64,000 bases of DNA, from assembly GCF_008704795.1 (NCBI RefSeq), contig NZ_CP023690.1, forward strand, positions 2,242,501 through 2,306,500, written 5' to 3'. The DNA is from Streptomyces spectabilis (lineage in GTDB: Bacteria; Actinomycetota; Actinomycetes; Streptomycetales; Streptomycetaceae). Both the position numbers and the translations under genes were made by a program. Under the pieces are notes generated by a model, which was given only the letters and a program-made list of their open reading frames with translations, was not told where the DNA came from and searched no databases. Below are positions 1 to 64,000 of the stretch, piece by piece; position 1 is the stretch's first letter; every line of letters begins with the position of its first letter.

Positions 1-1287
1 CTTGGCGAAGATGTCCTTGGCCGCCTCGGCGTCCGGGCGCTCGATCTTGATCTTCACATCGAGGCGTCCGGGGCGCAGGATGGCGGGGTCGATCATGTCC
101 TCGCGGTTGGAGGCGCCGATGACGATGACGTTCTCCAGGCCTTCCACGCCGTCGATCTCGGCGAGCAGCTGCGGGACGATGGTGTTCTCCACGTCCGAGC
201 TGACGCCGCTGCCGCGGGTGCGGAAGAGGGATTCCATCTCGTCGAAGAAGACGATGACGGGGGTGCCTTCGCTCGCCTTCTCGCGGGCTCGCTGGAAGAC
301 CAGGCGGATGTGGCGCTCGGTCTCGCCGACGTACTTGTTGAGGAGCTCGGGTCCCTTGATGTTGAGGAAGTAGCTCTTTCCGGTCGGCTGACCGGTGACC
401 TCTGCGACCTTCTTGGCAAGGGAGTTGGCGACGGCCTTGGCGATGAGCGTCTTGCCGCAGCCGGGAGGGCCGTAGAGCAGGACGCCCTTGGGGGGCCTGA
501 GTTCGTGCTCCTTGAAGAGGTCGGGGTAGAGGTAGGGGAGCTCGACGGCGTCGCGGATCATCTCGATCTGGCCGCCGAGGCCGCCGATCTTGTCGTAGCT
601 GATGTCCGGGACTTCTTCGAGGACCAGTTCCTCTACTTCGCTCTTCGGTACGACCTCGTAGACGTAGCCGGAGCGGGGTTCGAGCAGGAGGGCGTCTCCG
701 GGGCGGATGGTGACGTCCAGGAGCGGCTCGGCGAGCCTGACCACCCGCTCTTCGTCGGTGTGCCCGAGCACGAGGGCCCGTTCGCCGTCCTCGAGGATCT
801 CCTTGAGGGTGACGATGTCTCCGACGCGCTCGTATTCCATGGCCTCGACCACGTTGAGCGCTTCGTTGAGCATGACTTCCTGGCCGCGCCTGAGCTCGTC
901 GAGGTCGACGCTTGGGCTGACGTTCACGCGGAGTTTGCGACCGCCGGTGAAGATGTCGGCGGTGCCGTCCTCATTCGCCGTGAGGAAGACTCCGAAGCCT
1001 GCCGGGGGCTGTGCGAGCCGGTCGACTTCCTCCTTGAGGGCCACGATCTGGTCGCGGGCCTCGCGGAGCGTGTTCGCGAGCCGTTCGTTCTGTGCCGATA
1101 CGCCGGCCAGGTTGGTCTGCAGCTCGACGATCCGCTCTTCGAGAATCCTCGTGTGCCGCGGAGAGTCGGCGAGCTTGCGTCGCAGGACGGCGATTTCCTG
1201 CTCGAGATAGGCAACCTGACCGGCAGGGTCTTCAGACCCTCGCCCCGGCCGGATGCCGCGGTTGATGTCGTCGTCGTGGGCTGCCAC
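1..1287 (-). CDS. arc: Proteasome-associated AAA ATPase ARC/Mpa (3' end outside window)
   Basis: AAA+ ring ATPase that unfolds pupylated proteins for the 20S proteasome. The 429 visible residues show an N-terminal coiled coil (about residues 22-85), an interdomain OB region, and the AAA module with Walker A GPPGCGKT (Lys about 279) and Walker B-like [10 protein letters not shown]. The GTG start at 1287 was chosen because GGAGGTGAGG lies just upstream and the protein begins [11 protein letters not shown], like other actinobacterial ARC proteins. The C-terminal part, including the proteasome-docking tail, is cut off by the window edge. A divergent ferredoxin gene follows. Identification is firm; only completeness is unknown. 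Confidence 0.95.
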
Positions 1288-1541
1288 GGTCCTCACCTCC
1301 TCCAAGGGGAGCTGGACGCTTCCTGACCCTACCTGGGTGGGTGCTGATTGAAACCCCTAGATCACAAAGACGGTGGGGGTGTGTCCGATCTTCACCCTTG
1401 CGCTCTCCCTCACGCCAGGGGAATACCCACCGAACAACATCGGAAAGCTGCCGGTTGTAGGGTCGAACTGTTCAACACCCGTCAGGGGTGGCCGGACTTG
1501 CTGCAAAGTCGGCCGGGTCTGGCGCAGTTTCGGCAGGAGAG

Positions 1542-1856
1542 ATGACCGTGGGGCAGGATGCTCGGACCGTGGGTGAGGGGCAGGACTCCCTCGAGGTCTG
1601 GATCGATCAGGATCTGTGTACGGGGGACGGGATCTGCGCCCAGTACGCGCCTGAGGTCTTCGAGCTGGACATTGACGGTCTGGCGTATGTGAAGGATGCG
1701 GACGACGAGCTGTTGCAGGCTCCTGGGGCGTCGACGCCGGTTCCGCTTCCGCTGTTGCGGGACGTGGTGGACTCGGCGAAGGAGTGCCCCGGGGACTGTA
1801 TTCACGTACGTCGGGTTTCGGACAAGGTCGAGGTCTATGGGCCCGACGCAGAGTGA
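1542..1856 (+). CDS. Small ferredoxin (3Fe-4S/4Fe-4S type)
   Basis: A 104-residue soluble ferredoxin. Cysteines are seen in DLCTGDGICAQYAPEVF and again in AKECPGDCIHV, a spacing typical of single-cluster actinobacterial ferredoxins; the first motif has only two cysteines (C-x5-C), which fits a 3Fe-4S or modified cluster. The ATG at 1542 is preceded by GGCAGGAGAG; the open frame extends upstream to 1488 but lacks a comparable ribosome binding site. It is divergent from arc, a common actinobacterial arrangement. Its redox partner is not evident in the window. Confidence 0.85.
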   Translation: MTVGQDARTVGEGQDSLEVWIDQDLCTGDGICAQYAPEVFELDIDGLAYVKDADDELLQAPGASTPVPLPLLRDVVDSAKECPGDCIHVRRVSDKVEVYGPDAE

Positions 1857-1986
1857 CCGAATAGCTTCGCTGTGTTAGCGACCACGTGTCACCTGGGCCC
1901 GTATCCGCCGTGTGAGGCGGATGCGGGCCCTCTTTGGTGTCGCCGGGTTTCGCCGGGCGGGACGGGTGGTGCCCGGGCCCGGGCCG

Positions 1987-2622
1987 TTACACGCTGCGCG
2001 CCTCGCCGCTTGTCGAGCGGGTGAACGCGCCGTTCTTCCATCGCCACTTGGTCGCGTCGCGCCGGTCGGGGCAGCAGCGGGGCACGTCGGGCGAGGAGTA
2101 GCCGAGGAGCGTGGCGGAGACGGTGGTGCCGCGCACGCGCAGGTCCTGGGCGGTGACGCGGTCCTTGGGGTCGACGAGGGTGGCCACGATGCGTGGGGTG
2201 CCCTGGCGGGACCGGGTGAGGACGTAGACGCCGTCGGGCGGGGTGCCGGAGCCGGCCCGGCAGTGGACGGCGGCGACCGCTTCGGGGCGGCCGTCGCCGT
2301 CGAGGTCGCCGGAGGCCTTCTGGGCCACGACGGGCTTGGCGGTGCCGCAGTTCAGCGGGTAGTCGATGGTCGCCGGGTCCGGTGCGGGGGCGGCGGCCTT
2401 GGATTCCGTTTCGGTGCGCGTCTGGGCGGCGGTGGCCGGGTCCGGCTGCAGGAAGGCGGAGGCCGCGACGACGGCGGCGAGGGCGGCCGCGGTGGCGACC
2501 CAGTGGATGGGGCGCGTGGCCCACGGCTGGTTCACCGCGTGAGCCAGTTCCGGGACGGCGGGGTGCTGCACGAGGAGTTTCTCCTGTGAGGGCTGTGCCG
2601 GTGGAGGTGGGATGGCCAGCAT
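1987..2622 (-). CDS. Single-pass membrane-anchored protein of unknown function
   Basis: 211 residues from the ATG at 2622, which has GAGG about ten bases upstream; an in-frame start at 2652 would add ten residues without a clear binding site. A proline-rich cytoplasmic leader is followed by one hydrophobic segment (WVATAAALAAVVAASAFL, about residues 40-57) and an exported domain. That domain contains GDLDGDGRPEAV, an FG-GAP/calcium-loop-like motif, and several cysteines that could form disulfides. Probably a surface-exposed anchored protein. I do not recognise a specific family, and no enzymatic motif is visible. Confidence 0.7.
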   Translation of the reverse strand: MLAIPPPPAQPSQEKLLVQHPAVPELAHAVNQPWATRPIHWVATAAALAAVVAASAFLQPDPATAAQTRTETESKAAAPAPDPATIDYPLNCGTAKPVVAQKASGDLDGDGRPEAVAAVHCRAGSGTPPDGVYVLTRSRQGTPRIVATLVDPKDRVTAQDLRVRGTTVSATLLGYSSPDVPRCCPDRRDATKWRWKNGAFTRSTSGEARSV

Positions 2623-2787
2623 CGTGTCACACCTCACAGGGGTGCGGAACACCGGGGTACGGCCTGGTGGCGGGGGCCCAACAGGACGGCGCCGCCGCCG
2701 AGTTCCCGTGCTACTTCGGGAACTCGGCGGCGGCGCCGGTGCGTTGGAGACGGCGGGTGTGGCCGCCGTGGTGCCGGGCCGTTCGCG

Positions 2788-3690
2788 TCAGCGGGGGTTG
2801 CCGCCGTCGGCGTTCGGGCCGGTGTAGTCGTCGCCGTAGGCGCCCTTGGCGGGGCGGCGGCGGCGCATGGGCGGCTCGACGCCGTCCGCGAGGCGGCGGG
2901 CGGTGAGCAGGAAGCCGGTGTGCCCGATCATGCGGTGGTCGGGGCGGACGGCCAGGCCCTCGATGTGCCAGTTGCGGATCATCGATTCCCACGCGGTCGG
3001 CTCGTTGAAGCCGCCGAGCTCGCGGATGGACTCGACGGTGCGGGCCAGCTGCGTGGTCGTGGCGACGTACGCGCACAGGATGCCGCCGGGGACGAGCGCC
3101 TTGGAGACGGCCTCCAGGCACTCCCAGGGGGCGAGCATGTCGAGGATGACGCGGTCGACCTCGGTGTCGGACAGGTTGTCCTGGAGGTCGCCGACGGTGA
3201 GCTGCCAGGCGGGGTGGGGGCCGCCGAAGTAGCGCTCCACGTTCTGCTGGGCGATCTCGGCGAAGTCCTCGCGGCGCTCGTAGGAGTGCAGCATGCCCTG
3301 GTCGCCGATGGCGCGCAGCAGGAAGGCGCTGAGCGAGCCCGAGCCCACACCGGCCTCGACGACGCGGGCGCCGGGGAAGATGTCGGCGAAGGCCAGGATC
3401 TGCCCCGCGTCCTTGGGGTAGACCACGGCGGCGCCGCGGGGCATGGACAGGACGTAGTCGGGGAGCAGGGGGCGCAGCGCGAGGTACGCGACGTTCCCCG
3501 TGGTGCGGACAACACTGCCCTCGGGCGCGCCGATCAGCTCGTCGTGCGGGAAGGAACCCTTGTGGGTGTGGAAATTCTTCCCGGCTTCGAGCGTGAACGT
3601 GTAGTGGCGTCCCTTGGGGTCGGTGAGCTGGACCTGGTCCCCGACCTTGAAGGGCCCGCGACGGCGGGCGGCACCGGTCGGTTCGGACAT
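2788..3690 (-). CDS. trmI: tRNA (adenine-58-N1) methyltransferase TrmI
   Basis: SAM-dependent class I methyltransferase that forms m1A58 in the T-loop of tRNA. The 300-residue protein has the TrmI N-terminal barrel-like domain (KVGDQVQLTDPKGRHYTF) and a Rossmann core with SAM motif VVEAGVGSGSLSAF. Length and domain order match actinobacterial TrmI. The ATG at 3690 is the natural start. It lies next to the ARC proteasome region, as in other actinobacteria, and is followed on the same strand (upstream side) by the M50 protease gene with a 56-bp gap. The C-terminal tail beyond the methyltransferase fold is basic and probably disordered. Confidence 0.93.
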   Translation of the reverse strand: MSEPTGAARRRGPFKVGDQVQLTDPKGRHYTFTLEAGKNFHTHKGSFPHDELIGAPEGSVVRTTGNVAYLALRPLLPDYVLSMPRGAAVVYPKDAGQILAFADIFPGARVVEAGVGSGSLSAFLLRAIGDQGMLHSYERREDFAEIAQQNVERYFGGPHPAWQLTVGDLQDNLSDTEVDRVILDMLAPWECLEAVSKALVPGGILCAYVATTTQLARTVESIRELGGFNEPTAWESMIRNWHIEGLAVRPDHRMIGHTGFLLTARRLADGVEPPMRRRRPAKGAYGDDYTGPNADGGNPR

Positions 3691-3746
3691 GTGACCAGCC
3701 TACCGGCCGTGGCGAGTGCCGCCGACCACCGGCGGGGCGTGGTGTC

Positions 3747-5507
3747 TCAGGTCGGCCGGGCCATGGCCTTGACGAAGGCGCGCTCGACGTCGGCCGCGGA
3801 CAGGACGCCGTAGATCTCGCCGGAGGGCTCGACGACGAGGTACTCGGTGGCGGGGGTGGCGCGGAGGCGGTCGAGGAGTTCCTCGCCCGCGAGGTCGGCG
3901 GGTACGCGCATGCCTTCGGTGATGTCCTGGGCGAGGCCGCTGACGGTGACCCAGGGGCGGCGGTGCTCGGGCACGCCGACGATGGCGGCCTCGCGGACGA
4001 CGGCGAGCGGGTCGCCGTCGGTGTCGACGACGACGAGGGCGCGGGCCCCGGCGGCGTTGGCGCGGCGCAGTGCCTCGGACAGCGGGGTGTCGGTCTCGAC
4101 GGGGACGGCCCGGCGGGTCAGTGCGCGGGCGCGCAGCTCGGGGAGGTGCTCGCGGAGGCGGGCCATGCGCAGGCTGTTGCCCGCGCCGGTCCAGATGATG
4201 GCGGCGAGGATCGCGGCGAGCAGGGCGTCGGTGACAGTGTCCATGCCGCCGAGGTCCTGGGCGTCGCCGCCGAGCGCGCCGGACTGGTTGAGGACGGGCA
4301 GGCCGACGAGGACGGAGATGGCGAGGGCGCGGCCGACCCAGGCGGCGGCGACGGTGCCGCTCATCGGCCTGCCGGTGATCTTCCAGACGACGGCCCTGAG
4401 CATGCGGCCGCCGTCCAGGGGCAGGCCGGGCAGCAGGTTGAAGACGGCGACGATGAGGTTGGAGATCATCAGGCCGGCGAGCAGGACGCCGGGCACGGTG
4501 TCGGGTTCGACGGCGCGCATGGCGACGTAGAAGACGCCCGCGAGGACGAGGGAGAGCAGGGGGCCGACGAAGGCGAGGACGAACTCGCGGCCGGGGGTCT
4601 CGGACTCCTTCTCGATCTCGCTGACGCCGCCGAAGAACTGGAGCTGGATGCGGCGCACCGGCAGCTTGAAGCGGAGGGCGGCGACGGTGTGGGCGAGTTC
4701 GTGCACGAGCACGGAGGCGTAGAAGGCGACGGCGAAGAACAGCGAGACCAGGTAGCGGGCGCCGCCGAGCTCGGGCAGGACGCGGTCGAGCTGGTCGCCG
4801 AAGACCCAGGTGATGAGGGCGGCGACGAGGAACCAGCTGGGTGCCACGTACACGGGCACGCCGAAGGGGCGGCCCATGAGGAGGCCGCCGCCGGGGTTCT
4901 TGGGCTGTTCCTTGGCCGGGTCGGCGCCGGTGCGGCCGGAGCTCGCTGCGGGGCGCGGCTTGGAGGTGTCCACGCGGGGGCGGTCCTCGGTCCGCACGGG
5001 CTCCGGGGCGGTCGCCGTCCGGGGCTCGGGCGGGGCCGCTCCAGGGGGTGCGGGGTCGGGCTCTCGGCTGTGCGCCGGTTCCGGGGCGGCAGTCGCAGCT
5101 TCCGGGGCGGGCGCCGCCCCTGGCTCGGAAGGAGTCGTCACGGCCTCGGGGGCGGCGGGCTCGTAGGCCTCGGGCTCGGAGCCCTGCGCCGGTTCCGGGG
5201 CGGGGGGCGCGGGCTTCGCGGGCTGCGGGGGCGTCGGCTTCGCGGGGTCCGTGAGGTCCGTGGGTGTGCGGTCCGTCGGGGGTTCCGTGGGTGTGCCGTC
5301 CGTCGAGGGACTTGAGGGTCCGTCGTTGGTGTGCGCGGGCTCCGGAGCCCTGGCGTCCGGCGTGCGTTCCGGGGGTCCGGCCGTGGGGCCCGGTGTCGGC
5401 TCGGGGCCGGGACCGTCCGCTTCCGGGCGTGCCGGATGGGCGCCCGCCGGATCGCGCTCGGGCGTGCTGTCGGACTGCGGCCTGCCGCTCCCGCCGCTTT
5501 CGTCCAC
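3747..5507 (-). CDS. Site-2 protease (M50) with C-terminal CBS domains
   Basis: Membrane-embedded zinc protease of the S2P/Rip3-like family. Metal-binding motif HELAH lies in a transmembrane helix and the second motif NLLPGLPLDGGR supplies the third ligand. Several hydrophobic helices surround them, and the last about 130 residues look like a tandem CBS pair. The first about 190 residues are an extreme Pro/Glu/Ala-rich, probably disordered extension. The start GTG at 5507 has GAGGGGAC upstream; a much later start just before the KNPGGGLLMGRPFG segment cannot be excluded. Likely role: regulated intramembrane proteolysis of an anti-sigma factor or similar substrate, not identifiable here. 586 residues. 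Confidence 0.88.
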   Translation of the reverse strand: MDESGGSGRPQSDSTPERDPAGAHPARPEADGPGPEPTPGPTAGPPERTPDARAPEPAHTNDGPSSPSTDGTPTEPPTDRTPTDLTDPAKPTPPQPAKPAPPAPEPAQGSEPEAYEPAAPEAVTTPSEPGAAPAPEAATAAPEPAHSREPDPAPPGAAPPEPRTATAPEPVRTEDRPRVDTSKPRPAASSGRTGADPAKEQPKNPGGGLLMGRPFGVPVYVAPSWFLVAALITWVFGDQLDRVLPELGGARYLVSLFFAVAFYASVLVHELAHTVAALRFKLPVRRIQLQFFGGVSEIEKESETPGREFVLAFVGPLLSLVLAGVFYVAMRAVEPDTVPGVLLAGLMISNLIVAVFNLLPGLPLDGGRMLRAVVWKITGRPMSGTVAAAWVGRALAISVLVGLPVLNQSGALGGDAQDLGGMDTVTDALLAAILAAIIWTGAGNSLRMARLREHLPELRARALTRRAVPVETDTPLSEALRRANAAGARALVVVDTDGDPLAVVREAAIVGVPEHRRPWVTVSGLAQDITEGMRVPADLAGEELLDRLRATPATEYLVVEPSGEIYGVLSAADVERAFVKAMARPT

Positions 5508-5638
5508 GGTGTCCCCTCGTTCGAAGCGTCCCCCGCTCCTGCCGTGGGCGCGGGTACACGCTCGATCATGCAGGGCGAGAGGGTCTGTCGTCGATGGTAT
5601 GCGGCCGTTGTCAGTGGTGGGTCGTAGGGTCTGTCGTC

Positions 5639-6529
5639 ATGGAGACCAGGACCGACGCCGCGGTGGCGTCCGTGACGGCCGCGCGCCCGAATTCGCTGTC
5701 GCCCTCGCGCGCCAGCGACTTCATGCAGTGTCCGCTGCTGTATCGCTTCCGGGTGATCGACAAGCTGCCGGAGAAGCCGAGCGAGGCGGCCACGCGCGGC
5801 ACCCTGGTGCACGCGGTCCTGGAGCGGCTCTTCGACGCGCCCGCGGCGGAGCGGACCGCGCCGCGCGCCAAGGCCCTGGTGCCGGGGCAGTGGGACCGGC
5901 TGCGGGAGGCGAAGCCGGAGCTGGCCGAGCTGTTCGCGGACGACGCGGAGGGCGAGCGGCTGACGCGCTGGCTGGCGGACGCGGAGCGGCTTGTCGAGCG
6001 GTGGTTCACCCTTGAGGACCCGACGCGCCTGGAGCCCGCCGAGCGGGAGCTGTTCGTGCAGGCCGAGCTGGAGTCCGGTCTGAAGCTGCGCGGGATCATC
6101 GACCGGGTGGACGTCGCGCCCACGGGCGAGGTCCGGATCGTGGACTACAAGACGGGCAAGGCGCCCCGCCCGGAGTACGCGGAGGGCGCGCTGTTCCAGA
6201 TGAAGTTCTACGCCCTGATGGTGTGGCGGCTGAAGGGCGTGCTGCCGCGCCGCCTCCAGCTGGTGTATCTGGGCAGCGGCGATGTGATCACGTATGACCC
6301 GGTGCCGGCGGATCTGGAGCGGGTGGAGCGCAAGCTGCTCGCGCTGTGGGAGGCGATCGTCGCCGCGACCGAGTCGGGTGACTGGCGGCCGCGGCCGACG
6401 AAGCTGTGCGGCTGGTGCGACCACAGGGCCGTCTGTCCGGAATTCGGCGGCGCTCCCCCGCCGTATCCGCTTGCGGTGAGGCCGCCGGAGTCGGGCGGCG
6501 ACGAGCAGGGCAGAATGGGCCCGGGCTAG
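5639..6529 (+). CDS. RecB-family PD-(D/E)XK nuclease with Fe-S cysteines
   Basis: A 296-residue stand-alone RecB-like exonuclease domain. The nuclease core shows IIDRVDV and VDYKTGKAP, the D-x-K of the PD-(D/E)XK fold. Four cysteines, one near the N terminus (FMQCPLLYRF) and three at the C terminus (CGWCDHRAVCPEF), match the AddB/Cas4-type 4Fe-4S arrangement that staples the domain. The start ATG at 5639 sits right after a short divergent promoter gap shared with the M50 protease gene. It is conserved beside TrmI and ARC in streptomycetes. A DNA-repair or end-processing role is inferred from family only. Confidence 0.88.
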   Translation: METRTDAAVASVTAARPNSLSPSRASDFMQCPLLYRFRVIDKLPEKPSEAATRGTLVHAVLERLFDAPAAERTAPRAKALVPGQWDRLREAKPELAELFADDAEGERLTRWLADAERLVERWFTLEDPTRLEPAERELFVQAELESGLKLRGIIDRVDVAPTGEVRIVDYKTGKAPRPEYAEGALFQMKFYALMVWRLKGVLPRRLQLVYLGSGDVITYDPVPADLERVERKLLALWEAIVAATESGDWRPRPTKLCGWCDHRAVCPEFGGAPPPYPLAVRPPESGGDEQGRMGPG

Positions 6530-6544
6530 GCGAAGGAGAGTTAC

Positions 6545-7216
6545 GTGGCCATCCGCGTCCTACTGGTCGACGACCAGCCGCTGTTGCGCACGGGTTTCCG
6601 GATGATCCTGGAGGCCGAGCAGGACATCGCGGTCGTCGGCGAGGCCGGAGACGGCCTGCAGGCTCTGGATCAGGTGCGGGCCCTGCAGCCCGACGTGGTC
6701 CTCATGGACATCCGCATGCCGCGGATGGACGGGGTGGAGGCCACCCGGCAGATCACCGGGCCCGGCCGGGACGGCCCGGCGAAGGTGCTGGTCCTGACGA
6801 CGTTCGACCTCGACGAGTACGTGGTGGAGGCGCTGCGCGCGGGCGCGAGCGGCTTCCTCCTGAAGGACGCTCCGGCGAACGAGCTGGTGCAGGCCATCCG
6901 GGTGGTGGCGGCCGGTGAGGCCATGCTGGCGCCGAGCATCACGCGGCGGCTGCTCGACAAGTACGCGGGGCATCTGCCGTCCGGCGACGAGCCGGTGCCG
7001 GACACGCTGCACACGCTGACCGAGCGGGAGGTGGAGGTCCTCAAGCTGGTGGCTCGGGGGCTTTCCAACGCGGAGATCGCCGCGGATCTGTTCGTGAGCG
7101 AGACGACGGTGAAGACGCATGTGGGGCATGTGCTGACGAAGCTGGGTCTTCGGGACCGGGTGCAGGCCGCGGTGTACGCGTACGAGAGCGGTCTGGTGCG
7201 GCCCGGGGCGCAGTAG
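6545..7216 (+). CDS. NarL/FixJ-family response regulator (orphan)
   Basis: 223 residues: an N-terminal receiver domain with the phospho-acceptor Asp in PDVVLMDIRMP, conserved Thr/Lys in VLTTF and LLKDAP, and a C-terminal LuxR helix-turn-helix (LTEREVEVLKLVARGLSNAEIA). The GTG start at 6545 has GGAGAG eight bases upstream and lies 15 bp after the RecB-like gene, so the two may be cotranscribed. No histidine kinase is in the neighbourhood, so its partner must be elsewhere or it is an atypical orphan. A very strong hairpin terminator follows. Confidence 0.92.
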   Translation: MAIRVLLVDDQPLLRTGFRMILEAEQDIAVVGEAGDGLQALDQVRALQPDVVLMDIRMPRMDGVEATRQITGPGRDGPAKVLVLTTFDLDEYVVEALRAGASGFLLKDAPANELVQAIRVVAAGEAMLAPSITRRLLDKYAGHLPSGDEPVPDTLHTLTEREVEVLKLVARGLSNAEIAADLFVSETTVKTHVGHVLTKLGLRDRVQAAVYAYESGLVRPGAQ

Positions 7217-7260
7217 CGCGGCGGGCCGGTGGTGGGCGTGCCCACACGGCCGGGACGTAG

Positions 7261-7303
7261 CGACGCGGGCCCCGCTTCCCCGAGGGAAGCGGGGCCCGCG
7301 TCG
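7261..7303. terminator. Perfect 20-bp hairpin between convergent genes
   Basis: Left arm 7261-7280 and right arm 7284-7303 are perfect complements with a 3-nt loop, and a TTTC follows on the plus strand. It separates the response regulator from the convergent binding-protein gene and can serve both directions. Confidence 0.85.
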
Positions 7304-7324
7304 TTTCTGCTGGGCCTCGCTCGG

Positions 7325-8902
7325 TCAGTCCTTGCTCAGTTCCCAGAAGCGGAACACGGTCGAGGCGTCCAGGCAGGACTCCACGCCGTAGACGTTCTCG
7401 CGCACGACCGCGTACTGCTTGGCCTGCCACACCGGGAGGAGGGGGACTTCGGCGGCGACGATGTCCTGGAGCCGGCCGTAGTCCTTGTCGGTGGAGGTGC
7501 GGTCGCTCTGCGCGGCCGTGTTCGGGATGATCTTGCCGGTGATCGTGTCGTTCTCGTAGCGGTTCGACAGGACGTTGCCCTTGCCGAAGAACGGCTGCGT
7601 GAAGTTGTCCGGGTCCGGGTAGTCCGGCACCCAGCCCTTGACGTACACGCCGTACTTGCCGGCCTTGATGTCCTTCTCGTACTGCTCGAACTCGACGGAC
7701 TTCACGTCCGCCTCGAACAAACCGCTGGCGTTGAGCTGCTTGGCTATGGCGCGCAGCTCCTGGTCGGTGGCCGGGCCGTAGCGGGACGGGGTGGACCACA
7801 GGGTGAGCCGGGCCTTGCCGTCGTAGCCGGCCTGGCGCAGGGCGGCGGCGGCCTTGTCGCGCTGCGGGCGGGCGCCGTAGGTGTCGAAGAAGGCGGTGTT
7901 GTGGCTGCCGATGCCGGCCGGGACGATCGAGTACAGCGGCGTGGCCGTGCCCTGGTACACCTGGTCGACGAGCGCCTCGCGGTCGATCAGATAGGCGAGG
8001 GCCTTGCGCACGCCGGGCTTGCCGACGACCGGGTCCTTCACGTTGAAGACCAGGTGCTGGACCTCGGCGCTGGTGCCCTCGACGACTTCGAGCTTGCGGT
8101 CGGTGTCCTGCTGGATGTCGGAGATGTCTGCGGCGGCGAGGCCTCGGTAGGCGACGTCGATCTTCTCGTCGGTGATCGCCTGCTTGAGGGCCTTGCGGTC
8201 GCTGTGGAAGAAGCGGAGGGTGACGCCCTCGTTCTTCGGCTTGGCGGAGCCGTGGTAGCCGTCGTTGACGGCGAAGACGGCCTCGTCCTTGCTGAAGGAG
8301 TCGAGCTTGTAGGGGCCGGAGCCCACGGCCTCGCCGTCGGTGCGGAGCTTGTCCGCCGGGTATGCGCGGTGGTCGACGATGGAGCCGGCGCCGGAGGCGA
8401 TCTTGCTGGGGAAGGTCGCGTCGGGGACCTTCAGCTTGAAGACGACCGTCTTGGCGTTCGGCGTCCGGACGCTGTCGAGCATGGGGAACATCAGCGCCGG
8501 GCCCTTGCCGTCGTTGATCTTCATCATGCGGTCGAAGGAGAACTTGACGTCCTTCGAGGTGAGCGCGTTGCCGTTGCTGAACTTCAGGCCCTCGCGCAGC
8601 GTGCAGGAGTAGACCTTGGTGGTCCCGTCGGTGAAGCCGCACTTCTTGGCGGCCTCGGGCTCCGGTTCGGTGGCGCCCTTGGGGAAGCTCATGAGCGACT
8701 GGAAGACGTTGTTGAACAGCAGCCAGGAGCCCGGGTCGTAACCGGAGGCCGGGTCGGTGGCGAGGACGTCGTCGGACATGCCGACGACCACGGAGTCGCT
8801 GTCGTCGGCCGACCCGGAGGACTCGGAGCCACAGCCGGTCAGCAGGGCGGCGGCCAGGCCGGAGGAGAGGGGCAGGGCCAGCCACGGGTTACGGATTTTC
8901 AC
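7325..8902 (-). CDS. Family 5 extracellular solute-binding lipoprotein (copy 1)
   Basis: 525-residue peptide/nickel-type ABC transporter binding protein. The N terminus has a lipoprotein signal with lipobox LLTGCG, so the mature protein should be tethered outside the membrane. The body has family 5 hallmarks such as the ALTSKDVKFSFDRM segment and a C-terminal PDYPDPDNF motif. The GTG at 8902 gives a normal signal peptide; a longer frame exists but adds no recognisable leader. It lies 43 bp from a clear paralog (8946-10553) on the same strand. No permease or ATPase genes are adjacent, so it must work with components encoded elsewhere. Substrate unknown. Confidence 0.88.
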   Translation of the reverse strand: MKIRNPWLALPLSSGLAAALLTGCGSESSGSADDSDSVVVGMSDDVLATDPASGYDPGSWLLFNNVFQSLMSFPKGATEPEPEAAKKCGFTDGTTKVYSCTLREGLKFSNGNALTSKDVKFSFDRMMKINDGKGPALMFPMLDSVRTPNAKTVVFKLKVPDATFPSKIASGAGSIVDHRAYPADKLRTDGEAVGSGPYKLDSFSKDEAVFAVNDGYHGSAKPKNEGVTLRFFHSDRKALKQAITDEKIDVAYRGLAAADISDIQQDTDRKLEVVEGTSAEVQHLVFNVKDPVVGKPGVRKALAYLIDREALVDQVYQGTATPLYSIVPAGIGSHNTAFFDTYGARPQRDKAAAALRQAGYDGKARLTLWSTPSRYGPATDQELRAIAKQLNASGLFEADVKSVEFEQYEKDIKAGKYGVYVKGWVPDYPDPDNFTQPFFGKGNVLSNRYENDTITGKIIPNTAAQSDRTSTDKDYGRLQDIVAAEVPLLPVWQAKQYAVVRENVYGVESCLDASTVFRFWELSKD

Positions 8903-8945
8903 TTGCGTGCCTTGTCGTTGTTTCTGTCGGCGGGTGTGGCGTCGG

Positions 8946-10553
8946 TCAGTCGCCCACACCACGGGCGAGCTCCCACAACTGCAGGTTGGAGGAGGAGTTG
9001 AGAGCCCATTCGACGCCCGTGATGTCGTCACGTGCGGCGATGTACTGCTTGCCCTGCCAGAGCGGGAGCACCGGGACGTCCTCGGCCACGATGTCCTGGA
9101 TCCGCTCGATGCTCTTGGCGGCGCTGAGGCGGTCGGCCTCGCGGCGCGAGCTGGGGATCAGCTCGTTGTTGATGGTCCGGTTGCGGTAGGGCGAGCTGAG
9201 GAAGTTGTCCTCGGCGAGGAACGGCGCCAGGAAGTTGTCGGCGTCGGGGAAGTCGGGGAACCAGCCCATGCCGTAGACGTCGTACTTGCCCTTCTGGGCG
9301 GCGGCGCGGAAGGTGTTCCAGACGTCGCCCTTGATGTCGACGTCGAAGAGGCCGCTGTCGTTGAGCTGCTGGCGCAGGACCTCGAACTCCTTCTTCGTGG
9401 CCGGGCCGTAGTGGTCGGTGGTGTAGTGCAGCGTCAGCTTCACCGGCGTGTCGATGCCCGCGCCGGCGAGCAGGTCCTTGGCCTTCTTCGCGCTGGGCTC
9501 GCTGTAGCGGTTGAAGAAGGAGTTGGAGTGGCCGGTGATGGTGGTCGGCACCAGGGAGTACAGCGGGTCGGCGGTGGAGCCGTAGACCTTGCCGACGAGC
9601 GCGCCGCGGTCGACGACCTGTGACATGGCCTGGCGGACGGCCTTGTCCTTCACGGTCGACGCGGAGGTGTTGAAGGCGAGGTAGCGGATCTCGAGGCCGG
9701 GCATGTCGACGAGGTCGACGTTCTTGCCCGGGTTCACGTCGAGCTGCTTGATCTGCTCCGGCGACATGGTGCGGGTCATCAGGTCGATGTCGCCGCTGTC
9801 CAGCGCCTTGCCCATGGCGGTGGTGGTGGCGAAGGTGCGCAGCTCGACCTTCTTGTTCTGCGGGGTGAAGGAGCCCTTGTAGTTCGGGTTCTTGGTGAAG
9901 ACGGCCTTGACCAGCTCGTCGTCCTTCACTTCCTGCTTGACGGTGTACGGCCCCGAGCCGTCGAGGGCGAAGCCGTCGCGCAGCGCGTTCTTCTTGTAGT
10001 GGTCGGGGCTGACGATGCCCGCGGTCGGCGTGGCGAGCTTGTAGGGGAAGGTCGCGTCCGGGCTCTTCAGATGGAAGACGATGCCGCGCTCGCCCTGGAC
10101 CTCGATGGTCTCGACGTTGGACACGAGCTGGGCGGAACCGCTGGGGTTGGCGATCTTCATGTCGCGCACGCGCTCGATGGAGAACTTCACATCGGCGGCG
10201 GTCAGCGGCTTGCCGTCGGCGAACTTGAGGTCCTTGCGCAGGGTGCAGGCGTAGCGTTCGTTGCCCGTGTCGGTGAAGCCGCACTTCTGCGCCGCCTCGG
10301 GCTCCGGCTCGCCGCCCCCGCGCGGCAGGGCCATGAGCGTCTGGAGGGTCTGGCGCAGTACGTTCCAGGATCCGGCGTCGTAGGCGTACGCCGGGTCGAA
10401 GGGAGCCGGTACCTCTTTGGAGGCCGTGAACCGGTCGGTGGTGCCCGCTGCGATGGGGTCGTCGCCGTCCCCGCTGCCCGAACCGCCACACGCGGCAAGC
10501 GCGGGGGCGAGCAGACCTATCAGGGCCGGCAGCACCAATGTCTTGCGGTTCAT
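8946..10553 (-). CDS. Family 5 extracellular solute-binding lipoprotein (copy 2)
   Basis: 535 residues from the ATG at 10553 (GGAG about 13 bases upstream), with signal peptide and lipobox ending APALAACGG. It is a paralog of the next gene: both carry EPEPEAA(Q/K)KCGFTD near the N terminus, a DVKFS(I/F) segment, a (W)xPD(F/Y)PD(A/P)DNF motif and LP(L/V)WQ(G/A)KQY near the end. This points to a tandem duplication followed by divergence. It is the first gene of the pair in transcription order and probably heads a two-gene operon. Oligopeptide-like ligand is inferred from family only. Confidence 0.88.
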   Translation of the reverse strand: MNRKTLVLPALIGLLAPALAACGGSGSGDGDDPIAAGTTDRFTASKEVPAPFDPAYAYDAGSWNVLRQTLQTLMALPRGGGEPEPEAAQKCGFTDTGNERYACTLRKDLKFADGKPLTAADVKFSIERVRDMKIANPSGSAQLVSNVETIEVQGERGIVFHLKSPDATFPYKLATPTAGIVSPDHYKKNALRDGFALDGSGPYTVKQEVKDDELVKAVFTKNPNYKGSFTPQNKKVELRTFATTTAMGKALDSGDIDLMTRTMSPEQIKQLDVNPGKNVDLVDMPGLEIRYLAFNTSASTVKDKAVRQAMSQVVDRGALVGKVYGSTADPLYSLVPTTITGHSNSFFNRYSEPSAKKAKDLLAGAGIDTPVKLTLHYTTDHYGPATKKEFEVLRQQLNDSGLFDVDIKGDVWNTFRAAAQKGKYDVYGMGWFPDFPDADNFLAPFLAEDNFLSSPYRNRTINNELIPSSRREADRLSAAKSIERIQDIVAEDVPVLPLWQGKQYIAARDDITGVEWALNSSSNLQLWELARGVGD

Positions 10554-10929
10554 GCTGGACGTTCTCCAGAGCTCTTGATCCCGTGTTTCCGGCAACGGCG
10601 GGGTGGGGTTGATAGGGGCACGGGGGGTGGCATCGATGTTCTCGCGACGAGATTAGTCCGCACCACCAGGAGCGTTGACGGAGACTGGAGTTGGGCTGCC
10701 ATCACGCAGGGATACCGGGCGTGGACGCACCGATAACCCGACACCGGAAGGTTTCGTGCACGGCCGGTCCAATCAGGACACAAGGGCATGCCCCAACCGG
10801 GGTGCACCACCCCACCTGCACAGGCTTCCGCAGCTGTCGACCCTCTTCCCAGTGGGAAAGGTCACACTTTCAACCGGGCGCGCTGTCTGGGCTTTTCGGC
10901 CATGGGCAGGTGGTTGGCTGGTTCCCCGC
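10554..10929. other. 376-bp intergenic region without recognised gene
   Basis: Lies upstream of the binding-protein pair and downstream of the HAD gene, all on the minus strand. Presumably holds the promoter of the lipoprotein operon. I see no tRNA, riboswitch-like fold, hairpin terminator or convincing small ORF; short open frames here lack coding character. Confidence 0.5.
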
Positions 10930-11640
10930 TCAGTTGCGCGCCGCGGGCGTGTTCATCAGGCCGTGCAGGAACGACAGGTCGACGTGTTCGAGGGAGGGCA
11001 CGACGGTCCTCCCCGCGGCCGGGCCTATGGGCGCCACGGACGGCACGGCCACCACGCGGCAGCCCGCGGCCTCCGCGGCGGCCACGCCGGTGGCGGTGTC
11101 CTCGATGACCGCGCAGCGGGCCGGGTCTGCGCCGAGCCCGGACGCGGCGAGCAGATACGGGTCGGGGTGCGGCTTGGTGCGGGCCACCTCGTCGCCCGCG
11201 ACGGTCAGGGCGAAGTGGTGGGCGCCGATGGAGCCGAGGACGCGGTCGATGATGCGTCGGTGCGAGGCGGAGACCAGAGCCATCGGCACCTCGTGGGCGG
11301 ACAGCTCGGCGAGGAGTCTGGCGGCGCCGGGCATCAGCGGCAGGGCGCGGCCGATGCGGTCCTCGAAGCCGTCGTTGAGCAGGACCGTCAGCTCGTCGAG
11401 GGTGATGTCGGCGCCGGTGGCCTCGATGAGGAAGCCCGCGCTGCGGGACATGGGGCCGCCGACGACGATGTCGCGCCAGGACTCGTCGAGGGAGTGGCCG
11501 AGCGCGGCGAACACCTCGACCTCGGCGTCCCACCAGAAGCCCTCGGTGTCGACGAGCGTTCCGTCCATGTCGAGGAGAACGGCCTGCAGGGCGGAGCCTT
11601 CGGCCGTTCGGGTACCGAGTGCGGGGACCGTACTGGTCAT
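10930..11640 (-). CDS. HAD-superfamily phosphatase (beta-phosphoglucomutase-like)
   Basis: 236-residue HAD hydrolase of subfamily I. Motif I is LLDMDGTLVDTE with the two catalytic aspartates, motif II ALVSASH, motif III Lys in RTKPHPDPY and motif IV IEDTATGV. A helical cap domain sits between motifs I and II. The ATG at 11640 follows directly after the start-side spacer of metH (122 bp), so it could be transcribed with metH. Substrate cannot be told from sequence; sugar phosphates or phosphoglycolate-like compounds are typical of the group. Confidence 0.9.
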   Translation of the reverse strand: MTSTVPALGTRTAEGSALQAVLLDMDGTLVDTEGFWWDAEVEVFAALGHSLDESWRDIVVGGPMSRSAGFLIEATGADITLDELTVLLNDGFEDRIGRALPLMPGAARLLAELSAHEVPMALVSASHRRIIDRVLGSIGAHHFALTVAGDEVARTKPHPDPYLLAASGLGADPARCAVIEDTATGVAAAEAAGCRVVAVPSVAPIGPAAGRTVVPSLEHVDLSFLHGLMNTPAARN

Positions 11641-11761
11641 CCGTACACCTCCATGAGGGACGAGAAGGCCGGCCCCCAGAAGGAGACCGGCCTGTACTGG
11701 ACCGACCAGTGTACGACTCGTCCCGCGCGAACGCTCTTGGATAACGACCGGTTGGACGGCC

Positions 11762-14700
11762 TCAGCGCGCGTTGAAGTACTTCGCTTCCGGGTGGTGGAT
11801 GACGATGGCGTCCGTGGACTGCTCGGGGTGGAGCTGGAACTCCTCGGAGAGCTCGACGCCGATGCGCTCGGGCCGGAGCAGCTCGGCGATCTTCGCGCGG
11901 TCCTCCAGGTCCGGGCAGGCGCCGTAGCCGAGCGAGAAGCGCGCGCCGCGGTACTTGAGCGCGAACATGTCCTCGACGTCGGCGGGGTCCTCGCCGCCGA
12001 AGCCGAGTTCGGCGCGCACGCGCGCGTGCCAGTACTCGGCGAGGGCCTCGGCCAACTGCACGGACAGGCCGTGCAGTTCGAGGTAGTCGCGGTAGGAGTC
12101 GGAGGCGAACAGCTCGGCGGTGGCCTCGCCGATCCTGGAGCCCACGGTGACGACCTGGAGGCCCACCACGTCGGTCTCGCCGGACTCCTCGGGGCGGAAG
12201 AAGTCCGCGAGGCACAGATGGCGGCCGCGGCGCTGGCGCGGGAAGGAGAAGCGGGTGCGCTCGTTGCCCTGCTCGTCCAGGATGATCAGGTCGTCGCCCT
12301 TGGACACGCACGGGAAGTAGCCGTAGACGACGGCGGCTTCGAGCAGGCCCTTGGTCTGCAGGTCGTCGAGGAGGCCGCGGAGCCGGGGCCTGCCCTCGGT
12401 CTCGGCGAGCTCCTCGTACGTCGGTCCGTCGCCGGTACGCGCCTGCTTCAGGCCCCACTGGCCCTTGAACAGGGCGCCCTCGTCCAGCCAGGAGGCGTAC
12501 TCCTTGAGCTGGATGCCCTTGATGACGCGGGTGCCCCAGAACGGCGGCGTGGGCACGGGGTTGTCGACGGCGACGTCGGAACGCGCCGGGCCCTCGGGCT
12601 CCTTGACCTCGATCGCGGCGGCGTCGCGCTTGGGCACGCGGCGCTGCTTGAGCTCGGGCAGGGTCGCGCCGGGCACGCCGCGCTTGACCGCGATGAGGGC
12701 GTCCATCAGGCGCAGGCCCTCGAAGGCGTCGCGGGCGTAGCGGACCTCGCCCTCGTAGATCTCGTGCAGGTCCTGCTCGACGTAGGCGCGGGTGAGGGCG
12801 GCGCCGCCGAGGATGACCGGGTAGTCGGCGGCCATCTGGCGCTGGTTGAGCTCCTCCAGGTTCTCCTTCATGATCACGGTGGACTTGACCAGGAGGCCGG
12901 ACATGCCGATGACGTCGGCCTTGTGCTCCTGCGCGGCGTCCAGGATCGCGGCCACGGGCTGCTTGATGCCGAGGTTGACCACGTTGTAGCCGTTGTTGGA
13001 CAGGATGATGTCGACGAGGTTCTTGCCGATGTCGTGGACGTCGCCGCGCACGGTGGCGAGGACGATGGTGCCCTTGCCCTCGGAGTCGGACTTCTCCATG
13101 TGCGGTTCGAGGTGGGCGACCGCGGTCTTCATGACCTCGGCGGACTGGAGCACGAACGGCAGCTGCATCTGGCCGGATCCGAACAGCTCGCCGACGACCT
13201 TCATGCCCTCCAGGAGGGTGTCGTTGACGATGTCGAGGGCCTTGCGGGTCTCCAGGGCCTCGTCAAGGTCGGCCTCCAGGCCGTTCTTCTCGCCGTCGAT
13301 GATGCGGCGCTTGAGGCGCTCCTCAAGGGGCAGGGCCGCCAGCTCCTCGGCCTTGCCGGCCTTGAGGGACTTGGCGGTGGCGCCCTCGAACAGGGCCATC
13401 AGCTTCTGCAGCGGGTCGTAGCCCTCGGCGCGGCGGTCGTAGATCAGGTCGAGGGCGGTGGTGACCTCCTCGTCGCTGAAGCGCGCGATCGGCAGGATCT
13501 TCGAGGCGTGCACGATCGCGGAGTCGAGGCCCGCCTTGACGCACTCCTCCAGGAAGACGGAGTTCAGCAGGATGCGGGCGGCCGGGTTGAGACCGAAGGA
13601 GATGTTGGACAGGCCGAGCGTGGTCTGGACGTCCGGGTGGCGCCGCTTGAGCTCGCGGATCGCGTCGATGGTGGCGATGCCGTCCTTGCGGGACTCCTCC
13701 TGACCGGTGCAGATGGTGAAGGTCAGGGTGTCGATGAGGATGTCCGACTCCAGGATGCCCCAGTTCCCGGTGAGGTCGTGGATGAGCCGCTGGGCGATCT
13801 CGACCTTCTTCTCCGGGGTGCGGGCCTGGCCCTCCTCGTCGATGGTGAGGGCGATGAGGGCGGCGCCGTGCTCCCGGGCCAGCTCGGTGACCTTGGCGAA
13901 GCGGGACTCGGGGCCGTCGCCGTCCTCGTAGTTGACGGAGTTGATGACGGCGCGGCCGCCCAGCTTCTCCAGGCCCGCCTGGATGACGTCGACCTCGGTG
14001 GAGTCCAGGACGATCGGCAGCGTGGAGGCGGTGGCGAAGCGTCCGGCGAGCTCCTCCATGTCCGCGACGCCGTCGCGGCCCACGTAGTCGACGCACAGGT
14101 CGAGCATGTGGGCGCCCTCGCGGATCTGGTCGCGGGCCATCTCCACGCAGTCGTCCCAGCGGCCGTCCAGCATGGCCTCGCGGAACTTCTTGGAGCCGTT
14201 GGCGTTGGTGCGCTCGCCGATCGCCATGTACGACGTGTCCTGGCGGAACGGGACAGTCTGGTAGAGCGAGGCGGCGCCCGGCTCGGGGCGCGGGTCGCGC
14301 GTGGTCGGCGTGAGGCCGCGCACCCGCTCGACGACCTGGCGCAGGTGCTCGGGCGTCGTACCGCAGCAGCCGCCGATGAGGGACAGGCCGTACTCGTTGA
14401 CGAACGTCTCCTGGGCGTCGGCCAGCTCGGCGGCCGACAGCGGGTAGTGGGCGCCGTCCTTGCCGAGGACCGGCAGGCCCGCGTTGGGCATGCAGGCGAG
14501 CGGGACGCGCGAGTGGCGGGCCAGATAGCGCAGGTGCTCGCTCATCTCGGCCGGGCCGGTGGCGCAGTTCAGCCCGATCATGTCGATGCCGAGGGGCTCC
14601 AGGGCGGTGAGCGCGGCGCCGATCTCCGAGCCGAGGAGCATGGTGCCGGTCGTCTCGACGGTGACGGAGCAGATCAGCGGCAGGTTCGTGCCGGTGGCCT

Positions 14701-15292
14701 CCAGGGCGCGGCGGGCGCCGAGCAGGGCCGACTTGGTCTGGAGCAGGTCCTGGGTGGTCTCCACCAGGAGGGCGTCGGCGCCGCCCGCGATCATGCCCTC
14801 GGCGTTCTGCTGGTAGGCGTCGCGCAGCACGGTGTACGGGGCGTGGCCGAGGGTGGGCAGCTTGGTGCCGGGGCCCATGGAGCCGAGCACCCAGCGCTGC
14901 TGGCCGGTGCGGGCGGTGAACTCGTCGGCGACCTCGCGGGCGATGCGGGCGCCGGACTCGGAGAGCTCGAAGACGCGCTCGGGGATGTCGTACTCGGCGA
15001 GGGCGGCGAAGTTCGCGCCGAAGGTGTTGGTCTCGACGCAGTCGACGCCCGCGGCGAAGTACTCCTCGTGCACGGAGCGCACGATGTCGGGACGGGTGAC
15101 GTTCAGGACTTCGTTGCAGCCTTCCAGGTTCTGGAAGTCGTCGAGGCTGGGGTCCTGTGCCTGCAGCATCGTGCCCATCGCGCCGTCGGCGACCACCACA
15201 CGGGTGGCGAGCGCCTCGCGGAGGGCGTCGGCTCGGTTCCCGGCGGAGGCGTCCGCTGCGGAACCGGATGAGGGGGTCGGCGACGAGGCCAT
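11762..15292 (-). CDS. metH: Cobalamin-dependent methionine synthase
   Basis: Transfers the methyl group of methyltetrahydrofolate to homocysteine through methylcobalamin. The 1176 residues contain all modules in order: homocysteine-binding barrel with zinc cysteines (GLNCATGP and IGGCCGTTPEH), pterin-binding barrel (YMAIGERTNANGSKKFREAM), B12-binding module with DVHDIGKNLV, and the SAM-dependent reactivation domain. The ATG at 15292 has CAGGGAGC upstream. It is slightly shorter than E. coli MetH, as usual for actinobacteria. I looked for a cobalamin riboswitch in the leader and did not see a convincing one. Divergent from gylR. It links to the methionine salvage cluster further on. Confidence 0.97.
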   Translation of the reverse strand: MASSPTPSSGSAADASAGNRADALREALATRVVVADGAMGTMLQAQDPSLDDFQNLEGCNEVLNVTRPDIVRSVHEEYFAAGVDCVETNTFGANFAALAEYDIPERVFELSESGARIAREVADEFTARTGQQRWVLGSMGPGTKLPTLGHAPYTVLRDAYQQNAEGMIAGGADALLVETTQDLLQTKSALLGARRALEATGTNLPLICSVTVETTGTMLLGSEIGAALTALEPLGIDMIGLNCATGPAEMSEHLRYLARHSRVPLACMPNAGLPVLGKDGAHYPLSAAELADAQETFVNEYGLSLIGGCCGTTPEHLRQVVERVRGLTPTTRDPRPEPGAASLYQTVPFRQDTSYMAIGERTNANGSKKFREAMLDGRWDDCVEMARDQIREGAHMLDLCVDYVGRDGVADMEELAGRFATASTLPIVLDSTEVDVIQAGLEKLGGRAVINSVNYEDGDGPESRFAKVTELAREHGAALIALTIDEEGQARTPEKKVEIAQRLIHDLTGNWGILESDILIDTLTFTICTGQEESRKDGIATIDAIRELKRRHPDVQTTLGLSNISFGLNPAARILLNSVFLEECVKAGLDSAIVHASKILPIARFSDEEVTTALDLIYDRRAEGYDPLQKLMALFEGATAKSLKAGKAEELAALPLEERLKRRIIDGEKNGLEADLDEALETRKALDIVNDTLLEGMKVVGELFGSGQMQLPFVLQSAEVMKTAVAHLEPHMEKSDSEGKGTIVLATVRGDVHDIGKNLVDIILSNNGYNVVNLGIKQPVAAILDAAQEHKADVIGMSGLLVKSTVIMKENLEELNQRQMAADYPVILGGAALTRAYVEQDLHEIYEGEVRYARDAFEGLRLMDALIAVKRGVPGATLPELKQRRVPKRDAAAIEVKEPEGPARSDVAVDNPVPTPPFWGTRVIKGIQLKEYASWLDEGALFKGQWGLKQARTGDGPTYEELAETEGRPRLRGLLDDLQTKGLLEAAVVYGYFPCVSKGDDLIILDEQGNERTRFSFPRQRRGRHLCLADFFRPEESGETDVVGLQVVTVGSRIGEATAELFASDSYRDYLELHGLSVQLAEALAEYWHARVRAELGFGGEDPADVEDMFALKYRGARFSLGYGACPDLEDRAKIAELLRPERIGVELSEEFQLHPEQSTDAIVIHHPEAKYFNAR

Positions 15293-15492
15293 GAATGAGC
15301 TCCCTGGAGTGCGACGGCTGTCGGCTTTGCGGCTTCCCGTGGAAGGCGCACCCGGTCAGCGTAGCCGGGACGGGCGTTTTGGTGTGAGGCCATTCCACGG
15401 GACGGACGTGTGGCTGGAAATCGCCGTCGGAGGGGCTGCCACGAAACGAGGGGGTGCTCACCCTTAGCCAGAGGTCGGCAACGACCGATAGT

Positions 15493-15509
15493 GTTCAGCA
15501 TTGCCGAAC
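15493..15509. promoter_or_regulatory. Candidate GylR operator upstream of gylR
   Basis: GTTCAGCATTGCCGAAC is an imperfect 17-bp palindrome (GTTC arms, GCA/TGC inner arms). It lies 81 bp before the gylR start and matches 14 of 17 positions of the site before glpF (16523-16539). IclR-type proteins bind such palindromes. Inferred, not proven. Confidence 0.6.
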
Positions 15510-15589
15510 GGCGACCCCGTTGGCGAGGTAGCCGCGGAACGAGTGCCCGGCACAGGGGTGCGGGACACGGGATGGAGGAAAGGGCTGCG

Positions 15590-16354
15590 ATGGCACGCAA
15601 CATCCAGTCGCTCGAACGGGCCGCGGCGATGCTGCGCCTGCTCGCGGGCGGCGAGCGCCGGCTCGGCCTCTCGGACATCGCCTCCGCCCTCGGCCTGGCC
15701 AAGGGCACGGCCCACGGCATCCTGCGCACCCTCCAGCAGGAGGGCTTCGTGGAGCAGGACGCCGCGTCGGGGCGCTATCAGCTGGGCGCGGAGCTGCTGC
15801 GGCTCGGCAACAGCTATCTGGACGTGCACGAGTTGCGGGCCCGCGCCCTGGTGTGGACCGACGACCTGGCCCGCTCCAGCGGCGAGAGCGTGTACCTGGG
15901 CGTGCTGCACCAGCAGGGCGTGCTGATCGTGCACCACGTCTTCCGGCCCGACGACAGCCGCCAGGTCCTGGAGGTGGGGGCCATGCAGCCGCTGCACTCC
16001 ACGGCGCTCGGCAAGGTGCTCGCGGCCTACGACCCGGTGGCCCACAGCGAGGCCCTGGAGAGCGAGCGGCGGGCCTTCACGGACCGGACCGTCTGCGACT
16101 CCGAGTCCTTCGAAGGCGTCCTCGACCTCACGCGGGCGCGCGGGTACGCGACCGACGAGGAGGAGACCTGGGAGGGCATCGCCTCCGTGGCCGCGCCCAT
16201 CTACGACCGGCGGCGGATGCCGGTGGGGGCGGTCGGAGTCACCGGGGCCGTCGAGCGGGTGTGCCCGGACGGTGAGCTGCGGGCCGAGCTGATCGCGGCG
16301 GTGCGGGACTGTGCGCGGGCCGTCTCCCGGGACCTGGGCGCCAGCCGCTTCTGA
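15590..16354 (+). CDS. gylR: IclR-family glycerol operon regulator GylR
   Basis: 254-residue IclR-type regulator: N-terminal winged helix-turn-helix (residues about 4-65, including LGLSDIASALGLAKGTAHG) and a C-terminal effector domain. Position directly upstream of glpF-glpK-glpD matches S. coelicolor GylR, which mediates glycerol induction and is linked in the literature to glucose repression of this operon. The ATG at 15590 was chosen because GGAGGAAAGGG precedes it; an ATG 18 bases earlier overlaps that binding site. A palindrome in its own promoter suggests autoregulation. Confidence 0.93.
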   Translation: MARNIQSLERAAAMLRLLAGGERRLGLSDIASALGLAKGTAHGILRTLQQEGFVEQDAASGRYQLGAELLRLGNSYLDVHELRARALVWTDDLARSSGESVYLGVLHQQGVLIVHHVFRPDDSRQVLEVGAMQPLHSTALGKVLAAYDPVAHSEALESERRAFTDRTVCDSESFEGVLDLTRARGYATDEEETWEGIASVAAPIYDRRRMPVGAVGVTGAVERVCPDGELRAELIAAVRDCARAVSRDLGASRF

Positions 16355-16482
16355 GGCCTCGCGGGACGCCCCGGCGCGCCCATGGGCGCGCCGCTCGCGC
16401 AGGCGCCCCTTCTCCGGTCCGGGCTCCGCCCACCGATAGGGCGAAACGATCAATAACGATCGTGTTTTCAATTACAGAAGTC

Positions 16483-16512
16483 TTGACGCGCTGGTAACCC
16501 CAGAGTCAGACT
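16483..16512 (+). promoter_or_regulatory. Candidate promoter of the glpFKD operon
   Basis: TTGACG at 16483-16488 followed 17-18 bp later by TCAGAC/CAGACT (16506-16512) in an unusually AT-rich stretch. The candidate operator at 16523-16539 would sit just past the transcription start, ideal for repression. The -10 element is weak, so this is a moderate-confidence call. Confidence 0.4.
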
Positions 16513-16522
16513 CGCGTCCACC

Positions 16523-16539
16523 GGTCGGCATTGTCGAAC
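16523..16539. promoter_or_regulatory. Candidate GylR operator upstream of glpF
   Basis: GGTCGGCATTGTCGAAC shares 14 of 17 positions with the palindrome upstream of gylR. Located immediately downstream of the candidate -10 element of the glp operon. A repressor bound here would block initiation. Confidence 0.6.
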
Positions 16540-16541
16540 AG

Positions 16542-16561
16542 CTAACGGCATTACGCGTTAG
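16542..16561. promoter_or_regulatory. Second inverted repeat in the glpF leader
   Basis: CTAACG and CGTTAG arms flank eight bases; the segment ACGGCATTACG inside resembles the CGGCATTGTCG core of the adjacent operator. It may be a second, weaker GylR site in tandem. Confidence 0.4.
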
Positions 16562-16664
16562 AGTGGGGCGAGCCAAGGGCCGGCAACGCCCTCACCTGAG
16601 GGCGCGGACCACCGGAGGGACCCGGGGTTCGGCTTCCCCTGGACGAAGGACAAAGGAGTCGCGG

Positions 16665-17450
16665 GTGTCCAGCCACGACATCTTCCTCGGCGAGACCATC
16701 GGTACCGCCGTTCTCATTCTGCTGGGCGGTGGCGTGTGCGCCGCCGTCACGCTCAAGCGCTCGAAGGCCAAGGACGCCGGCTGGCTCGCCATCACCTTCG
16801 GGTGGGGCTTCGCGGTGCTCACGGCCGCCTATCTGGCGGGTGGCGTCTCGGGCGCCCACCTGAACCCGGCGGTCACCATCGGCCTCGCCGTCGAGGGCGG
16901 CACCAAGTGGGGCGACGTACCGCTCTACCTGGGCTCGCAGCTCCTGGGCGCCATGATCGGCGCGGTGCTCGTGTGGGCGACGTACTACGGGCAGTTCCAG
17001 GCCCACCTCACGGACCCCGAGATCATCAAGGCGCAGCCCGCCGAGGAAGGCCTCGTCGACCAGAAGGCGGCCCCCGCCGCCGGTCCCGTGCTCGGCGTCT
17101 TCTCCACCGGACCGGAGATCCGCAACGCCGCGCAGAACCTCATCACCGAGATCATCGCCACGACCGTGCTCGTCCTGGCGATCCTCACCCAGGGCCTCAA
17201 CGACGGCGGCAACGGCCTCGGCACCCTCGGTGCCCTGATCACCGCGCTCGTCGTGGTCGGCATCGGCCTCTCGCTCGGCGGCCCCACGGGCTACGCCATC
17301 AACCCGGTCCGCGACCTGGGCCCCCGCATCGTCCACTCGCTGCTCCCGCTCCCCAACAAGGGTGGCTCCGACTGGTCGTACGCGTGGATTCCCGTGGTCG
17401 GTCCGCTGATCGGCGGCGCTCTCGCCGCTTTCCTCTTCAAGCTGTTCTGA
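16665..17450 (+). CDS. glpF: Glycerol uptake facilitator (aquaglyceroporin)
   Basis: 261-residue MIP-family channel with six predicted membrane helices; lets glycerol diffuse into the cell, where GlpK traps it. The first pore motif is the usual NPA ([10 protein letters not shown]). The second is NPV ([13 protein letters not shown]), with the filter Arg kept three residues on. The GTG at 16665 has AAAGGAG upstream. First gene of the glpF-glpK-glpD operon (gylC position in S. coelicolor), 46 bp before glpK. A hydrophilic insert between helices 3 and 4 (about residues 115-145) is typical of actinobacterial GlpF. Confidence 0.95.
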
Positions 17451-17496
17451 GCGAACCCGCCGACCACACGACCACGACGTACTTCAGGAGCACACC

Positions 17497-19035
17497 GTGA
17501 CCGACGCGCACACCGCAGGCCCCTTCATCGCGGCGATCGACCAGGGCACCACGTCCAGCCGCTGCATCGTCTTCGACCGGGACGGCCGCATCGTCTCCGT
17601 CGACCAGAAGGAGCACGAGCAGATCTTCCCCAAGCCGGGCTGGGTCGAGCACAACGCCACGGAGATCTGGACCAACGTCCAGGAGGTCGTCGCCGGGGCC
17701 ATCGAGAAGGCCGGCATCACCCGCGACGACATCAAGGCCATCGGCATCACCAACCAGCGTGAGACCACGCTGCTGTGGGACAAGAACACCGGCGAGCCGG
17801 TGTACAACGCCATCGTCTGGCAGGACACCCGCACCGACGCGCTCTGCAAGGAGCTCGGGCGCAACGTCGGCCAGGACCGCTTCCGGCGCGAGACCGGTCT
17901 GCCCCTCGCCTCCTACTTCGCCGGGCCCAAGGCCCGCTGGCTGCTCGACAACGTCGAGGGCGTGCGCGAGCGCGCCGAGGCGGGCGACATCCTCTTCGGC
18001 ACCATGGACTCCTGGGTCATCTGGAACCTGACGGGCGGTGTGAACGGCGGCAAGCACGTCACCGACGTCACCAACGCCTCCCGCACCATGCTGATGAACC
18101 TGCACTCCATGGAGTGGGACGAGCGCATCGCCGAGTCCATCGGCGTGCCGATGCGGATCCTGCCCGAGATCCGCTCCTCCGCCGAGGTCTACGGCGAGGT
18201 CAGCGGCGGCAAGCTCGGCGACCTGCTCGGCGGCATCCCGGTCGCCTCCGCCCTCGGCGACCAGCAGGCGGCCCTGTTCGGCCAGACCTGCTTCGAGGAG
18301 GGCGAGGCGAAGTCCACGTACGGCACCGGCACGTTCATGCTGATGAACACCGGTGAGAAGGCCATCAACTCCTACTCGGGGCTGCTCACCACCGTGGGCT
18401 ACCAGATCGGCGACCAGAAGCCGGTCTACGCCCTGGAGGGCTCCATCGCCGTCACCGGTTCGCTGGTGCAGTGGATGCGGGACCAGATGGGTCTGATCAA
18501 CTCCGCCGCCGAGATCGAGACGCTCGCGTCCTCGGTCGAGGACAACGGCGGCGCCTACTTCGTGCCGGCCTTCTCCGGTCTGTTCGCCCCGTACTGGCGC
18601 TCCGACGCCCGCGGTGTGATCGCCGGTCTGACCCGGTACGTCACCAAGGCGCACATCGCGCGCGCCGTCCTGGAGGCCACCGCCTGGCAGACCCGCGAGA
18701 TCACCGACGCCATGACGAAGGACTCCGGCGTCGAGCTCGCGGCCCTCAAGGTCGACGGCGGCATGACCTCCAACAACCTGCTGATGCAGACCCTCTCGGA
18801 CTTCCTGGACGCGCCCGTGGTGCGTCCGATGGTGGCCGAGACGACCTGCCTCGGCGCCGCATACGCCGCCGGCCTCGCCGTCGGCTTCTGGTCTTCCACC
18901 GACGACCTGCGCGCCAACTGGCGCCGGGCCGCCGAATGGACCCCCCGCATGGACGCGGACACCCGCGCCCGTGAGTACAAGAACTGGCTCAAGGCCGTGG
19001 AGCGGACCATGGGCTGGCTCGAAGACGAGAGCTGA
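17497..19035 (+). CDS. glpK: Glycerol kinase
   Basis: 512-residue FGGY-family kinase that phosphorylates glycerol with ATP to glycerol 3-phosphate. N-terminal phosphate loop [15 protein letters not shown], glycerol-contacting [12 protein letters not shown], and the C-terminal signature region with [13 protein letters not shown] are intact, so the enzyme should be active. The GTG start at 17497 is preceded by CAGGAG. Second gene of the operon; the product feeds GlpD encoded 30 bp downstream. Confidence 0.97.
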
Positions 19036-19065
19036 CCACAGCTCAGCTGACGAGGAGCAATAACC

Positions 19066-20685
19066 ATGACCACCCTAGAGAGCGGCCCCGTCATCTCGGC
19101 ACTCGGGACGCCGCCGGCGGCCGGCGGCAACCCGAGCCGTGCCGAGACCCGGGAACGCCTTTCCAAGGCGGCGTACGACCTCCTGGTGATCGGTGGCGGC
19201 ATCCTGGGCATCTCCACCGCCTGGCACGCCGCGCAGTCGGGTCTCAGGGTGGCCCTGGTGGACGCCGGCGACTTCGCCGGCGCCACCTCCTCCGCCTCCT
19301 CCAAGCTTCTCCACGGCGGTCTGCGCTACCTGCAGACCGGCGCGGTGAAGCTGGTGGCGGAGAACCACTTCGAGCGGCGTGCGGTGTCGCGTCAGGTGGC
19401 ACCGCACCTCGCCAACCCGCTCACCTTCTACCTGCCGGTGTACAAGGGCGGCCCGCACGGCGCCGCCAAGCTCGGCGCGGGCGTGTTCGCCTACTCGGCG
19501 CTCTCCGCGTTCGGCGACGGCGTCGGCCACCTGCTCTCCCCCGCCAAGGCGGCGCAGGACGTGCCGGAGCTGCGCACCGACAACCTGAAGGCCGTCGCGG
19601 TGTACGGCGACGACCAGATGAACGACGCGCGCATGGCCCTGATGACGGTCCGCGCGGCCGTCGAGGCGGGCGCCGTCGTCCTCAACCACGCCGAGGTCAC
19701 CGGGCTGCGCTTCAGCAACGGCCGGGTCACGGGCGCGGACCTCAAGGACCGCCAGTCCGGCGACGAGTTCGGCGTCAGCGCCCGCCTCGTCCTGAACGCC
19801 ACCGGCCCCTGGGTCGACCACCTGCGCAAGATGGAGGACCCGAACGCGGCGCCCTCCATCCGCCTGTCCAAGGGCGCGCACCTCGTCCTCAAGCGCACCG
19901 CCCCCTGGAAGGCCGCGCTGGCCACGCCGATCGACAAGTACCGCATCACGTTCGCCCTGCCGTGGGAGGACATGCTGCTGCTCGGCACGACCGACGAGGA
20001 GTACGAGGGCGACCCGCGCGACGTCTCGGTCACCGAGCAGGACACCGCCCAGATCCTGGACGAGGCCGCGTTCTCGATCCGGGACCAGCAGCTGTCCCGT
20101 GACCTGATCACGTACTCGTTCGCGGGTCTGCGGGTGCTGCCCGGCGGTCCGGGCGACACCTCCAAGGCCAAGCGCGAGACGGTCGTCACCGAGGGCCGCG
20201 GCGGCATGCTGTCGATCGCGGGCGGCAAGTGGACGACCTTCCGTCACATCGGCCGCACCATCATGAAGAAGCTGGAGTCGCTGCCGGGCCACCCGCTGGG
20301 CGACGACTACGAGCCGATCTCCACGCTGCCGAAGAAGCTGCCGCTGCCCGGCATCGCCAACCCGCGCGCGGTCGCCCACCGGCTGCTCGTCGACGGCCCG
20401 GCCCCCGGCCCGCGCATGGCGCCGGACACCGCCCGTCACCTGGCGACGCACTACGGCTCGCTGTCCTTCGACATCGCCCGTCTGGCGAACGAGAACCCGG
20501 AGCTCGCCGAGCGCGTCCACCCGGATGCCCCGGAGATCTGGGCGCAGGTCGTGTACGCGCGTGACAACGAGTGGGCCGAGACGGCCGACGACGTGCTGCG
20601 CCGCCGTACGACGCTGACGATCCGCGGCCTCGCCACGGACGAGATCCGCGGCAAGGTCGAGGACCTGCTCGGCAAGAAGAGCTGA
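19066..20685 (+). CDS. glpD: Glycerol-3-phosphate dehydrogenase (FAD)
   Basis: 539-residue FAD-dependent dehydrogenase that oxidises glycerol 3-phosphate to dihydroxyacetone phosphate at the membrane, passing electrons to quinone. It has a dinucleotide-binding motif LLVIGGGILGISTAWHAA, the glpD signature around SSASSKLLHGGLRYL, and a C-terminal helical domain. The ATG at 19066 is preceded by GAGGAGCAATAACC. Last gene of the glp operon, followed by a strong hairpin. Confidence 0.97.
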   Translation: MTTLESGPVISALGTPPAAGGNPSRAETRERLSKAAYDLLVIGGGILGISTAWHAAQSGLRVALVDAGDFAGATSSASSKLLHGGLRYLQTGAVKLVAENHFERRAVSRQVAPHLANPLTFYLPVYKGGPHGAAKLGAGVFAYSALSAFGDGVGHLLSPAKAAQDVPELRTDNLKAVAVYGDDQMNDARMALMTVRAAVEAGAVVLNHAEVTGLRFSNGRVTGADLKDRQSGDEFGVSARLVLNATGPWVDHLRKMEDPNAAPSIRLSKGAHLVLKRTAPWKAALATPIDKYRITFALPWEDMLLLGTTDEEYEGDPRDVSVTEQDTAQILDEAAFSIRDQQLSRDLITYSFAGLRVLPGGPGDTSKAKRETVVTEGRGGMLSIAGGKWTTFRHIGRTIMKKLESLPGHPLGDDYEPISTLPKKLPLPGIANPRAVAHRLLVDGPAPGPRMAPDTARHLATHYGSLSFDIARLANENPELAERVHPDAPEIWAQVVYARDNEWAETADDVLRRRTTLTIRGLATDEIRGKVEDLLGKKS

Positions 20686-20699
20686 CCTCAGGGCAGTCG

Positions 20700-20733
20700 G
20701 TAAGGGGCGGTCGCCATGGCGGCCGCCCCTTAC
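20700..20733 (+). terminator. Hairpin ending the glycerol operon
   Basis: GTAAGGGGCGG (20700-20710) pairs with CCGCCCCTTAC (20723-20733), and the inner bases extend the stem around GCCATGGC. It starts 14 bp after the glpD stop. Confidence 0.8.
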
Positions 20734-20800
20734 TCATGTCTCGCCAGGGGTGCCATGCCGCCGCCACACCACGGCAACGTTCGCCCCGCACATTTGAAGC

Positions 20801-21865
20801 ATGAAGTTTCAGGTGCTTTCCCTCATCTCCCACTCCCCGCACCCGCTGACCGGTGAACTCCCCGCCGCGGCCGACCGGTTCGCGGACGTCGTCGAGGTCG
20901 GCGTCGAGGCGGAGCGGCTCGGGTACGACGCGTACGCGGTGGGCGAGCGGCACGCGGGCGACTTCCTGTCGTCGAGCCCGACGGTCGTGCTCGGCGCGCT
21001 CGCGGCCCGCACGTCCCGCATCCGGCTCCTGACCGGCGTCACCGTCGTCGCGATCCTCGACCCGGTGCGGATCGCCGAGGACTACGCGACGCTCGACCAG
21101 CTCTCGCGCGGGCGCGTGGAGCTGGTCGTCGGCAAGGGCGCCGAGGCGGGGCACTTCGACCTGTTCGGGCTCGACGAGGCGCGCCAGTGGGATCTGCAGG
21201 AGGAGAAGTACGAGCTGCTCCGGCGGCTGTGGCGGGAGGAGAACGTCGACTGGGAGGGCGAGTTCCGCCCCGCCCTGAAGGACGTGACGACGGTGCCGCG
21301 CCCGTACGCGGGGCCGCCGCGCGTCTGGCACGGCTCGGCGACTTCCCTGAACTCCCCCGAACTGGCCGCCAAGCACGGCGATCCGCTGTTCACCGCCAAC
21401 GCGATCCAGCCGCGCGCGGCGTACGCGAAGCTGATCGCGCACTACCGCGAGCGGTTCGAGGCCCACGGCCACGACCCCGCCGACGCCCATGTGGCGGCGG
21501 GCTCGGGCGGGCTGCTCATCGCCGACAGCGCGGAGGAGGCCGTGCGCCGCTACCGGGACCTGTACGAGGCGAAGGTGCGCCAGACGTTCAAGCCCCATCT
21601 GGAGGGCAGGGCGGGCTACAACACGCCCTTCCGCACCATCGAGGAGGCGATCGCCGACGGGCCCCAGCTCATCGGCTCGCCGCAGCAGATCATCGACAAG
21701 ATCCTCGGCTACCACGAGGTGTACCGGCACGACCTGCAGTCCCTCACGGTCGACGGGTTCGGCCTCCCGCGCGCCGAACAGGTCGAGACCCTCCAGCGGT
21801 TCGCTGAGGAGATCGCTCCGGTGGTGCGCGCGGAGGCGCCGTCCAGGCTGTGGGACCCCTCGTGA
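20801..21865 (+). CDS. LLM-class flavin-dependent oxidoreductase
   Basis: 354-residue luciferase-like monooxygenase (TIM-barrel, FMN or F420 dependent). Family features seen: N-terminal [15 protein letters not shown] strand, [14 protein letters not shown] and [28 protein letters not shown]. The ATG at 20801 has no clear ribosome binding site, so a short-leader mRNA is possible. It lies 79 bp before mtnD on the same strand; whether it belongs to methionine salvage or merely neighbours it cannot be told. Substrate unknown. Confidence 0.85.
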
Positions 21866-21944
21866 CAGCGGGCCGGGCCCGGCTACGATCCGTACAGGCG
21901 TCCGGCCGGCGCACGCACCGCAGTCTGCCCCTTGGGAGCGACCG

Positions 21945-22538
21945 ATGACCCTCCTCACGACCTGGCCGGAGTCCGGCCCCGAGACCGTCGTCCGCCGCAC
22001 GTCGGACCCCGCCGCGATCGCCGCCGCGCTCGCGCCCCTGGGCGTGCGCTACGAGCGGTGGCCGGTGCGCGAGGACGTACCGGCCGACGCGGACGCCGAC
22101 GCCGTGTTCGCCGCGTACGGACCCGAGATAGACAAGCTCACCGCCGCGGAGGGCTTCCGCACCGTCGACGTCGTCGCGCTGCATCCGAGCGACGACCCCC
22201 AGTGGCCGCGGACGGCTCGCGCGGCGCGGGAGAAGTTCCTCGCCGAGCACACGCACGACGACGATGACGAGGTGCGCTTCTTCGTCGCGGGCGCGGGGGT
22301 CTTCTATCTGCACGTACGCGGCGAAGTGCACGCCGTGTACTGCGAGAAGGGCGATCTGCTCGGGGTGCCGCGCGGCACCACTCACTGGTTCGACATGGGC
22401 ACCTCGCCCTCGTTCACGGCGATCCGCTTCTTCCACGAGGAGGACGGCTGGATCGGCACCTTCACCGGCAGCGACATCGCCGGGCGCTTCCCGGACTTCG
22501 ACGCGATCCACTCCGGTCACGCGGGGTCCGCGGCGTGA
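21945..22538 (+). CDS. mtnD: Acireductone dioxygenase
   Basis: 197-residue cupin enzyme of methionine salvage. With Fe(II) it converts the acireductone to formate and the keto acid precursor of methionine; with Ni it makes methylthiopropionate and CO. The metal site is visible as HTHDDDDE (HxHx4E) with the distal His in TTHWFDMG. The ATG at 21945 has GGGAGCG upstream. Its stop overlaps the GTG of mtnC by 4 bp, so mtnD, mtnC and mtnB are translationally coupled. Confidence 0.95.
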
Positions 22539-23257
22539 GCGCGGACCTCGGATCCGGCGCCGTGGACGCGGTGGTGCTCGACATCGAGGGCACCACGAGC
22601 GCCACGGGGTTCGTCGTGGACGTCATGTACCCCTACGCCCGTGAGCGGTTCGGCCCGCTGCTCGGCGAGCGGTCCCACGAGGCCGTCGTCGCGCGGGCCG
22701 TCGCCCAGGTCCGCGAGGAGATAGGCGAGCCCGACGCGGACGCCGTACGGATCGAGAAGGTCCTCGGCGCCTGGATCGACGAGGACCGCAAGGCCACGCC
22801 CCTGAAGGCGCTCCAGGGCGTCGTCTGGGCCGAGGGCTTTGCGCGCGGCGACCTCGTCGCCCCCTTCTTCGACGACGTGGTGCCGCGGCTGCGGAGCTGG
22901 TACGCGGCCGGAATCCGGCTCTATGTGTACTCGTCGGGCTCGGTGGCGGCGCAGCGCGCGTGGTTCACGCACTCCGCGCACGGGCCGCTCACCGACCTGG
23001 TCAGCGGCTGGTACGACACGGAGAACGCGGGGCCCAAGCAGGACCCGGGCTCCTACCGGGCCATCACCGCCGCCATCGGTGTGCCGCCCGGCCGCACGGT
23101 GTTCCTGTCCGACCGGCTCGGCGAGCTGAACGCGGCCCGGGAGGCGGGGTGGCGGACGGTCGGCGTGCGCCGTGCCGGGGAGCCGTACTTCGCCGACGGC
23201 GTCGGCGGGCATCCGGAAGTGGGGTCGTTCGACGAGGTGGGGCTGGTGACGTCGTGA
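22535..23257 (+). CDS. mtnC: Acireductone synthase (enolase-phosphatase)
   Basis: 240-residue HAD-type bifunctional enzyme that enolises and dephosphorylates 2,3-diketo-5-methylthiopentyl 1-phosphate to give the acireductone used by MtnD. The catalytic motif is [17 protein letters not shown], diagnostic for this family, with VYSSGS as motif II and an SDRLGEL segment near the C terminus. GTG start overlaps the mtnD stop, and its own stop overlaps the mtnB GTG in the same way. Confidence 0.95.
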
Positions 23258-23904
23258 GCGTCGAATCGGACAGGGAGTCGCGCATGGACTCGGGCACGGA
23301 CGTGGACAGCGGCTTGGACAGCGGCTTGGCGGAGGCCGGGGCGGTGCTCGCGGCGGAGGCCGCGCGGTTCGCCTCCTTCGGCTGGATGCGCGGGACCTCG
23401 GGGAACCTCTCCGTCGTCGTCTCCCGTGACCCCGTACGGCTCGCCGTGACGGCCAGCGGGCTCGACAAGGGCGAACTGACCGCGGCGGACGTGGTCCTGA
23501 CGGACGCGGAGGGCTCGGCGGTCGGCGCCGGACGGCCGTCGGCCGAGGCCGCCCTGCACGCGCGCGTGGTGCGGCTCACCGGGGCGGGCGCCGTCGTGCA
23601 CGTGCACACCGTGGCGTCCGTGGCCATGGGCAGGCGGCGGCCGGAGGGGATCGAGTTCCGGGACCTGGAGATGCTCAAGGGGCTCGGGCACAAGACCCAC
23701 GAGGTCGCGGTGGTGCTTCCGGTGATCGAGAACAGCCAGGACATGGCGGAGCTCGCGGACCGTCTGGAGGCGGCGCTGCGGCCGGGGATGCCCGCGGTGG
23801 TCGTGGCCGGGCACGGGCTCTATGTGTGGGGCGACGACCCGCGCCAGGCACGGCACCACGCGGAGGTCGTGGAGTGGCTGCTCGAACTGGCCCTGGCCGG
23901 GTGA
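23254..23904 (+). CDS. mtnB: Methylthioribulose-1-phosphate dehydratase
   Basis: 216-residue class II aldolase-fold zinc enzyme that dehydrates 5-methylthioribulose 1-phosphate, feeding MtnC. Zinc ligands are in VVHVHTVAS and the C-terminal GHGLYVWGDD; RGTSGNLSV is the conserved phosphate-binding segment. The GTG at 23254 overlaps the mtnC stop. An internal ATG at about 23284 is an alternative that would drop ten polar residues. Last gene of the mtnDCB unit, convergent with mtnA. Confidence 0.95.
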   Translation: MSVESDRESRMDSGTDVDSGLDSGLAEAGAVLAAEAARFASFGWMRGTSGNLSVVVSRDPVRLAVTASGLDKGELTAADVVLTDAEGSAVGAGRPSAEAALHARVVRLTGAGAVVHVHTVASVAMGRRRPEGIEFRDLEMLKGLGHKTHEVAVVLPVIENSQDMAELADRLEAALRPGMPAVVVAGHGLYVWGDDPRQARHHAEVVEWLLELALAG

Positions 23905-23931
23905 ACCGTCCGGGGGCCCGGCCGAGCGGGG

Positions 23932-24975
23932 CTACAGCGGCAGCTCCCCCTTCGCCACCTCGCGGACGCCCCGCTCCGTGACCAGGGCGGTCACGAGCGC
24001 GCCGGGGGTGACGTCGAACGCGGGATTGTGGCCGCGCGAGTCGGCGGGGGCGGTGCGGACGCCCGCCCACTCCAGGACCTCGTCCGCGGCGCGCAGTTCG
24101 ATGGGGATGTCCGCGCCGGACGCGGTGGCGAGGTCCACGGTCGTGGTGGGCGCGGCCACCACGAAGGGGATGCCCGCGTGCGCGCAGGCCAGGGCGATGC
24201 CCACGGTGCCCACCTTGTTCGCGGTGTCGCCGTTCGCGGCGATCCGGTCGGCGCCGACGACCGCCGCGTCGACCTCGCCGCGCAGGATGACCCCGGCGGC
24301 GGCCGCGTCCGCCTGGACGTAGTGCGGGATGCCCGCCCTGGCGAGCTCCCAGGCGGTGAGCCGCGCGCCCTGGAGCAGGGGCCGGGTCTCGTCGGCGTAC
24401 ACGGCCTGGAGGCGGTCGCGGCGGTGCAGCTCCCGGATGACGCCGAGGGCGGTGCCCCAGCCCGCCGTGGCGAGCGCGCCGGTGTTGCAGTGGGTGAGGA
24501 CGCGCAGCGGCCGGTCCCGGCCGAGGCGTTCGAGGAGCCAGTCGGCGCCGTGCCGGCCCATGGCGTGGTTGGCCGCGAGGTCTTCCTCCACGACGGCGTC
24601 CGCCTCGGCGAGCACCGCGCCCAGGCCTTCGTCGAGGCGCGCGGCCGCGCGGTCCACGCAGGTCATCAGGTTCACGGCGGTGGGGCGTGCCGCGCGGACG
24701 CGGGCGACTTCGGCGTCGACCCGCGCGCGGCCCCAGCCCTCGCGCTCCCCCTGGACGAGGGCGAGGGCGACGCCGTACGCCCCGGCCGCGCCGAGCGCGG
24801 GCGCGCCGCGCACCACCAACCGCACGATGGCGTCGACGAGTTGGTCGACCGTGTGGACGTCGAGGCGCCGCAGGGCGTGCGGCAGGGCCGTCTGGTCGAT
24901 GAGGGCGAGCCCCGGTCCGCGCGCGGTGACCCGCCAGACCACGGCCCTGAGTTCCTCGTTGCTCGCCTGGCTCAT
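23932..24975 (-). CDS. mtnA: S-methyl-5-thioribose-1-phosphate isomerase
   Basis: 347-residue member of the eIF2B-like family that opens methylthioribose 1-phosphate to methylthioribulose 1-phosphate, the MtnB substrate. The catalytic Cys lies in LTHCNTGALAT and the catalytic Asp in VVGADRIAANGDTANK. The ATG at 24975 begins MSQASNEELRAVVW, the normal N terminus; the frame is open further upstream but without family similarity. It converges on mtnB and diverges from the phosphorylase gene, so a 177-bp gap holds both promoters. Confidence 0.95.
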   Translation of the reverse strand: MSQASNEELRAVVWRVTARGPGLALIDQTALPHALRRLDVHTVDQLVDAIVRLVVRGAPALGAAGAYGVALALVQGEREGWGRARVDAEVARVRAARPTAVNLMTCVDRAAARLDEGLGAVLAEADAVVEEDLAANHAMGRHGADWLLERLGRDRPLRVLTHCNTGALATAGWGTALGVIRELHRRDRLQAVYADETRPLLQGARLTAWELARAGIPHYVQADAAAAGVILRGEVDAAVVGADRIAANGDTANKVGTVGIALACAHAGIPFVVAAPTTTVDLATASGADIPIELRAADEVLEWAGVRTAPADSRGHNPAFDVTPGALVTALVTERGVREVAKGELPL

Positions 24976-25152
24976 AGGGGTCAACTCCCGGTGGCGGATG
25001 CGGGTCCTGGCCGCGCGACGGTGGGTTCGATCACCGTACCCGACCAGGCGGAACGGGAGTTCGACGGTGTTCGCCGACCCCGGCGCGGACACCGTGCCCG
25101 GCTCCCGGCACACTGCCCCACAAGCCACCGGAGTCCCGTCAGGAGCGCGCCC

Positions 25153-25944
25153 ATGACCGTGTCCCCCGCGTCACCCGCCCCGCTGCCCATCACCGGCGTC
25201 CCCCGCACCGGCCTTCCCCCGTACGCCGTCGTCGTCGGCGACCCTGCCCGTGCCGCGGCCGTCGCGGAGTTCCTCGACGACGCGAAGGAGGTGTCGTACC
25301 ACCGCGAGTACCGCACCTTCACGGGCAGCTGGCGGGAGCTGCCCGTGGTCGTGTCCTCGCACGGCGTCGGCGCGCCCGGGGCACTGCTGCTCTTCCAGGA
25401 GCTGGCGCAGGCGGGTGTGACGCATTTCATCCGGCTCGGCACGGCGGGCGCGATCCGGCGCGGCATCGCGGACGGCGATCTGGTGATCGCGGACGCGGCG
25501 GTGCGCGACGACGGCGTGACGGGGCAGCTCATCCCGGCCGAGTACCCGGCGTTCGGAACCCCGGAGGCGGTGCTCGCGCTGACGCGTGCGGCGCGGGCCG
25601 CCGGGGCCCCGCACCACCGGGGCGTGGTGTGGACGCGGGCCGCCTTCCAGCCCGGCTTCGTGCCGCTGCCCGCAGCGGCGTACGAGGCCGCGGGCGTCGC
25701 CGCCATCGAGATGGAGCTGAGCGCCCTGTACGTGTTCGCCGCGACGCGCGGCCTGGTCGCGGGCGGCGCGCTCGTCGTGGACGGCGCGAACGCCGACGAG
25801 CTGGTCGACGAGGAGGCCACCGGCGGCTACGACCCGCACCGGTCGGTGGTCGCCGACGGAGTCGCCCGCGGCGCCCGGATAACCTTGGACGCGCTGCGCC
25901 TGCTGGCTGCCGACGTCCCGGCGCAGGCCGGGGGGACCCGGTGA
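25153..25944 (+). CDS. Nucleoside phosphorylase (PNP/UDP family)
   Basis: 263-residue hexameric-type nucleoside phosphorylase. It shows the phosphate-binding GDPAR segment, SHGVGAPGALLLFQEL, RLGTAGAI and the ribose-contacting MELSALYVFA motif. Placed between mtnA and a deaminase gene, it is a good candidate to cleave methylthioinosine or methylthioadenosine to methylthioribose 1-phosphate, the MtnA substrate; family similarity alone would also allow uridine or purine nucleosides. ATG at 25153 preceded by AGGAG. The next gene starts 37 bp downstream. Confidence 0.85.
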   Translation: MTVSPASPAPLPITGVPRTGLPPYAVVVGDPARAAAVAEFLDDAKEVSYHREYRTFTGSWRELPVVVSSHGVGAPGALLLFQELAQAGVTHFIRLGTAGAIRRGIADGDLVIADAAVRDDGVTGQLIPAEYPAFGTPEAVLALTRAARAAGAPHHRGVVWTRAAFQPGFVPLPAAAYEAAGVAAIEMELSALYVFAATRGLVAGGALVVDGANADELVDEEATGGYDPHRSVVADGVARGARITLDALRLLAADVPAQAGGTR

Positions 25945-25981
25945 CAGACGCCCGCGGAAACACCCTGGAGACACGCGCCAC

Positions 25982-27300
25982 ATGCTCCCCATAGACCTCC
26001 TCGTCCACGGCGGCGACGTCCTGACCGTCGACGCGTCCGGCACCGTGGTGAGCGACGGCGCCGTCGCCGTGCGCGCCGGTGAGATCGTGGCCGTCGGCCC
26101 CGCCGAGCGGCTGCGCGCGGAGTACGCCCCGGCCGAGGAGATCGACGCGCGCGGCTGTCTCGTCCTGCCGGGGCTCGTGAACACGCACACGCATCTGGCG
26201 ATGACGCTCCTGCGCGGCACCGCCGACGACGTCACCCTCCAGGGCTTCCTGGAGCGGGTCGTGCCGCGCGAGGCCGAGCTGCTCACGCCGGAGACCGTCG
26301 CGGTGGGCCTGCGGGCGGCGATCGCCGAGTCGGTGCGCGGCGGGGTGACCACCGCGCTCGACATGTACTGGTTCCACGAGGCCGCCGAAGAGGTGGCGCG
26401 CGAGGCCGGGTGGCGGCTGCTCACCGGACCGACGTTCATGGACGTGCCGGAGCCGCCGGACGGCCGCCCGTACGCGGAGCGGCTCGGCTGGGCGGGTGCC
26501 CATCTGGCCGCCCGCACCCCCGCGCCGGGCACCCGGCCGGTCCTCTTCGCGCACTCCGCGTACACCCTGGCGCCCGACCAGCTGGCCGCGATCACCGCGC
26601 TCGCCCGCGCCCACGGCGCCCTGCTGCATTTGCACGCCGCCGAGAACGCGGCCGAGGTGGCCATGGTCCGCGAGCGGTACGGCATGCGCCCGGTGGAGCT
26701 GCTCGACTCGCTCGGCGTGCTCGGCCCGGACACGCTCCTCGCGCACGCCGTCGAGCTGACGGACGCGGAGATCGCGGCGCTCGCCCGCACCGGTACGGCC
26801 GTCGCGCACTGCCCGGCGTCGAACCTGAAGCTGGGCTGCGGCATCGCCCGCGTACCGGACCTCCTCGACGCGGGCGTCACGGTCGGCATCGGCACGGACG
26901 GCGCCGTGAGCTCGAACACGCTGGACGTGCTCGGCGCGGTCCGGCTCGCGGCGCTCGTGCACAAGGCGGGCGGCGACCCGACGGCGGTCGGCGCCGAGCA
27001 GGCCGTGCGGATGGCCACCATCGAGTCGGCGCGGGCGCTCGGCCTCGGCGACGCGCTCGGCTCCCTGGAGCCCGGCAAGCGCGCCGACCTGATCGTCGTC
27101 GGCCTCCACCGGCCGCACCTGGCGCCGCGCCACGACCCGTACGCGACGCTCGCCTACGCCGCGGCTGGCGCCGACGTGCGCGACACCGTCGTGGACGGCC
27201 GCGTCCTGATGCGCGACCGCGCCCTGCTCACCCTCGACGAACCGCACGCGCTGCGCGCCCTGAACGACGCCGTGGCCCCGACCGAACCCGCGCGCCTGTC

Positions 27301-27304
<4 letters not shown>
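25982..27304 (+). CDS. MTA/adenosine-type deaminase (TRZ/ATZ amidohydrolase)
   Basis: 440-residue cyclic-amidine hydrolase. Metal ligands are seen in VNTHTHLAMT, FAHSAYTLAPDQL, LLHLHAAENAAE and GTDGAVSSN, with the second-shell HCPASNLKLGCGI typical of MTA/S-adenosylhomocysteine deaminases. In this cluster it most likely converts methylthioadenosine to methylthioinosine, so the phosphorylase next door would release hypoxanthine rather than adenine. Other substrates such as 5'-deoxyadenosine or adenosine are possible. Its stop overlaps the next start (ATGA), so the following two genes are coupled to it. Confidence 0.88.
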
Positions 27305-27922
<618 letters not shown>

Positions 27923-27930
<8 letters not shown>

Positions 27931-28687
27931 CACCTCCTCGGGGGCGTCCGTCCCCCCTTTCGTCCCCCCGACCGCCTTCGCGGTGCCCGGGCGCATCGCC
28001 GTGAGCGAGCAGGCCGCGGCCCACTGGCAGCAGGCCCTCATCACGCGGATCCACCGGGAGACGCGCGCCGCCACGACGTTCCGGCTCAAGGTGCCCGAGT
28101 GGCAGGGGCATCTGCCGGGCCAGCACCTGATGCTGCGCCTGACCGCCGCGGACGGCTATGTCGCCCAGCGCCACTACTCGCTGGCCTCCGCGCCGGACGA
28201 CAGCGGCGAGATCGAGCTGACCGTGGACCACGTGCCGGGCGGCGAGGTCTCCGGGCATCTGCACACCGTCGCGCGGGAGGGCGACACCGTGGAGGTGCGC
28301 GGCCCGCTGTCCGGCTTCTTCGCCTGGCCCGGCGACCGGCCCGCGCTGCTGCTCGGCGCGGGCTCCGGCGTGGTCCCGCTGATGTCGATGATCCGCCACC
28401 ACCGGCGGGCGGGCCTGACGGTGCCGCTGCGGCTGCTCGTCTCGGCCCGCACCCGCGAGGACCTCATCTACGCCGACGAGTACGGCGCCGAGACGGACGT
28501 GATCCTCACCCGCTCCGAAGGCCGCCTGCGCGCCGGGCACTTGGCACCCCTGCTCGGGGACGGCAGGCCCGACGGCGGCTGGGAGGCGTACATCTGCGGC
28601 TCCAACGGCTTCGCCGAGCACGCCTCGCGGCTCCTGGTGGACGGCGGGCAGCCGGTGGACCGCATCAGGATCGAACGCTTCGGCTGA
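27923..28687 (+). CDS. FAD/NAD(P)-binding ferredoxin-reductase-like oxidoreductase
   Basis: 254-residue FNR-superfamily protein. FAD-binding RHYSLASAP and nucleotide-binding LLGAGSGVVPLMSMI are present; the C terminus (ICGSNGFAEHASRLL) ends the NAD domain without a 2Fe-2S domain. The GTG at 27923 is preferred because GAGGAG lies ten bases before it; a GTG at 27905 is upstream of that site. Overlapping the molybdopterin gene, it probably supplies electrons from NAD(P)H to that enzyme. Confidence 0.87.
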
Positions 28688-28730
28688 ACCCCGGTCCACG
28701 CGGGGCCGCACGGGGACATAATGTGCCGAT

Positions 28731-28741
28731 ACATCGGATGT
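28731..28741. promoter_or_regulatory. Palindrome before the FadR-type regulator
   Basis: ACATCGGATGT is a perfect odd palindrome 61 bp upstream of the regulator start, inside a wider partial symmetry with ATA/TAT ends. Likely operator for autoregulation by the FadR-subfamily protein encoded next. Confidence 0.45.
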
Positions 28742-28802
28742 CTATTTCCCCAGGGGGCATCCGGTATCCGTTCCTGCTGCTCTTCACCGAGGCGAGGTCC
28801 CC

Positions 28803-29474
28803 ATGGCTGTCACGGACGAGGCCATCGAAAAGATCAAGGGCATGATCGTCTCGGGTGCGCTGCGCCCCGGCGACCGGCTGCCCAAGGAGAGCGAACTGGC
28901 CGCCGAACTCGGCCTGTCCCGCAACTCGCTGCGCGAGGCGGTGCGCGCGCTCTCCCTGATCCGCATCCTCGACGTGCGGCAGGGCGACGGCACGTACGTC
29001 ACCAGTCTCGATCCCCAGCTGCTTCTCGAGGCCCTGAGCTTCGTCGTCGACTTCCACCGCGACGACACGGTCCTGGAGTTCCTCGCCGTACGCCGCATCC
29101 TGGAGCCGGCGGCGACGGCGATGGCGGCCGCGCGGATCGGCGAGGCGGAACTGGACGCCCTGACGGAGCAGTTGGACGCCCTCGGCGCGGCGCCCTCCGT
29201 GGAGGAGCTGGTGGCCTGCGACCTGGAGTTCCACCGGGGCATCGTCCAGTCGTCGGGGAACTCCGTCCTGTGCTCCCTCCTCGACGGCCTGTCCGGGCCG
29301 ACGACGCGGGCCCGCGTCTGGCGCGGCCTCACCCAGGAGGACGCGGTCACCCGCACGCTGCGCGAGCACCGGGCGATCCTCGGCGCCCTGCGCGACCGGG
29401 ACGCCGAAGCGGCCAGGTCCTGGGCGACCGTGCACATCGCGAGCGTGGAGCAGTGGCTGCGCTCCACGCTCTGA
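28803..29474 (+). CDS. GntR/FadR-subfamily transcriptional regulator
   Basis: 223 residues: N-terminal winged helix (about 6-70, LPKESELAAELGLSRNSLREAVRAL) and an all-helical FCD effector domain with metal-type ligands around CDLEFHRGIVQ and HIASVEQW. FadR-subfamily proteins sense small carboxylates or sugar acids. The ATG at 28803 follows GAGGTCCCC. It is monocistronic in appearance; its target genes are not evident, though a palindrome sits in its own promoter. Confidence 0.9.
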   Translation: MAVTDEAIEKIKGMIVSGALRPGDRLPKESELAAELGLSRNSLREAVRALSLIRILDVRQGDGTYVTSLDPQLLLEALSFVVDFHRDDTVLEFLAVRRILEPAATAMAAARIGEAELDALTEQLDALGAAPSVEELVACDLEFHRGIVQSSGNSVLCSLLDGLSGPTTRARVWRGLTQEDAVTRTLREHRAILGALRDRDAEAARSWATVHIASVEQWLRSTL

Positions 29475-29632
29475 GCTCCGGGCTCCGCGGCCGAACCCGG
29501 CGCGGCAGGAGTGAGAGGCGGATGACCTGGGCAGTGATCGGGCACTCGGCGCCGCCGGGGGGCTGCGGAGGCCCCCGCGGGACGCCGTAAGGTTGGGGCG
29601 TACTTAGAGGAGAACGTCGGAAGGAGGCCTGG

Positions 29633-30826
29633 GTGATCGAGCTCGAGGGGGTACCCGAGCTGATCGACCCGGTCATGGTGGCCGCGTTCGAGGGCTGGAA
29701 CGACGCCGGCGACGCCGCCTCCACCGCGGTCGCGCATCTCGACAAGGAGTGGAAGGGCGAGGTCTTCGCGGCACTGGACGCGGAGGACTACTACGACTTC
29801 CAGGTCAACCGCCCCACGGTGTGGCTGGACGGCGGCGTGCGCAAGATCACGTGGCCGACGACCCGGCTCTCGGTCGTCCGCGTCGGCGGCGACAAGCCGC
29901 GCGACCTGGTCCTGGTGCGGGGCATCGAGCCGTCCATGCGCTGGCGTTCGTTCTGCAACGAGCTGCTCGGCTTCGCCCACGAGCTGGGCGTCGAGCTGGT
30001 CGTGATCATGGGCGCGCTGCTCGGCGACACCCCGCACACCCGGCCGGTCCCGGTCAGCGGCGTCACCTCCGATCCGGACCTGGCGCGCACCATGGACCTG
30101 GAGGAGACGAAGTACGAGGGCCCGACGGGCATCGTCGGCATCCTCCAGGAGGCGTGCACGCACGCGGGCGTCCCCGCGGTCAGCCTGTGGGCCGCGGTGC
30201 CGCACTACGTCTCGCAGCCGCCGAACCCGAAGGCGACGCTCGCGCTGCTCAACCGCCTGGAGGACCTGATCGACCTCAGGATCCCGCTCGGCGAGCTGAC
30301 GGAGGACGCGCGCGCCTGGCAGCTGGGCGTCGACCAGCTGGCGGCCGAGGACAGCGAGGTCGCCGAGTACGTGCAGTCCCTCGAGGAGGCGCGCGACACC
30401 GCGGAGCTGCCGGAGGCCTCGGGCGAGGCGATCGCCCGCGAGTTCGAGCGCTATCTGCGGCGGCGCGACGGGGGCGGCCCCGGCCAGGTCGGCGGGGTGG
30501 CGTCGGAGGGCGAGGGCGCGGCCTACCTCCGGGACACGCCGAGCGAGCGCACCCGCCCGCCGAAGCCGCAGCCGCGCCCGGACACGGGCGCGGAGTCCGG
30601 CACGGGCACCGGCTCCGGCACGGGCACCGGCACCGGCACCGGCTCCACGGCCAAGCCCGCGGCGGACGACAAGCCCGAGGAGCCCAAGGGCGAAGCCGAC
30701 AGCAAGGCTGCGGACAAGGACGGCGACAAGCCCGATCCGGCGTCCACGGCCGAGCCCGGCACCGCCTCGTCGGACGAGCCCGGCACCCCGCCGGACACCG
30801 AGCCCGGGGATTCCTCCGAGGACTGA
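29633..30826 (+). CDS. PAC2-family protein with disordered C-terminal tail
   Basis: 397 residues. The first about 280 form a PAC2 fold (IELEGVPELIDPVMVAAFEGWNDAGDAA split into short motifs such as FEGWNDAGDA), related to archaeal and eukaryotic proteasome assembly chaperones. The last about 110 are low-complexity: Gly-Thr repeats encoded by near-perfect GGCACC units, then Lys/Asp/Glu/Pro-rich sequence. GTG start at 29633 preceded by GGAAGGAGG. In actinobacteria this gene often lies near proteasome and mycothiol genes, as here (ARC at one end, mshC close by). Function in bacteria unproven. Confidence 0.88.
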   Translation: MIELEGVPELIDPVMVAAFEGWNDAGDAASTAVAHLDKEWKGEVFAALDAEDYYDFQVNRPTVWLDGGVRKITWPTTRLSVVRVGGDKPRDLVLVRGIEPSMRWRSFCNELLGFAHELGVELVVIMGALLGDTPHTRPVPVSGVTSDPDLARTMDLEETKYEGPTGIVGILQEACTHAGVPAVSLWAAVPHYVSQPPNPKATLALLNRLEDLIDLRIPLGELTEDARAWQLGVDQLAAEDSEVAEYVQSLEEARDTAELPEASGEAIAREFERYLRRRDGGGPGQVGGVASEGEGAAYLRDTPSERTRPPKPQPRPDTGAESGTGTGSGTGTGTGTGSTAKPAADDKPEEPKGEADSKAADKDGDKPDPASTAEPGTASSDEPGTPPDTEPGDSSED

Positions 30827-30858
30827 GTGCCCGCACCGGTGGGCGCACCGGTCCGGCG

Positions 30859-30900
30859 GCGCGAAGGGGCGGCACCCGTGCGGGTGCCGCCCCTTCGCGC
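30859..30900. terminator. 19-bp hairpin after the PAC2 gene
   Basis: Arms 30859-30877 and 30882-30900 are perfectly complementary with a 4-nt GTGC loop, 32 bp past the stop codon. Confidence 0.82.
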
Positions 30901-31100
30901 GCTCGCGCCCCAGCCGCCTCGCTGCTTTTGGCCGGTATGCGGCGTGACACGGGATTGTCGATGAATTGCACACGGTTCCCCAATCAACTTCTGTTCAAAC
31001 ACAGTTGAGGGAAAGGGGTCTGGACGTCCCGGCCCGGCGGTAGCAGGGTGTGCAGCGACCGAACGCCCGGGGTGCGGGAACCGAAGGGAGCGGTGAAGCG

Positions 31101-32855
31101 ATGACCGACCAGGTGCGGCAGGGCGGCGATCCGGGAGGCAGTGGCCCTGGACCCGACGGAGCGGGATTCACCTATCGGGCGACCGAGCAGGAACTCATCG
31201 TCGTCGCACGGCCGGAGGCCCGGCTGCGCGCCCAGGAGCACGGCGTCCGCTCGGCGACGGGGGCCGACGTCTCGGCCCTGAACATGTTCCTCACCGACGA
31301 ACAACTCTCCCTGGAGCCGCTGTTCGGCAACGAGGACCGGCTCCAGGCGACAGCCGCGGGCACCGTGGACGACGTGCCCGACCTGAGCCTCTTCTACCGG
31401 GTGCGCGGCGGCGCGGACCGCGCCCCTGAGTTGCGCGCGCGGATGGCCGCGCTGCCCGGCGTCGACACGGCGTACGTCAAACCCGGCGCCGTCCCCGCCA
31501 CGCTGGGCGCGATCGGCCGACAGGACGGCGGCAGCGAGCCCGACGAGGGCCGCCGCCGCAAGGAGGGCGCGCCGGTCACCCCCGACTTCACCGGCCGCCA
31601 GGGCTATCTGCGCCCGGCCCCCGAGGGCGTGGACGCGCAGTGGGCCTGGCAGCGGCTCGGCGGCGGCGGTGACGGCGTGACCGTCATCGACATCGAGGGC
31701 GCCTGGCAGCTCAGCCACGAGGACCTGTCCGCGAAGCTCGCGGGCGTGGTCATCGGCACCCCGGTCCAGGACCTGTCCTGGCGCAACCACGGCACCGCCG
31801 TGATCGGCGTGCTGGGCGGCGACCGGAACTCCTTCGGCATCACCGGCATCGTGCCGGACGCCGTGACGGCGGCCGCGTCCTTCCTGCCCAGCGGCACGGC
31901 GGCGACCATCCACGCGGCCGCGGACCGGCTCGCGCCCGGCGACGTCATCCTCGTCGAACTGCACCGGCCGGGACCGAGGTTCGACTTCGAGGACCGCGAC
32001 GACCAGCGCGGCTACATCGCCCTGGAGTGGTGGCCCGACGACTACGCGGCGGTCCGCCACGCCACGGCCAAGGGCGTCGTCGTCGTCGGGGCGGCGGGCA
32101 ACGGCGCCGAGTCCCTCGACGACGCGCAGTACGAGCGCCGTCCGGACGAGTTCCCGTCTTGGTGGCGCAACCCGTTCAACCCGTCCAACCCGTCGTCCGA
32201 CGCCGTCCTGGTCGGCGCGGGCGCGCCGCCGCCCGGCACGCACGGCCGCGACCACGGCCCGGACCGCTCGCGCCTGGCGTTCTCCAATTACGGGGCGCGC
32301 GTGGACGCGCAAGGCTGGGGCCGCGAGACCACGACCACCGGCGGCTTCTGGAACCAGCCGGGCGACCTCCAGGGCGGCGTGGAGGAGATCGCCTGGTACA
32401 CCGACACGTTCTCCGGCACGTCGTCGGCGTCCCCGATCGTGGTCGGCGCGGTCGTCTCGCTCCAGGGCATGCTCAAGGCGGCGGGCCAGCAGCCGATGAC
32501 GTCCGCACGCGCGCGTGCGGTGTTGCGGGCGACGGGCTCGCCGCAGCAGGACGCGCCGGGCCGCCCGGCCTCGCAGCGGATCGGCAACCGCCCCGACATC
32601 AAGGCGGCGGTCACCAAGCTCCTGCCGTCGGCGGTGGGCTCGGGCCGCGCCGAGCGCTACTGGGACGAGCTGCTTCCGTATCCGCCGGAACTCCCGCCGC
32701 GGCTGCGGCTCTTCGTGGCCGGGGAGTGGCGCAATCTGAACCATCCGACCCCCGAGATCCGCCAGGCGGTGCACTCCGCGTTCGCGGGCGGATCCCCCGA
32801 CGTACGCGTCTGGTTCTCGGACGACGAGGTCGTGGGCCTGGTCGTCACGGGCTGA
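31101..32855 (+). CDS. Intracellular subtilisin-like serine protease with novel C-terminal domain
   Basis: 584 residues with no signal peptide or membrane helix, so probably cytoplasmic. The S8 catalytic triad is complete: Asp about 197 (VTVIDIEG), His about 230 (WRNHGTAVIG), Ser about 441 (SGTSSASPI); the oxyanion region GAAGNG is also present. The first about 170 residues look like a pro-domain or adaptor. The last about 67 residues (from ERYWDELLPYPPE) are not part of the protease fold and closely resemble the C terminus of the Q-rich protein encoded 64 bp downstream. The ATG at 31101 has GAAGGGAG upstream. The pair appears inserted between PAC2 and mshC, which I recall as neighbours in S. 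coelicolor. Confidence 0.88.
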   Translation: MTDQVRQGGDPGGSGPGPDGAGFTYRATEQELIVVARPEARLRAQEHGVRSATGADVSALNMFLTDEQLSLEPLFGNEDRLQATAAGTVDDVPDLSLFYRVRGGADRAPELRARMAALPGVDTAYVKPGAVPATLGAIGRQDGGSEPDEGRRRKEGAPVTPDFTGRQGYLRPAPEGVDAQWAWQRLGGGGDGVTVIDIEGAWQLSHEDLSAKLAGVVIGTPVQDLSWRNHGTAVIGVLGGDRNSFGITGIVPDAVTAAASFLPSGTAATIHAAADRLAPGDVILVELHRPGPRFDFEDRDDQRGYIALEWWPDDYAAVRHATAKGVVVVGAAGNGAESLDDAQYERRPDEFPSWWRNPFNPSNPSSDAVLVGAGAPPPGTHGRDHGPDRSRLAFSNYGARVDAQGWGRETTTTGGFWNQPGDLQGGVEEIAWYTDTFSGTSSASPIVVGAVVSLQGMLKAAGQQPMTSARARAVLRATGSPQQDAPGRPASQRIGNRPDIKAAVTKLLPSAVGSGRAERYWDELLPYPPELPPRLRLFVAGEWRNLNHPTPEIRQAVHSAFAGGSPDVRVWFSDDEVVGLVVTG

Positions 32856-32919
32856 ACCACCGCGGCCGGCACAGGAAGCAAGGCAAACGGACCGACCATT
32901 GACGGAAGGTGGCACCCGC

Positions 32920-33594
32920 ATGAGCACCACCCCGCAGATGAGTCAGCTGGGCCAGCAGTACGGTCAGCAGCCCTTCGGCTCGCAGCAGTACGGCCAACAG
33001 CAACCGTTCGGCCAGCAGCAACCCGTCTCGCAGCAACAGCCGTTCTCCCAGCAGCAGCCGTTCTCGCAACAGCAGCAGCACGGCCAGCAGCCCTTCGGCC
33101 AGCAGTACGGCCAGCAGGGCCCGAGCACCGCCCCGCCCCAGCAGGGCCAACAGGGCCAGATCGGCCAGCAGCAGCCGTTCGGTCAGCAGGGCCAACAGGG
33201 TCAGCAGAGCCAGCAGGGCCAGGGGCAGATCCAGGGCCAGCAGATGCCGCCGCACCTGCGCCAGCAGATGCAGCAGCTCGGCCAGCAGCAGCCGTTCCAG
33301 CAGCTGCTCCAGCAGCTCGGCCAGCAGCAGGTCCCGCAGGCGCAGGCGCCCACGATCTCCACACAGGCCCTGTCGGGCAACGTGGCGGAGAGCTTCTGGG
33401 ACGTCATCCAGCCCCTGCCCGGCCAGGCCACGCTGCTCTACCTGTACGTGGACGGCGACTGGCGTGTGTTCATCAACCCGCTCGACCGCACCCGTGACCA
33501 GGTACAGGAGGCGTTCGCCTACGGTCAGCCGGTCATCGGCTACTACGACACCAACAACCCCGGCATCCTGCTCGCCATCGTGATCACCAAGTGA
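32920..33594 (+). CDS. Glutamine-rich prion-like protein sharing a domain with the adjacent protease
   Basis: 224 residues. Residues about 6-150 are dominated by Gln with Gly, Pro, Phe and Ser in irregular repeats such as GQQYGQQPF and SQQQPF, resembling prion-like low-complexity regions. Residues about 157-224 form a folded-looking domain: ESFWDVIQPLPGQ, then LYLYVDGDWRVFINP, then GILLAIVITK. The same pattern, W-D, P-x-P, L-x-L-(Y/F)-V-x-G-(D/E)-WR and a final hydrophobic strand, ends the subtilase encoded just upstream. ATG at 32920 with GGAAGGTGG upstream. No known family recognised; possibly a substrate, scaffold or condensate-forming partner of the protease. Confidence 0.8.
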   Translation: MSTTPQMSQLGQQYGQQPFGSQQYGQQQPFGQQQPVSQQQPFSQQQPFSQQQQHGQQPFGQQYGQQGPSTAPPQQGQQGQIGQQQPFGQQGQQGQQSQQGQGQIQGQQMPPHLRQQMQQLGQQQPFQQLLQQLGQQQVPQAQAPTISTQALSGNVAESFWDVIQPLPGQATLLYLYVDGDWRVFINPLDRTRDQVQEAFAYGQPVIGYYDTNNPGILLAIVITK

Positions 33595-33629
33595 TCCGTA
33601 CGACAGCCGGGTGAGGCGCCGGTGGAACG

Positions 33630-33664
33630 GCGGCGCCGGGCGGAGCCTTCCCGCCCGGCGCCGC
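33630..33664. terminator. 14-bp hairpin between convergent genes
   Basis: Arms 33630-33643 and 33651-33664 pair perfectly with a 7-nt loop; it lies between the Q-rich gene and mshC and can serve both strands. Confidence 0.75.
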
Positions 33665-33701
33665 TCGCCCGTGTCCGCGTACGTACGTACCGAGCGAGTG
33701 C

Positions 33702-34931
33702 CTACAGGGCCACGCCGAGCAGGGCGTCGACGGCGCGCGAGACCACGCCGGGCGCCCCCTCGTCCGCGCCGCCCTCGGTGTCCTGACGGGCGGCCCAGCG
33801 GTCCACGGCGGCGAGCGCGGCGGGTGCGTCCAGGTCGTTGGCGAGGGCCTCGCGCAGCTCCTCGACGAGCTGGTCGGCGGACGGCCCGTCCGGCCGGGAC
33901 ACGGCGGCGCGCCAGCGCGCGAGGCGCTCGACGGCGTCCTGGAGGACCTGGTCGGTCCACTCCCAGTCGGCGCGGTAGTGGTGGGCGAGGAGCGCGAGCC
34001 GGATGGCGACGGGGTCGACCCCGTCGTGCCGGAGCTTCGACACGAACACCAGGTTGCCCTTGGACTTGGACATCTTCGCGCCGTTGAGCGCGACCATCCC
34101 GGCGTGGACGTACGCCTTGGCGAAGGGGTGCTCCCGGGTCAGCGCCTGCGCGTGCGAGGCGCCCATCTCGTGGTGCGGGAAGATCAGGTCGGAGCCGCCG
34201 CCCTGCACGTCGAAGCCCATGCCCAGGTGGTCGAGGGCGATCGCCACGCACTCGATGTGCCAGCCGGGCCGGCCGCGGCCGAGCGAGGCGCCGTCCCAGC
34301 TCGGCTCGCCCTCGCGGGCCGCCATCCACAGCATCGGGTCGAGCGGGTTCTTCTTGCCGGGCCGGTCCGGGTCGCCGCCGCGCTCGGCGGAGAGCAGCCG
34401 CATGGCGGCGGCGTCGAGCCCCGACACCTCGCCGAAGTGCGGGTCGGCCTCGACGGAGAAGTACACGTCCCCTTCGAGCTCGTACGCGGCGCCCTGGTCC
34501 CGCAGCCGCTCCACGAGCGGCACGATCCCGGGTATCGACTCGACGGCGCCGATGTAGTGCTGGGGCGGAAGCAGGCGCAGGGCGGTCATGTCCTCGCGGA
34601 ACAGCGCGGTTTCGGCCTGCGCGAGCTCCACCCAGTCCTTGCCGTCGCGGTTCGCCCGCTCCAGGAGCGGATCGTCCACGTCGGTCACGTTCTGTACGTA
34701 GTGCACCTGCCGCTTGGTGTCGAGCCACACGCGCTGCACGAGGTCGAACGCGTTGTAGGTCGCCGCGTGACCCATGTGGGTCGCGTCGTACGGAGTGATG
34801 CCGCAGACGTAGAGACGGGCGACGGGACCGGGTTCGAGGGTGACGAGTTCACCGGTCGCGGTGTCGTGGATCCGGAGGTCGCGGCCCTTGCCGGGCAGGG
34901 CGGGGACCTCAGAAGCGGGCCAGGCATACAT
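33702..34931 (-). CDS. mshC: Mycothiol cysteine ligase MshC
   Basis: ATP-dependent ligase that joins L-cysteine to the glucosaminyl-inositol precursor in mycothiol synthesis. At 409 residues it has the cysteinyl-tRNA synthetase catalytic core but lacks the tRNA-binding C-terminal domains. Diagnostic motifs are [19 protein letters not shown] (zinc Cys and HIGH-like) and the KMSKS loop [10 protein letters not shown]; CysRS proper would read CGPTVYD. The ATG at 34931 starts [14 protein letters not shown], the typical MshC N terminus. Neighbouring genes on the same strand are its usual actinobacterial companions. Confidence 0.94.
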
Positions 34932-35032
34932 GCCATGAGCCTAACCGGATGCACCGTCCACATACGACCCCGGGGACGATCCACTGTGGTCGGCCGGTCC
35001 GCCCGGCGGCCGGGCGACCCTTCAGGAGGGGC

Positions 35033-35863
35033 TCACACCGGCGGCCAGGGAATGGCGGGCCACTCCCCCGAAGGCGTGGGATGCCGCCCCGAGGCGAGCA
35101 GCGCGTCCACCCGCGCCCGGGTGGCCTCCACCTCGGCCGCGGTGAGCAGCTCCGCGAGGCGCGAGGCCAGCGCCCCGCCCGCGGCGAGCCCGTCCCGCAG
35201 GACCCCGAGCCCGTCCACCGCCTCGTCCGTGAGCTTCTCCCCCGCCCAGCCCCACAACAGCGTCCGCAGCTTGTCCTCCACGTGGAACGTGACCCCGTGG
35301 TCGATCCCGTACAGCCGTTCCCCGGCCCCGGTGATCAGGTGTCCGCCCTTGCGGTCCGCGTTGTTGATCACCGCGTCGAGCACGGCGAGCCGCCGCAGGC
35401 GGGCGTCGTCCGCGTGCACGAGCAGCGCCGTCCGGCCCTCGCCCACCTCGGCGAACCCGACGGCCTTCCAGCCGTCCCCGGGCTCGTCGCCCTCGACGAG
35501 GGCGAGCAGCTCCTCGCCGTCGGCCTCCTCGCCGGGCGAGTCGATCCACAGCTGGACCATGCCCTCGCCGTAGGGGCCGTCCCGCAGCACGGTGGGCGGC
35601 ACGAGCCCCCACCCCAGCGCCTCGGACACCTCGTACGCGGCGACCTCGCGCTCGGCGAGCGTCCCGTCGGGGAAGTCCCACAGGGGCCGCTCCCCGCGGA
35701 CGGGCTTGTACACACAGGGCACCGAGGCGCCGTCGTGCGCGACCGAGCAGTACAGCACCGCGTTGGACGCCTGCCGGATCTGCCCGCGCACGCTCAGCTC
35801 ACCGCGGGTGAGCAGCTCCGCGGCGGTCAGGCTCCCCGCCGGTATCCGTTCTGGCGCGGGCAT
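35033..35863 (-). CDS. SCO1664-family protein (phosphatidylinositol kinase-like fold)
   Basis: 276 residues of the actinobacterial SCO1664 family, distantly related to PI3/PI4-kinases. Kinase-like elements include VYKPVRGERPLWDFPDGTL (nucleotide-binding Lys), LDAVINNADRKGGHLI (catalytic-loop-like N-x-D) and YGIDHGVTFH (DH in place of DFG). Substrate unknown. The ATG at 35863 has GGAAGGAC upstream and overlaps the end of the DUF3090 gene by 37 bp, so the two are cotranslated. Found conserved beside mshC, DUF3090 and the MSMEG_4193-type phosphatase across actinobacteria. Confidence 0.87.
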   Translation of the reverse strand: MPAPERIPAGSLTAAELLTRGELSVRGQIRQASNAVLYCSVAHDGASVPCVYKPVRGERPLWDFPDGTLAEREVAAYEVSEALGWGLVPPTVLRDGPYGEGMVQLWIDSPGEEADGEELLALVEGDEPGDGWKAVGFAEVGEGRTALLVHADDARLRRLAVLDAVINNADRKGGHLITGAGERLYGIDHGVTFHVEDKLRTLLWGWAGEKLTDEAVDGLGVLRDGLAAGGALASRLAELLTAAEVEATRARVDALLASGRHPTPSGEWPAIPWPPV

Positions 35864-36417
35864 ACGTGTCCTTCCGGGTCGAGCGGCAGGCTGCACAGCG
35901 GGCACGGCGGGCGCCCGGCGTTCACGACGTCGAGGGCGCGCTTGGCGAAGGCCCTGGCCTGCGCCCCGGTGAGCCGGACGCGCAGCATCGGCGGGCCGTT
36001 CTCCTCGTCCTGCAGGAGCCTTTCCTCGGCCTCCGCGAGGTCTTCGTCGGAGTCCGCGTCCAGCTCGACGAGGGCCTGCGCCTCCACGATCATCCGTTCG
36101 GCCTCGCCGTCCCAGGCCAGGGCCATCGTGCCGACCCGGAACTCCTCCTCGACGGGCGAGTCGAGCGGGGCGCTGTCCGCGACCTCGGTGGGCGCCACGG
36201 CGGGCACCGCCGCGCTGCCCCCGCTGCGCCGCACCACCTCGTCGAGGAGCTCTTCCATGCGCTCGGCGAGCGCGGCCACCTGGGTCTTCTCCAGGGCCAC
36301 GCTGGTCACGCGCACCCCGGCGGACGCCTGGAGGAAGAAGGTACGCCGCCCGGGCAGCCCGACCGTTCCGGCCACGAAGCGTTCCGGCGGGTCGTAGAGG
36401 AACACCTGACGGGACAC
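35827..36417 (-). CDS. DUF3090 family protein
   Basis: 196 residues; begins (M)SRQVFLYDPPERFVAGTVG, the characteristic DUF3090 start, and ends with a small zinc-binding-like tail CPLCSLPLDPEGHVCPRQNG. Function unknown. The GTG at 36417 follows GGAGACAGGAC. It sits between the SCO1664-like and phosphatase genes in a conserved actinobacterial trio. A tandem duplicated 17-mer lies directly upstream, in its leader. Confidence 0.87.
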   Translation of the reverse strand: MSRQVFLYDPPERFVAGTVGLPGRRTFFLQASAGVRVTSVALEKTQVAALAERMEELLDEVVRRSGGSAAVPAVAPTEVADSAPLDSPVEEEFRVGTMALAWDGEAERMIVEAQALVELDADSDEDLAEAEERLLQDEENGPPMLRVRLTGAQARAFAKRALDVVNAGRPPCPLCSLPLDPEGHVCPRQNGYRRGA

Positions 36418-36440
36418 GTCCTGTCTCCATTGGAATCGAC

Positions 36441-36474
36441 TGCATGTTCTTGGCGCGTGCATGTTCTTGGCGCG
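36441..36474. repeat. Exact tandem duplication of a 17-mer in the DUF3090 leader
   Basis: TGCATGTTCTTGGCGCG occurs twice back to back (36441-36457, 36458-36474), 24 bp upstream of the GTG start. Could be a regulator-binding pair or a recent slippage product. Confidence 0.8.
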
Positions 36475-36524
36475 ACAACTGCACTGAACCCTACTGCGGG
36501 CGACGATCACGGTCATCGCGCGTC

Positions 36525-37211
36525 TCACGGTGCGCCCGTGTCTCCCCCCACCTGAGCATCTTGGCCCGCGGGCTCGGCGCGCGGGGCGAGGGAGGCGAAG
36601 TCCCCGGTGTCCCCGAGCCGGACGAGAAAGGGGCGCAGCCGGGTGTAGCGGATCGCCGTGATGGAACACGGCTCTACGGAGATGCGCTGAAAGAGGTCGA
36701 GATGCAGTCCGATGGCGTCGGCGACGAGGGACTTGATGATGTCGCCGTGGGAGCACATGAGGTACACGGCGTCGGGGCCGTGGTCGCGCTCCACGCGCGC
36801 GTTCCACTCCCGTACGGCCTCGGCGGCGCGGGTCTGCATGGCGCGCAGGGACTCGCCGCCGGGGAAGGCCGCGGCGGACGGGTGCTGCTGGACGACCTCC
36901 ATCAGCGGTTCGCCGGCGAGCTCGGCGAGCTTGCGGCCGGACCAGTCGCCGTAGTGGCACTCGCCGATGCGGTCGTCGGTGTGCACGGTGAGGTCCGGGC
37001 GGGCGGCCCTGAGCGGCGCGAGGGTCTCCTGGCAGCGCTGGAGGGGGCTGGTGACGGCTTCGGCGAGCGGCAGCGCGGCGAGGCGTCCGGGCAGCTCGGC
37101 GGCCTGGCGCGTACCGCGCTCGTCGAGGGCGACGCCGGGGGTCCACCCGGCGAGCAGGCCTGCGGTGTTGGCCGTGGAACGGCCGTGCCTGACGAGGATC
37201 AGCGTGGGCAT
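36525..37211 (-). CDS. Histidine phosphatase, MSMEG_4193 family
   Basis: 228-residue phosphoglycerate-mutase-like phosphatase. The catalytic RHG motif is ILVRHGRSTANT and the second catalytic His lies in MCSHGDIIKS. It belongs to the actinobacterial MSMEG_4193 family that travels with DUF3090 and SCO1664-type genes, suggesting a common pathway, perhaps linked to mycothiol or inositol metabolism (inference from neighbourhood). ATG at 37211. Divergent from corA with a 53-bp gap. Confidence 0.9.
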   Translation of the reverse strand: MPTLILVRHGRSTANTAGLLAGWTPGVALDERGTRQAAELPGRLAALPLAEAVTSPLQRCQETLAPLRAARPDLTVHTDDRIGECHYGDWSGRKLAELAGEPLMEVVQQHPSAAAFPGGESLRAMQTRAAEAVREWNARVERDHGPDAVYLMCSHGDIIKSLVADAIGLHLDLFQRISVEPCSITAIRYTRLRPFLVRLGDTGDFASLAPRAEPAGQDAQVGGDTGAP

Positions 37212-37264
37212 GCGGATCAGCCTAAGCCGCCGAGCGGGTGCGGCAGCAGTGCTGCTTGGGAAGA

Positions 37265-38272
37265 ATGCCCAACGTGATCGTCGACTGTGCCATCTACCAG
37301 CACGGGCGCCGGACCGAGGGGCCCGCGGACTTCTCCGACGCCCTGGACGAGGCCCGCGCGGCCGGGGACGCGTTCGTGTGGATCGGCGTGCACGAGCCGA
37401 CGGAGGACGAGTTCGACCGGGTCACGGAGGAGTTCGCGCTGCACCCGCTGGCGGTCGAGGACGCCCTCAAGGCGCACCAGCGGCCGAAGCTGGAGGTGTA
37501 CGAGGACTCGCTCTTCATGGTCCTGAAGCCGGTGGTGTACGAGCCGGAGAGCGACACGGTGTCGTCGGGCGAGCTCATGGTCTTCATGGGGGACTCGTTC
37601 GTGGTGACCGTCCGGCACGGCGAGGGCGCGCCGCTCGGCAGCGTGCGGCACCGCCTCGAAGCGGAACCGGAAGTTCTGAAGCACGGTCCGACCGCGGTGC
37701 TCTACTCGATCGCCGACGCCGTGGTGGACCACTATCTGGAGGTCGCCGAGGAGCTCCAGACGGACCTGGAGGTCCTGGAGGCGGAGGTGTTCTCGCCGGA
37801 CAGCGGCGGCTCGCGGAACTCGGCGTCGCGGATCTACCGGTTCAAGCGCCAGATCCTGGAGTTCCGCCGGGCCACGGGCCCGCTCGCGATGCCGCTCGGC
37901 CGGCTGGCCGGGGTGGGCCCGCCCGGCCGCGCGGTGCCGTACGTGAACGAGTCGGCGCAGCCCTATCTGCGGGACGTCAGCGACCATCTGACGCGGGTGA
38001 ACGAGTCCGTGGAGGGCCTGGACCGCCTAGTGACCGACATCCTGTCCGCGCATCTGGCGCAGATGAGCGTGCGGCAGAACGACGACATGCGGAAGATCTC
38101 CGCCTGGGCGGCCATGGCGGCCGTGCCCACGATGATCGCGGGCGTCTACGGCATGAACTTCGACCACATGCCCGAGCTGCGGTGGTGGTGGGCGTACCCG
38201 GCGGTGATCCTGCTGATGGCCACTCTGGAAGTGGTCCTGTACCGGATGTTCAAGCGCCGGGGCTGGCTGTAG
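37265..38272 (+). CDS. corA: CorA-family magnesium/cobalt transporter
   Basis: 335-residue CorA channel. A large cytoplasmic N-terminal domain is followed by two C-terminal membrane helices; the ion-selectivity motif GMN is present in GVYGMNFDHMPEL. The ATG at 37265 gives the conserved MPNVIVDCAIY start, with only a weak GGGAAG upstream. It converges on the ferritin-like gene with a short GC-rich gap. Confidence 0.95.
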   Translation: MPNVIVDCAIYQHGRRTEGPADFSDALDEARAAGDAFVWIGVHEPTEDEFDRVTEEFALHPLAVEDALKAHQRPKLEVYEDSLFMVLKPVVYEPESDTVSSGELMVFMGDSFVVTVRHGEGAPLGSVRHRLEAEPEVLKHGPTAVLYSIADAVVDHYLEVAEELQTDLEVLEAEVFSPDSGGSRNSASRIYRFKRQILEFRRATGPLAMPLGRLAGVGPPGRAVPYVNESAQPYLRDVSDHLTRVNESVEGLDRLVTDILSAHLAQMSVRQNDDMRKISAWAAMAAVPTMIAGVYGMNFDHMPELRWWWAYPAVILLMATLEVVLYRMFKRRGWL

Positions 38273-38308
38273 CGCACGCGCGCGTGGCGGGTCCGCGCGC
38301 GAGGCCCT

Positions 38309-39097
38309 TCAGGCGAATTCGGGTGCCGAGGTGGCGGGCCCGCCCAGGGCGTCGCGCCGCTCGGGCATCTTCAGGCTCACCATCCTGCGCCAGCCGCCGA
38401 GGCGCTCGTACGCGTACATGGCGTGGATGCCCGCCGCGAGCGCCTTGGCCTTGGTGGGCGTCCAGCCGAGGATGCGACCCATGCGCTCCATGACGGCGAG
38501 GCTGACGTCGCGGTAGATCCGGATCTCGACGTGCGCGGTCTCCTGGAGGGTGCGCTGGATGGCGCGGCCGTGGCCCGCGTACGCGAAGCGGAGCAGCTCC
38601 TCGTGGCAGTAGGCCAGGTGGTTGTCCTCGTCGTTCGAGATCATCTTCACGGCCTTGCCGATCTCCGGGTGGTCCGCGAAGTACTTGCGGAGCATCACCA
38701 TCTGGTCGGCGGCGCGCTGCTCGGTGACCCGGCTGTGCGACAGGTACGTGATGATGTCCTGCTCGGTCAGCGGCTCGTCGGCGCGGAGCTTGTCGTGCGC
38801 CAGGCCGATGCCGTGCCGCTCCAGGAGCAGCGTGTAGTCGGTGTCGTGCGGGACCTCGCAGGGCTCCAGGCCGCGCTTCCTCAGGAGCGCGTTGAAGATC
38901 CGTCCGTGCTTGTCCTCGTCGGCGCCGTGCCGGGTGATCTTGGGGGCGAGGGCGCGCTGACTCTCCGGGACGAGGGCGGCGATGCGCCCGTTCTCCCAGC
39001 CTCCCTGGGACTCACCGCTGGCCGCGATGGAGCAGAACAGCCGGAACGACTCGTCGTTGTCGACGATCTCCCCGAAGAGACTCTTGGCCGAAAGCAT
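38309..39097 (-). CDS. Ferritin-like domain protein
   Basis: 262 residues, all-helical. Carboxylate/His pairs in EDKHGRIFNA and DEDNHLAYCHEELL suggest a ferritin-like di-metal site, though not a standard ferritin or rubrerythrin signature. Start ATG at 39097 is preferred because GGAGGTGCCTGCG precedes it; the ATG at 39112 overlaps that site. Likely an oxygen- or metal-dependent enzyme or a stress protein; no specific role can be assigned. Confidence 0.8.
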   Translation of the reverse strand: MLSAKSLFGEIVDNDESFRLFCSIAASGESQGGWENGRIAALVPESQRALAPKITRHGADEDKHGRIFNALLRKRGLEPCEVPHDTDYTLLLERHGIGLAHDKLRADEPLTEQDIITYLSHSRVTEQRAADQMVMLRKYFADHPEIGKAVKMISNDEDNHLAYCHEELLRFAYAGHGRAIQRTLQETAHVEIRIYRDVSLAVMERMGRILGWTPTKAKALAAGIHAMYAYERLGGWRRMVSLKMPERRDALGGPATSAPEFA

Positions 39098-39268
39098 CGC
39101 AGGCACCTCCATGCCCTACCGGACCGCACGGACTTCCGCAAAGAACGAGTCAAATGCGGAGTGCGGGAGTAGGCAACAGCTGTATGGGCCAGCTCAGCCG
39201 AACGAAGGAGTTTCACGGGCCGAACGGGGCCGTAACCGGAGGGCGTGTCGCGGCGTTGTGCTCCGTGA

Positions 39269-39309
39269 CGGCCGTGGCGGGGAAGACCCCCGAGCCCCCA
39301 CCACGGCCG
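39269..39309 (-). terminator. Hairpin downstream of the F420-type oxidoreductase
   Basis: CGGCCGTGG (39269-39277) pairs with CCACGGCCG (39301-39309), with inner GGGG/CCCC runs extending the stem. It starts ten bp past the stop of the minus-strand gene. Confidence 0.65.
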
Positions 39310-39318
39310 CAGAAATCG

Positions 39319-40374
39319 TCAGGCGACCCCGGCCCGCTCCAGGGCCTCGGTGCCCGCCCGCAGCGCGGTGAGCCGCTCCTCGAGCGTGAATCCCGCGGGG
39401 GCCAGGGTGAGGGTGGTGACCCCGGCCGCCGCGTAGGCCCGCATCCGGTCGGCGATCCGGTCCACGGAGCCGAGCAGCGACGTCGAGTCGATGAGCGAGC
39501 GCGGCACCGCGGCGGCCGCGCCGTCCTTGTCGCCGGACAGGTACTTCTCCTGGATCTCGGCCGCTTCCTTCTCGTAGCCCATGCGGCCCGCGAGCTGGTT
39601 GTAGAAGTTCTGCTTGCGGCTGCCCATGCCGCCCACGTACAGCGCGGTGTACGGCCGGAACATGTCGGCCAGGGCGTCGACCTGGGAGTCCTCGCCGACC
39701 GCGAGGGGCAGCGTCGGGACGACGTCGAAGCCCTCCATCGTCTTCCCGGCCTTCTCGCGCCCGGCCCGCAGGTGCTTGAGGGCGGTCTCCTCCAGGTGCT
39801 CGGCCGCCGGGAAGATCAGCAGGGCGCCGTCGGCGATCTCACCCGTCTGCTCCAGGTTCTTGGGGCCGATCGCGGCGATGTACAGCGGGATGTGCTCGCG
39901 CTGCGGGTGCACGGTGAGCTTGAGCGGCTTGCCGGGGCCGCCCGGCAGGGGCAGCGTCCAGTGCGCGCCCTCGTACGACAGGCGCTCGCGGGTCATGGCC
40001 CTGCGGACGATCTCGACGTACTCGCGCGTGCGGGCCAGCGGCTTGTCGAACTTCACGCCGTACCAGCCCTCGGAGACCTGCGGGCCCGAGACGCCGAGGC
40101 CCAGGCGGAAGCGACCGCCGGACAGCGAGTCGAGGGTGGCCGCCGTCATCGCCGTCATCGCGGGCTGCCGTGCCGGGATCTGGAAGATCGCCGAGCCGAC
40201 GTCGATGCGCTCGGTCTGGGCCGCCACCCAGGACAGCACGGTGGCCGCGTCCGAGCCGTAGGCCTCGGCCGCCCAGCAGACCGCGTATCCCAGCTTGTCG
40301 GCCTCCTTCGCGACGGTGAGGTTGTCCGCGTCCATCCCCGCGCCCCAGTAGCCGAGGTTGATCCCGAGCTGCAT
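39319..40374 (-). CDS. LLM-class F420-dependent oxidoreductase
   Basis: 351-residue luciferase-like enzyme of the type usually annotated as F420-dependent. Signature stretches include MQLGINLGYWGAGMD, AEAYGSDAATVLSW and GGRFRLGLGVSGPQ. Substrate unknown. ATG at 40374 preceded by GGGATTC, a weak site. Divergent from the aldo/keto reductase gene across 189 bp. It is not closely similar to the other LLM protein at 20801. Confidence 0.88.
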   Translation of the reverse strand: MQLGINLGYWGAGMDADNLTVAKEADKLGYAVCWAAEAYGSDAATVLSWVAAQTERIDVGSAIFQIPARQPAMTAMTAATLDSLSGGRFRLGLGVSGPQVSEGWYGVKFDKPLARTREYVEIVRRAMTRERLSYEGAHWTLPLPGGPGKPLKLTVHPQREHIPLYIAAIGPKNLEQTGEIADGALLIFPAAEHLEETALKHLRAGREKAGKTMEGFDVVPTLPLAVGEDSQVDALADMFRPYTALYVGGMGSRKQNFYNQLAGRMGYEKEAAEIQEKYLSGDKDGAAAAVPRSLIDSTSLLGSVDRIADRMRAYAAAGVTTLTLAPAGFTLEERLTALRAGTEALERAGVA

Positions 40375-40563
40375 GGCCGAATCCCCTTACTCATGAGTAA
40401 CGTCCCTGTGCCGGGGACTGTAGCGCGCGGCCGCGCGATCCGTCAGGGGCGGACGGGGCGGGTGCGCCCCGGTCCGGCCGTCGGGGGTGATCGGGTTGTC
40501 CACACCCGCGCGTTTGTCCACAGGCACGCCACGTGTCCGGGCGTGGCCAGTAATCTCGCGGCC

Positions 40564-41553
40564 ATGGAGCAGAGGCATCTCGGCCGCACGGGTCTGCGCG
40601 TGTCCCGGATCGGGCTCGGCACCCTCACCTGGGGCCGCCCCGAAGAGACCGGTGAGAGCGACGCCGCCGACCTGCTGAAGGCCTTCTGGGAAGCGGGCGG
40701 CACCCTCGTCGACACGGCCGATGTGTACGGCGACGGCGAGGCCGAGTACCTCCTCGGCCGCCTCGTGGAGCGGCTCGTGCCGCGCCGCGACCTCGTCATC
40801 GCGACCAAGGCGGGCAGCGTGCCCGACCCCGACCGCCGCTTCGACTGCTCGCGCGGCCATCTCCTGTCGGCGCTCGACGCCTCCCTCGCCCGCCTCGGCA
40901 CGGACTATGTGGACGTCTGGCAGGTGCACGCCTTCGACCCGGAGACTCCGCTCGAGGAGACGCTCCAGGCCCTGGACATCGCGGTCGCCAGCGGCCGCGC
41001 GCGGTACGCGGGCGTGTCCAACTTCAGCGGCTGGCAGCTGGCGAAGGCCGCGACGTGGCAGCTGGCCGCCCCCGGCCCCCGCACCCGCCTCGCCAGTACG
41101 CAGATGGAGTACTCCCTGCTCCAGCGCGGCATCGAGCGCGAGGTGCTGCCCGCCGCCCTCGACCTGGGCGTGGGCCTGCTGCCGTCGTCACCGCTCGGCC
41201 GCGGCGTCCTGACCGGCAAGTACCGGCACGCGACACCCGCCGACTCGCGGGGCGCCTCCGAGCAGTTCGCCCCCTTCGTCGCGCCGTATCTCGACGAGGC
41301 GGCGAGCCGCGTCGTGGACGCCGTCGCCATAGCGGCGGACGGACTCGCCGTGACGCCGCTGCACGTGGCCCTCGCCTGGGTGCGCGACCGCCCGGGAGTG
41401 GCCGCCCCGATCGTCGGCGCGCGCAACGCGCAGCAGCTCACGGCGGCGTTGTCAGTGGAGACCCTTAGTCTTCCTGACGAGATCTGCCAGGCGCTCGACG
41501 ACGTGTCGACGCCCGTGCATCGCTACCCAGACCAGGACTGGAGCACGTTGTGA
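40564..41553 (+). CDS. Aldo/keto reductase
   Basis: 329-residue NADPH-dependent (alpha/beta)8 reductase. The catalytic tetrad is suggested by DTADVYGDGE (Asp/Tyr), TKAGSV (Lys) and VDVWQVHAFD (His). GRTGLRVSRIGLGT is the standard start. ATG at 40564. Its stop overlaps the next gene's GTG by 4 bp, coupling it to the RecD-like protein, a conserved arrangement in streptomycetes. Confidence 0.92.
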   Translation: MEQRHLGRTGLRVSRIGLGTLTWGRPEETGESDAADLLKAFWEAGGTLVDTADVYGDGEAEYLLGRLVERLVPRRDLVIATKAGSVPDPDRRFDCSRGHLLSALDASLARLGTDYVDVWQVHAFDPETPLEETLQALDIAVASGRARYAGVSNFSGWQLAKAATWQLAAPGPRTRLASTQMEYSLLQRGIEREVLPAALDLGVGLLPSSPLGRGVLTGKYRHATPADSRGASEQFAPFVAPYLDEAASRVVDAVAIAADGLAVTPLHVALAWVRDRPGVAAPIVGARNAQQLTAALSVETLSLPDEICQALDDVSTPVHRYPDQDWSTL

Positions 41554-43823
41554 GTACGGAGTCCGCTGCCGCGGAGGTTGCCGAGCCCGAGGCCCCGGAG
41601 GCCGCGGCGGAGCCCGAGGCCGAGGCCGCACCGGAAGCCGAGGCCACGCCGGAGGACGCCGCCGCGCCGGGCGAGGACGCCGGGGCCGACGCGTCCGGGA
41701 CGGACGACGGACCCGAAGCCGCCGCGGACGCCCGGGGCACGGCCGAGGGCGGGGCGGGCGGTGAGCCGTCCGAAGCCGAGGCCGAGCTGGCCGCACAGCG
41801 GGAGCTGCGGCAGCGGATCGAGGAGCGCAAGGCGGCCAGGACCGCCCCGGTGGACGCCGGCACCAAGCTCCAGGGCACGGCGGCGGACCTGCTGGCGGCG
41901 GTGCGGGCCGTGGAGAGCGGGGAGAAGCCCGTGGCCTCCGCGTTCCGCGAGCCCGAGCCCGTCGCGCCGCGCAGGCCCGCGCCGGAGCCGGTGCGGCGGC
42001 AGGCCCCCGAGGCCCCCGCCGCTCCGGCCGAGCCCGCCCGGGAGGCCGTCGCCGCGGTGGCGGCGGTCCTCGGCGAGGGCGGCGCGCCCGCCGCGCTCGC
42101 GGCCAAGGCGGCGGCCGCGCTCGGCGAGGGCGCCGACGGACAGCTGCGCGACGACCCCTGGCAGTTGCTGCGCGTCCCCGGGGTGCGGCCCGAGCAGGCC
42201 GACGGCTTCGCGCGGGCGCTGCTCGGCGACGCGTGCGGGCCCGGGGACGAGCGCCGGGGCCGCGCCCTGACGGTGTGGCTCCTGGAGCAGGCCGCGCTCG
42301 CGGGGCACACGGCCCTGGACGCCGCCGCCCTCACCGCGGCGCTCGGGCAGCGCGCGGTGCCGGACCCGGACGAGGCCGTGCAGAGCGCCCTCGCCGAGGG
42401 CGATGTGCTCGTCTTCCAGGACGCGCTGGACGACGCCCCGCAGGGCGCCCCGGCCGCCGCCTCAGCCGCCGCCCCGGCCGACGGGGAGTCCGAGTCCGAC
42501 GAGGAGGCCGCGCCCCCGGTCCGCGTCCTGTTCGGCCTGGAGCGGTACGCGCTGGCGGAGGAGAGCCTCGCCGACGGCCTCGCCCGCGTCATCAACTCCC
42601 TGCCGAAGGACGAGGGGTCGGGCCCGGGGGCCGAGGCGTGGGAGTCCGCCGCGAGCTCGGCGTCCGGCTCCACCGCCGAGCTGATCCGCGCCGTCGCCGC
42701 GCACGGCCTGGTGCTGCACACCGGCGGCGAGGCGGCACGGGCCGAGCCCGCCGCCCTGGTCGCGGCGGCGCGCTCGCTGGGCCTGCGGGTGTGCGCGGCC
42801 GCCCACACCGCGGACGGGCAGCGCCGCCTCGCCGAGTCCGCCCGTGGCGAGGGCGATGCCGAGGAGACCACCGCCGTCACCGTGGCCGGGCTGCTGTCCG
42901 GGCGGCAGGGGCCGGGGCGGGACGCCGACGGCGCCCTGGCCCTGGACCTCCTCGTGGTCCTGGACGCACCGCAGCTGGACGTGGAAGCGGCGGCGATGCT
43001 CGTCGAGTCGCTGCCGGACGGCGCACGGCTTGTGCTCAGCGGTGATCCCGGCGTGCTGTGGTCGGCGGGCCCCGGCCGGGTCTTCGCCGACGTGCTCGCG
43101 GCCCGCGCCTGCCCGCAGGTCGTCTCGCGCACCCCGGACCCCGGCCCGGTCGGGGAGCTGGTGTCCGGCATCGGCGTCGGCGAGCTCACCGAGGTCGCCG
43201 CACCGAACAAGGAAGTCGTGATCGTCCCGGTCCACGACGCCGCCGACGCGATCCGGCGCACGGTGCAGCTCGTCGCGGACTCCGTGCCGCGCGCCATCGG
43301 AGTGCCGTCCGAGCACACGCAGGTCATCACGCCGGGCCACGGCGGAGCTGCGGGCACCCGCGCGCTGAACGCGGCGCTCAAGGAGCGGCTGAATCCCGGC
43401 CCTGGCCGCTTCGGCGGCTTCGACCCGGGCGACCGCGTCGCCCACGCCGCGGTGCCGGGCCGCACGGCGCTCGGCCGTGTCGTGCGGGCCGACGCGGAGG
43501 GCCTGCACCTGGAGTGCGACGGGGTCCCTGTCGTCGTGGCCAAGGAGCGGGTGGAGCAGAGCGTGCGGCACGCCTGGGCCGTCACCGCGCACCAGGCGGC
43601 GGGGCGCCGCTGGCCCGCCGCGGTCGTGGTGCTGCCGGGCGACGCCGCCGCGGCCCTGACCCGGCCGTGGGTGTACGCGGCGTTCAGCCGCGCCGAGCGC
43701 CATCTGTCGGTGGTCCAGGGGGTCGCGCAGGCCCTGCCCCAGGCGGTCGCGGAGCGCCCGGCCAAGGAGCGCACGACGCGGCTGCGCACCCTGCTGCGGC
43801 CCCAGCTTCCCGAGGCGGGCTGA
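41550..43823 (+). CDS. RecD2-like helix-hairpin-helix protein with degenerate ATPase motifs
   Basis: 757 residues. An Ala/Glu/Pro-rich, probably disordered N terminus (about 1-190) precedes a helix-hairpin-helix module (DDPWQLLRVPGVRPEQADGF) and two RecA-like domains resembling the ATP-dependent RecD2 helicase. However, Walker A reads LVLHTGGEAARAEP with no GKT, and the Walker B region is VVLDAPQLD rather than DEAQ. Late motifs (TAHQAAGRRWPA, VYAAFSRAER) are partly kept. So it is probably a non-catalytic DNA-binding relative. GTG start overlaps the upstream stop. Confidence 0.8.
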   Translation: MSTESAAAEVAEPEAPEAAAEPEAEAAPEAEATPEDAAAPGEDAGADASGTDDGPEAAADARGTAEGGAGGEPSEAEAELAAQRELRQRIEERKAARTAPVDAGTKLQGTAADLLAAVRAVESGEKPVASAFREPEPVAPRRPAPEPVRRQAPEAPAAPAEPAREAVAAVAAVLGEGGAPAALAAKAAAALGEGADGQLRDDPWQLLRVPGVRPEQADGFARALLGDACGPGDERRGRALTVWLLEQAALAGHTALDAAALTAALGQRAVPDPDEAVQSALAEGDVLVFQDALDDAPQGAPAAASAAAPADGESESDEEAAPPVRVLFGLERYALAEESLADGLARVINSLPKDEGSGPGAEAWESAASSASGSTAELIRAVAAHGLVLHTGGEAARAEPAALVAAARSLGLRVCAAAHTADGQRRLAESARGEGDAEETTAVTVAGLLSGRQGPGRDADGALALDLLVVLDAPQLDVEAAAMLVESLPDGARLVLSGDPGVLWSAGPGRVFADVLAARACPQVVSRTPDPGPVGELVSGIGVGELTEVAAPNKEVVIVPVHDAADAIRRTVQLVADSVPRAIGVPSEHTQVITPGHGGAAGTRALNAALKERLNPGPGRFGGFDPGDRVAHAAVPGRTALGRVVRADAEGLHLECDGVPVVVAKERVEQSVRHAWAVTAHQAAGRRWPAAVVVLPGDAAAALTRPWVYAAFSRAERHLSVVQGVAQALPQAVAERPAKERTTRLRTLLRPQLPEAG

Positions 43824-43865
43824 GCGCTTCGCCGGACGGCCGCGACGGACCGTTGGTCACCTGCG

Positions 43866-43910
43866 GGTCCGTCGTGGCTGGTCGCGCAGTTCCCCGCGCC
43901 TCTTCGGGGC
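43866..43910. repeat. Common Streptomyces intergenic repeat
   Basis: The stretch GTGGCTGGTCGCGCAGTTCC followed by CCGCGCC and a short GGGGC end resembles, from memory, a short repeat scattered in many Streptomyces intergenic regions. It lies just before a terminator hairpin. Only one copy is in this window. Confidence 0.5.
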
Positions 43911-43925
43911 GCTGCCGCTCGGAAG

Positions 43926-43971
43926 CACGCGGACGCCCCCGGCCGGGTCACCGGCCGGGGGCGTCCGCGTG
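43926..43971. terminator. 21-bp hairpin between convergent genes
   Basis: Arms 43926-43946 and 43951-43971 are perfectly complementary with a 4-nt loop. Located between the RecD-like gene and the minus-strand unknown. Confidence 0.82.
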
Positions 43972-44009
43972 TTCAGACGGACTCGTGGGCCCGCCGCGCT
44001 TCGCCGCGC

Positions 44010-44774
44010 CTAGGCGGGCTCACCGCGCCCGCGCTCGACGACCTCCACGTCGTCGACGTCGTCGAGCGGCATGACCTCGTCCGGGTCGTAGCCGAGCCCG
44101 CCGTCCAGATCCGGATCAGCCGGATCCGGCCCGTCGTCGGCGTCCTCCAGGTCCTCAAGACCGTCCTGCTCGTCGTCGAAGACCGCGCTGACGTCGAAGC
44201 GGCACACCACCCGCTGCGGGTCGGTCTGGTCGAAGGGGGACTCCAGCCACTCGCCCGCCTCCGCGGGCTCGTCCAGGGCCGTGACCCACAGCGTGGAGTC
44301 ACCCTCCTCCAGGCCGAACTCCTTGTGCCGGGAGGCGATTTCGTCTGGTTCGAACTCACCGAAGAGCAGGCCGATGGCGCCCGGCAGCGTGCCCGCCTGG
44401 CGGTCGTCGTCCGTCGCGTCCTCGTCCGCGGCCTCGACGCGCGCGGCCTGGGCGAGCAGTCGCTGCGGCTCCGCCACCGCGTAGTCGCGCCGGATCAGCA
44501 CGCTCAGGGCGGTCGGCTCCGCGGGGCCCTGGTACGGCGGCAGGCTGTCCTCCGCGCCGGGGATCTCGAAGGGGGTGACCTCGTCGTAGCGGTCGTAGAG
44601 CAGCTCGTCGTAGGCCTCCGCCGCGGCGGCCAGCTCGTTGAACGCTTCGTAGACGTCCGGATCGTCCTCGCCCGACCTGCGTTCGACCGCGGCGAGATGG
44701 CGGTCGAGCGCGGTCTTGACCGCCTCGGCGGCGGCGCGTACCTCGGCAGCGGTGGGCTGCGCAGCATCAGACAT
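44010..44774 (-). CDS. Acidic hypothetical protein
   Basis: 254 residues from the ATG at 44774 (MSDAAQPTAAEVRAAAEAVK). The N-terminal 80 residues are helical with LAAVERRSGEDDPDVYEAFNEL-like character (split motif ERRSGEDDP), the middle has a compact domain, and the C-terminal 60 residues are strongly acidic (Asp/Glu-rich). No catalytic motif or membrane segment is seen. It occurs in streptomycetes next to the DUF5703 gene, from which it diverges. Function unknown. Confidence 0.75.
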   Translation of the reverse strand: MSDAAQPTAAEVRAAAEAVKTALDRHLAAVERRSGEDDPDVYEAFNELAAAAEAYDELLYDRYDEVTPFEIPGAEDSLPPYQGPAEPTALSVLIRRDYAVAEPQRLLAQAARVEAADEDATDDDRQAGTLPGAIGLLFGEFEPDEIASRHKEFGLEEGDSTLWVTALDEPAEAGEWLESPFDQTDPQRVVCRFDVSAVFDDEQDGLEDLEDADDGPDPADPDLDGGLGYDPDEVMPLDDVDDVEVVERGRGEPA

Positions 44775-44821
44775 AGTGCAGACGCTATCCGTACCGGGCC
44801 CGTGCCCGCACAATAGATGCG

Positions 44822-45010
44822 ATGCCGGAATACGAATTTGTCGACGTGTACGTTCCCCGCGGGGTCTCCCGCAAGGAAGCCACACGTCTCCTGACGGACC
44901 ACGCAGAGTACGGACACTGGGAGTTGGACCGCCTCAGCCTCCACGCCGACGGCAGTCGGCGGGTGCGGCTGCGACGGCGCATCATCCGCCAACTGCGGGC
45001 CACTTGGTGA
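44822..45010 (+). CDS. DUF5703 family small protein
   Basis: 62 residues, MPEYEFVDVYVPRGVSRKEA at the start, then a basic C terminus (RRVRLRRRIIRQLR). This short conserved actinobacterial protein has no known function; the basic tail hints at nucleic-acid or membrane contact. ATG at 44822 is only 47 bp from the divergent acidic protein gene. A 30-bp perfect inverted repeat follows its stop. Confidence 0.82.
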   Translation: MPEYEFVDVYVPRGVSRKEATRLLTDHAEYGHWELDRLSLHADGSRRVRLRRRIIRQLRATW

Positions 45011-45022
45011 GCCGTCGCAGGC

Positions 45023-45084
45023 AGGTGGTGTGAGTAGGGAGGGGGCCCCGCGGTCGCGGGGCCCCCTCCCTACTCACACCACCT
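45023..45084. terminator. Exceptionally long perfect inverted repeat (30-bp arms)
   Basis: Left arm 45023-45052 and right arm 45055-45084 match without a mismatch around a GT centre. It lies between convergent genes and its right end meets the stop codon of the long chaplin gene. Functions as a bidirectional terminator, and in DNA could form a cruciform. Confidence 0.85.
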
Positions 45085-46040
45085 CAAGCACGTGCTTTGC
45101 GGTACAGGACCGAGCCCGCGAGCAGCATGCCCGCGCCCATCGGCAGGGCGATGCCCGCCGACAAGGGGCTGCCGGTCCGGGCGAGCTGGTCCTTGCCCTC
45201 GGGCGGGGTGAGGACCTGGGTGTCCGGCTGGTTCGGGGTGCCGACGGGGTGCGTCGTGCCGGGGTGGGCGGGGACCTCCGCGCCGGGCCGACCGGGGGCG
45301 GTGGGGGCGCCCGGCTTCCCGGGCTGACCCGGCTGACCTGGCTTCCCTGGGTGACCGGGCTGCCCCGGCTTTCCTGGCTGACCAGGCTGTCCGGGCGTTC
45401 CCGGCTTCCCTGGGTGGCCCGGCTGGCCCGGCTCCCCCGGATTGCCGGGCTTCCCTGGCTTCCCGGGCTCTCCGGGCTCTCCGGGCTTCCCCGGTTCCCC
45501 GGGCTGACTGGGATTGCCCGGCTGAGTCGGGTTCCCGGGCTGGCTCGGGTTCCCCGGCTGCGTCGTACCGCCGTCCCCGTGGTTCGCGCAGTCGTTGCCC
45601 GTGACGGCGTTGCCCGCGCCGCCGATGGTGACGCTGTTGCCGCAGACGTTCACCGGGGCGTGCACCGGCGCCTGCACGGTGTTGCCGGAGCCGATGCCGG
45701 GCGAGTCGTGCGTACCGCCGTGGGCCGACGAGCCGCCGCCCGCCGGGGGCTGCTCGCCGTAGCCGCCCCCATAGCCGTCCCCGTGTCCTGGCGAGCCGGA
45801 CGCGTTCGTACAGCTGTTGCCGATCGCGGGATTCAGCGCGCCCACCACGTTCACGGTGTTTCCGCACGCGTTCACCGGAGCGTGCACGGGCGCCTGCACC
45901 GAATTACCCGAAAGGACCCCCGGGGAATTCGAACTGCCGCCATTCGCATTCGAGTCGGCGTGGGCGTAGCCGCTGGTGACAGCGAGTACGCCACCGGCGG
46001 CCGCCGCAGTGATCAGTCCTTTGCGCGTGACCTGTCGCAT
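45084..46040 (-). CDS. chpC: Long chaplin with collagen-like stalk and sortase signal
   Basis: 318 residues. Signal peptide (to about residue 28) then two chaplin domains (about 37-78 and 112-152), each with VNxCGN and a second Cys (GNSCTN, GNDCAN). A long Gly-x-Pro/Gln/Lys repeat (about 158-245) forms a collagen-like spacer, and the C terminus has the sortase motif LARTG, a hydrophobic helix and RKARA. Long chaplins are anchored to the wall and help make hyphae hydrophobic. Gene pair with a short chaplin matches S. coelicolor chpC-chpH; assignment as chpC is by position and structure. Confidence 0.92.
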
Positions 46041-46105
46041 TGCTTTCCCTGCCCCTTAGTTTCGGAATGCGCACGGGCCTCCTTGCGCCGTGCGCTCAAT
46101 GCCCG

Positions 46106-46140
46106 CGGCCCCGGAGTGCATGGCACGCACTCCGGGGCCG
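46106..46140 (-). terminator. Hairpin after the short chaplin
   Basis: CGGCCCCGGAGTGC (46106-46119) pairs perfectly with GCACTCCGGGGCCG (46127-46140) across 7 bases; it lies 56 bp past the chpH stop. Confidence 0.75.
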
Positions 46141-46195
46141 ATGGACTCAGACCCTCATTGGGGTGACGCCCCTCAGGGGGCGAGGCACAGCAACG

Positions 46196-46429
46196 TCACT
46201 TGTTGACGCAGTAGTTGCCGAAGGCAGGGTTGAGCACGCCGATCACCGAGATGGTGTTGCCGCAGGCGTTCACCGGCACGTGCACGGGGACCTGCACGAC
46301 GTTGCCGGAGGCGACGCCCGGGGAGTGCACGGCAGCGCCCTGGGCACCGGCGTCGGCAGCGGCGACGCCCGCACCGGCGAGCACCAAGCCGCCGGTGGCA
46401 ACCGCGGCGGCGACAACCTTCTTGATCAT
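46196..46429 (-). CDS. chpH: Short chaplin
   Basis: 77 residues: signal peptide ending near AGVAAAD and one chaplin domain with Cys in NACGNTI and NYCVNK. Short chaplins are secreted and assemble into amyloid-like fibrils at the air interface, needed for aerial hyphae. ATG at 46429 preceded by TAGGAGGAACA. The 182-bp upstream region probably carries a developmental promoter and leader. Position beside a long chaplin points to ChpH. Confidence 0.94.
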   Translation of the reverse strand: MIKKVVAAAVATGGLVLAGAGVAAADAGAQGAAVHSPGVASGNVVQVPVHVPVNACGNTISVIGVLNPAFGNYCVNK

Positions 46430-46611
46430 TGTTCCTCCTAGTTGGCAATGCGGCCCCAGCCGCGGACCGCACCATCTGTAACGAGGAGGCCATAGGACGG
46501 CTACGAGCGCCGGACTGCTTTCACTCTTTTCAGTCCAATACGCACGCGCAGCCGATTATTGGAGTTTCGTTTCGGCTTATTGACTGGATTATGGGGCGGC
46601 GGCCGCCCCGG

Positions 46612-47955
46612 TTACGACGCGTCGATGAAGCGGTCGAGCACGCGCACGCCGAACTTCAGCCCATCCACCGGTACCCGCTCGTCCACGCCGTGGAACATGC
46701 CCGCGAAGTCCAGCTCCGGCGGCAGCTTCAGCGGCGCGAAGCCGAAGCCGCGGATGCCGAGGTCGTCGAAGGACTTGGCGTCCGTACCGGCCGAGAGCAT
46801 GTACGGGACGGCGCGGGCGATGGGGTCCTCGGCCTGGAGCGCCAACTGCATGGCGTCCACGAGCGCGCCGTCGAAGGTGGTCTCCAGGGCCTTGTCCGCG
46901 TGCACGTCCTCACGCCTGACGTTCGGCCCCAGGATCCGGTCCAGGTCGGCGAGGAACTCCTCCTCGTACCCCGGCAGGAACCGCCCGTCGACGTGCGCGG
47001 TGGCCTGCCCGGGGATCACGTTGACCTTGTAACCGGCGCCCAGCTGCGTCGGGTTCGCGGTGTTCTGGAGCGAGGCGCCGATCAGCTTGGCGATGCCGCC
47101 GAGCCGGGCGAGCGTCTCGTCCATGTTCTCCGGGTCGAGCTCGGTGCCGAGGGCGTCCCCCAGCTCGTCGAGGAAGTGCCGCAGCGTCTTGGTGACCCGG
47201 ATCGGGAACTTGTGCCGCCCGAGCCGGCCGACGGCCTCCGAGAGCTCCGTGATCGCGTTGTCCTTGTGGATCATCGAGCCGTGTCCGGCGGTGCCGTCCA
47301 CGGTGAGCTTCATCCAGTGCATGCCCTTCTGGGCCGTCTCCACGAGATACAGCCGCAGCTTCTCGTTGACGGTGAAGGAGAAGCCGCCGACCTCGCTGAT
47401 CGCCTCGGTCACGCCTTCGAAGAGGTCCGGGTGGTTGTCCACCAGGTAGCGCGCCCCGTACGTGCCGCCCGCCTCCTCGTCCGCGAGGAAGGCGAGCACG
47501 ATGTCCCGCGGCGGCTTGCGGCCGCTGCGCAGCCGGTCGCGCACGACCGCGAGGGTCATCGCGTCCATGTCCTTCATGTCGACCGCGCCCCGGCCCCACA
47601 GGCAGCCGTCGGCGATCTCCCCGGCGAAGGGGTGGTGCGTCCAGTCCTGCGCGTTGGCCGGGACGACGTCGGTGTGGCCGTGGATGAGCAGCGCGGGCCG
47701 CGACGGGTCCTCGCCCTCGATGCGGGCCACGGTGGAGGCGCGCCCCGGGTGCGACTCGAAGATCCGTGGTTCGAGCCCCACCTCCGCGAGCTTCTCCGCG
47801 ACGTACTCGGCGGCCTTGCGCTCCCCCGGCCCCGAGTGGTCGCCGTAGTTGCTGGTGTCCATGCGGATCAGGTCCCGGCAGAGGTCGACGACCTCGTCCT
47901 CACCGGACACGGCCCCCGCCCCGTTCACCCTGCCGCCCGTGGTCGGCTCGCTCAC
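46612..47955 (-). CDS. M20/M25/M40 family metallopeptidase
   Basis: 447-residue two-zinc exopeptidase or deacylase. Ligands are visible in LLIHGHTDVVPA, WGRGAVDMKD, FLADEEAGG and MFHGVDERVP, with a lid domain in between (GTAGHGSMIH). ATG at 47955. No signal peptide, so cytosolic. Members act on dipeptides, N-acyl amino acids or similar; the exact substrate is open. It lies between the chaplins and the tRNA-Leu. Confidence 0.92.
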   Translation of the reverse strand: MSEPTTGGRVNGAGAVSGEDEVVDLCRDLIRMDTSNYGDHSGPGERKAAEYVAEKLAEVGLEPRIFESHPGRASTVARIEGEDPSRPALLIHGHTDVVPANAQDWTHHPFAGEIADGCLWGRGAVDMKDMDAMTLAVVRDRLRSGRKPPRDIVLAFLADEEAGGTYGARYLVDNHPDLFEGVTEAISEVGGFSFTVNEKLRLYLVETAQKGMHWMKLTVDGTAGHGSMIHKDNAITELSEAVGRLGRHKFPIRVTKTLRHFLDELGDALGTELDPENMDETLARLGGIAKLIGASLQNTANPTQLGAGYKVNVIPGQATAHVDGRFLPGYEEEFLADLDRILGPNVRREDVHADKALETTFDGALVDAMQLALQAEDPIARAVPYMLSAGTDAKSFDDLGIRGFGFAPLKLPPELDFAGMFHGVDERVPVDGLKFGVRVLDRFIDAS

Positions 47956-48133
47956 GCTGTTCCTCCCGCTGTCGCACTCTCGGTCCCTTCCATCCTCCCG
48001 CGCCCGGCGTCCTGACCCAAGGGCGGGCGCCCGTCGTCATACGCCGTTCACGCTGATGACCTGCGTGATCAGGCACCCCCGAATGTTTGCTATGGTTTTC
48101 CACGTCGCCGCGGGAAACCGCGACAGACCACCG

Positions 48134-48218
48134 GTCCGGGTGGCGGAATGGCAGACGCGCTAGCTTGAGGTGCTAGTGCCCTTTATCGGGCGTGGGGGTT
48201 CAAGTCCCCCCTCGGACA
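48134..48218 (+). tRNA. tRNA-Leu (anticodon GAG)
   Basis: A class II tRNA: acceptor GTCCGGG pairs with CTCGGAC, D-arm GGCGGAATGGCAGAC, anticodon arm CTAGC-TTGAGGT-GCTAG with GAG, a long variable arm (TGCCCTTTATCGGGCG) and a T-arm GGGGG-TTCAAGT-CCCCC. CCA is not encoded: the sequence after the discriminator A is CA. The 3' end is also the left edge of the integrated element, which appears to have rebuilt it. Confidence 0.95.
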
Positions 48219-48219
48219 C
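48210..48219. repeat. attL core at the tRNA-Leu 3' end
   Basis: CCTCGGACAC, the 3' acceptor strand, discriminator and one C of tRNA-Leu, recurs at 52792-52801. The pair brackets the element. Short, so its role as an attachment core is inferred from context (displaced terminator, recombinase reading up to this edge). Confidence 0.6.
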
Positions 48220-48225
48220 AATCAG

Positions 48226-49848
48226 TACACCATCCGGTGCTGGCCGACTCTCGGCCAGCACCGTTTGTGTTTGGTGGTCGTAGGTCAGGCACAGGCCGAG
48301 CTGGCGGTAGACGTCGGCCTTGTCGGCCGGGTCGGCCTTTTCCAGGATGGTGAGCAGTCCGCAGAGGGCATCGGTCAGGTTTTTGATCTCTGTGGGGCTC
48401 AGCTGCGCCAGCGGTCATTCCTGGGTGGCGGTGCGCCGGTCCAGGGCTCGCTGGGCGGTGCTGCGGCGGGTCTGGGTCTCGCGGGTCCAGGTGGCAATCA
48501 AGGTGGGGTCGGCTCCGGCTTCCAGGGCGACGCGGTACCTGACGAGCGTGCGGTCGCAGGCGGTGATCTCGCGGCGAGCGACCTCGGTACGGGGTCGGTT
48601 GCGGGCTGGTCCTGTGCGAGTGCGGCCAGTGAGGCGGCCAGGTGGTCGAGGACGAAGGCCTGGGCCAGCCACGCGTCCAGGGTGGGCAGGACGGCGTCCT
48701 CGCGCAGGAGCACGTTCAGGGGATGTTCCAGGTGGTTGGCGAGGGCGTATTCGGCGGGGAAGCGGCAGCGGTAGTGGGCGCGGCCGTGGGTCCAGTTGCC
48801 TTGCATGTGCCGTTCGCACCGAGCGTGGAAGGACCAGCCTTTGAGGGCGTAGGGGTGGCGGGTGCGCAGCACGGTTCGGCCGGTGGAGGCCGGGCCGCGT
48901 GAGGCCAGGCGCCCCTGGACCGCATCGAAGATCTCACGGCTGATCAGTGCGGGGTGGGCGGGGCGCTCGGAGTAGATCCACTGGTCTTCGGGGTTCCGGC
49001 GCGGGGCAGTGGTGCGCCCGAGGCCGACGTCGTTGACGTCGATGAGGGTTTCCTGTTTGTGCTGGCGGTTCCAGACCTGGTGTCCGGTGTAGCGGGGGTT
49101 GGTGAGGATGGCCCGTACCGCGCTCTTGGACCGGGCGATGCCGCAGCGGTCGGGATTGCGCTGCGGATCGCCGGCCGAGGGGCACGGGATGTGGTCGTCG
49201 GTGAGGCGCTGGGCGAGAGCGTAGATGCCGTATTCGGCGAGGTAGTCGGTGAAGAGCCGCTGCACGATGGGGCGGTGGCCGGGTCGACGTCCAGGCGGTG
49301 GGCGCGTTGGCCCTGGGCGGCCTTGGCCGGGTCGGGGTGGGGCCTGCGTCGGCGAGGCGGTAGCCGTAGGACGGGCGGCCTCCCAGATAGCGACCTTCGA
49401 GCAGGGCCTGGGTGGCCCTCGCCGTGCGCACGCGGAGCTTGATGCGGCTGCGTTCGGCCTTGCTCATGCCGCCGAAGACCGACATGACCAGGTCGTGGGC
49501 TTCAGAGTCCGGGTCGTCGGGGCCGCCGACCTCGGGCACCCACAGCTGCACGGCGTAGTGGACGAAGAGGGGGAAGGTCAGGCCGTACTAGTTGCCGTAG
49601 AAGGCGCGCTGTGGCTCGCCGATGACCACCGCGTCGAAGCCCCGGTCTGGGGCGGTGAGCAAGGCGGTGGCGCGGGGGCGGCGTTTCCAGGGGATCGCGC
49701 GGGACTGGCCGACGTCGAAGTACTCGGCCGCGACGGGCCCCTGCGCCTCGGTCAGGGCGGTGGCGCGGGCCAGTCGCCAGGCCCGGGAGGCCGCCGGGTC
49801 CTGCTGGTCCTCGGTTGAGACCCGGCCGTAGAACGCGAAGCGGAGCAT
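48226..49848 (-). pseudogene. Large serine recombinase, inactivated
   Basis: The N terminus is intact from ATG 49848: LRFAFYGRVSTEDQQDPAAS contains the catalytic Ser of resolvases. A TAG at 49588-49590 interrupts AFYGN-YGLTFPLF, where relatives usually have Gln, a one-base change. Frame then shifts near 49335, again near 49270 (before IVQRLFTDYLAEYG) and near 48590 (before RTEVARREITACDR). A TGA at 48415-48417 breaks the tail, beyond which LSPTEIKNLTDALCG and DPADKADVYRQLG still match the family. Zinc-ribbon cysteine content is also reduced. It cannot give a full-length product. Reading frame remnants run to the tRNA edge. Confidence 0.88.
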
Positions 49849-50018
49849 CAGCCCGTCCTCCTCTCGCCCTCGCGGGCCCGTGATGCGTTGTGGATCAGCC
49901 GCCCCAGCGCCACCGCCACCGGCGGCGTCAGCACGGGTTGCTGTTCGGGCACGATCACCCTCGCTGCCCTGCGGTCGGTTCTGTGTTCCGTTCCAGGGTT
50001 GCCCTGTGCCCGGTCCAT
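49848..50018 (-). CDS. Small ORF coupled to the recombinase
   Basis: 56 residues from the ATG at 50018, ending VIVPEQQPVLTPPVAVALG then a basic tail. Its TGA overlaps the recombinase ATG as TGATG. Short proteins with a V-x-VPEQQP-like core commonly sit directly upstream of Streptomyces serine recombinases, as I recall. Function unknown; possibly a directionality or accessory protein. A later GTG start is possible. Confidence 0.55.
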   Translation of the reverse strand: MDRAQGNPGTEHRTDRRAARVIVPEQQPVLTPPVAVALGRLIHNASRAREGERRTG

Positions 50019-50148
50019 GGCCAGCCTCCGGCCCCGCGAACCGTGCGGCCCAGAGCGTTCGTGAGGCGCTGCGCGAAATGGAGGGCCACACCTCAAAGGG
50101 CCGTTCTTCGAACCGTTTTTCGACAGGGTCAGGCTGTTTAGTAACGCG

Positions 50149-50568
50149 TTAGTCGGGCTTGAAGGCCTGGTGTACGACAAAGGCGACCAGCGTCCCGCCG
50201 TGGCGGCTTGGCGCCGACCACCATTCGTCGGCCAGGGCGTCGACAAGGAGCAGGCCGCGCCCGTGTGCTTCGGTGGCCGAGGGCGAGCGCAGGCGTACGT
50301 GCGCGGGGCAGCCGGGGTTGTGCACCTCCACCCGAAGCGCCCCGCCCACTCGGTACCAGTCCACGCGCACCCGCCACGGCCCGTCGGCTCTCCCGTACAG
50401 GACGGCGTTGGTGACCAGCTCCGAGACCATGAGGACACAGTCGTCCACGACCGAACAGCCCAGATGGAGGGACTCCGTGAACGTCCGGAACCAGCGGCGC
50501 GCACGGCCCACCGACTCCGGGACGGGATACAGGATCATCCCGCCGAGTGGTTCGGACACGTCACTCAC
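50149..50568 (-). CDS. RsbW-like ATP-binding (HATPase_c) protein
   Basis: 139 residues of the anti-sigma-factor/serine kinase type common in streptomycetes. The N box is CVLMVSELVTNAVLYG and the G box HGRGLLLVDALADEWW; LRVEVHNPG gives the central strand with an altered G1 box. GTG start at 50568 overlaps the stop of the preceding 69-residue gene by 8 bp. May bind a DUF397 or anti-anti-sigma partner elsewhere; here it is cargo of the element. Confidence 0.87.
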   Translation of the reverse strand: MSDVSEPLGGMILYPVPESVGRARRWFRTFTESLHLGCSVVDDCVLMVSELVTNAVLYGRADGPWRVRVDWYRVGGALRVEVHNPGCPAHVRLRSPSATEAHGRGLLLVDALADEWWSAPSRHGGTLVAFVVHQAFKPD

Positions 50569-50770
50569 GACCCTCGCGCCGGAATTGACGAGCCAGCCGC
50601 AGGGCTACTTCCGCGCGAACACGCCCAAGGTTCACCAACCCGAGCTCCGGCGAGGCGTGGTCGACGGCGAGGGACGGGAAGATGATGCCCGCCTCGGCCA
50701 GAGCGACCCGAAGCTCCTCAACGGCGGTGTGCGGGTCGACATCGTTTGGCTGCTCATGCGTAGTGGCCAT
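50561..50770 (-). CDS. Small hypothetical protein coupled to HATPase
   Basis: 69 residues, MATTHEQPNDVDPHTAVEEL at the start, helical, ending in a basic RLARQFRREGRE. Not a family I recognise. Overlap with the HATPase start and divergence from the DUF6879 gene suggest it works with the kinase-like protein. The ATG at 50770 has no strong upstream site (AGCGTCCTGTTC), so the start is tentative. Confidence 0.65.
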   Translation of the reverse strand: MATTHEQPNDVDPHTAVEELRVALAEAGIIFPSLAVDHASPELGLVNLGRVRAEVALRLARQFRREGRE

Positions 50771-50938
50771 GAACAGGACGCTAGGGAGGCCCAGTTGGAG
50801 ATTCCACGGGTGTTGCGCAAAGTTGCTTGACGTGGTCTCAAGGTTGCGGGAAGTTTCCCTCAGCGGGTCACCAACACCATGGCCCGTTGCCGCAACAGAG
50901 CACGAAGCTGTGGTCCAGCCCTTAGAAGGGGGGACGTC

Positions 50939-51691
50939 ATGGCGCGACGACTGCGCTTCAACGGCACCGGTTCCGGCGAAGGAAGCTGCCCTGCTGTACA
51001 TGAGGACCTCGACACGGGCGAGGTGATCGTGCACGGGCCTCCGGTCACCAACCCCGACGACCTCGCGAAGCTCCAGCACCTCGACGAGGGAGAAGTGGCC
51101 ATCGTCGTACCGCGCAACACGCTGATCGACTTCGGACCGCGCGACCGGGACCCTGCACCGCGCATTCTCGATCCGGACCAGTTCGCCCGGCTCTTCGAGA
51201 ACTTCCAGCACAGTGCGTGGCACCTGGAGATGCGACGACGCTACGCGGTCGACGAGGCCTCGGAGACTTACGCCCAGTTCGTACGCGGCGAGGTCCCCTC
51301 CTGGGATCTCGACTCCCGGTGGGGCCGCACCATCCGCCCAAAGACCTCGGACGGTGCGGCCGTCGGGCGTGTCCGCATCGTCGACAACCCACCCACGACA
51401 GGGCAGCTGTACCTTCTCGCGCACGCAGAGAAGAACGCCGCCCTCGGGGAGGACGTCCGCAACATGTGGCGTGCCGACGCCCAGCGCGTCCATCTGCCGG
51501 ACGAAGACTTCTGGATCTTCGACTCTCACATCGTCGCCCTGTGCAACTTCGACGACGATGACAACCTCACGGGCGCAGAGCTGATCACGGAGCCTGCGGC
51601 CGTCAACCAGTACAACCGGCTGCGCGATGTCGCGCAGCACCACGCCACCCCGTACAAACAGTTCGTGGCGCAGATGGACGCGAAGGAGTGA
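50939..51691 (+). CDS. DUF6879 family protein
   Basis: 250 residues. The C-terminal about 170 residues fit the DUF6879 family: FQHSAWHLEMRRRYAVDEA, then WWF-like core replaced by SWDLDSRWGRTIR, and DEDFWIFDSHIVALCNFD. In streptomycetes this family is usually encoded beside XRE regulators with a DUF5753 domain, as here (10-bp gap). ATG at 50939 with AAGGGGGG upstream. Role unknown; probably the target or partner of the XRE protein. Confidence 0.83.
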   Translation: MARRLRFNGTGSGEGSCPAVHEDLDTGEVIVHGPPVTNPDDLAKLQHLDEGEVAIVVPRNTLIDFGPRDRDPAPRILDPDQFARLFENFQHSAWHLEMRRRYAVDEASETYAQFVRGEVPSWDLDSRWGRTIRPKTSDGAAVGRVRIVDNPPTTGQLYLLAHAEKNAALGEDVRNMWRADAQRVHLPDEDFWIFDSHIVALCNFDDDDNLTGAELITEPAAVNQYNRLRDVAQHHATPYKQFVAQMDAKE

Positions 51692-51701
51692 CCAGGCACC
51701 G

Positions 51702-52556
51702 GTGAGTACCGACTTCCAGCAGGCGCGGGAAGCCCTGGGGACACGGCTTCGCGAACTACGGCTCTCGCGCCCTGGAGGCCGACTCACCGGCGAGCAGTTG
51801 GCCCGGCAACTCGGGTGGCACAAGTCCAAGGTCAGCAAGCTGGAGAACGGCAAGCAGACGGCCACCGCCGAAGACCTCCAGGCGTGGGCAGAATCAACGG
51901 GCCAACCCGAGGCGTACGAAGAACTCCGGACCCGCCTCGCAGGGTTCGAGGCCCACATCCGTTCCTGGCGCCGCCAGCTCGCCGCAGGCCACCGGGCCGT
52001 CCAGGACGCGCACAACGACGCCCAGGCCAACGCCAAAGTGCTGCGCGCCTGGGAGTCCTCCTGGGTTGTCGGAGTCCTCCAGACGCCTGACTACGCCCGC
52101 GCAGTCCTGACCCGCTCCGCCGAACTGCACCAGTCACCCCGGGACACCGAAGACGCCGTGCGCGCCCGCATGCAGCGTCAGCAACTGCTATACAGCGCAG
52201 GGCGGCGCTACCACATCATCATGTGGGAAGGCGTGCTGCGAGCCCTGGTCTGCTCACCCGCCGTGCTCGCCGCCCAGCTCGACCGGCTGGCCGGGGTCAT
52301 CGGGATGGACACCGTAGAGCTGGGGATCGTCCCCTTCGGCGCCTCGCTCAAACAACCGCCGGGCGTGGGCTTCTGGATCTACGACGACCGACGCGTGGTC
52401 ACCGAGACATGGCACGCGGAACTCTGGGTCGAGGACGCCAACAGCGTCGCCACGCATCTGCGCGTCTGGAAGATGATGCAGGAGTCCGCGGTCTACGGAG
52501 CCGACGCACACAACGTCATCAACGCCGCACGCCGCGCCCTCGGTTCACGCAGCTAG
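51702..52556 (+). CDS. XRE-family regulator with DUF5753 domain
   Basis: 284 residues. An N-terminal helix-turn-helix (about 14-65, GEQLARQLGWHKSKVSKLENGK) is followed by the DUF5753 region (LRAWESSWVVGVLQTPDYAR, FWIYDDRRVVTETWHAEL). Such proteins form regulator/partner pairs in Streptomyces development and stress control. GTG start at 51702 lies 10 bp after DUF6879. Last gene of the element before its right edge. Confidence 0.9.
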   Translation: MSTDFQQAREALGTRLRELRLSRPGGRLTGEQLARQLGWHKSKVSKLENGKQTATAEDLQAWAESTGQPEAYEELRTRLAGFEAHIRSWRRQLAAGHRAVQDAHNDAQANAKVLRAWESSWVVGVLQTPDYARAVLTRSAELHQSPRDTEDAVRARMQRQQLLYSAGRRYHIIMWEGVLRALVCSPAVLAAQLDRLAGVIGMDTVELGIVPFGASLKQPPGVGFWIYDDRRVVTETWHAELWVEDANSVATHLRVWKMMQESAVYGADAHNVINAARRALGSRS

Positions 52557-52791
52557 CTATGAGGCCGCCGGCCGCCCTCCCCCCGGCGTGAACCCCACGT
52601 ACCTCTGTAGGGGTACGAGTTGCAGGAACCTAAGGAAGTGGCCAAGGCCCCTCGGCCAGCGGCAATGGGCCGGTACAGGGTCTGCCGCTCCATCGGGTAG
52701 GGGAAACGGTAGGGAGATTGGAACTACGGTTGGTAGCCCAACAGGAAGCTAGAACGCCTGGTCAGGGCGCTGGCGTAATGGGGCAGCCCCT
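52557..52791. other. Gene-free right end of the element
   Basis: No coding ORF or known RNA recognised. Contains a short CGTACCTCTGTAGGGGTACG hairpin (52599-52618) and several 10-15 bp imperfect repeats of GGTAGGG/GGTTGG type. It leads into the attachment core. Could hold recombinase-binding arm sites; no proof. Confidence 0.45.
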
Positions 52792-52801
52792 CCTCGGACA
52801 C
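52792..52801. repeat. attR core
   Basis: CCTCGGACAC identical to the tRNA-Leu 3' end. The next bases complete an encoded CCA (GGACACCA), unlike the rebuilt tRNA at the left. Confidence 0.6.
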
Positions 52802-52805
52802 CAGC

Positions 52806-52833
52806 AAGAAGGCCCCTCTCGAGGGGCCTTCTT
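52806..52833 (+). terminator. Orphan terminator, probably the original tRNA-Leu terminator
   Basis: AAGAAGGCCCCTC (52806-52818) pairs perfectly with GAGGGGCCTTCTT (52821-52833) over a TC centre. It lies five bases after the attR core and serves no obvious gene here, matching the terminator type found after Streptomyces tRNAs. Confidence 0.75.
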
Positions 52834-53074
52834 CGTGTCTGGGCAGCGGCGTGGCCAACGGCCCGGACGGTTTCCTCGTCAGACCGGGGACGCGAGAACG
52901 ATCCGGGCCGCGCTGGGCGCGGCCGGCTTCTTGACGCCCTCGGCGCGACGGCAGGTGAGGGGGGTCCACTCTTGTGTGTCGGAGGCAGGACCGGCGCGTG
53001 CCGGGGCTGTGGGGCGGCAGTGGTGTGGTCGGACGTGGAGGGTGGCTGTCAGAGGCGGCGTCTACTGTGCGGCC

Positions 53075-54550
53075 ATGGATGACAGCTCACGGAAGCTGAG
53101 GGCGGGGCGACGTGCGGACCGGTCCGGGGGCGGGGCGCCCCTTGAGGGGGCGGAAGGCGGCGCGGAGCCGAAGGGGATCGGGCTGTATCACGACATGCGG
53201 GTCGAAGAGGACTTCGCCAAGTGCGCCACCCGGCTCTTCGCGATCCTCAAGAAGGCCGCAGAGACGAGCCCCGGCGCTCCGCGCCATCTCTACCTCGACA
53301 TTCAGGGGCACCGCGACGCAGACGGCGACTACGACGCGGACGCACGGGAGATCATGTGCGACTTCCTGCCGGGATTCCTCGGCCCCTACCTCACGGAGAT
53401 CAGTACGCCGCTCCGCCAGGGGAAGAACCCCGAACCACAACGTGAGGACGTACCTCGGGTTCTGACGATACGGGACCCCGACCGCGAGCATGCCTACGAC
53501 CACCGGGAGTTGGGTGTGCGCAACCGGGACAGCCAACCCGACCAGCGGCGGTCAAGACCCCCGGTCCAGGCCATCGCCGACTACCTCGGCCTCGACGAGC
53601 CGATCTGCCTGATCTGCTGGCAGGCGCCGGTGGAGCGGGCCCATGTGGTCCCGGAGTCACTCGGCGGGTCCAACGACGTGCGCAACTTCGCCCTCCTCTG
53701 CCCTCGCCACCACCGTGAGGCGCCCGACGTCGCGGACGCCGAGGCCTTCTGGTCCTGGGTCGACTATGCCTGTGAGCGCGACGGCCACATGAAGTGGGAG
53801 GGGGTCGAGCCGGAGACGCTGGCGACGATGGAACGCCTCGGCCTCCGCGTCGATACGTCCGGGCCGGTGCGGAAGAGCCTGCGTCACTTCGACCGGGTCC
53901 GTGACGAACTCGTGCGTCACTACGGCTGGTGTCCTGAGGACTTCGCCGGCGGATACCACTGGGGCGCGTTGATGGAGGAGTTCCACACGGTGATGGACTC
54001 GGCGACCAGCACGCACTTCAACGTCCCCAAGAAGGCGTCCACCGAGGCGTGGGCCTTCGAAGTGGCCCGCAGGCGCCTGCGGGACGGGGGTGCGGAGGAC
54101 CAGGCCGGTGACGACCGGCCGACGGTGTCGAGCCGTCCGTCGGCCGAGCTGGCGGAACGGACCGTGCGCAAGGCGCCGGGCAGCGATGGCGCGCAGAGCC
54201 TGGTCAACGCCGCACGGCGGGCCGACGTCGCGATCGAGGCGGCGGCGCTCGTGCGCGAGATCATCAAAACGGCGGGGGCCTCCAGCGCCGAGGAGGTGCT
54301 GCGGGGCGTCACGGAGATGGTGGCGGACCGCACCGCGCAATTCGAGCGGCTGGCCGATGAGCTCATGGGAAGCACGGTCTGCCGGCACTGCGGCCACGCC
54401 ATCGCCCGGATCGGGGACGCGGCCTGGCGCCACAGCGCCGCGGCGCCCATGTCCCGCGGTTGCCGGGCCGCCAGCTTCGACCGGGACGGCACGTGGGACG
54501 ACTCTCTCGACCGAGCCTGGAAGGCGAGCCCGCCGAAGTCGTCTCGGTGA
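53075..54550 (+). CDS. HNH endonuclease-like protein with unknown N-terminal domain
   Basis: 491 residues. A polar leader (1-35) precedes a domain (about 36-115, GLYHDMRVEEDFAKCATRLF and HLYLDIQGHRDADGDYDADA) I do not recognise. An HNH-type zinc site follows: C178-x2-C181, H190 in RAHVVPESLGG, then N in NDVRNFALLCPRHHRE. A long helical segment and a C-terminal CRHCGHAI zinc-like motif end the protein. ATG at 53075 lacks a strong upstream site. It stands alone next to the element, consistent with defence or mobile-DNA function, but no partner is present. Confidence 0.72.
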   Translation: MDDSSRKLRAGRRADRSGGGAPLEGAEGGAEPKGIGLYHDMRVEEDFAKCATRLFAILKKAAETSPGAPRHLYLDIQGHRDADGDYDADAREIMCDFLPGFLGPYLTEISTPLRQGKNPEPQREDVPRVLTIRDPDREHAYDHRELGVRNRDSQPDQRRSRPPVQAIADYLGLDEPICLICWQAPVERAHVVPESLGGSNDVRNFALLCPRHHREAPDVADAEAFWSWVDYACERDGHMKWEGVEPETLATMERLGLRVDTSGPVRKSLRHFDRVRDELVRHYGWCPEDFAGGYHWGALMEEFHTVMDSATSTHFNVPKKASTEAWAFEVARRRLRDGGAEDQAGDDRPTVSSRPSAELAERTVRKAPGSDGAQSLVNAARRADVAIEAAALVREIIKTAGASSAEEVLRGVTEMVADRTAQFERLADELMGSTVCRHCGHAIARIGDAAWRHSAAAPMSRGCRAASFDRDGTWDDSLDRAWKASPPKSSR

Positions 54551-54826
54551 GTTGCGCTTCCCCTGGTCCATCAGGCATGCGAAGTAGTCCGCGAAGAGAC
54601 GCTTGTTCTTCAGGATCTGCTCGACATCGACGTTGTCGAAGCGGGCGATGTGTGCGCCCCGGGCGGAGTCGACGGGCGGCTCCAGGACATCCGACGGGCC
54701 CGCGGGCTGCACCTCGGCGTGCTCCAGGCGTGTGCCTGCCCGCGGTCCGGGCCTCTTGGTCACCAGGTGCGGGGGCTGGCTGGAATGTGGCTGCCGTTGG
54801 GTGGGGGTGGCGGATGACACTTGGTC
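54551..54826. other. Intergenic stretch with a possible gene remnant on the minus strand
   Basis: Minus strand reads ARFDNVDVEQILKNKRLFAD then YFACLMDQGKRN without a stop, with a composition more protein-like than random frames here, but it runs into the HNH gene on the opposite strand and has no plausible start context. May be the tail of a lost gene. No RNA or terminator seen. Confidence 0.35.
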
Positions 54827-56389
54827 ATGCCGAACGGAGCCCAGTCAGTCATCAGCGGTCTTGTCGAGGCCGGAGTCCAGGTGTGCTTCGCCAATCCCGG
54901 TACGTCCGAGCTGCACCTCGTGACCGCGCTCGACGACGCGCCACGGATGCGGCCGGTCCTGTGCCTCTTCGAAGGCGTCGCGACGGGTGCCGCTGACGGG
55001 TACGGGCGGATGACCGGCCGCCCCGCGAGCACACTGCTGCATCTCGGCCCCGGCCTCGCGGGCGGGCTGCCGAACCTGCACAACGCGCGGCGGGCCGGCA
55101 CGCCCGTCGTGAACGTCGTCGGTGACCACGCGCTGCGGCACAAACGGCTCGACGCGCCCCTGGAGTCGGACATCACCGCGCTCGCCCGCACGGTGTCCGC
55201 GTGGACGCGGCGCGCGTACGACGCCGCGGACCTCGCGGACGACGTCGCCGACGCCGTCGCGGCCGCGGCCGGGCCGCCGGGGGCCGTCGCCACGCTCGTC
55301 GTACCCGCCGACGTGGCCTGGGCGGACGTGGAGAAGCACGCCGGGGCCCGGCGCCGGGCCGCCGTCCCGCACGGGTTCGTGTCCGAGCGGGCGCTCGAAG
55401 AGGCCGCCGCGGTGCTGCGGTCCGGGGAGCCCGCCGCGCTGCTGCTCGGCGGCGCCGCCACGCACGGGGCCGGGCTCAGGGCTGCCGCGCAGGTCGCCGG
55501 GGCGACGGGGGCGCGGCTGCTGTGCGAGACCTTTCCCGCGCGCCTTGAGCGGGGGGCCGGGCTGCCGCCCGTCGAGCGCCTCGGCTACCGCACGGCCGAC
55601 GCCGCGGGGCAGCTCGCCGGCGTACGCCATCTCGTGCTCGCCGGGGCGTCGGTGCCGGTGCCGTTCTTCGCGTACCCGGGGCAGAGCGGGGTCGTCGTGC
55701 CCGACGGGTGCGAGGTCCGCGACCTCGGCGGTGCGGGGCAGGACGTGGGGGTGGCCCTGCGGGAGCTGGCCGCCGCCGTGGGCGGCGGCACGGCCGCCGC
55801 GGTGGCGCGGGAACCGGGGCGGCCCCGGGTGCCCGGCGGGGACCTCACCGCGGAGACCGCGGCCGCCGTGGTGGGGGCGCTGCTGCCCCAAGGGGCCGTC
55901 GTCGTGGACGAGTCCAACACCTCCGGGCTCTGGCTGCCCGACGCCACGGCCGGGGCGCCGCCGCACGACTGGCTGACCCTGACCGGCGGGGCGCTCGGGC
56001 AGGGCCTTCCGCTCGCCGTGGGCGCGGCCGTGGCCCGGCCCGAGCGGCCCGTCGTCGCGCTCGTCGCCGACGGGGCCGCGATGTACACGCTGCCCGCGCT
56101 GTGGACGCAGGCGCGGGAGGGGCTCGACGTCACGACCGTCGTCTTCAGCAACCGCGCGTACGCGATCCTGGGGCTCGAACAGGCGATGATGGGCGCCTCC
56201 GTGGGGGCCGCGGGGCGGGAGCTGTTCGATCTCGGGCGGCCCGAGCTCGACTTCGTCGCGCTGGCGCGCGGGATGGGGGTTCCCGCGGGACGGGCCACGA
56301 CCGTGGAGGGGTTCGCCTCGCTGCTGGAGCGGGGCTTGGCGGAGCCGGGCCCGTTCCTGGTGGAGTGCGTGGTGCCCCCCATCGCATGA
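54827..56389 (+). CDS. TPP-dependent decarboxylase/carboligase (acetolactate synthase-like)
   Basis: 520 residues in the three-domain TPP enzyme layout. The cofactor-activating Glu is E49 in CLFEGVATGAADGYGRM, and the diphosphate-binding site is ALVADGAAMYTL followed by SNRAYAILGLE (a G-D-G variant reading A-D-G). Resembles acetolactate synthase-large-subunit-like proteins of unknown substrate rather than IlvB. ATG at 54827; a TTG six bases upstream could also serve. Converges on the fusion dioxygenase gene with only 18 bp between stops. Confidence 0.85.
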   Translation: MPNGAQSVISGLVEAGVQVCFANPGTSELHLVTALDDAPRMRPVLCLFEGVATGAADGYGRMTGRPASTLLHLGPGLAGGLPNLHNARRAGTPVVNVVGDHALRHKRLDAPLESDITALARTVSAWTRRAYDAADLADDVADAVAAAAGPPGAVATLVVPADVAWADVEKHAGARRRAAVPHGFVSERALEEAAAVLRSGEPAALLLGGAATHGAGLRAAAQVAGATGARLLCETFPARLERGAGLPPVERLGYRTADAAGQLAGVRHLVLAGASVPVPFFAYPGQSGVVVPDGCEVRDLGGAGQDVGVALRELAAAVGGGTAAAVAREPGRPRVPGGDLTAETAAAVVGALLPQGAVVVDESNTSGLWLPDATAGAPPHDWLTLTGGALGQGLPLAVGAAVARPERPVVALVADGAAMYTLPALWTQAREGLDVTTVVFSNRAYAILGLEQAMMGASVGAAGRELFDLGRPELDFVALARGMGVPAGRATTVEGFASLLERGLAEPGPFLVECVVPPIA

Positions 56390-56407
56390 CGCCGGGCCGC
56401 CGCCCCC

Positions 56408-59266
56408 TCAGCGCGTGGGGTGGGGCGGCACCTGGCGCCACGGGGCGAAGGCGGTGGCCGTCCGGGGCAGGAGTGCGGCGAGGTCGGGGCAGTGGCGCAG
56501 GATGACGGACTTCATGCCGCCCTTCTGGACCCAGTCGATGCCCAGCGGGGTGTAGATCTCGGGGCGGAAGTCGACGGTCAGGAAGCGGTCGCTCTGCAGG
56601 CGCCTGGTGGCCATGAGGATGAAGACGCGGAACGCCGTGTCGCTGAAGCCGAATCCGGTGGGCGGGTTCTCCGCGAACAGGCCGATCATGGTGTCGACCT
56701 CGTCGACGGACGCGTAGACGTCCTTGAGCCGGGCCAGCGTCTCCGGGTCCTCGGTCAGGTCCTCGAAGCGGCGGACGCGCGGCTTGTGCAGGCCCGCGAG
56801 GAAGTCGTTGTAACGGGGCACGCCCCGGCGCCGCGTACGGACGAGGTCGACGACGGACAGGTCGATGACCTCGCCCTCGCGCTCGAAGGCCTGGAGGGCG
56901 CGGGGGAAGTTGTGGAGCGTGATGGCGCCGGGGTGGGCGATGCCGAAGGAGTAGAGGGTGTTGGCGAGGCCGGTCTTGCGGACGGCGCCCTCGGCGGCGG
57001 CGCCGTTGATGTCGAGGAACCCGACGGTTTCGAGGCGCTGCCCGAAGTGGTGCTCGCGCAGCTCGAAGTCGTCGGGGATCAGCGGGTGCATGCGGTAGAC
57101 GGTGACGAAGTCCTCGGTGAGGGAGTACGGCGCGCCGTGGTGGTCGGGCAGCGTGCCGGGGATGCCGGTGAGCGCGTGGGCGTCGAAGAGCCACAGGCCC
57201 AGCTTGGTGAGCCAGCTGTCCGGCGGGCCGTCCCAGTTGGTGTGCAGGCCGATGTCGAGGGCCTCGGTGGCGAGGATCGCGGGGGTCCACTCCACGGTGT
57301 GGATCTTGGCGATGAGCGCGGAGACGACGAGCCTGGCCGTCTGGTAGACGGACTCCTCGCCCATGGAGGGGTAGGCCCCCCGCAGGGCGTCGCAGACGGC
57401 GTTGTGCTCGCGGGCGAAGAGGGTGTGCATGACGCTCAGGCCGAGCCACCAGCTGTCGGTGAAGCCGCTGAGCGGGACGCCGCTCTGGCCGATCGGCAGA
57501 TGGCCCCGCTCCAGGCGCAGCTGGGCGCCGCCGTCGGGGATCCGCAGGGAGCGCGCGGTCGTCTCGTCCTCGCCGTACACCTCGGAGCCGTCCCACCAGT
57601 GGGACGCGGTGTTGCCGAAGAGGATCGGCGGCCGCCCTTCGGGCACGGGCAGGCCCTCGTTCTCGGCGAAGCGCATCACGGTCTCGGCGGGGCCGCTGGG
57701 CGTGTTGCGCCAGGACATCCCGCCGGGCAGCGGCACCTCGACGGTCTTGGTGCCCGCGGGGTGGCGGCGGTGGTTGACCCAGTCGTGCACCTGGAACTGG
57801 ATCCAGGCGGCGGCGAGGATGTTGAGCGAGGTCGCGGGCAGGAAGGTCTCGCGGTGCAGGAGCTGCCTGCTGACGGTGACGGGGTTCGGGGTGTCGAAGA
57901 GGTCGGGGCGGTAGACGGGGGCGAGGTTGCGCCCGAAGGCCGCGCCGACGGAGCCCATGGCGGGCGCGGACAGGTCGTTGTGCGTGCCGTCGTAACTGCG
58001 GGCGGCGCGCAGCCGCTCGTCGGCCGGACGCGGTACGGGCACGGGCTTGGGCGGCGCCTCGTGCGCGTCGGTGTCGATGAGGTTGAAGCGGCGCAGCGCC
58101 TTGCGCAGGAAGACCAGGTTCAGCAGGCTCGCCCGCGTGCCCAGGCGGTGCCAGGGCAGATAGCGGTTGAGGAGCCGGAAGGCGGCACCCGCGGGGGCCG
58201 AGAGGATCCGGTTGCGCAAGGGTTCCCCGGATCGGAAGCGCAGGCCGCCGCGGTGGGCGGCGCTCGCCTCGTAGGCGGCCTTGCGGGCCCGGTTGAGGTT
58301 GCCGAGCGGTCGGAAGTCGTCGGTGGTGTACCAGGGGTTGAAGGCCAGTTCCTCCACGCGGCCCGCGGCGGCGCGGGCCTCGGCGGTGTCGAGGTCCTGG
58401 CTGGGGATGGTGAGCCGGGCGACCGGCAGGGCGGGGGCGACGGCCTCGCGCCAGTCGGTGGCGCCGTCCTCGATGGGGGTGCGCGTCTCGTCCACGTACC
58501 GCTGGACGCACAGGTCGAAGGAGACGTCGGCGGACGCGAGGCGGTGTTCGAGGTCGCGGCGCAGGTGGTTGGGGTCGCGCCGGTCGGAGCGCGGTCCCGG
58601 CGCGGCGCCGCCCGCCGGGCGCAGCAGGTACCGGACGGGCCCCGCGTCGCCCCACAGGATCGCGCCGCGGCTCCAGTACGTCTCGCCGGCGAGGCTGGTG
58701 ACGGCGTGCCGGGTGGCGGCCCGTACGTTGCGCCGCATGCGGGTCGCGGTGGCCGGGCCGACGGCGAGCGGGAGCTTGACAAAGAGGCCGAAGGCGGCGC
58801 GCGGCGGGGTGCGGGCGCCCGCCATGGCCTTGGCGAAGGCGACGAACTCGCGGGCGTCCCTGGCGTGCGACACCGGCCAGTTGGTGGCGAGCAGGTCGTG
58901 GCTCTCCTCGGCGGTCACGCCGACGCGCACGGCGATGCCGCGCAGGTCGGCGGCGCCGTCGGCCTGCCGGATGCCGCTCGCGTTGGAGATCCGTACGGTC
59001 GCCGGGTACTCGGCGCCCGGCTCGGCGAAGCCGCGGCGCAGCGCGTCGGGCAGGTCGTCGTGGAAGCGCAGGCGCGCGTTCTCCACGCCGAGCGCGGCCT
59101 TGGCGTGCTGGGTGCGGGCCAGGGAACCGGCGCCCGCGGCGCGCTTGTTGACGTCCTGGACCTTCATCAGCTCGCGGGCGAGCCGCTCGAAGAGGCGTCG
59201 CTCCGCTTCCGGGCTGCCGTCCAGATAGCGCTCGTAGCTGCGCTCGTACGGTGTCGCTTGGGCCAT
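56408..59266 (-). CDS. Fusion of catalase-fold heme domain and cyclooxygenase/alpha-dioxygenase-like domain
   Basis: 952 residues. N-terminal part (about 1-360) has a catalase/allene-oxide-synthase layout: distal His H54 in TQHAKAALG, VRISNASG, LRGIAVRV, distal Asn N129 in LLATNWPVSHARDA, and an R-x3-Y heme-ligand motif R328/Y332 (RARKAAYEAS). C-terminal part (about 400-952) is an animal-peroxidase-family domain: FQVHDWVNH (H494/H499), then DFVTVYRMHPLIPD with Y724 and H727 spaced like Tyr385-x2-His388 of cyclooxygenase, and NTLYSFGIAHPGAI. The parts suggest a one-chain oxylipin maker: dioxygenase forms a fatty acid hydroperoxide, catalase-fold domain converts it. Substrate inferred only. ATG 59266, GGGAAG upstream. 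Confidence 0.82.
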   Translation of the reverse strand: MAQATPYERSYERYLDGSPEAERRLFERLARELMKVQDVNKRAAGAGSLARTQHAKAALGVENARLRFHDDLPDALRRGFAEPGAEYPATVRISNASGIRQADGAADLRGIAVRVGVTAEESHDLLATNWPVSHARDAREFVAFAKAMAGARTPPRAAFGLFVKLPLAVGPATATRMRRNVRAATRHAVTSLAGETYWSRGAILWGDAGPVRYLLRPAGGAAPGPRSDRRDPNHLRRDLEHRLASADVSFDLCVQRYVDETRTPIEDGATDWREAVAPALPVARLTIPSQDLDTAEARAAAGRVEELAFNPWYTTDDFRPLGNLNRARKAAYEASAAHRGGLRFRSGEPLRNRILSAPAGAAFRLLNRYLPWHRLGTRASLLNLVFLRKALRRFNLIDTDAHEAPPKPVPVPRPADERLRAARSYDGTHNDLSAPAMGSVGAAFGRNLAPVYRPDLFDTPNPVTVSRQLLHRETFLPATSLNILAAAWIQFQVHDWVNHRRHPAGTKTVEVPLPGGMSWRNTPSGPAETVMRFAENEGLPVPEGRPPILFGNTASHWWDGSEVYGEDETTARSLRIPDGGAQLRLERGHLPIGQSGVPLSGFTDSWWLGLSVMHTLFAREHNAVCDALRGAYPSMGEESVYQTARLVVSALIAKIHTVEWTPAILATEALDIGLHTNWDGPPDSWLTKLGLWLFDAHALTGIPGTLPDHHGAPYSLTEDFVTVYRMHPLIPDDFELREHHFGQRLETVGFLDINGAAAEGAVRKTGLANTLYSFGIAHPGAITLHNFPRALQAFEREGEVIDLSVVDLVRTRRRGVPRYNDFLAGLHKPRVRRFEDLTEDPETLARLKDVYASVDEVDTMIGLFAENPPTGFGFSDTAFRVFILMATRRLQSDRFLTVDFRPEIYTPLGIDWVQKGGMKSVILRHCPDLAALLPRTATAFAPWRQVPPHPTR

Positions 59267-59541
59267 CGGGCGCTTCCCTTCGCACGAGGTCGCGTTCACG
59301 GCGGGAGGCGTCGACGCTACTGGCGGCGCCGGACGGCCGCAGCGCGCGATCCCGCCATGTGCGCGGGCCGTGGCCGGGCTCGAACTGGCGGGCGGGCGGC
59401 GCCGTTCGGGCCCGTCAGCGGCTTGTGGCGGCGGCGCCGTCGGGGCGGTGCGCGTCCCTCGCGGGCCTTGGTTCCCACGCACCCCACCGCGCCGGGCGCG
59501 GCGGTGGCCGGGTCGCGACGCGGCGCGGTCGCGGGGGCGGG
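59267..59541. other. Intergenic region upstream of the fusion enzyme
   Basis: Very GC-rich (runs such as GGCGGGCGGCGCC) with no convincing ORF, RNA or perfect hairpin. Holds the minus-strand promoter of the fusion gene by position. Confidence 0.4.
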
Positions 59542-59961
59542 TCAGTCGATGAAGTCGCCGTCCACGTAGACCCAGGCGCCGTCGACCCGCTCGAACCGGC
59601 TGCGCTCGTGCAGGGCGCCCGGCCGGCCGCTGTCGCGGTACGCGGCGCGGAAGGTGACGGTGCCGGTGCTGTGGAAGGCGGTGCCGTCGGTGGTGTCCTC
59701 GATCTCCAGGCCGCTCCAGCGCAGGGCCGGGTCGAAGTCGATGCCGGGCGGGCGGGTGCGCGGGTGCCAGGTGCGCAGCAGATACGCCTCGTCGCGTACG
59801 GCGAAGGCGCTGTAGCGGGACCGCATCAGCTCCTCGGGCGTGGCGGCGGCCGCCTCGCCGCGGTGCAGTCGGCCGCAGCACTTGTCGTACGGCAGGGCGG
59901 GGCCGCAGGGGCAGGCCCGGGGGTGGGGGGCGCGTGGCGCACGGGGGGACATGCGGGTCAT
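59542..59961 (-). CDS. YchJ/UPF0225-family SEC-C motif protein
   Basis: 139 residues. N-terminal SEC-C zinc motif CPCGPALPYDKCCGRLH, then the YchJ NTF2-like domain (MRSRYSAFAVRDEAYLLRTW, ending WVYVDGDFID). Function unknown; the zinc motif resembles the SecB-binding tail of SecA. Start at 59961 (MTRMSPRAP) or 59952 (MSPRAP); neither has a clear binding site. It precedes the fusion gene on the same strand by 275 bp, so cotranscription is uncertain. Confidence 0.85.
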   Translation of the reverse strand: MTRMSPRAPRAPHPRACPCGPALPYDKCCGRLHRGEAAAATPEELMRSRYSAFAVRDEAYLLRTWHPRTRPPGIDFDPALRWSGLEIEDTTDGTAFHSTGTVTFRAAYRDSGRPGALHERSRFERVDGAWVYVDGDFID

Positions 59962-60244
59962 TCTGCCGGGCGGGGTGGTGGCCGGGGGCGGGTGGGGCGG
60001 GGGCTCCGAGCGCGGGTCGGGTGAGGCCGGGGCCCCAGGGCGGGCCGGGAGGGCCGGGGCCGCGCCGGGCGCGGTGGACGCGGCCCCGGCCGGGGCCGGT
60101 GGGGCGGCGGCGTCGGGTCCGGTGGATGCCATGGAGCGGCGGCTCCGAGCACGGGCCGGGCGAGGCCGAAGCTCCGTGCGGTCAGGGCCGTCAGGGGGCC
60201 GGGGCGCCAGGGCTGTTAGGGGGCCAGGCTCACCAGGGCGCCAG
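59962..60244. other. Low-complexity GC-rich spacer
   Basis: Between two minus-strand genes. Dominated by GGGCGGG/GGCCGGG runs and degenerate CAGGGCGCCAGG units that grade into the minisatellite at 60245. Long open frames here are by-products of GC content. Confidence 0.5.
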
Positions 60245-60346
60245 GCCCGCGAGGGCGGCACGCCCGCCAGGGCGACACGCCCGCCAGGGCGACACGCCCG
60301 CCAGGGCGACACGCCCGCCAGGGCGACACGCCCCTCAGGGCGCCAG
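60245..60346. repeat. 17-bp minisatellite, six units
   Basis: Unit GCCCGCCAGGGCGACAC occurs four times exactly (60262-60329) with a degenerate unit at each end. Each unit can fold on itself through CGCCC/GGGCG. The array runs into the 3' end of the gntR-like gene (stop at 60335), so it could act on transcript ends or be slippage-prone. Confidence 0.85.
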
Positions 60347-61036
60347 GATGTCCAGTTCCTGGAGGGCGCCCTCGGCGATTTCGCGGGTCAGGGCCTCGGC
60401 CCGGACCGCGTCGCCCTCCCGCACCGCCTCGGCGAGGCGTACGTGCAGCGTCACGGCCGCCGGGTCGGGGTCCTCGAACATCACGTCGTGCTGCGTACGG
60501 CCGGTCAGGATCTCGGCGACGACGTCGCCGAGGCGGGCGAACATCTCGTTGCCCGAGGCGTTCAGGACGGTGCGGTGGAAGGCGATGTCGTGCACCAGGT
60601 ACGCCTCCAGCTGCTGGCCGCGCGAGGTGGCGACCATGCCGAGCGCGTACTCGGTCAGGGTCGCGCACTGCTCGGCCGTGGCGTGGCGCGCGGCGAGGCC
60701 CGCGGCGACCGGCTCGACGGCCGAGCGCAGGACGGTCAGGGAGCGCAGCTGGCGCGGGCGGTCGGCGCCGGCCAGGCGCCAGCGGATGACCTGCGGGTCG
60801 TAGACGTTCCACTCCTCGGCGGGCAGGACGGTCACGCCGACCCGGCGCCGGGAGGCGACCAGGTGCATGGACTCCAGGACCCGCACCGCCTCGCGCATCA
60901 CGGAGCGGGACACCTCGAAGCGCTGTGCCAGTTCGTCCGTGCGCAGGACACTGCCGGGCGGGTACTCGCCCCCGGTGATGCTGGGCCCGAGGCTGTCCAG
61001 TACGCGGGCGTGCAGCCCCGGGGCCTGTGCGGTCAT
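60335..61036 (-). CDS. gntR: GntR/FadR-family regulator of gluconate genes
   Basis: 233 residues from ATG 61036 (MTAQAPGLHARVLDSLG). Winged helix around LRTDELAQRFEVSRSVMREA and FCD effector domain with DIAFHRTVLNASGNEMF. Divergent from gntK-gntP and matching the S. coelicolor gene order, so probably the gluconate repressor. A GTG at 61090 would add 18 residues but would place a candidate operator inside the gene. No good binding site precedes 61036, so a leaderless transcript is possible. Confidence 0.87.
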   Translation of the reverse strand: MTAQAPGLHARVLDSLGPSITGGEYPPGSVLRTDELAQRFEVSRSVMREAVRVLESMHLVASRRRVGVTVLPAEEWNVYDPQVIRWRLAGADRPRQLRSLTVLRSAVEPVAAGLAARHATAEQCATLTEYALGMVATSRGQQLEAYLVHDIAFHRTVLNASGNEMFARLGDVVAEILTGRTQHDVMFEDPDPAAVTLHVRLAEAVREGDAVRAEALTREIAEGALQELDILAP

Positions 61037-61070
61037 GGGGTCAGCGTACGAGGAGAGCACCACGGCTAAA

Positions 61071-61081
61071 AAGTCAGACTT
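61071..61081. promoter_or_regulatory. Candidate GntR operator 1
   Basis: AAGTCAGACTT, a perfect odd palindrome that contains the FadR-type GTNNNAC core. Lies between gntR and gntK. Confidence 0.55.
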
Positions 61082-61102
61082 TTCTGTCACAGGCTCTTGA
61101 AT

Positions 61103-61113
61103 TTGTCTGACCT
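61103..61113. promoter_or_regulatory. Candidate GntR operator 2
   Basis: TTGTCTGACCT fits 10 of 11 positions of the FadR-family pattern TNGTNNNACNA and shares TCTGAC with operator 1 in the reverse sense. About 22 bp separate the two. Confidence 0.5.
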
Positions 61114-61245
61114 AATGAGTTTCAGTGGCGTGAACGGAACGGGTCAGTGTCTGAAATCCCCGGCACCCACGTCACCCCGGCCTCCCCGCCCGGGGACCGG
61201 GCGGCGGGCCCGACCGATGTCGATGAAGACAGCGAGGCAGCAGCG

Positions 61246-61749
61246 ATGAGCACCCCCCACGTCGTCGTAGTGATGGGCGTCGCAGGAACGGGCAAGACCA
61301 CGGTCGGCCCCCTGCTCGCCGCCCGGCTCGGCGTTCCCTACGCCGAGGGCGACGACTTCCACCCGCGGGCGAACATCGCCAAGATGTCGTCCGGGACCCC
61401 CCTGACCGACGACGACCGATGGCCCTGGCTCGACGCGATCGGCGCCTGGGCGCACGGCCGTGCCGGGCACGGCGGCGTCGTCAGCTGCTCCGCCCTCAAG
61501 CGCGGCTACCGCGACCGGCTGCGGTCCGCCGCGCCCGGCCTCGTCTTCGTCCATCTGACCGGCGACCGGGCCCTCATCGAGGACCGGATGAGCCACCGCG
61601 AGGGCCACTTCATGCCGACCGCGCTCCTCGACTCCCAGTTCGCGACCCTTCAGCCGCTCGGCGCGGACGAGGCGGGCGTGGCCGTGGACGTCGCGGGCAC
61701 GCCGGAGGACATCGCGGACCGGGCGGCGAAGGCCCTGGCCGCCCGGTAG
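61246..61749 (+). CDS. gntK: Gluconokinase
   Basis: 167-residue P-loop kinase that phosphorylates gluconate to 6-phosphogluconate for the pentose phosphate pathway. P-loop GVAGTGKTTVG, then EGDDFHPRANIAKM and SCSALKRGYRDRLR are all family signatures. ATG at 61246 was chosen over an upstream in-frame start at 61147 because the extra 33 residues are not conserved-looking and AGCGAGG precedes the ATG. Adjacent to gntP. Confidence 0.95.
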   Translation: MSTPHVVVVMGVAGTGKTTVGPLLAARLGVPYAEGDDFHPRANIAKMSSGTPLTDDDRWPWLDAIGAWAHGRAGHGGVVSCSALKRGYRDRLRSAAPGLVFVHLTGDRALIEDRMSHREGHFMPTALLDSQFATLQPLGADEAGVAVDVAGTPEDIADRAAKALAAR

Positions 61750-61829
61750 CGCCCCTCCCGCTCCCCCACCCCTTCTCTCGTACGTACGTCCTCACGCCGG
61801 CGTACGCCTCAATCGCACAAGGAACCACC

Positions 61830-63236
61830 GTGACCAGTCTCAGCGTCGAGATGCTGGCAGCGGACCCCGTCGAACCGATCACTTCGGCGGGCCATGCCCA
61901 GCTCGGCATCGCCGTCCTCGCGGGCATCGCCGTCATCGTCCTGCTCATCACGAAGTTCAAGGTCCACGCCTTCCTGGCGCTGACCATCGGCTCGCTGTCC
62001 CTCGGCGCCTTCGCCGGGGCCCCGCTCGACAAGGCCATCAGCAGCTTCACCACCGGGCTCGGCTCCACCGTGGCGGGCGTGGGCGTGCTCATCGCGCTCG
62101 GCGCGATCCTCGGCAAGCTGCTCGCGGACTCCGGCGGCGCCGACCAGATCGTCGACACGATCCTCGCCAAGGCCGGGGGTTCCGGCGGCCGGGCCATGCC
62201 GTGGGCCATGGTCCTCATCGCCTCGGTGATCGGGCTTCCGCTCTTCTTCGAGGTCGGCATCGTCCTGCTGATCCCGGTCGTCCTGATGGTCGCCAAGCGC
62301 GGCAACTACTCCCTGATGCGCATCGGCATTCCCGCGCTCGCCGGGCTCTCCGTGATGCACGGGCTCATTCCGCCGCACCCCGAGCCCCTGGTCGCGATCG
62401 ACGCGGTCAAGGCCAACCTGGGCGTCACGCTCGCGCTCGGCGTCCTCGTGGCGATCCCGACCGTGATCGTGGCCGGGCCGCTGTTCTCGAAGGTCGCCGC
62501 GCGGTGGGTGGACGTCGCGCCGCCCGAGAAGATGATCCCGCAGCGGGCCACCGACGAGTTGGAGAAGCGGCCGGGCTTCGGGGCGACCGTCGCCACGGTG
62601 CTGCTGCCCGTCGTCCTCATGCTCGCCAAGGCGCTGGTCGACATCGTCGTGGACGACCCCGACGCGACCGTGCAGCGCGTCTTCGATGTCATCGGTTCGC
62701 CGCTGATCGCGCTGCTCGCGGCGGTGCTCGTGGGCATGTTCACGCTGGGGCGGGCCGCGGGCTTCACCAAGGAGCGGCTCTCCACGACCGTCGAGAAGTC
62801 CCTCGCTCCCATCGCGGGCGTGCTGATGATCGTCGGGGCCGGCGGTGGTTTCAAGACGACGCTCATCGACGTCGGGGTCGGCCAGATGATCCTCGACTTC
62901 TCCGAGGACTGGTCCATCCCGGCGCTCCTTCTCGCCTGGCTGATCGCCGTCGCGATCCGGCTGGCGACGGGCTCCGCGACCGTGGCGACGATTTCGGCGG
63001 CGGGGCTCGTGGCCCCGCTCGCGGCGGACATGTCCACCTCGCACACGGCCCTGCTCGTCCTGGCGATCGGCGCGGGCTCGCTCTTCTTCAGCCATGTGAA
63101 CGACGCCGGGTTCTGGCTGGTGAAGGAGTACTTCGGGCTCGACGTCGGCCAGACGATCAAGACGTGGTCGGTGATGGAGACGATCATCTCGGTGGTGGCG
63201 CTGGGGTTCGTGATGCTGCTGTCGCTGGTGCTGTAG
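61830..63236 (+). CDS. gntP: Gluconate:H+ symporter (GntP family)
   Basis: 468 residues with about 12-14 hydrophobic helices. Conserved GntP stretches include IALGAILGKLLADSGGADQI, GLPLFFEVGIVLLIPVV, MHGLIPPHPEPLVAID and HVNDAGFWLVKEYFGL. Imports gluconate for GntK, encoded 80 bp upstream. GTG start at 61830 preceded by AAGGAACC. Converges on the APC permease gene with 6 bp between. Confidence 0.95.
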   Translation: MTSLSVEMLAADPVEPITSAGHAQLGIAVLAGIAVIVLLITKFKVHAFLALTIGSLSLGAFAGAPLDKAISSFTTGLGSTVAGVGVLIALGAILGKLLADSGGADQIVDTILAKAGGSGGRAMPWAMVLIASVIGLPLFFEVGIVLLIPVVLMVAKRGNYSLMRIGIPALAGLSVMHGLIPPHPEPLVAIDAVKANLGVTLALGVLVAIPTVIVAGPLFSKVAARWVDVAPPEKMIPQRATDELEKRPGFGATVATVLLPVVLMLAKALVDIVVDDPDATVQRVFDVIGSPLIALLAAVLVGMFTLGRAAGFTKERLSTTVEKSLAPIAGVLMIVGAGGGFKTTLIDVGVGQMILDFSEDWSIPALLLAWLIAVAIRLATGSATVATISAAGLVAPLAADMSTSHTALLVLAIGAGSLFFSHVNDAGFWLVKEYFGLDVGQTIKTWSVMETIISVVALGFVMLLSLVL

Positions 63237-63242
63237 CCCCGG

Positions 63243-64000
63243 CTACCCGGCCGGAGGCGGCGTCGTCGCGGCCTTCTCCAGCTGGAAGGCCTCGTTGCCC
63301 AGGCCGATGCGGGCGTGGGCATCGGGCCTGCGGGCGCGGAGGTACGCGCCGTGGGCGAGGCCGATGACCGCCGCCGCCCCGATGACCGCGGGCAGCAGCC
63401 ACGGCAGCGCCGAGTCGGGCCCCGCGGAGACGAGGATGTCGAAGTCCTTGACGGTGTAGCCCGCGATGACGAGCAGCGCGACGGCCGCGAGGCCGGAGGC
63501 GACGAGGCGCCACAGCTGGGCGCGCGCGGCCCCGCGGCGCACGAAGAAGACGATGACCGCCACGGACGCGGTGGCCATCAGGAGCAGCACGCCGAGCGCG
63601 CCGACGTTGCCGCCCCAGGTGAACAGGTGCAGGACCGGTGCGGTCGGATCGCCCGCCGGCTTGTCGTCGGCGACGGCGAAGCCCGCCACCACGGCGGCGG
63701 CCACCACGGTCTGCAGGAGCGAGCCGGTGCCGGGCGCGCCGCTCGCGCTGCTGGTCCGGCCGAAGACGGCCGGGAGCAGACCCTCGCGGCCCATGGCGAA
63801 CGCGTACCGCGCGACGACGTTGTGGAAGCTGAGGACCGCCGCGAACATGCCGGTCACGAAGAGGACGTGCAGGACGTCGGTGAAGGTGCCGCCGAGCCGG
63901 GACTCGGTGAGACCGAAGAGCAGGCCCGCGCTCTGTTCGCGCGCGGCGGGCACGATGCCCGAGGGCCCCGCGGCGACCGTGAGCGCCCAGGAGCTGAGCG
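63243..64000 (-). CDS. APC-family amino acid permease (5' part outside window)
   Basis: The last 251 or so residues of a membrane transporter. Several hydrophobic helices, the internal FHNVVARYAFAMGREGLLP motif typical of APC superfamily permeases, and a hydrophilic C-terminal tail. The frame stays open to the window edge (WALTVAAGPSGIVPAAREQ), so the GTG at about 63953 is not the start. Substrate not determinable from this half. Confidence 0.85.
   Translation of the reverse strand, partial: LSSWALTVAAGPSGIVPAAREQSAGLLFGLTESRLGGTFTDVLHVLFVTGMFAAVLSFHNVVARYAFAMGREGLLPAVFGRTSSASGAPGTGSLLQTVVAAAVVAGFAVADDKPAGDPTAPVLHLFTWGGNVGALGVLLLMATASVAVIVFFVRRGAARAQLWRLVASGLAAVALLVIAGYTVKDFDILVSAGPDSALPWLLPAVIGAAAVIGLAHGAYLRARRPDAHARIGLGNEAFQLEKAATTPPPAG

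What the first reader, a model, noticed from the sequence alone, without database searches (positions are those of the whole stretch)
56408..59266. One-chain catalase-fold plus cyclooxygenase-like dioxygenase
Seen: an N-terminal catalase-type heme layout (H54, N129, R328-x3-Y332) joined to a C-terminal animal-peroxidase/alpha-dioxygenase layout (H494/H499, Y724-x2-H727). Known: catalase-fold allene oxide synthases are fused to lipoxygenases in corals and some cyanobacteria. Inference: here the hydroperoxide maker is a COX-like domain instead, so this could be a bacterial oxylipin enzyme of unusual architecture. I cannot say how widespread it is.
Basis: partly seen in the sequence, partly recalled or inferred. 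Interest (0 to 1): 0.85.

Follow-up and report, generated by a model that had tools for sequence, protein, structure and literature searches.

The report
Catalase-fold and fatty-acid alpha-dioxygenase fusion enzyme
A Streptomyces gene encodes one protein that joins a small catalase-like haem domain to a fatty-acid alpha-dioxygenase, so a lipid-peroxide maker and a probable peroxide user sit in one chain; the design is common in bacteria but seems unstudied.

Summary
In detail: one uninterrupted 952-aa gene, on the MINUS strand (59266..56408). Residues 15-342 have a catalase fold; residues 367-947 are a full haem dioxygenase of the cyclooxygenase superfamily. One correction: the C-terminal half is not COX-like but a plant-type fatty-acid alpha-dioxygenase (E 4e-102; published alpha-DOX active-site residues kept in 43-44 of 44 fusions), so a 2-hydroperoxy fatty acid is the expected product. 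The N-terminal half is closest to the minimal catalase-related protein of M. avium paratuberculosis, then coral allene oxide synthase. The fusion is not rare: 32 of 246 genomes of the genus, and also Rhizobium, Mesorhizobium, Phyllobacterium, Roseibium, Streptosporangiaceae. Catalase-like and alpha-DOX genes also stand together in two to three other lineages, once fused in reverse order, which argues for a real partnership. Many fusions sit beside an unnamed protein family, a TPP enzyme or a patatin-like lipase; the window's genome lacks the unnamed gene. Most likely role: make 2-hydroperoxy fatty acid and process it, or control peroxide, in one chain. What the catalase-like domain does is inferred. 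Ten paper searches showed no paper on the fusion. New variant of a known kind.

The parts
56408..59266 (-). whole gene, 952 aa plus stop: catalase-like domain + alpha-dioxygenase
58241..59224 (-). catalase-related haem domain, residues 15-342
59105..59107 (-). H54, distal haem His (equivalent to H67 of coral cAOS)
   Evidence: 44 of 44 fusions, 14 of 14 standalone relatives in A2
58880..58882 (-). N129, distal Asn; variable in the family
   Evidence: N 30, S 12, G 2 of 44 fusions
58271..58285 (-). R328-x3-Y332, proximal haem Tyr and its Arg
   Evidence: 44 of 44 fusions, 14 of 14 standalone
58169..58240 (-). linker, residues 343-366, about 24 aa, partly predicted helix
   Evidence: ends of the two domain matches and model; inference
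56426..58168 (-). fatty-acid alpha-dioxygenase domain, residues 367-947, full length against the plant enzymes
   Evidence: 4hhr E 4e-102, 4kvj E 5e-101; Foldseek's four top hits are plant alpha-DOX (E about 1e-20 to 2e-19), but with TM-scores of about 0.2 to the model because the model is poor here
57785..57787 (-). H494, distal haem His (H157 of rice alpha-DOX)
   Evidence: 44 of 44 fusions; residue roles from passages of PMC8720084
57299..57301 (-). H656, carboxylate-binding His (H311 of rice)
   Evidence: 44 of 44
57095..57097 (-). Y724, catalytic radical Tyr (Y379 of rice)
   Evidence: 44 of 44
57086..57088 (-). H727, proximal haem His (H382 of rice)
   Evidence: 44 of 44
56600..56602 (-). 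R889, carboxylate-binding Arg (R559 of rice)
   Evidence: 44 of 44
54821..56389 (+). convergent neighbour, TPP-dependent enzyme (NCBIfam NF005760, named acetolactate synthase large subunit); stop codons 18 bases apart. Functional link not shown
   Evidence: a related gene lies beyond cl1 or the fusion in 5 of 69 fusion loci (L053, L057, L072, L077, L110)

Best explanation
It is a two-domain, probably two-haem fatty-acid alpha-dioxygenase. Step 1 (strong inference from residues): the C-terminal domain uses a peroxide-generated tyrosyl radical at Y724 to take a hydrogen from C-2 of a free fatty acid held by H656 and R889, and adds O2 to give a 2R-hydroperoxy fatty acid. Step 2 (weaker inference): the N-terminal catalase-related domain, joined by a linker of about 24 residues, uses its H54/Y332 haem to consume peroxide; most likely it takes the 2-hydroperoxide made by the first domain and turns it into a set product (reduced 2-hydroxy acid, 2-oxo acid, or chain-shortened aldehyde) instead of leaving it to break down by itself. 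Architecture and residue sets are shown; the first reaction is inferred from homology; the second reaction and its product are not shown.
For: Full-length match to plant alpha-DOX, E 4e-102; H157, H311, W315, T316, Y379, H382, F549, F552, R559 equivalents in 44 of 44 and F375 in 43 of 44 fusions (roles from passages of PMC8720084). Catalase fold of residues 25-344; H54, S94, R328, Y332 kept in 44 of 44, so the domain is not a relic. The partnership recurs: fusion clade; Streptomyces gene set CAT, 129-aa gene, DOX (6 genomes); DOX-CAT pair (G325) and reverse-order 970-aa fusion (G385) in one genus; DOX-CAT pair in one Pseudomonadota genome (G1024). Lipid setting: patatin-like gene near 11 of 69 fusions and in 4 of 6 Streptomyces gene sets (in the one gene-set member tested the Patatin model is below its cut-off). 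Precedents: coral AOS-LOX and HPL-LOX fusions (PMC5617202, passages) and the separate Nostoc 10S-DOX and catalase-related lyase genes (PMC13049297, passages; the original paper is not held).
Against: alpha-DOX does not need this partner: of 13 non-fusion DOX loci fetched (L009-L019, L034, L035; about 1.5 kb of flank) 2 show a catalase-like match, and of nine Pseudomonadota genomes with a clear alpha-DOX one has the pair. The catalase-like family also lives without DOX: 10 of 11 genomes with a standalone copy show no DOX match, and 9 of 11 of those copies have a TPP gene of a pyruvate-oxidase-like group nearby, which hints at plain H2O2 handling. On the tree of catalase-like domains standalone genes lie among the fusions (4 changes, at least 3 forced), so the domain has been lost, freed or exchanged. 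The cAOS Thr66 position is F/Q/L/V here and the distal Asn varies, so neither allene oxide synthase nor classical catalase chemistry can be assumed. In the Streptomyces gene-set lineage both partners have lost their distal His, which a simple peroxide relay does not predict. The DOX part of the model has low pLDDT.
Confidence: 0.55

Rival explanations
1. The catalase-like domain is a peroxide-tone controller, not a lipid enzyme: it destroys or meters H2O2 so that the alpha-DOX haem is activated but not burnt out.
For: alpha-DOX is started by H2O2 (PMC9305512, passages). Nearest solved relative is a catalase-related protein. Standalone copies have a TPP gene of a pyruvate-oxidase-like group nearby in 9 of 11 loci. 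The co-loss of both distal His in one lineage fits two domains that share one peroxide.
Against: The genome already holds three full-length catalases. Distal Asn and the residue before the distal His vary in the family. alpha-DOX is often found without such a partner.
Confidence: 0.3
2. The N-terminal domain is a structural or docking module that has kept haem ligands but has no own turnover that matters.
For: Domain fusions can serve localisation only; plant alpha-DOX is considered a monotopic membrane protein (PMC8720084, passage); partners that lost the distal His exist.
Against: H54, S94, R328, Y332 are kept in 44 of 44 fusions from Actinomycetota and Alphaproteobacteria, which a mere scaffold would not need.
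Confidence: 0.1
3. The enzyme is a COX-like or linoleate 10S-DOX-like dioxygenase with a catalase-fold lyase or allene oxide synthase.
For: Same superfamily; Nostoc precedent of 10S-DOX with a catalase-related lyase (review passages).
Against: alpha-DOX match is 346 bits over the whole domain against 47 bits for COX-2; both carboxylate-binding residues and T316 of alpha-DOX are conserved. Nostoc 10S-DOX itself was not compared.
Confidence: 0.05

Closest known systems
Plant and cyanobacterial fatty-acid alpha-dioxygenase (PIOX; 4hhr, 4kvj; CalDOX, LepDOX)
   Same: Full-length homology and the active-site set; alpha-DOX sequences in Actinobacteria were already noted in PMC8720084 (passages)
   Different: The characterised enzymes I met have no catalase-like domain. 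PMC8720084 cut an N-terminal extension (0-368) off its alignment before the tree, and its main text has no word catalase; that this extension is the present domain is my inference
Minimal catalase-related protein of M. avium paratuberculosis (3e4w, 3e4y)
   Same: Same short catalase fold, best fold and profile match
   Different: Single domain; 25% identity in the structural alignment
Coral allene oxide synthase-lipoxygenase and hydroperoxide lyase-lipoxygenase fusions (3dy5, 1u5u)
   Different: The oxygenase there is a lipoxygenase, here a haem alpha-DOX; the Thr66 position differs
Nostoc 10S-DOX with a catalase-related 10S-hydroperoxide lyase
   Same: Haem dioxygenase of the COX superfamily partnered with a catalase-related enzyme (seen only as passages of a review)
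   Different: Two genes there, one chain here; 10S oxygenation there, C-2 expected here; no sequence comparison made
Fungal linoleate diol synthases (DOX-P450 fusions)
   Same: COX-superfamily dioxygenase fused with a second haem domain that uses the hydroperoxide (passages)
   Different: The second domain is a P450, at the C end (passages)

Membership tests
fatty-acid alpha-dioxygenase | full-length sequence homology to plant enzymes | tested here: met
   E 4e-102, residues 367-947
fatty-acid alpha-dioxygenase | catalytic Tyr, proximal and distal His | tested here: met
   Y724, H727, H494; 44 of 44 fusions
fatty-acid alpha-dioxygenase | carboxylate-binding His311 and Arg559, Thr316 | tested here: met
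   H656, R889, T661; 44 of 44
fatty-acid alpha-dioxygenase | makes 2R-hydroperoxide from free fatty acid | not testable with these tools
   needs assay
cyclooxygenase proper | closest to COX by sequence over the whole domain | tested here: not met
   COX-2 47 bits, best stretch 47 residues; alpha-DOX 346 bits over about 580
minimal catalase-related proteins (3e4w type) | short catalase fold | tested here: met
minimal catalase-related proteins (3e4w type) | distal His, proximal Tyr and Arg | tested here: met
   H54, Y332, R328; 44 of 44 fusions
monofunctional catalase | whole catalase domain of PF00199 | tested here: not met
   only profile positions 61-141 of 383 align, 30.7 bits; the three true catalases of the genome score 614-629 bits
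monofunctional catalase | distal Asn | tested here: inconclusive
   present in the window protein (N129), but S or G in 14 of 44 fusions
catalase-fold allene oxide synthase | fold | tested here: met
catalase-fold allene oxide synthase | Thr next to the distal His (T66) | tested here: not met
   Q in the window; F 33, Q 6, L 3, V 2 of 44; T66 from passages of PMC5617202
Nostoc 10S-DOX plus lyase system | 10S oxygenation and lyase partner | not tested
   no Nostoc sequence of that pair was fetched

The most novel reading that the evidence does not exclude
The fusion is the core of an undescribed bacterial alpha-oxidation pathway: a patatin-like lipase frees a fatty acid, the alpha-DOX half makes the 2-hydroperoxide, the catalase-fold half turns it into a 2-oxo or 2-hydroxy acid or aldehyde, a TPP enzyme cleaves or ligates that, and the unnamed cl1 protein (about 465 aa, only a faint nitroreductase likeness) finishes a new signalling or defence lipid. 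All four genes stand together in some Rhizobium-group and some Streptomyces loci, in different gene orders; the window copy keeps only the fusion and another kind of TPP gene.
Probability: 0.3. Interest if true: 0.85.

Novelty: new variant of a known kind. Interest (0 to 1): 0.62.

Why it matters
The papers seen here describe three ways of wiring a fatty-acid oxygenase to a haem partner that uses the hydroperoxide: lipoxygenase plus catalase fold (corals), haem DOX plus P450 (fungi), and haem DOX with a separate catalase-fold gene (Nostoc). A fourth, alpha-DOX fused to a catalase fold, is common in soil actinomycetes and occurs in rhizobia, and is annotated mainly as 'peroxidase family protein', 'peroxidase' or 'catalase'. 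Because the same two partners stand together in several lineages, in both orders, the question of what a catalase fold does for an alpha-dioxygenase can be tested directly. It would also bring alpha-DOX chemistry, so far shown for plants and cyanobacteria, to Streptomyces and rhizobia.

Tried and rejected
COX-like reading of the C-terminal half: rejected. Frameshift or two genes: rejected. Degenerate N-domain: rejected, ligands kept 44 of 44. Classical catalase or allene oxide synthase: not adopted, residue and profile tests failed or were inconclusive.

Led nowhere: the structure of the cl1 family came out unusable (pLDDT 43); no PDB relative (one chance-level hit at E 0.82); Pfam gave only a weak nitroreductase likeness in 14 of 26 members, best E 0.0042 in a search at E up to 10. 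The fusion model is good only for the N-domain; the DOX half is low, from a shallow alignment, so the relative placing of the two haems could not be studied. Roles of the TPP, patatin-like and cl1 genes were not tested. No sigma-70-like promoter and no terminator-like site was found in 56200-59700. Ten paper searches: no listed title or abstract names this fusion; two searches listed only part of their finds (20 of 43, 12 of 13), few of the listed papers were opened and those only as passages, and the library lacks most subscription papers, including the Nostoc original.

Rows dropped and limits: trees used 8 of the 26 protein-id rows of A2 (all fusions) and all 18 of its locus fusions; L016 (the same gene as L120) and the truncated L026 were left out. 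The catalase-like tree carries long-branch warnings, and both trees are quick searches with SH-aLRT only. The genome search scored only two or three candidates a genome, so second copies may be missed. Neighbour counts come from a simple frame caller and from loci partly cut by contig ends; at least L069 has a TPP match that was swallowed by a longer frame, so they are lower bounds. A cluster first called one TPP family was split by BLAST linkage into an acetolactate-synthase-like group (25 genes, two of them from plasmid loci outside the 80), a pyruvate-oxidase-like group (8) and two single genes; only L066 of the second group had a family test, and L112's partial gene was counted with it by its place. 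Patatin-like genes of Streptomyces rest on about 30% BLAST identity to a Phyllobacterium protein that Pfam calls Patatin.
Full report
WHAT IS THERE. The coordinates hold one gene on the minus strand, ATG at 59266, stop at 56408-56410, 952 aa. Pfam gives An_peroxidase at 423-930 (E 4.9e-92) and Catalase at 69-148 (E 2.3e-7, above the curated cut-off). Against solved structures the C-terminal half matches plant fatty-acid alpha-dioxygenase over residues 367-947 (4hhr E 4e-102, 4kvj E 5e-101), far ahead of a cyanobacterial peroxidase (8s6c, 88 bits) and of cyclooxygenase (47 bits). The genome (9.8 Mb, one contig) shows only this one An_peroxidase gene and, besides this domain, three full catalases. 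The closest named relative is from Streptomyces (95%), so I take the organism for a Streptomyces.

C-TERMINAL HALF. Published residues of rice alpha-DOX (H157, H311, W315, T316, F375, Y379, H382, F549, F552, R559; passages of PMC8720084) map, by the alignment, to H494, H656, W660, T661, F720, Y724, H727, F879, F882, R889. In the 44 fusion proteins aligned here (A2) all are invariant except F720 (43 of 44). H311 and R559 hold the carboxylate in alpha-DOX, so oxygenation at C-2 is the natural inference. Cyclooxygenase chemistry is not.

HOW WIDESPREAD. The 120 listed of 5160 hits (the query among them) are 948-981 aa long and all carry An_peroxidase; every one with a named organism is Streptomyces. 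Of 246 genomes of the genus, the window's own included, 32 carry the fusion: 29 as one full-length block and 3 (G449, G537, G552) as pieces within one long frame; three more hold truncated or broken remains (G485, G566, G578). Of 396 Actinomycetota genomes 3 carry it, the window's own included; of 398 genomes of the phylum of G632 (a Nitrospirillum, so Pseudomonadota) none shows a full-length match. A scan of GTDB species genomes with the catalase-like family gave 207 encoding loci, of which the best 80 were kept: 69 have the DOX right behind, 68 of them in one continuous frame (L076 is broken), and 11 have a catalase-like gene without DOX in the locus. The 69 come from Streptomyces, Sinosporangium and Planobispora (47), Alphaproteobacteria such as Rhizobium, Mesorhizobium, Phyllobacterium and Roseibium (21), and one Chloroflexi assembly. 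Copies in Rhizobium and Phyllobacterium also lie on plasmids. The 14 fusions from outside the actinomycetes in A2 are 56-61% identical to the window protein.

REPEATED PARTNERSHIP. (i) The catalase-DOX fusion. (ii) Six Streptomyces-genus genomes with the gene order catalase-like, 129-aa gene, alpha-DOX (G412, G414, G470, G499, G574, G604), four of them followed by a protein of about 1000 aa with a patatin-like part. (iii) In one other genus of the same class, an alpha-DOX gene followed by a catalase-like gene (G325, L034), and in a second genome (G385, L016/L120) the two fused in reverse order in one 970-aa frame. (iv) One Pseudomonadota genome with an alpha-DOX-like gene followed by a catalase-like gene with a lipoprotein-type start (G1024, L136; the lipoprotein reading is by eye). 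Quick maximum-likelihood trees put lineages i, ii and iii in separate clades for the DOX domain (SH-aLRT 100, 99, 99; 45 rows); for the catalase-like domain ii and iii lie away from i (65 rows, with long-branch warnings). Lineage iv was not put in the trees. So I count at least three, perhaps four, separate couplings. Two results cut against a simple story. On the catalase-like tree standalone genes lie among the fusions (4 changes of state, at least 3 forced), so after or around the fusion the domain was lost, freed or exchanged. And many alpha-DOX have no such neighbour: 2 of 13 non-fusion DOX loci show one within about 1.5 kb, and 1 of 9 Pseudomonadota genomes with a clear alpha-DOX has the pair, while four others hold a catalase-like gene elsewhere.

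NEIGHBOURS. Of the 69 fusion loci, 44 have a gene of family cl1 within the fetched flanks, 38 on the same strand, 32 of these starting between -27 and +119 bases from the end of the DOX match; 22 have an acetolactate-synthase-like TPP gene whose tested members (L042, L086, L111) stay below the cut-off of every NCBIfam model listed for them (the best 25 of 51-53); 11 have a patatin-like gene. Three Pseudomonadota and two Streptomyces loci have all three; 17 of the 47 actinomycete loci have none. In the 246-genome sample cl1 gave 17 hits: 15 strong ones, all beside a fusion (11 directly downstream within about 300 bases, 4 divergent at about 2-2.5 kb); one short remnant running into a truncated fusion gene (G578); and one distant relative (G624, 27% identity) in a genome without a fusion match. 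Close cl1 genes were thus met only with the fusion in this sample, while 17 of the 32 fusion genomes lack them. The window genome is one of these: no cl1 match anywhere, and a different TPP gene, a member of NCBIfam NF005760, stands convergent 18 bases from the fusion's stop. The pathway idea therefore cannot be carried over to the window copy without care.

MECHANISM. Shown: architecture, folds, residue sets, spread, neighbour counts. Inferred from homology: peroxide-started tyrosyl radical, hydrogen abstraction at C-2, 2R-hydroperoxide. Inferred from precedent and repeated partnership: the catalase-fold haem acts on the hydroperoxide or on H2O2. I prefer the hydroperoxide because the two precedents seen here (coral enzymes; Nostoc by review passages) do that, and because of the lipid gene neighbourhood; the TPP genes of a pyruvate-oxidase-like group near 9 of 11 standalone copies keep the peroxide-control reading open.

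ODD FACT. In lineage ii the DOX has lost its distal haem His (to R or K, 6 of 6) and the catalase-like partner has lost its own (to N, 6 of 6), while proximal ligands stay. In lineages i and iii both distal His stay. In lineage iv the DOX keeps it and the partner seems to lack it (by eye). Some DOX without a catalase-like match in the fetched locus also lost it (L014, L015, L017, L018, L019). Co-loss suggests that the two sites share one peroxide chemistry, but with so few independent cases it is only a hint.

VERDICT. Real, correctly spotted, half correctly interpreted. It is a new wiring of known parts, common but, in the papers I could search, not described.

Noticed in passing
L121-L126 (G412, G499, G414, G470, G604, G574): Streptomyces-genus gene set with catalase-like gene, 129-aa gene, alpha-DOX and in 4 of 6 a patatin-like gene; both haem proteins have lost the distal His, 6 of 6.
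   Followed up: partly
L110:4467-5843, L042:8841-10235 and 24 further members of A3: cl1: a highly conserved family of about 465 aa; two members tested have no Pfam or NCBIfam hit at E 0.001; 15 of 17 genus hits lie beside the fusion.
   Followed up: partly
L016/L120 (G385), L034 (G325): Reverse-order DOX-catalase fusion of 970 aa and, in a genome of the same genus, the same order as two genes; the Arg before the proximal Tyr is Lys and the distal Asn position reads Thr in the alignment.
   Followed up: partly
L065, L066, L079, L083, L094, L096, L100, L106, L112: Standalone catalase-like genes with a TPP gene of a pyruvate-oxidase-like group nearby, 9 of 11 standalone loci (family test on L066 only; L112 counted by place).
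   Followed up: partly
L128 (G578:C1:8200941-8201755): Apparent deletion remnant: residues 1-234 of the fusion run into the last 40 residues of cl1.
   Followed up: no
L127 (G552), also G449 and G537: Longer fusion variants (frames of about 1290-1300 aa) without a match to residues about 503-554; L127 has some 330 residues before the catalase-like part.
   Followed up: no
L061:5980-13000: Streptomyces ochraceiscleroticus: fusion followed by a second catalase-like gene (57%) and by the start of a second DOX-like frame.
   Followed up: no
L115, L116, L107, L040, L045, L046: A cytochrome c peroxidase/RoxA-like gene directly behind the fusion in six alphaproteobacterial loci (family test on L115 only).
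   Followed up: no
window 59542-63236: Upstream neighbours look ordinary: YchJ-like protein, GntR/FCD regulator, a small kinase of the gluconate type (my reading) and a GntP permease.
   Followed up: no
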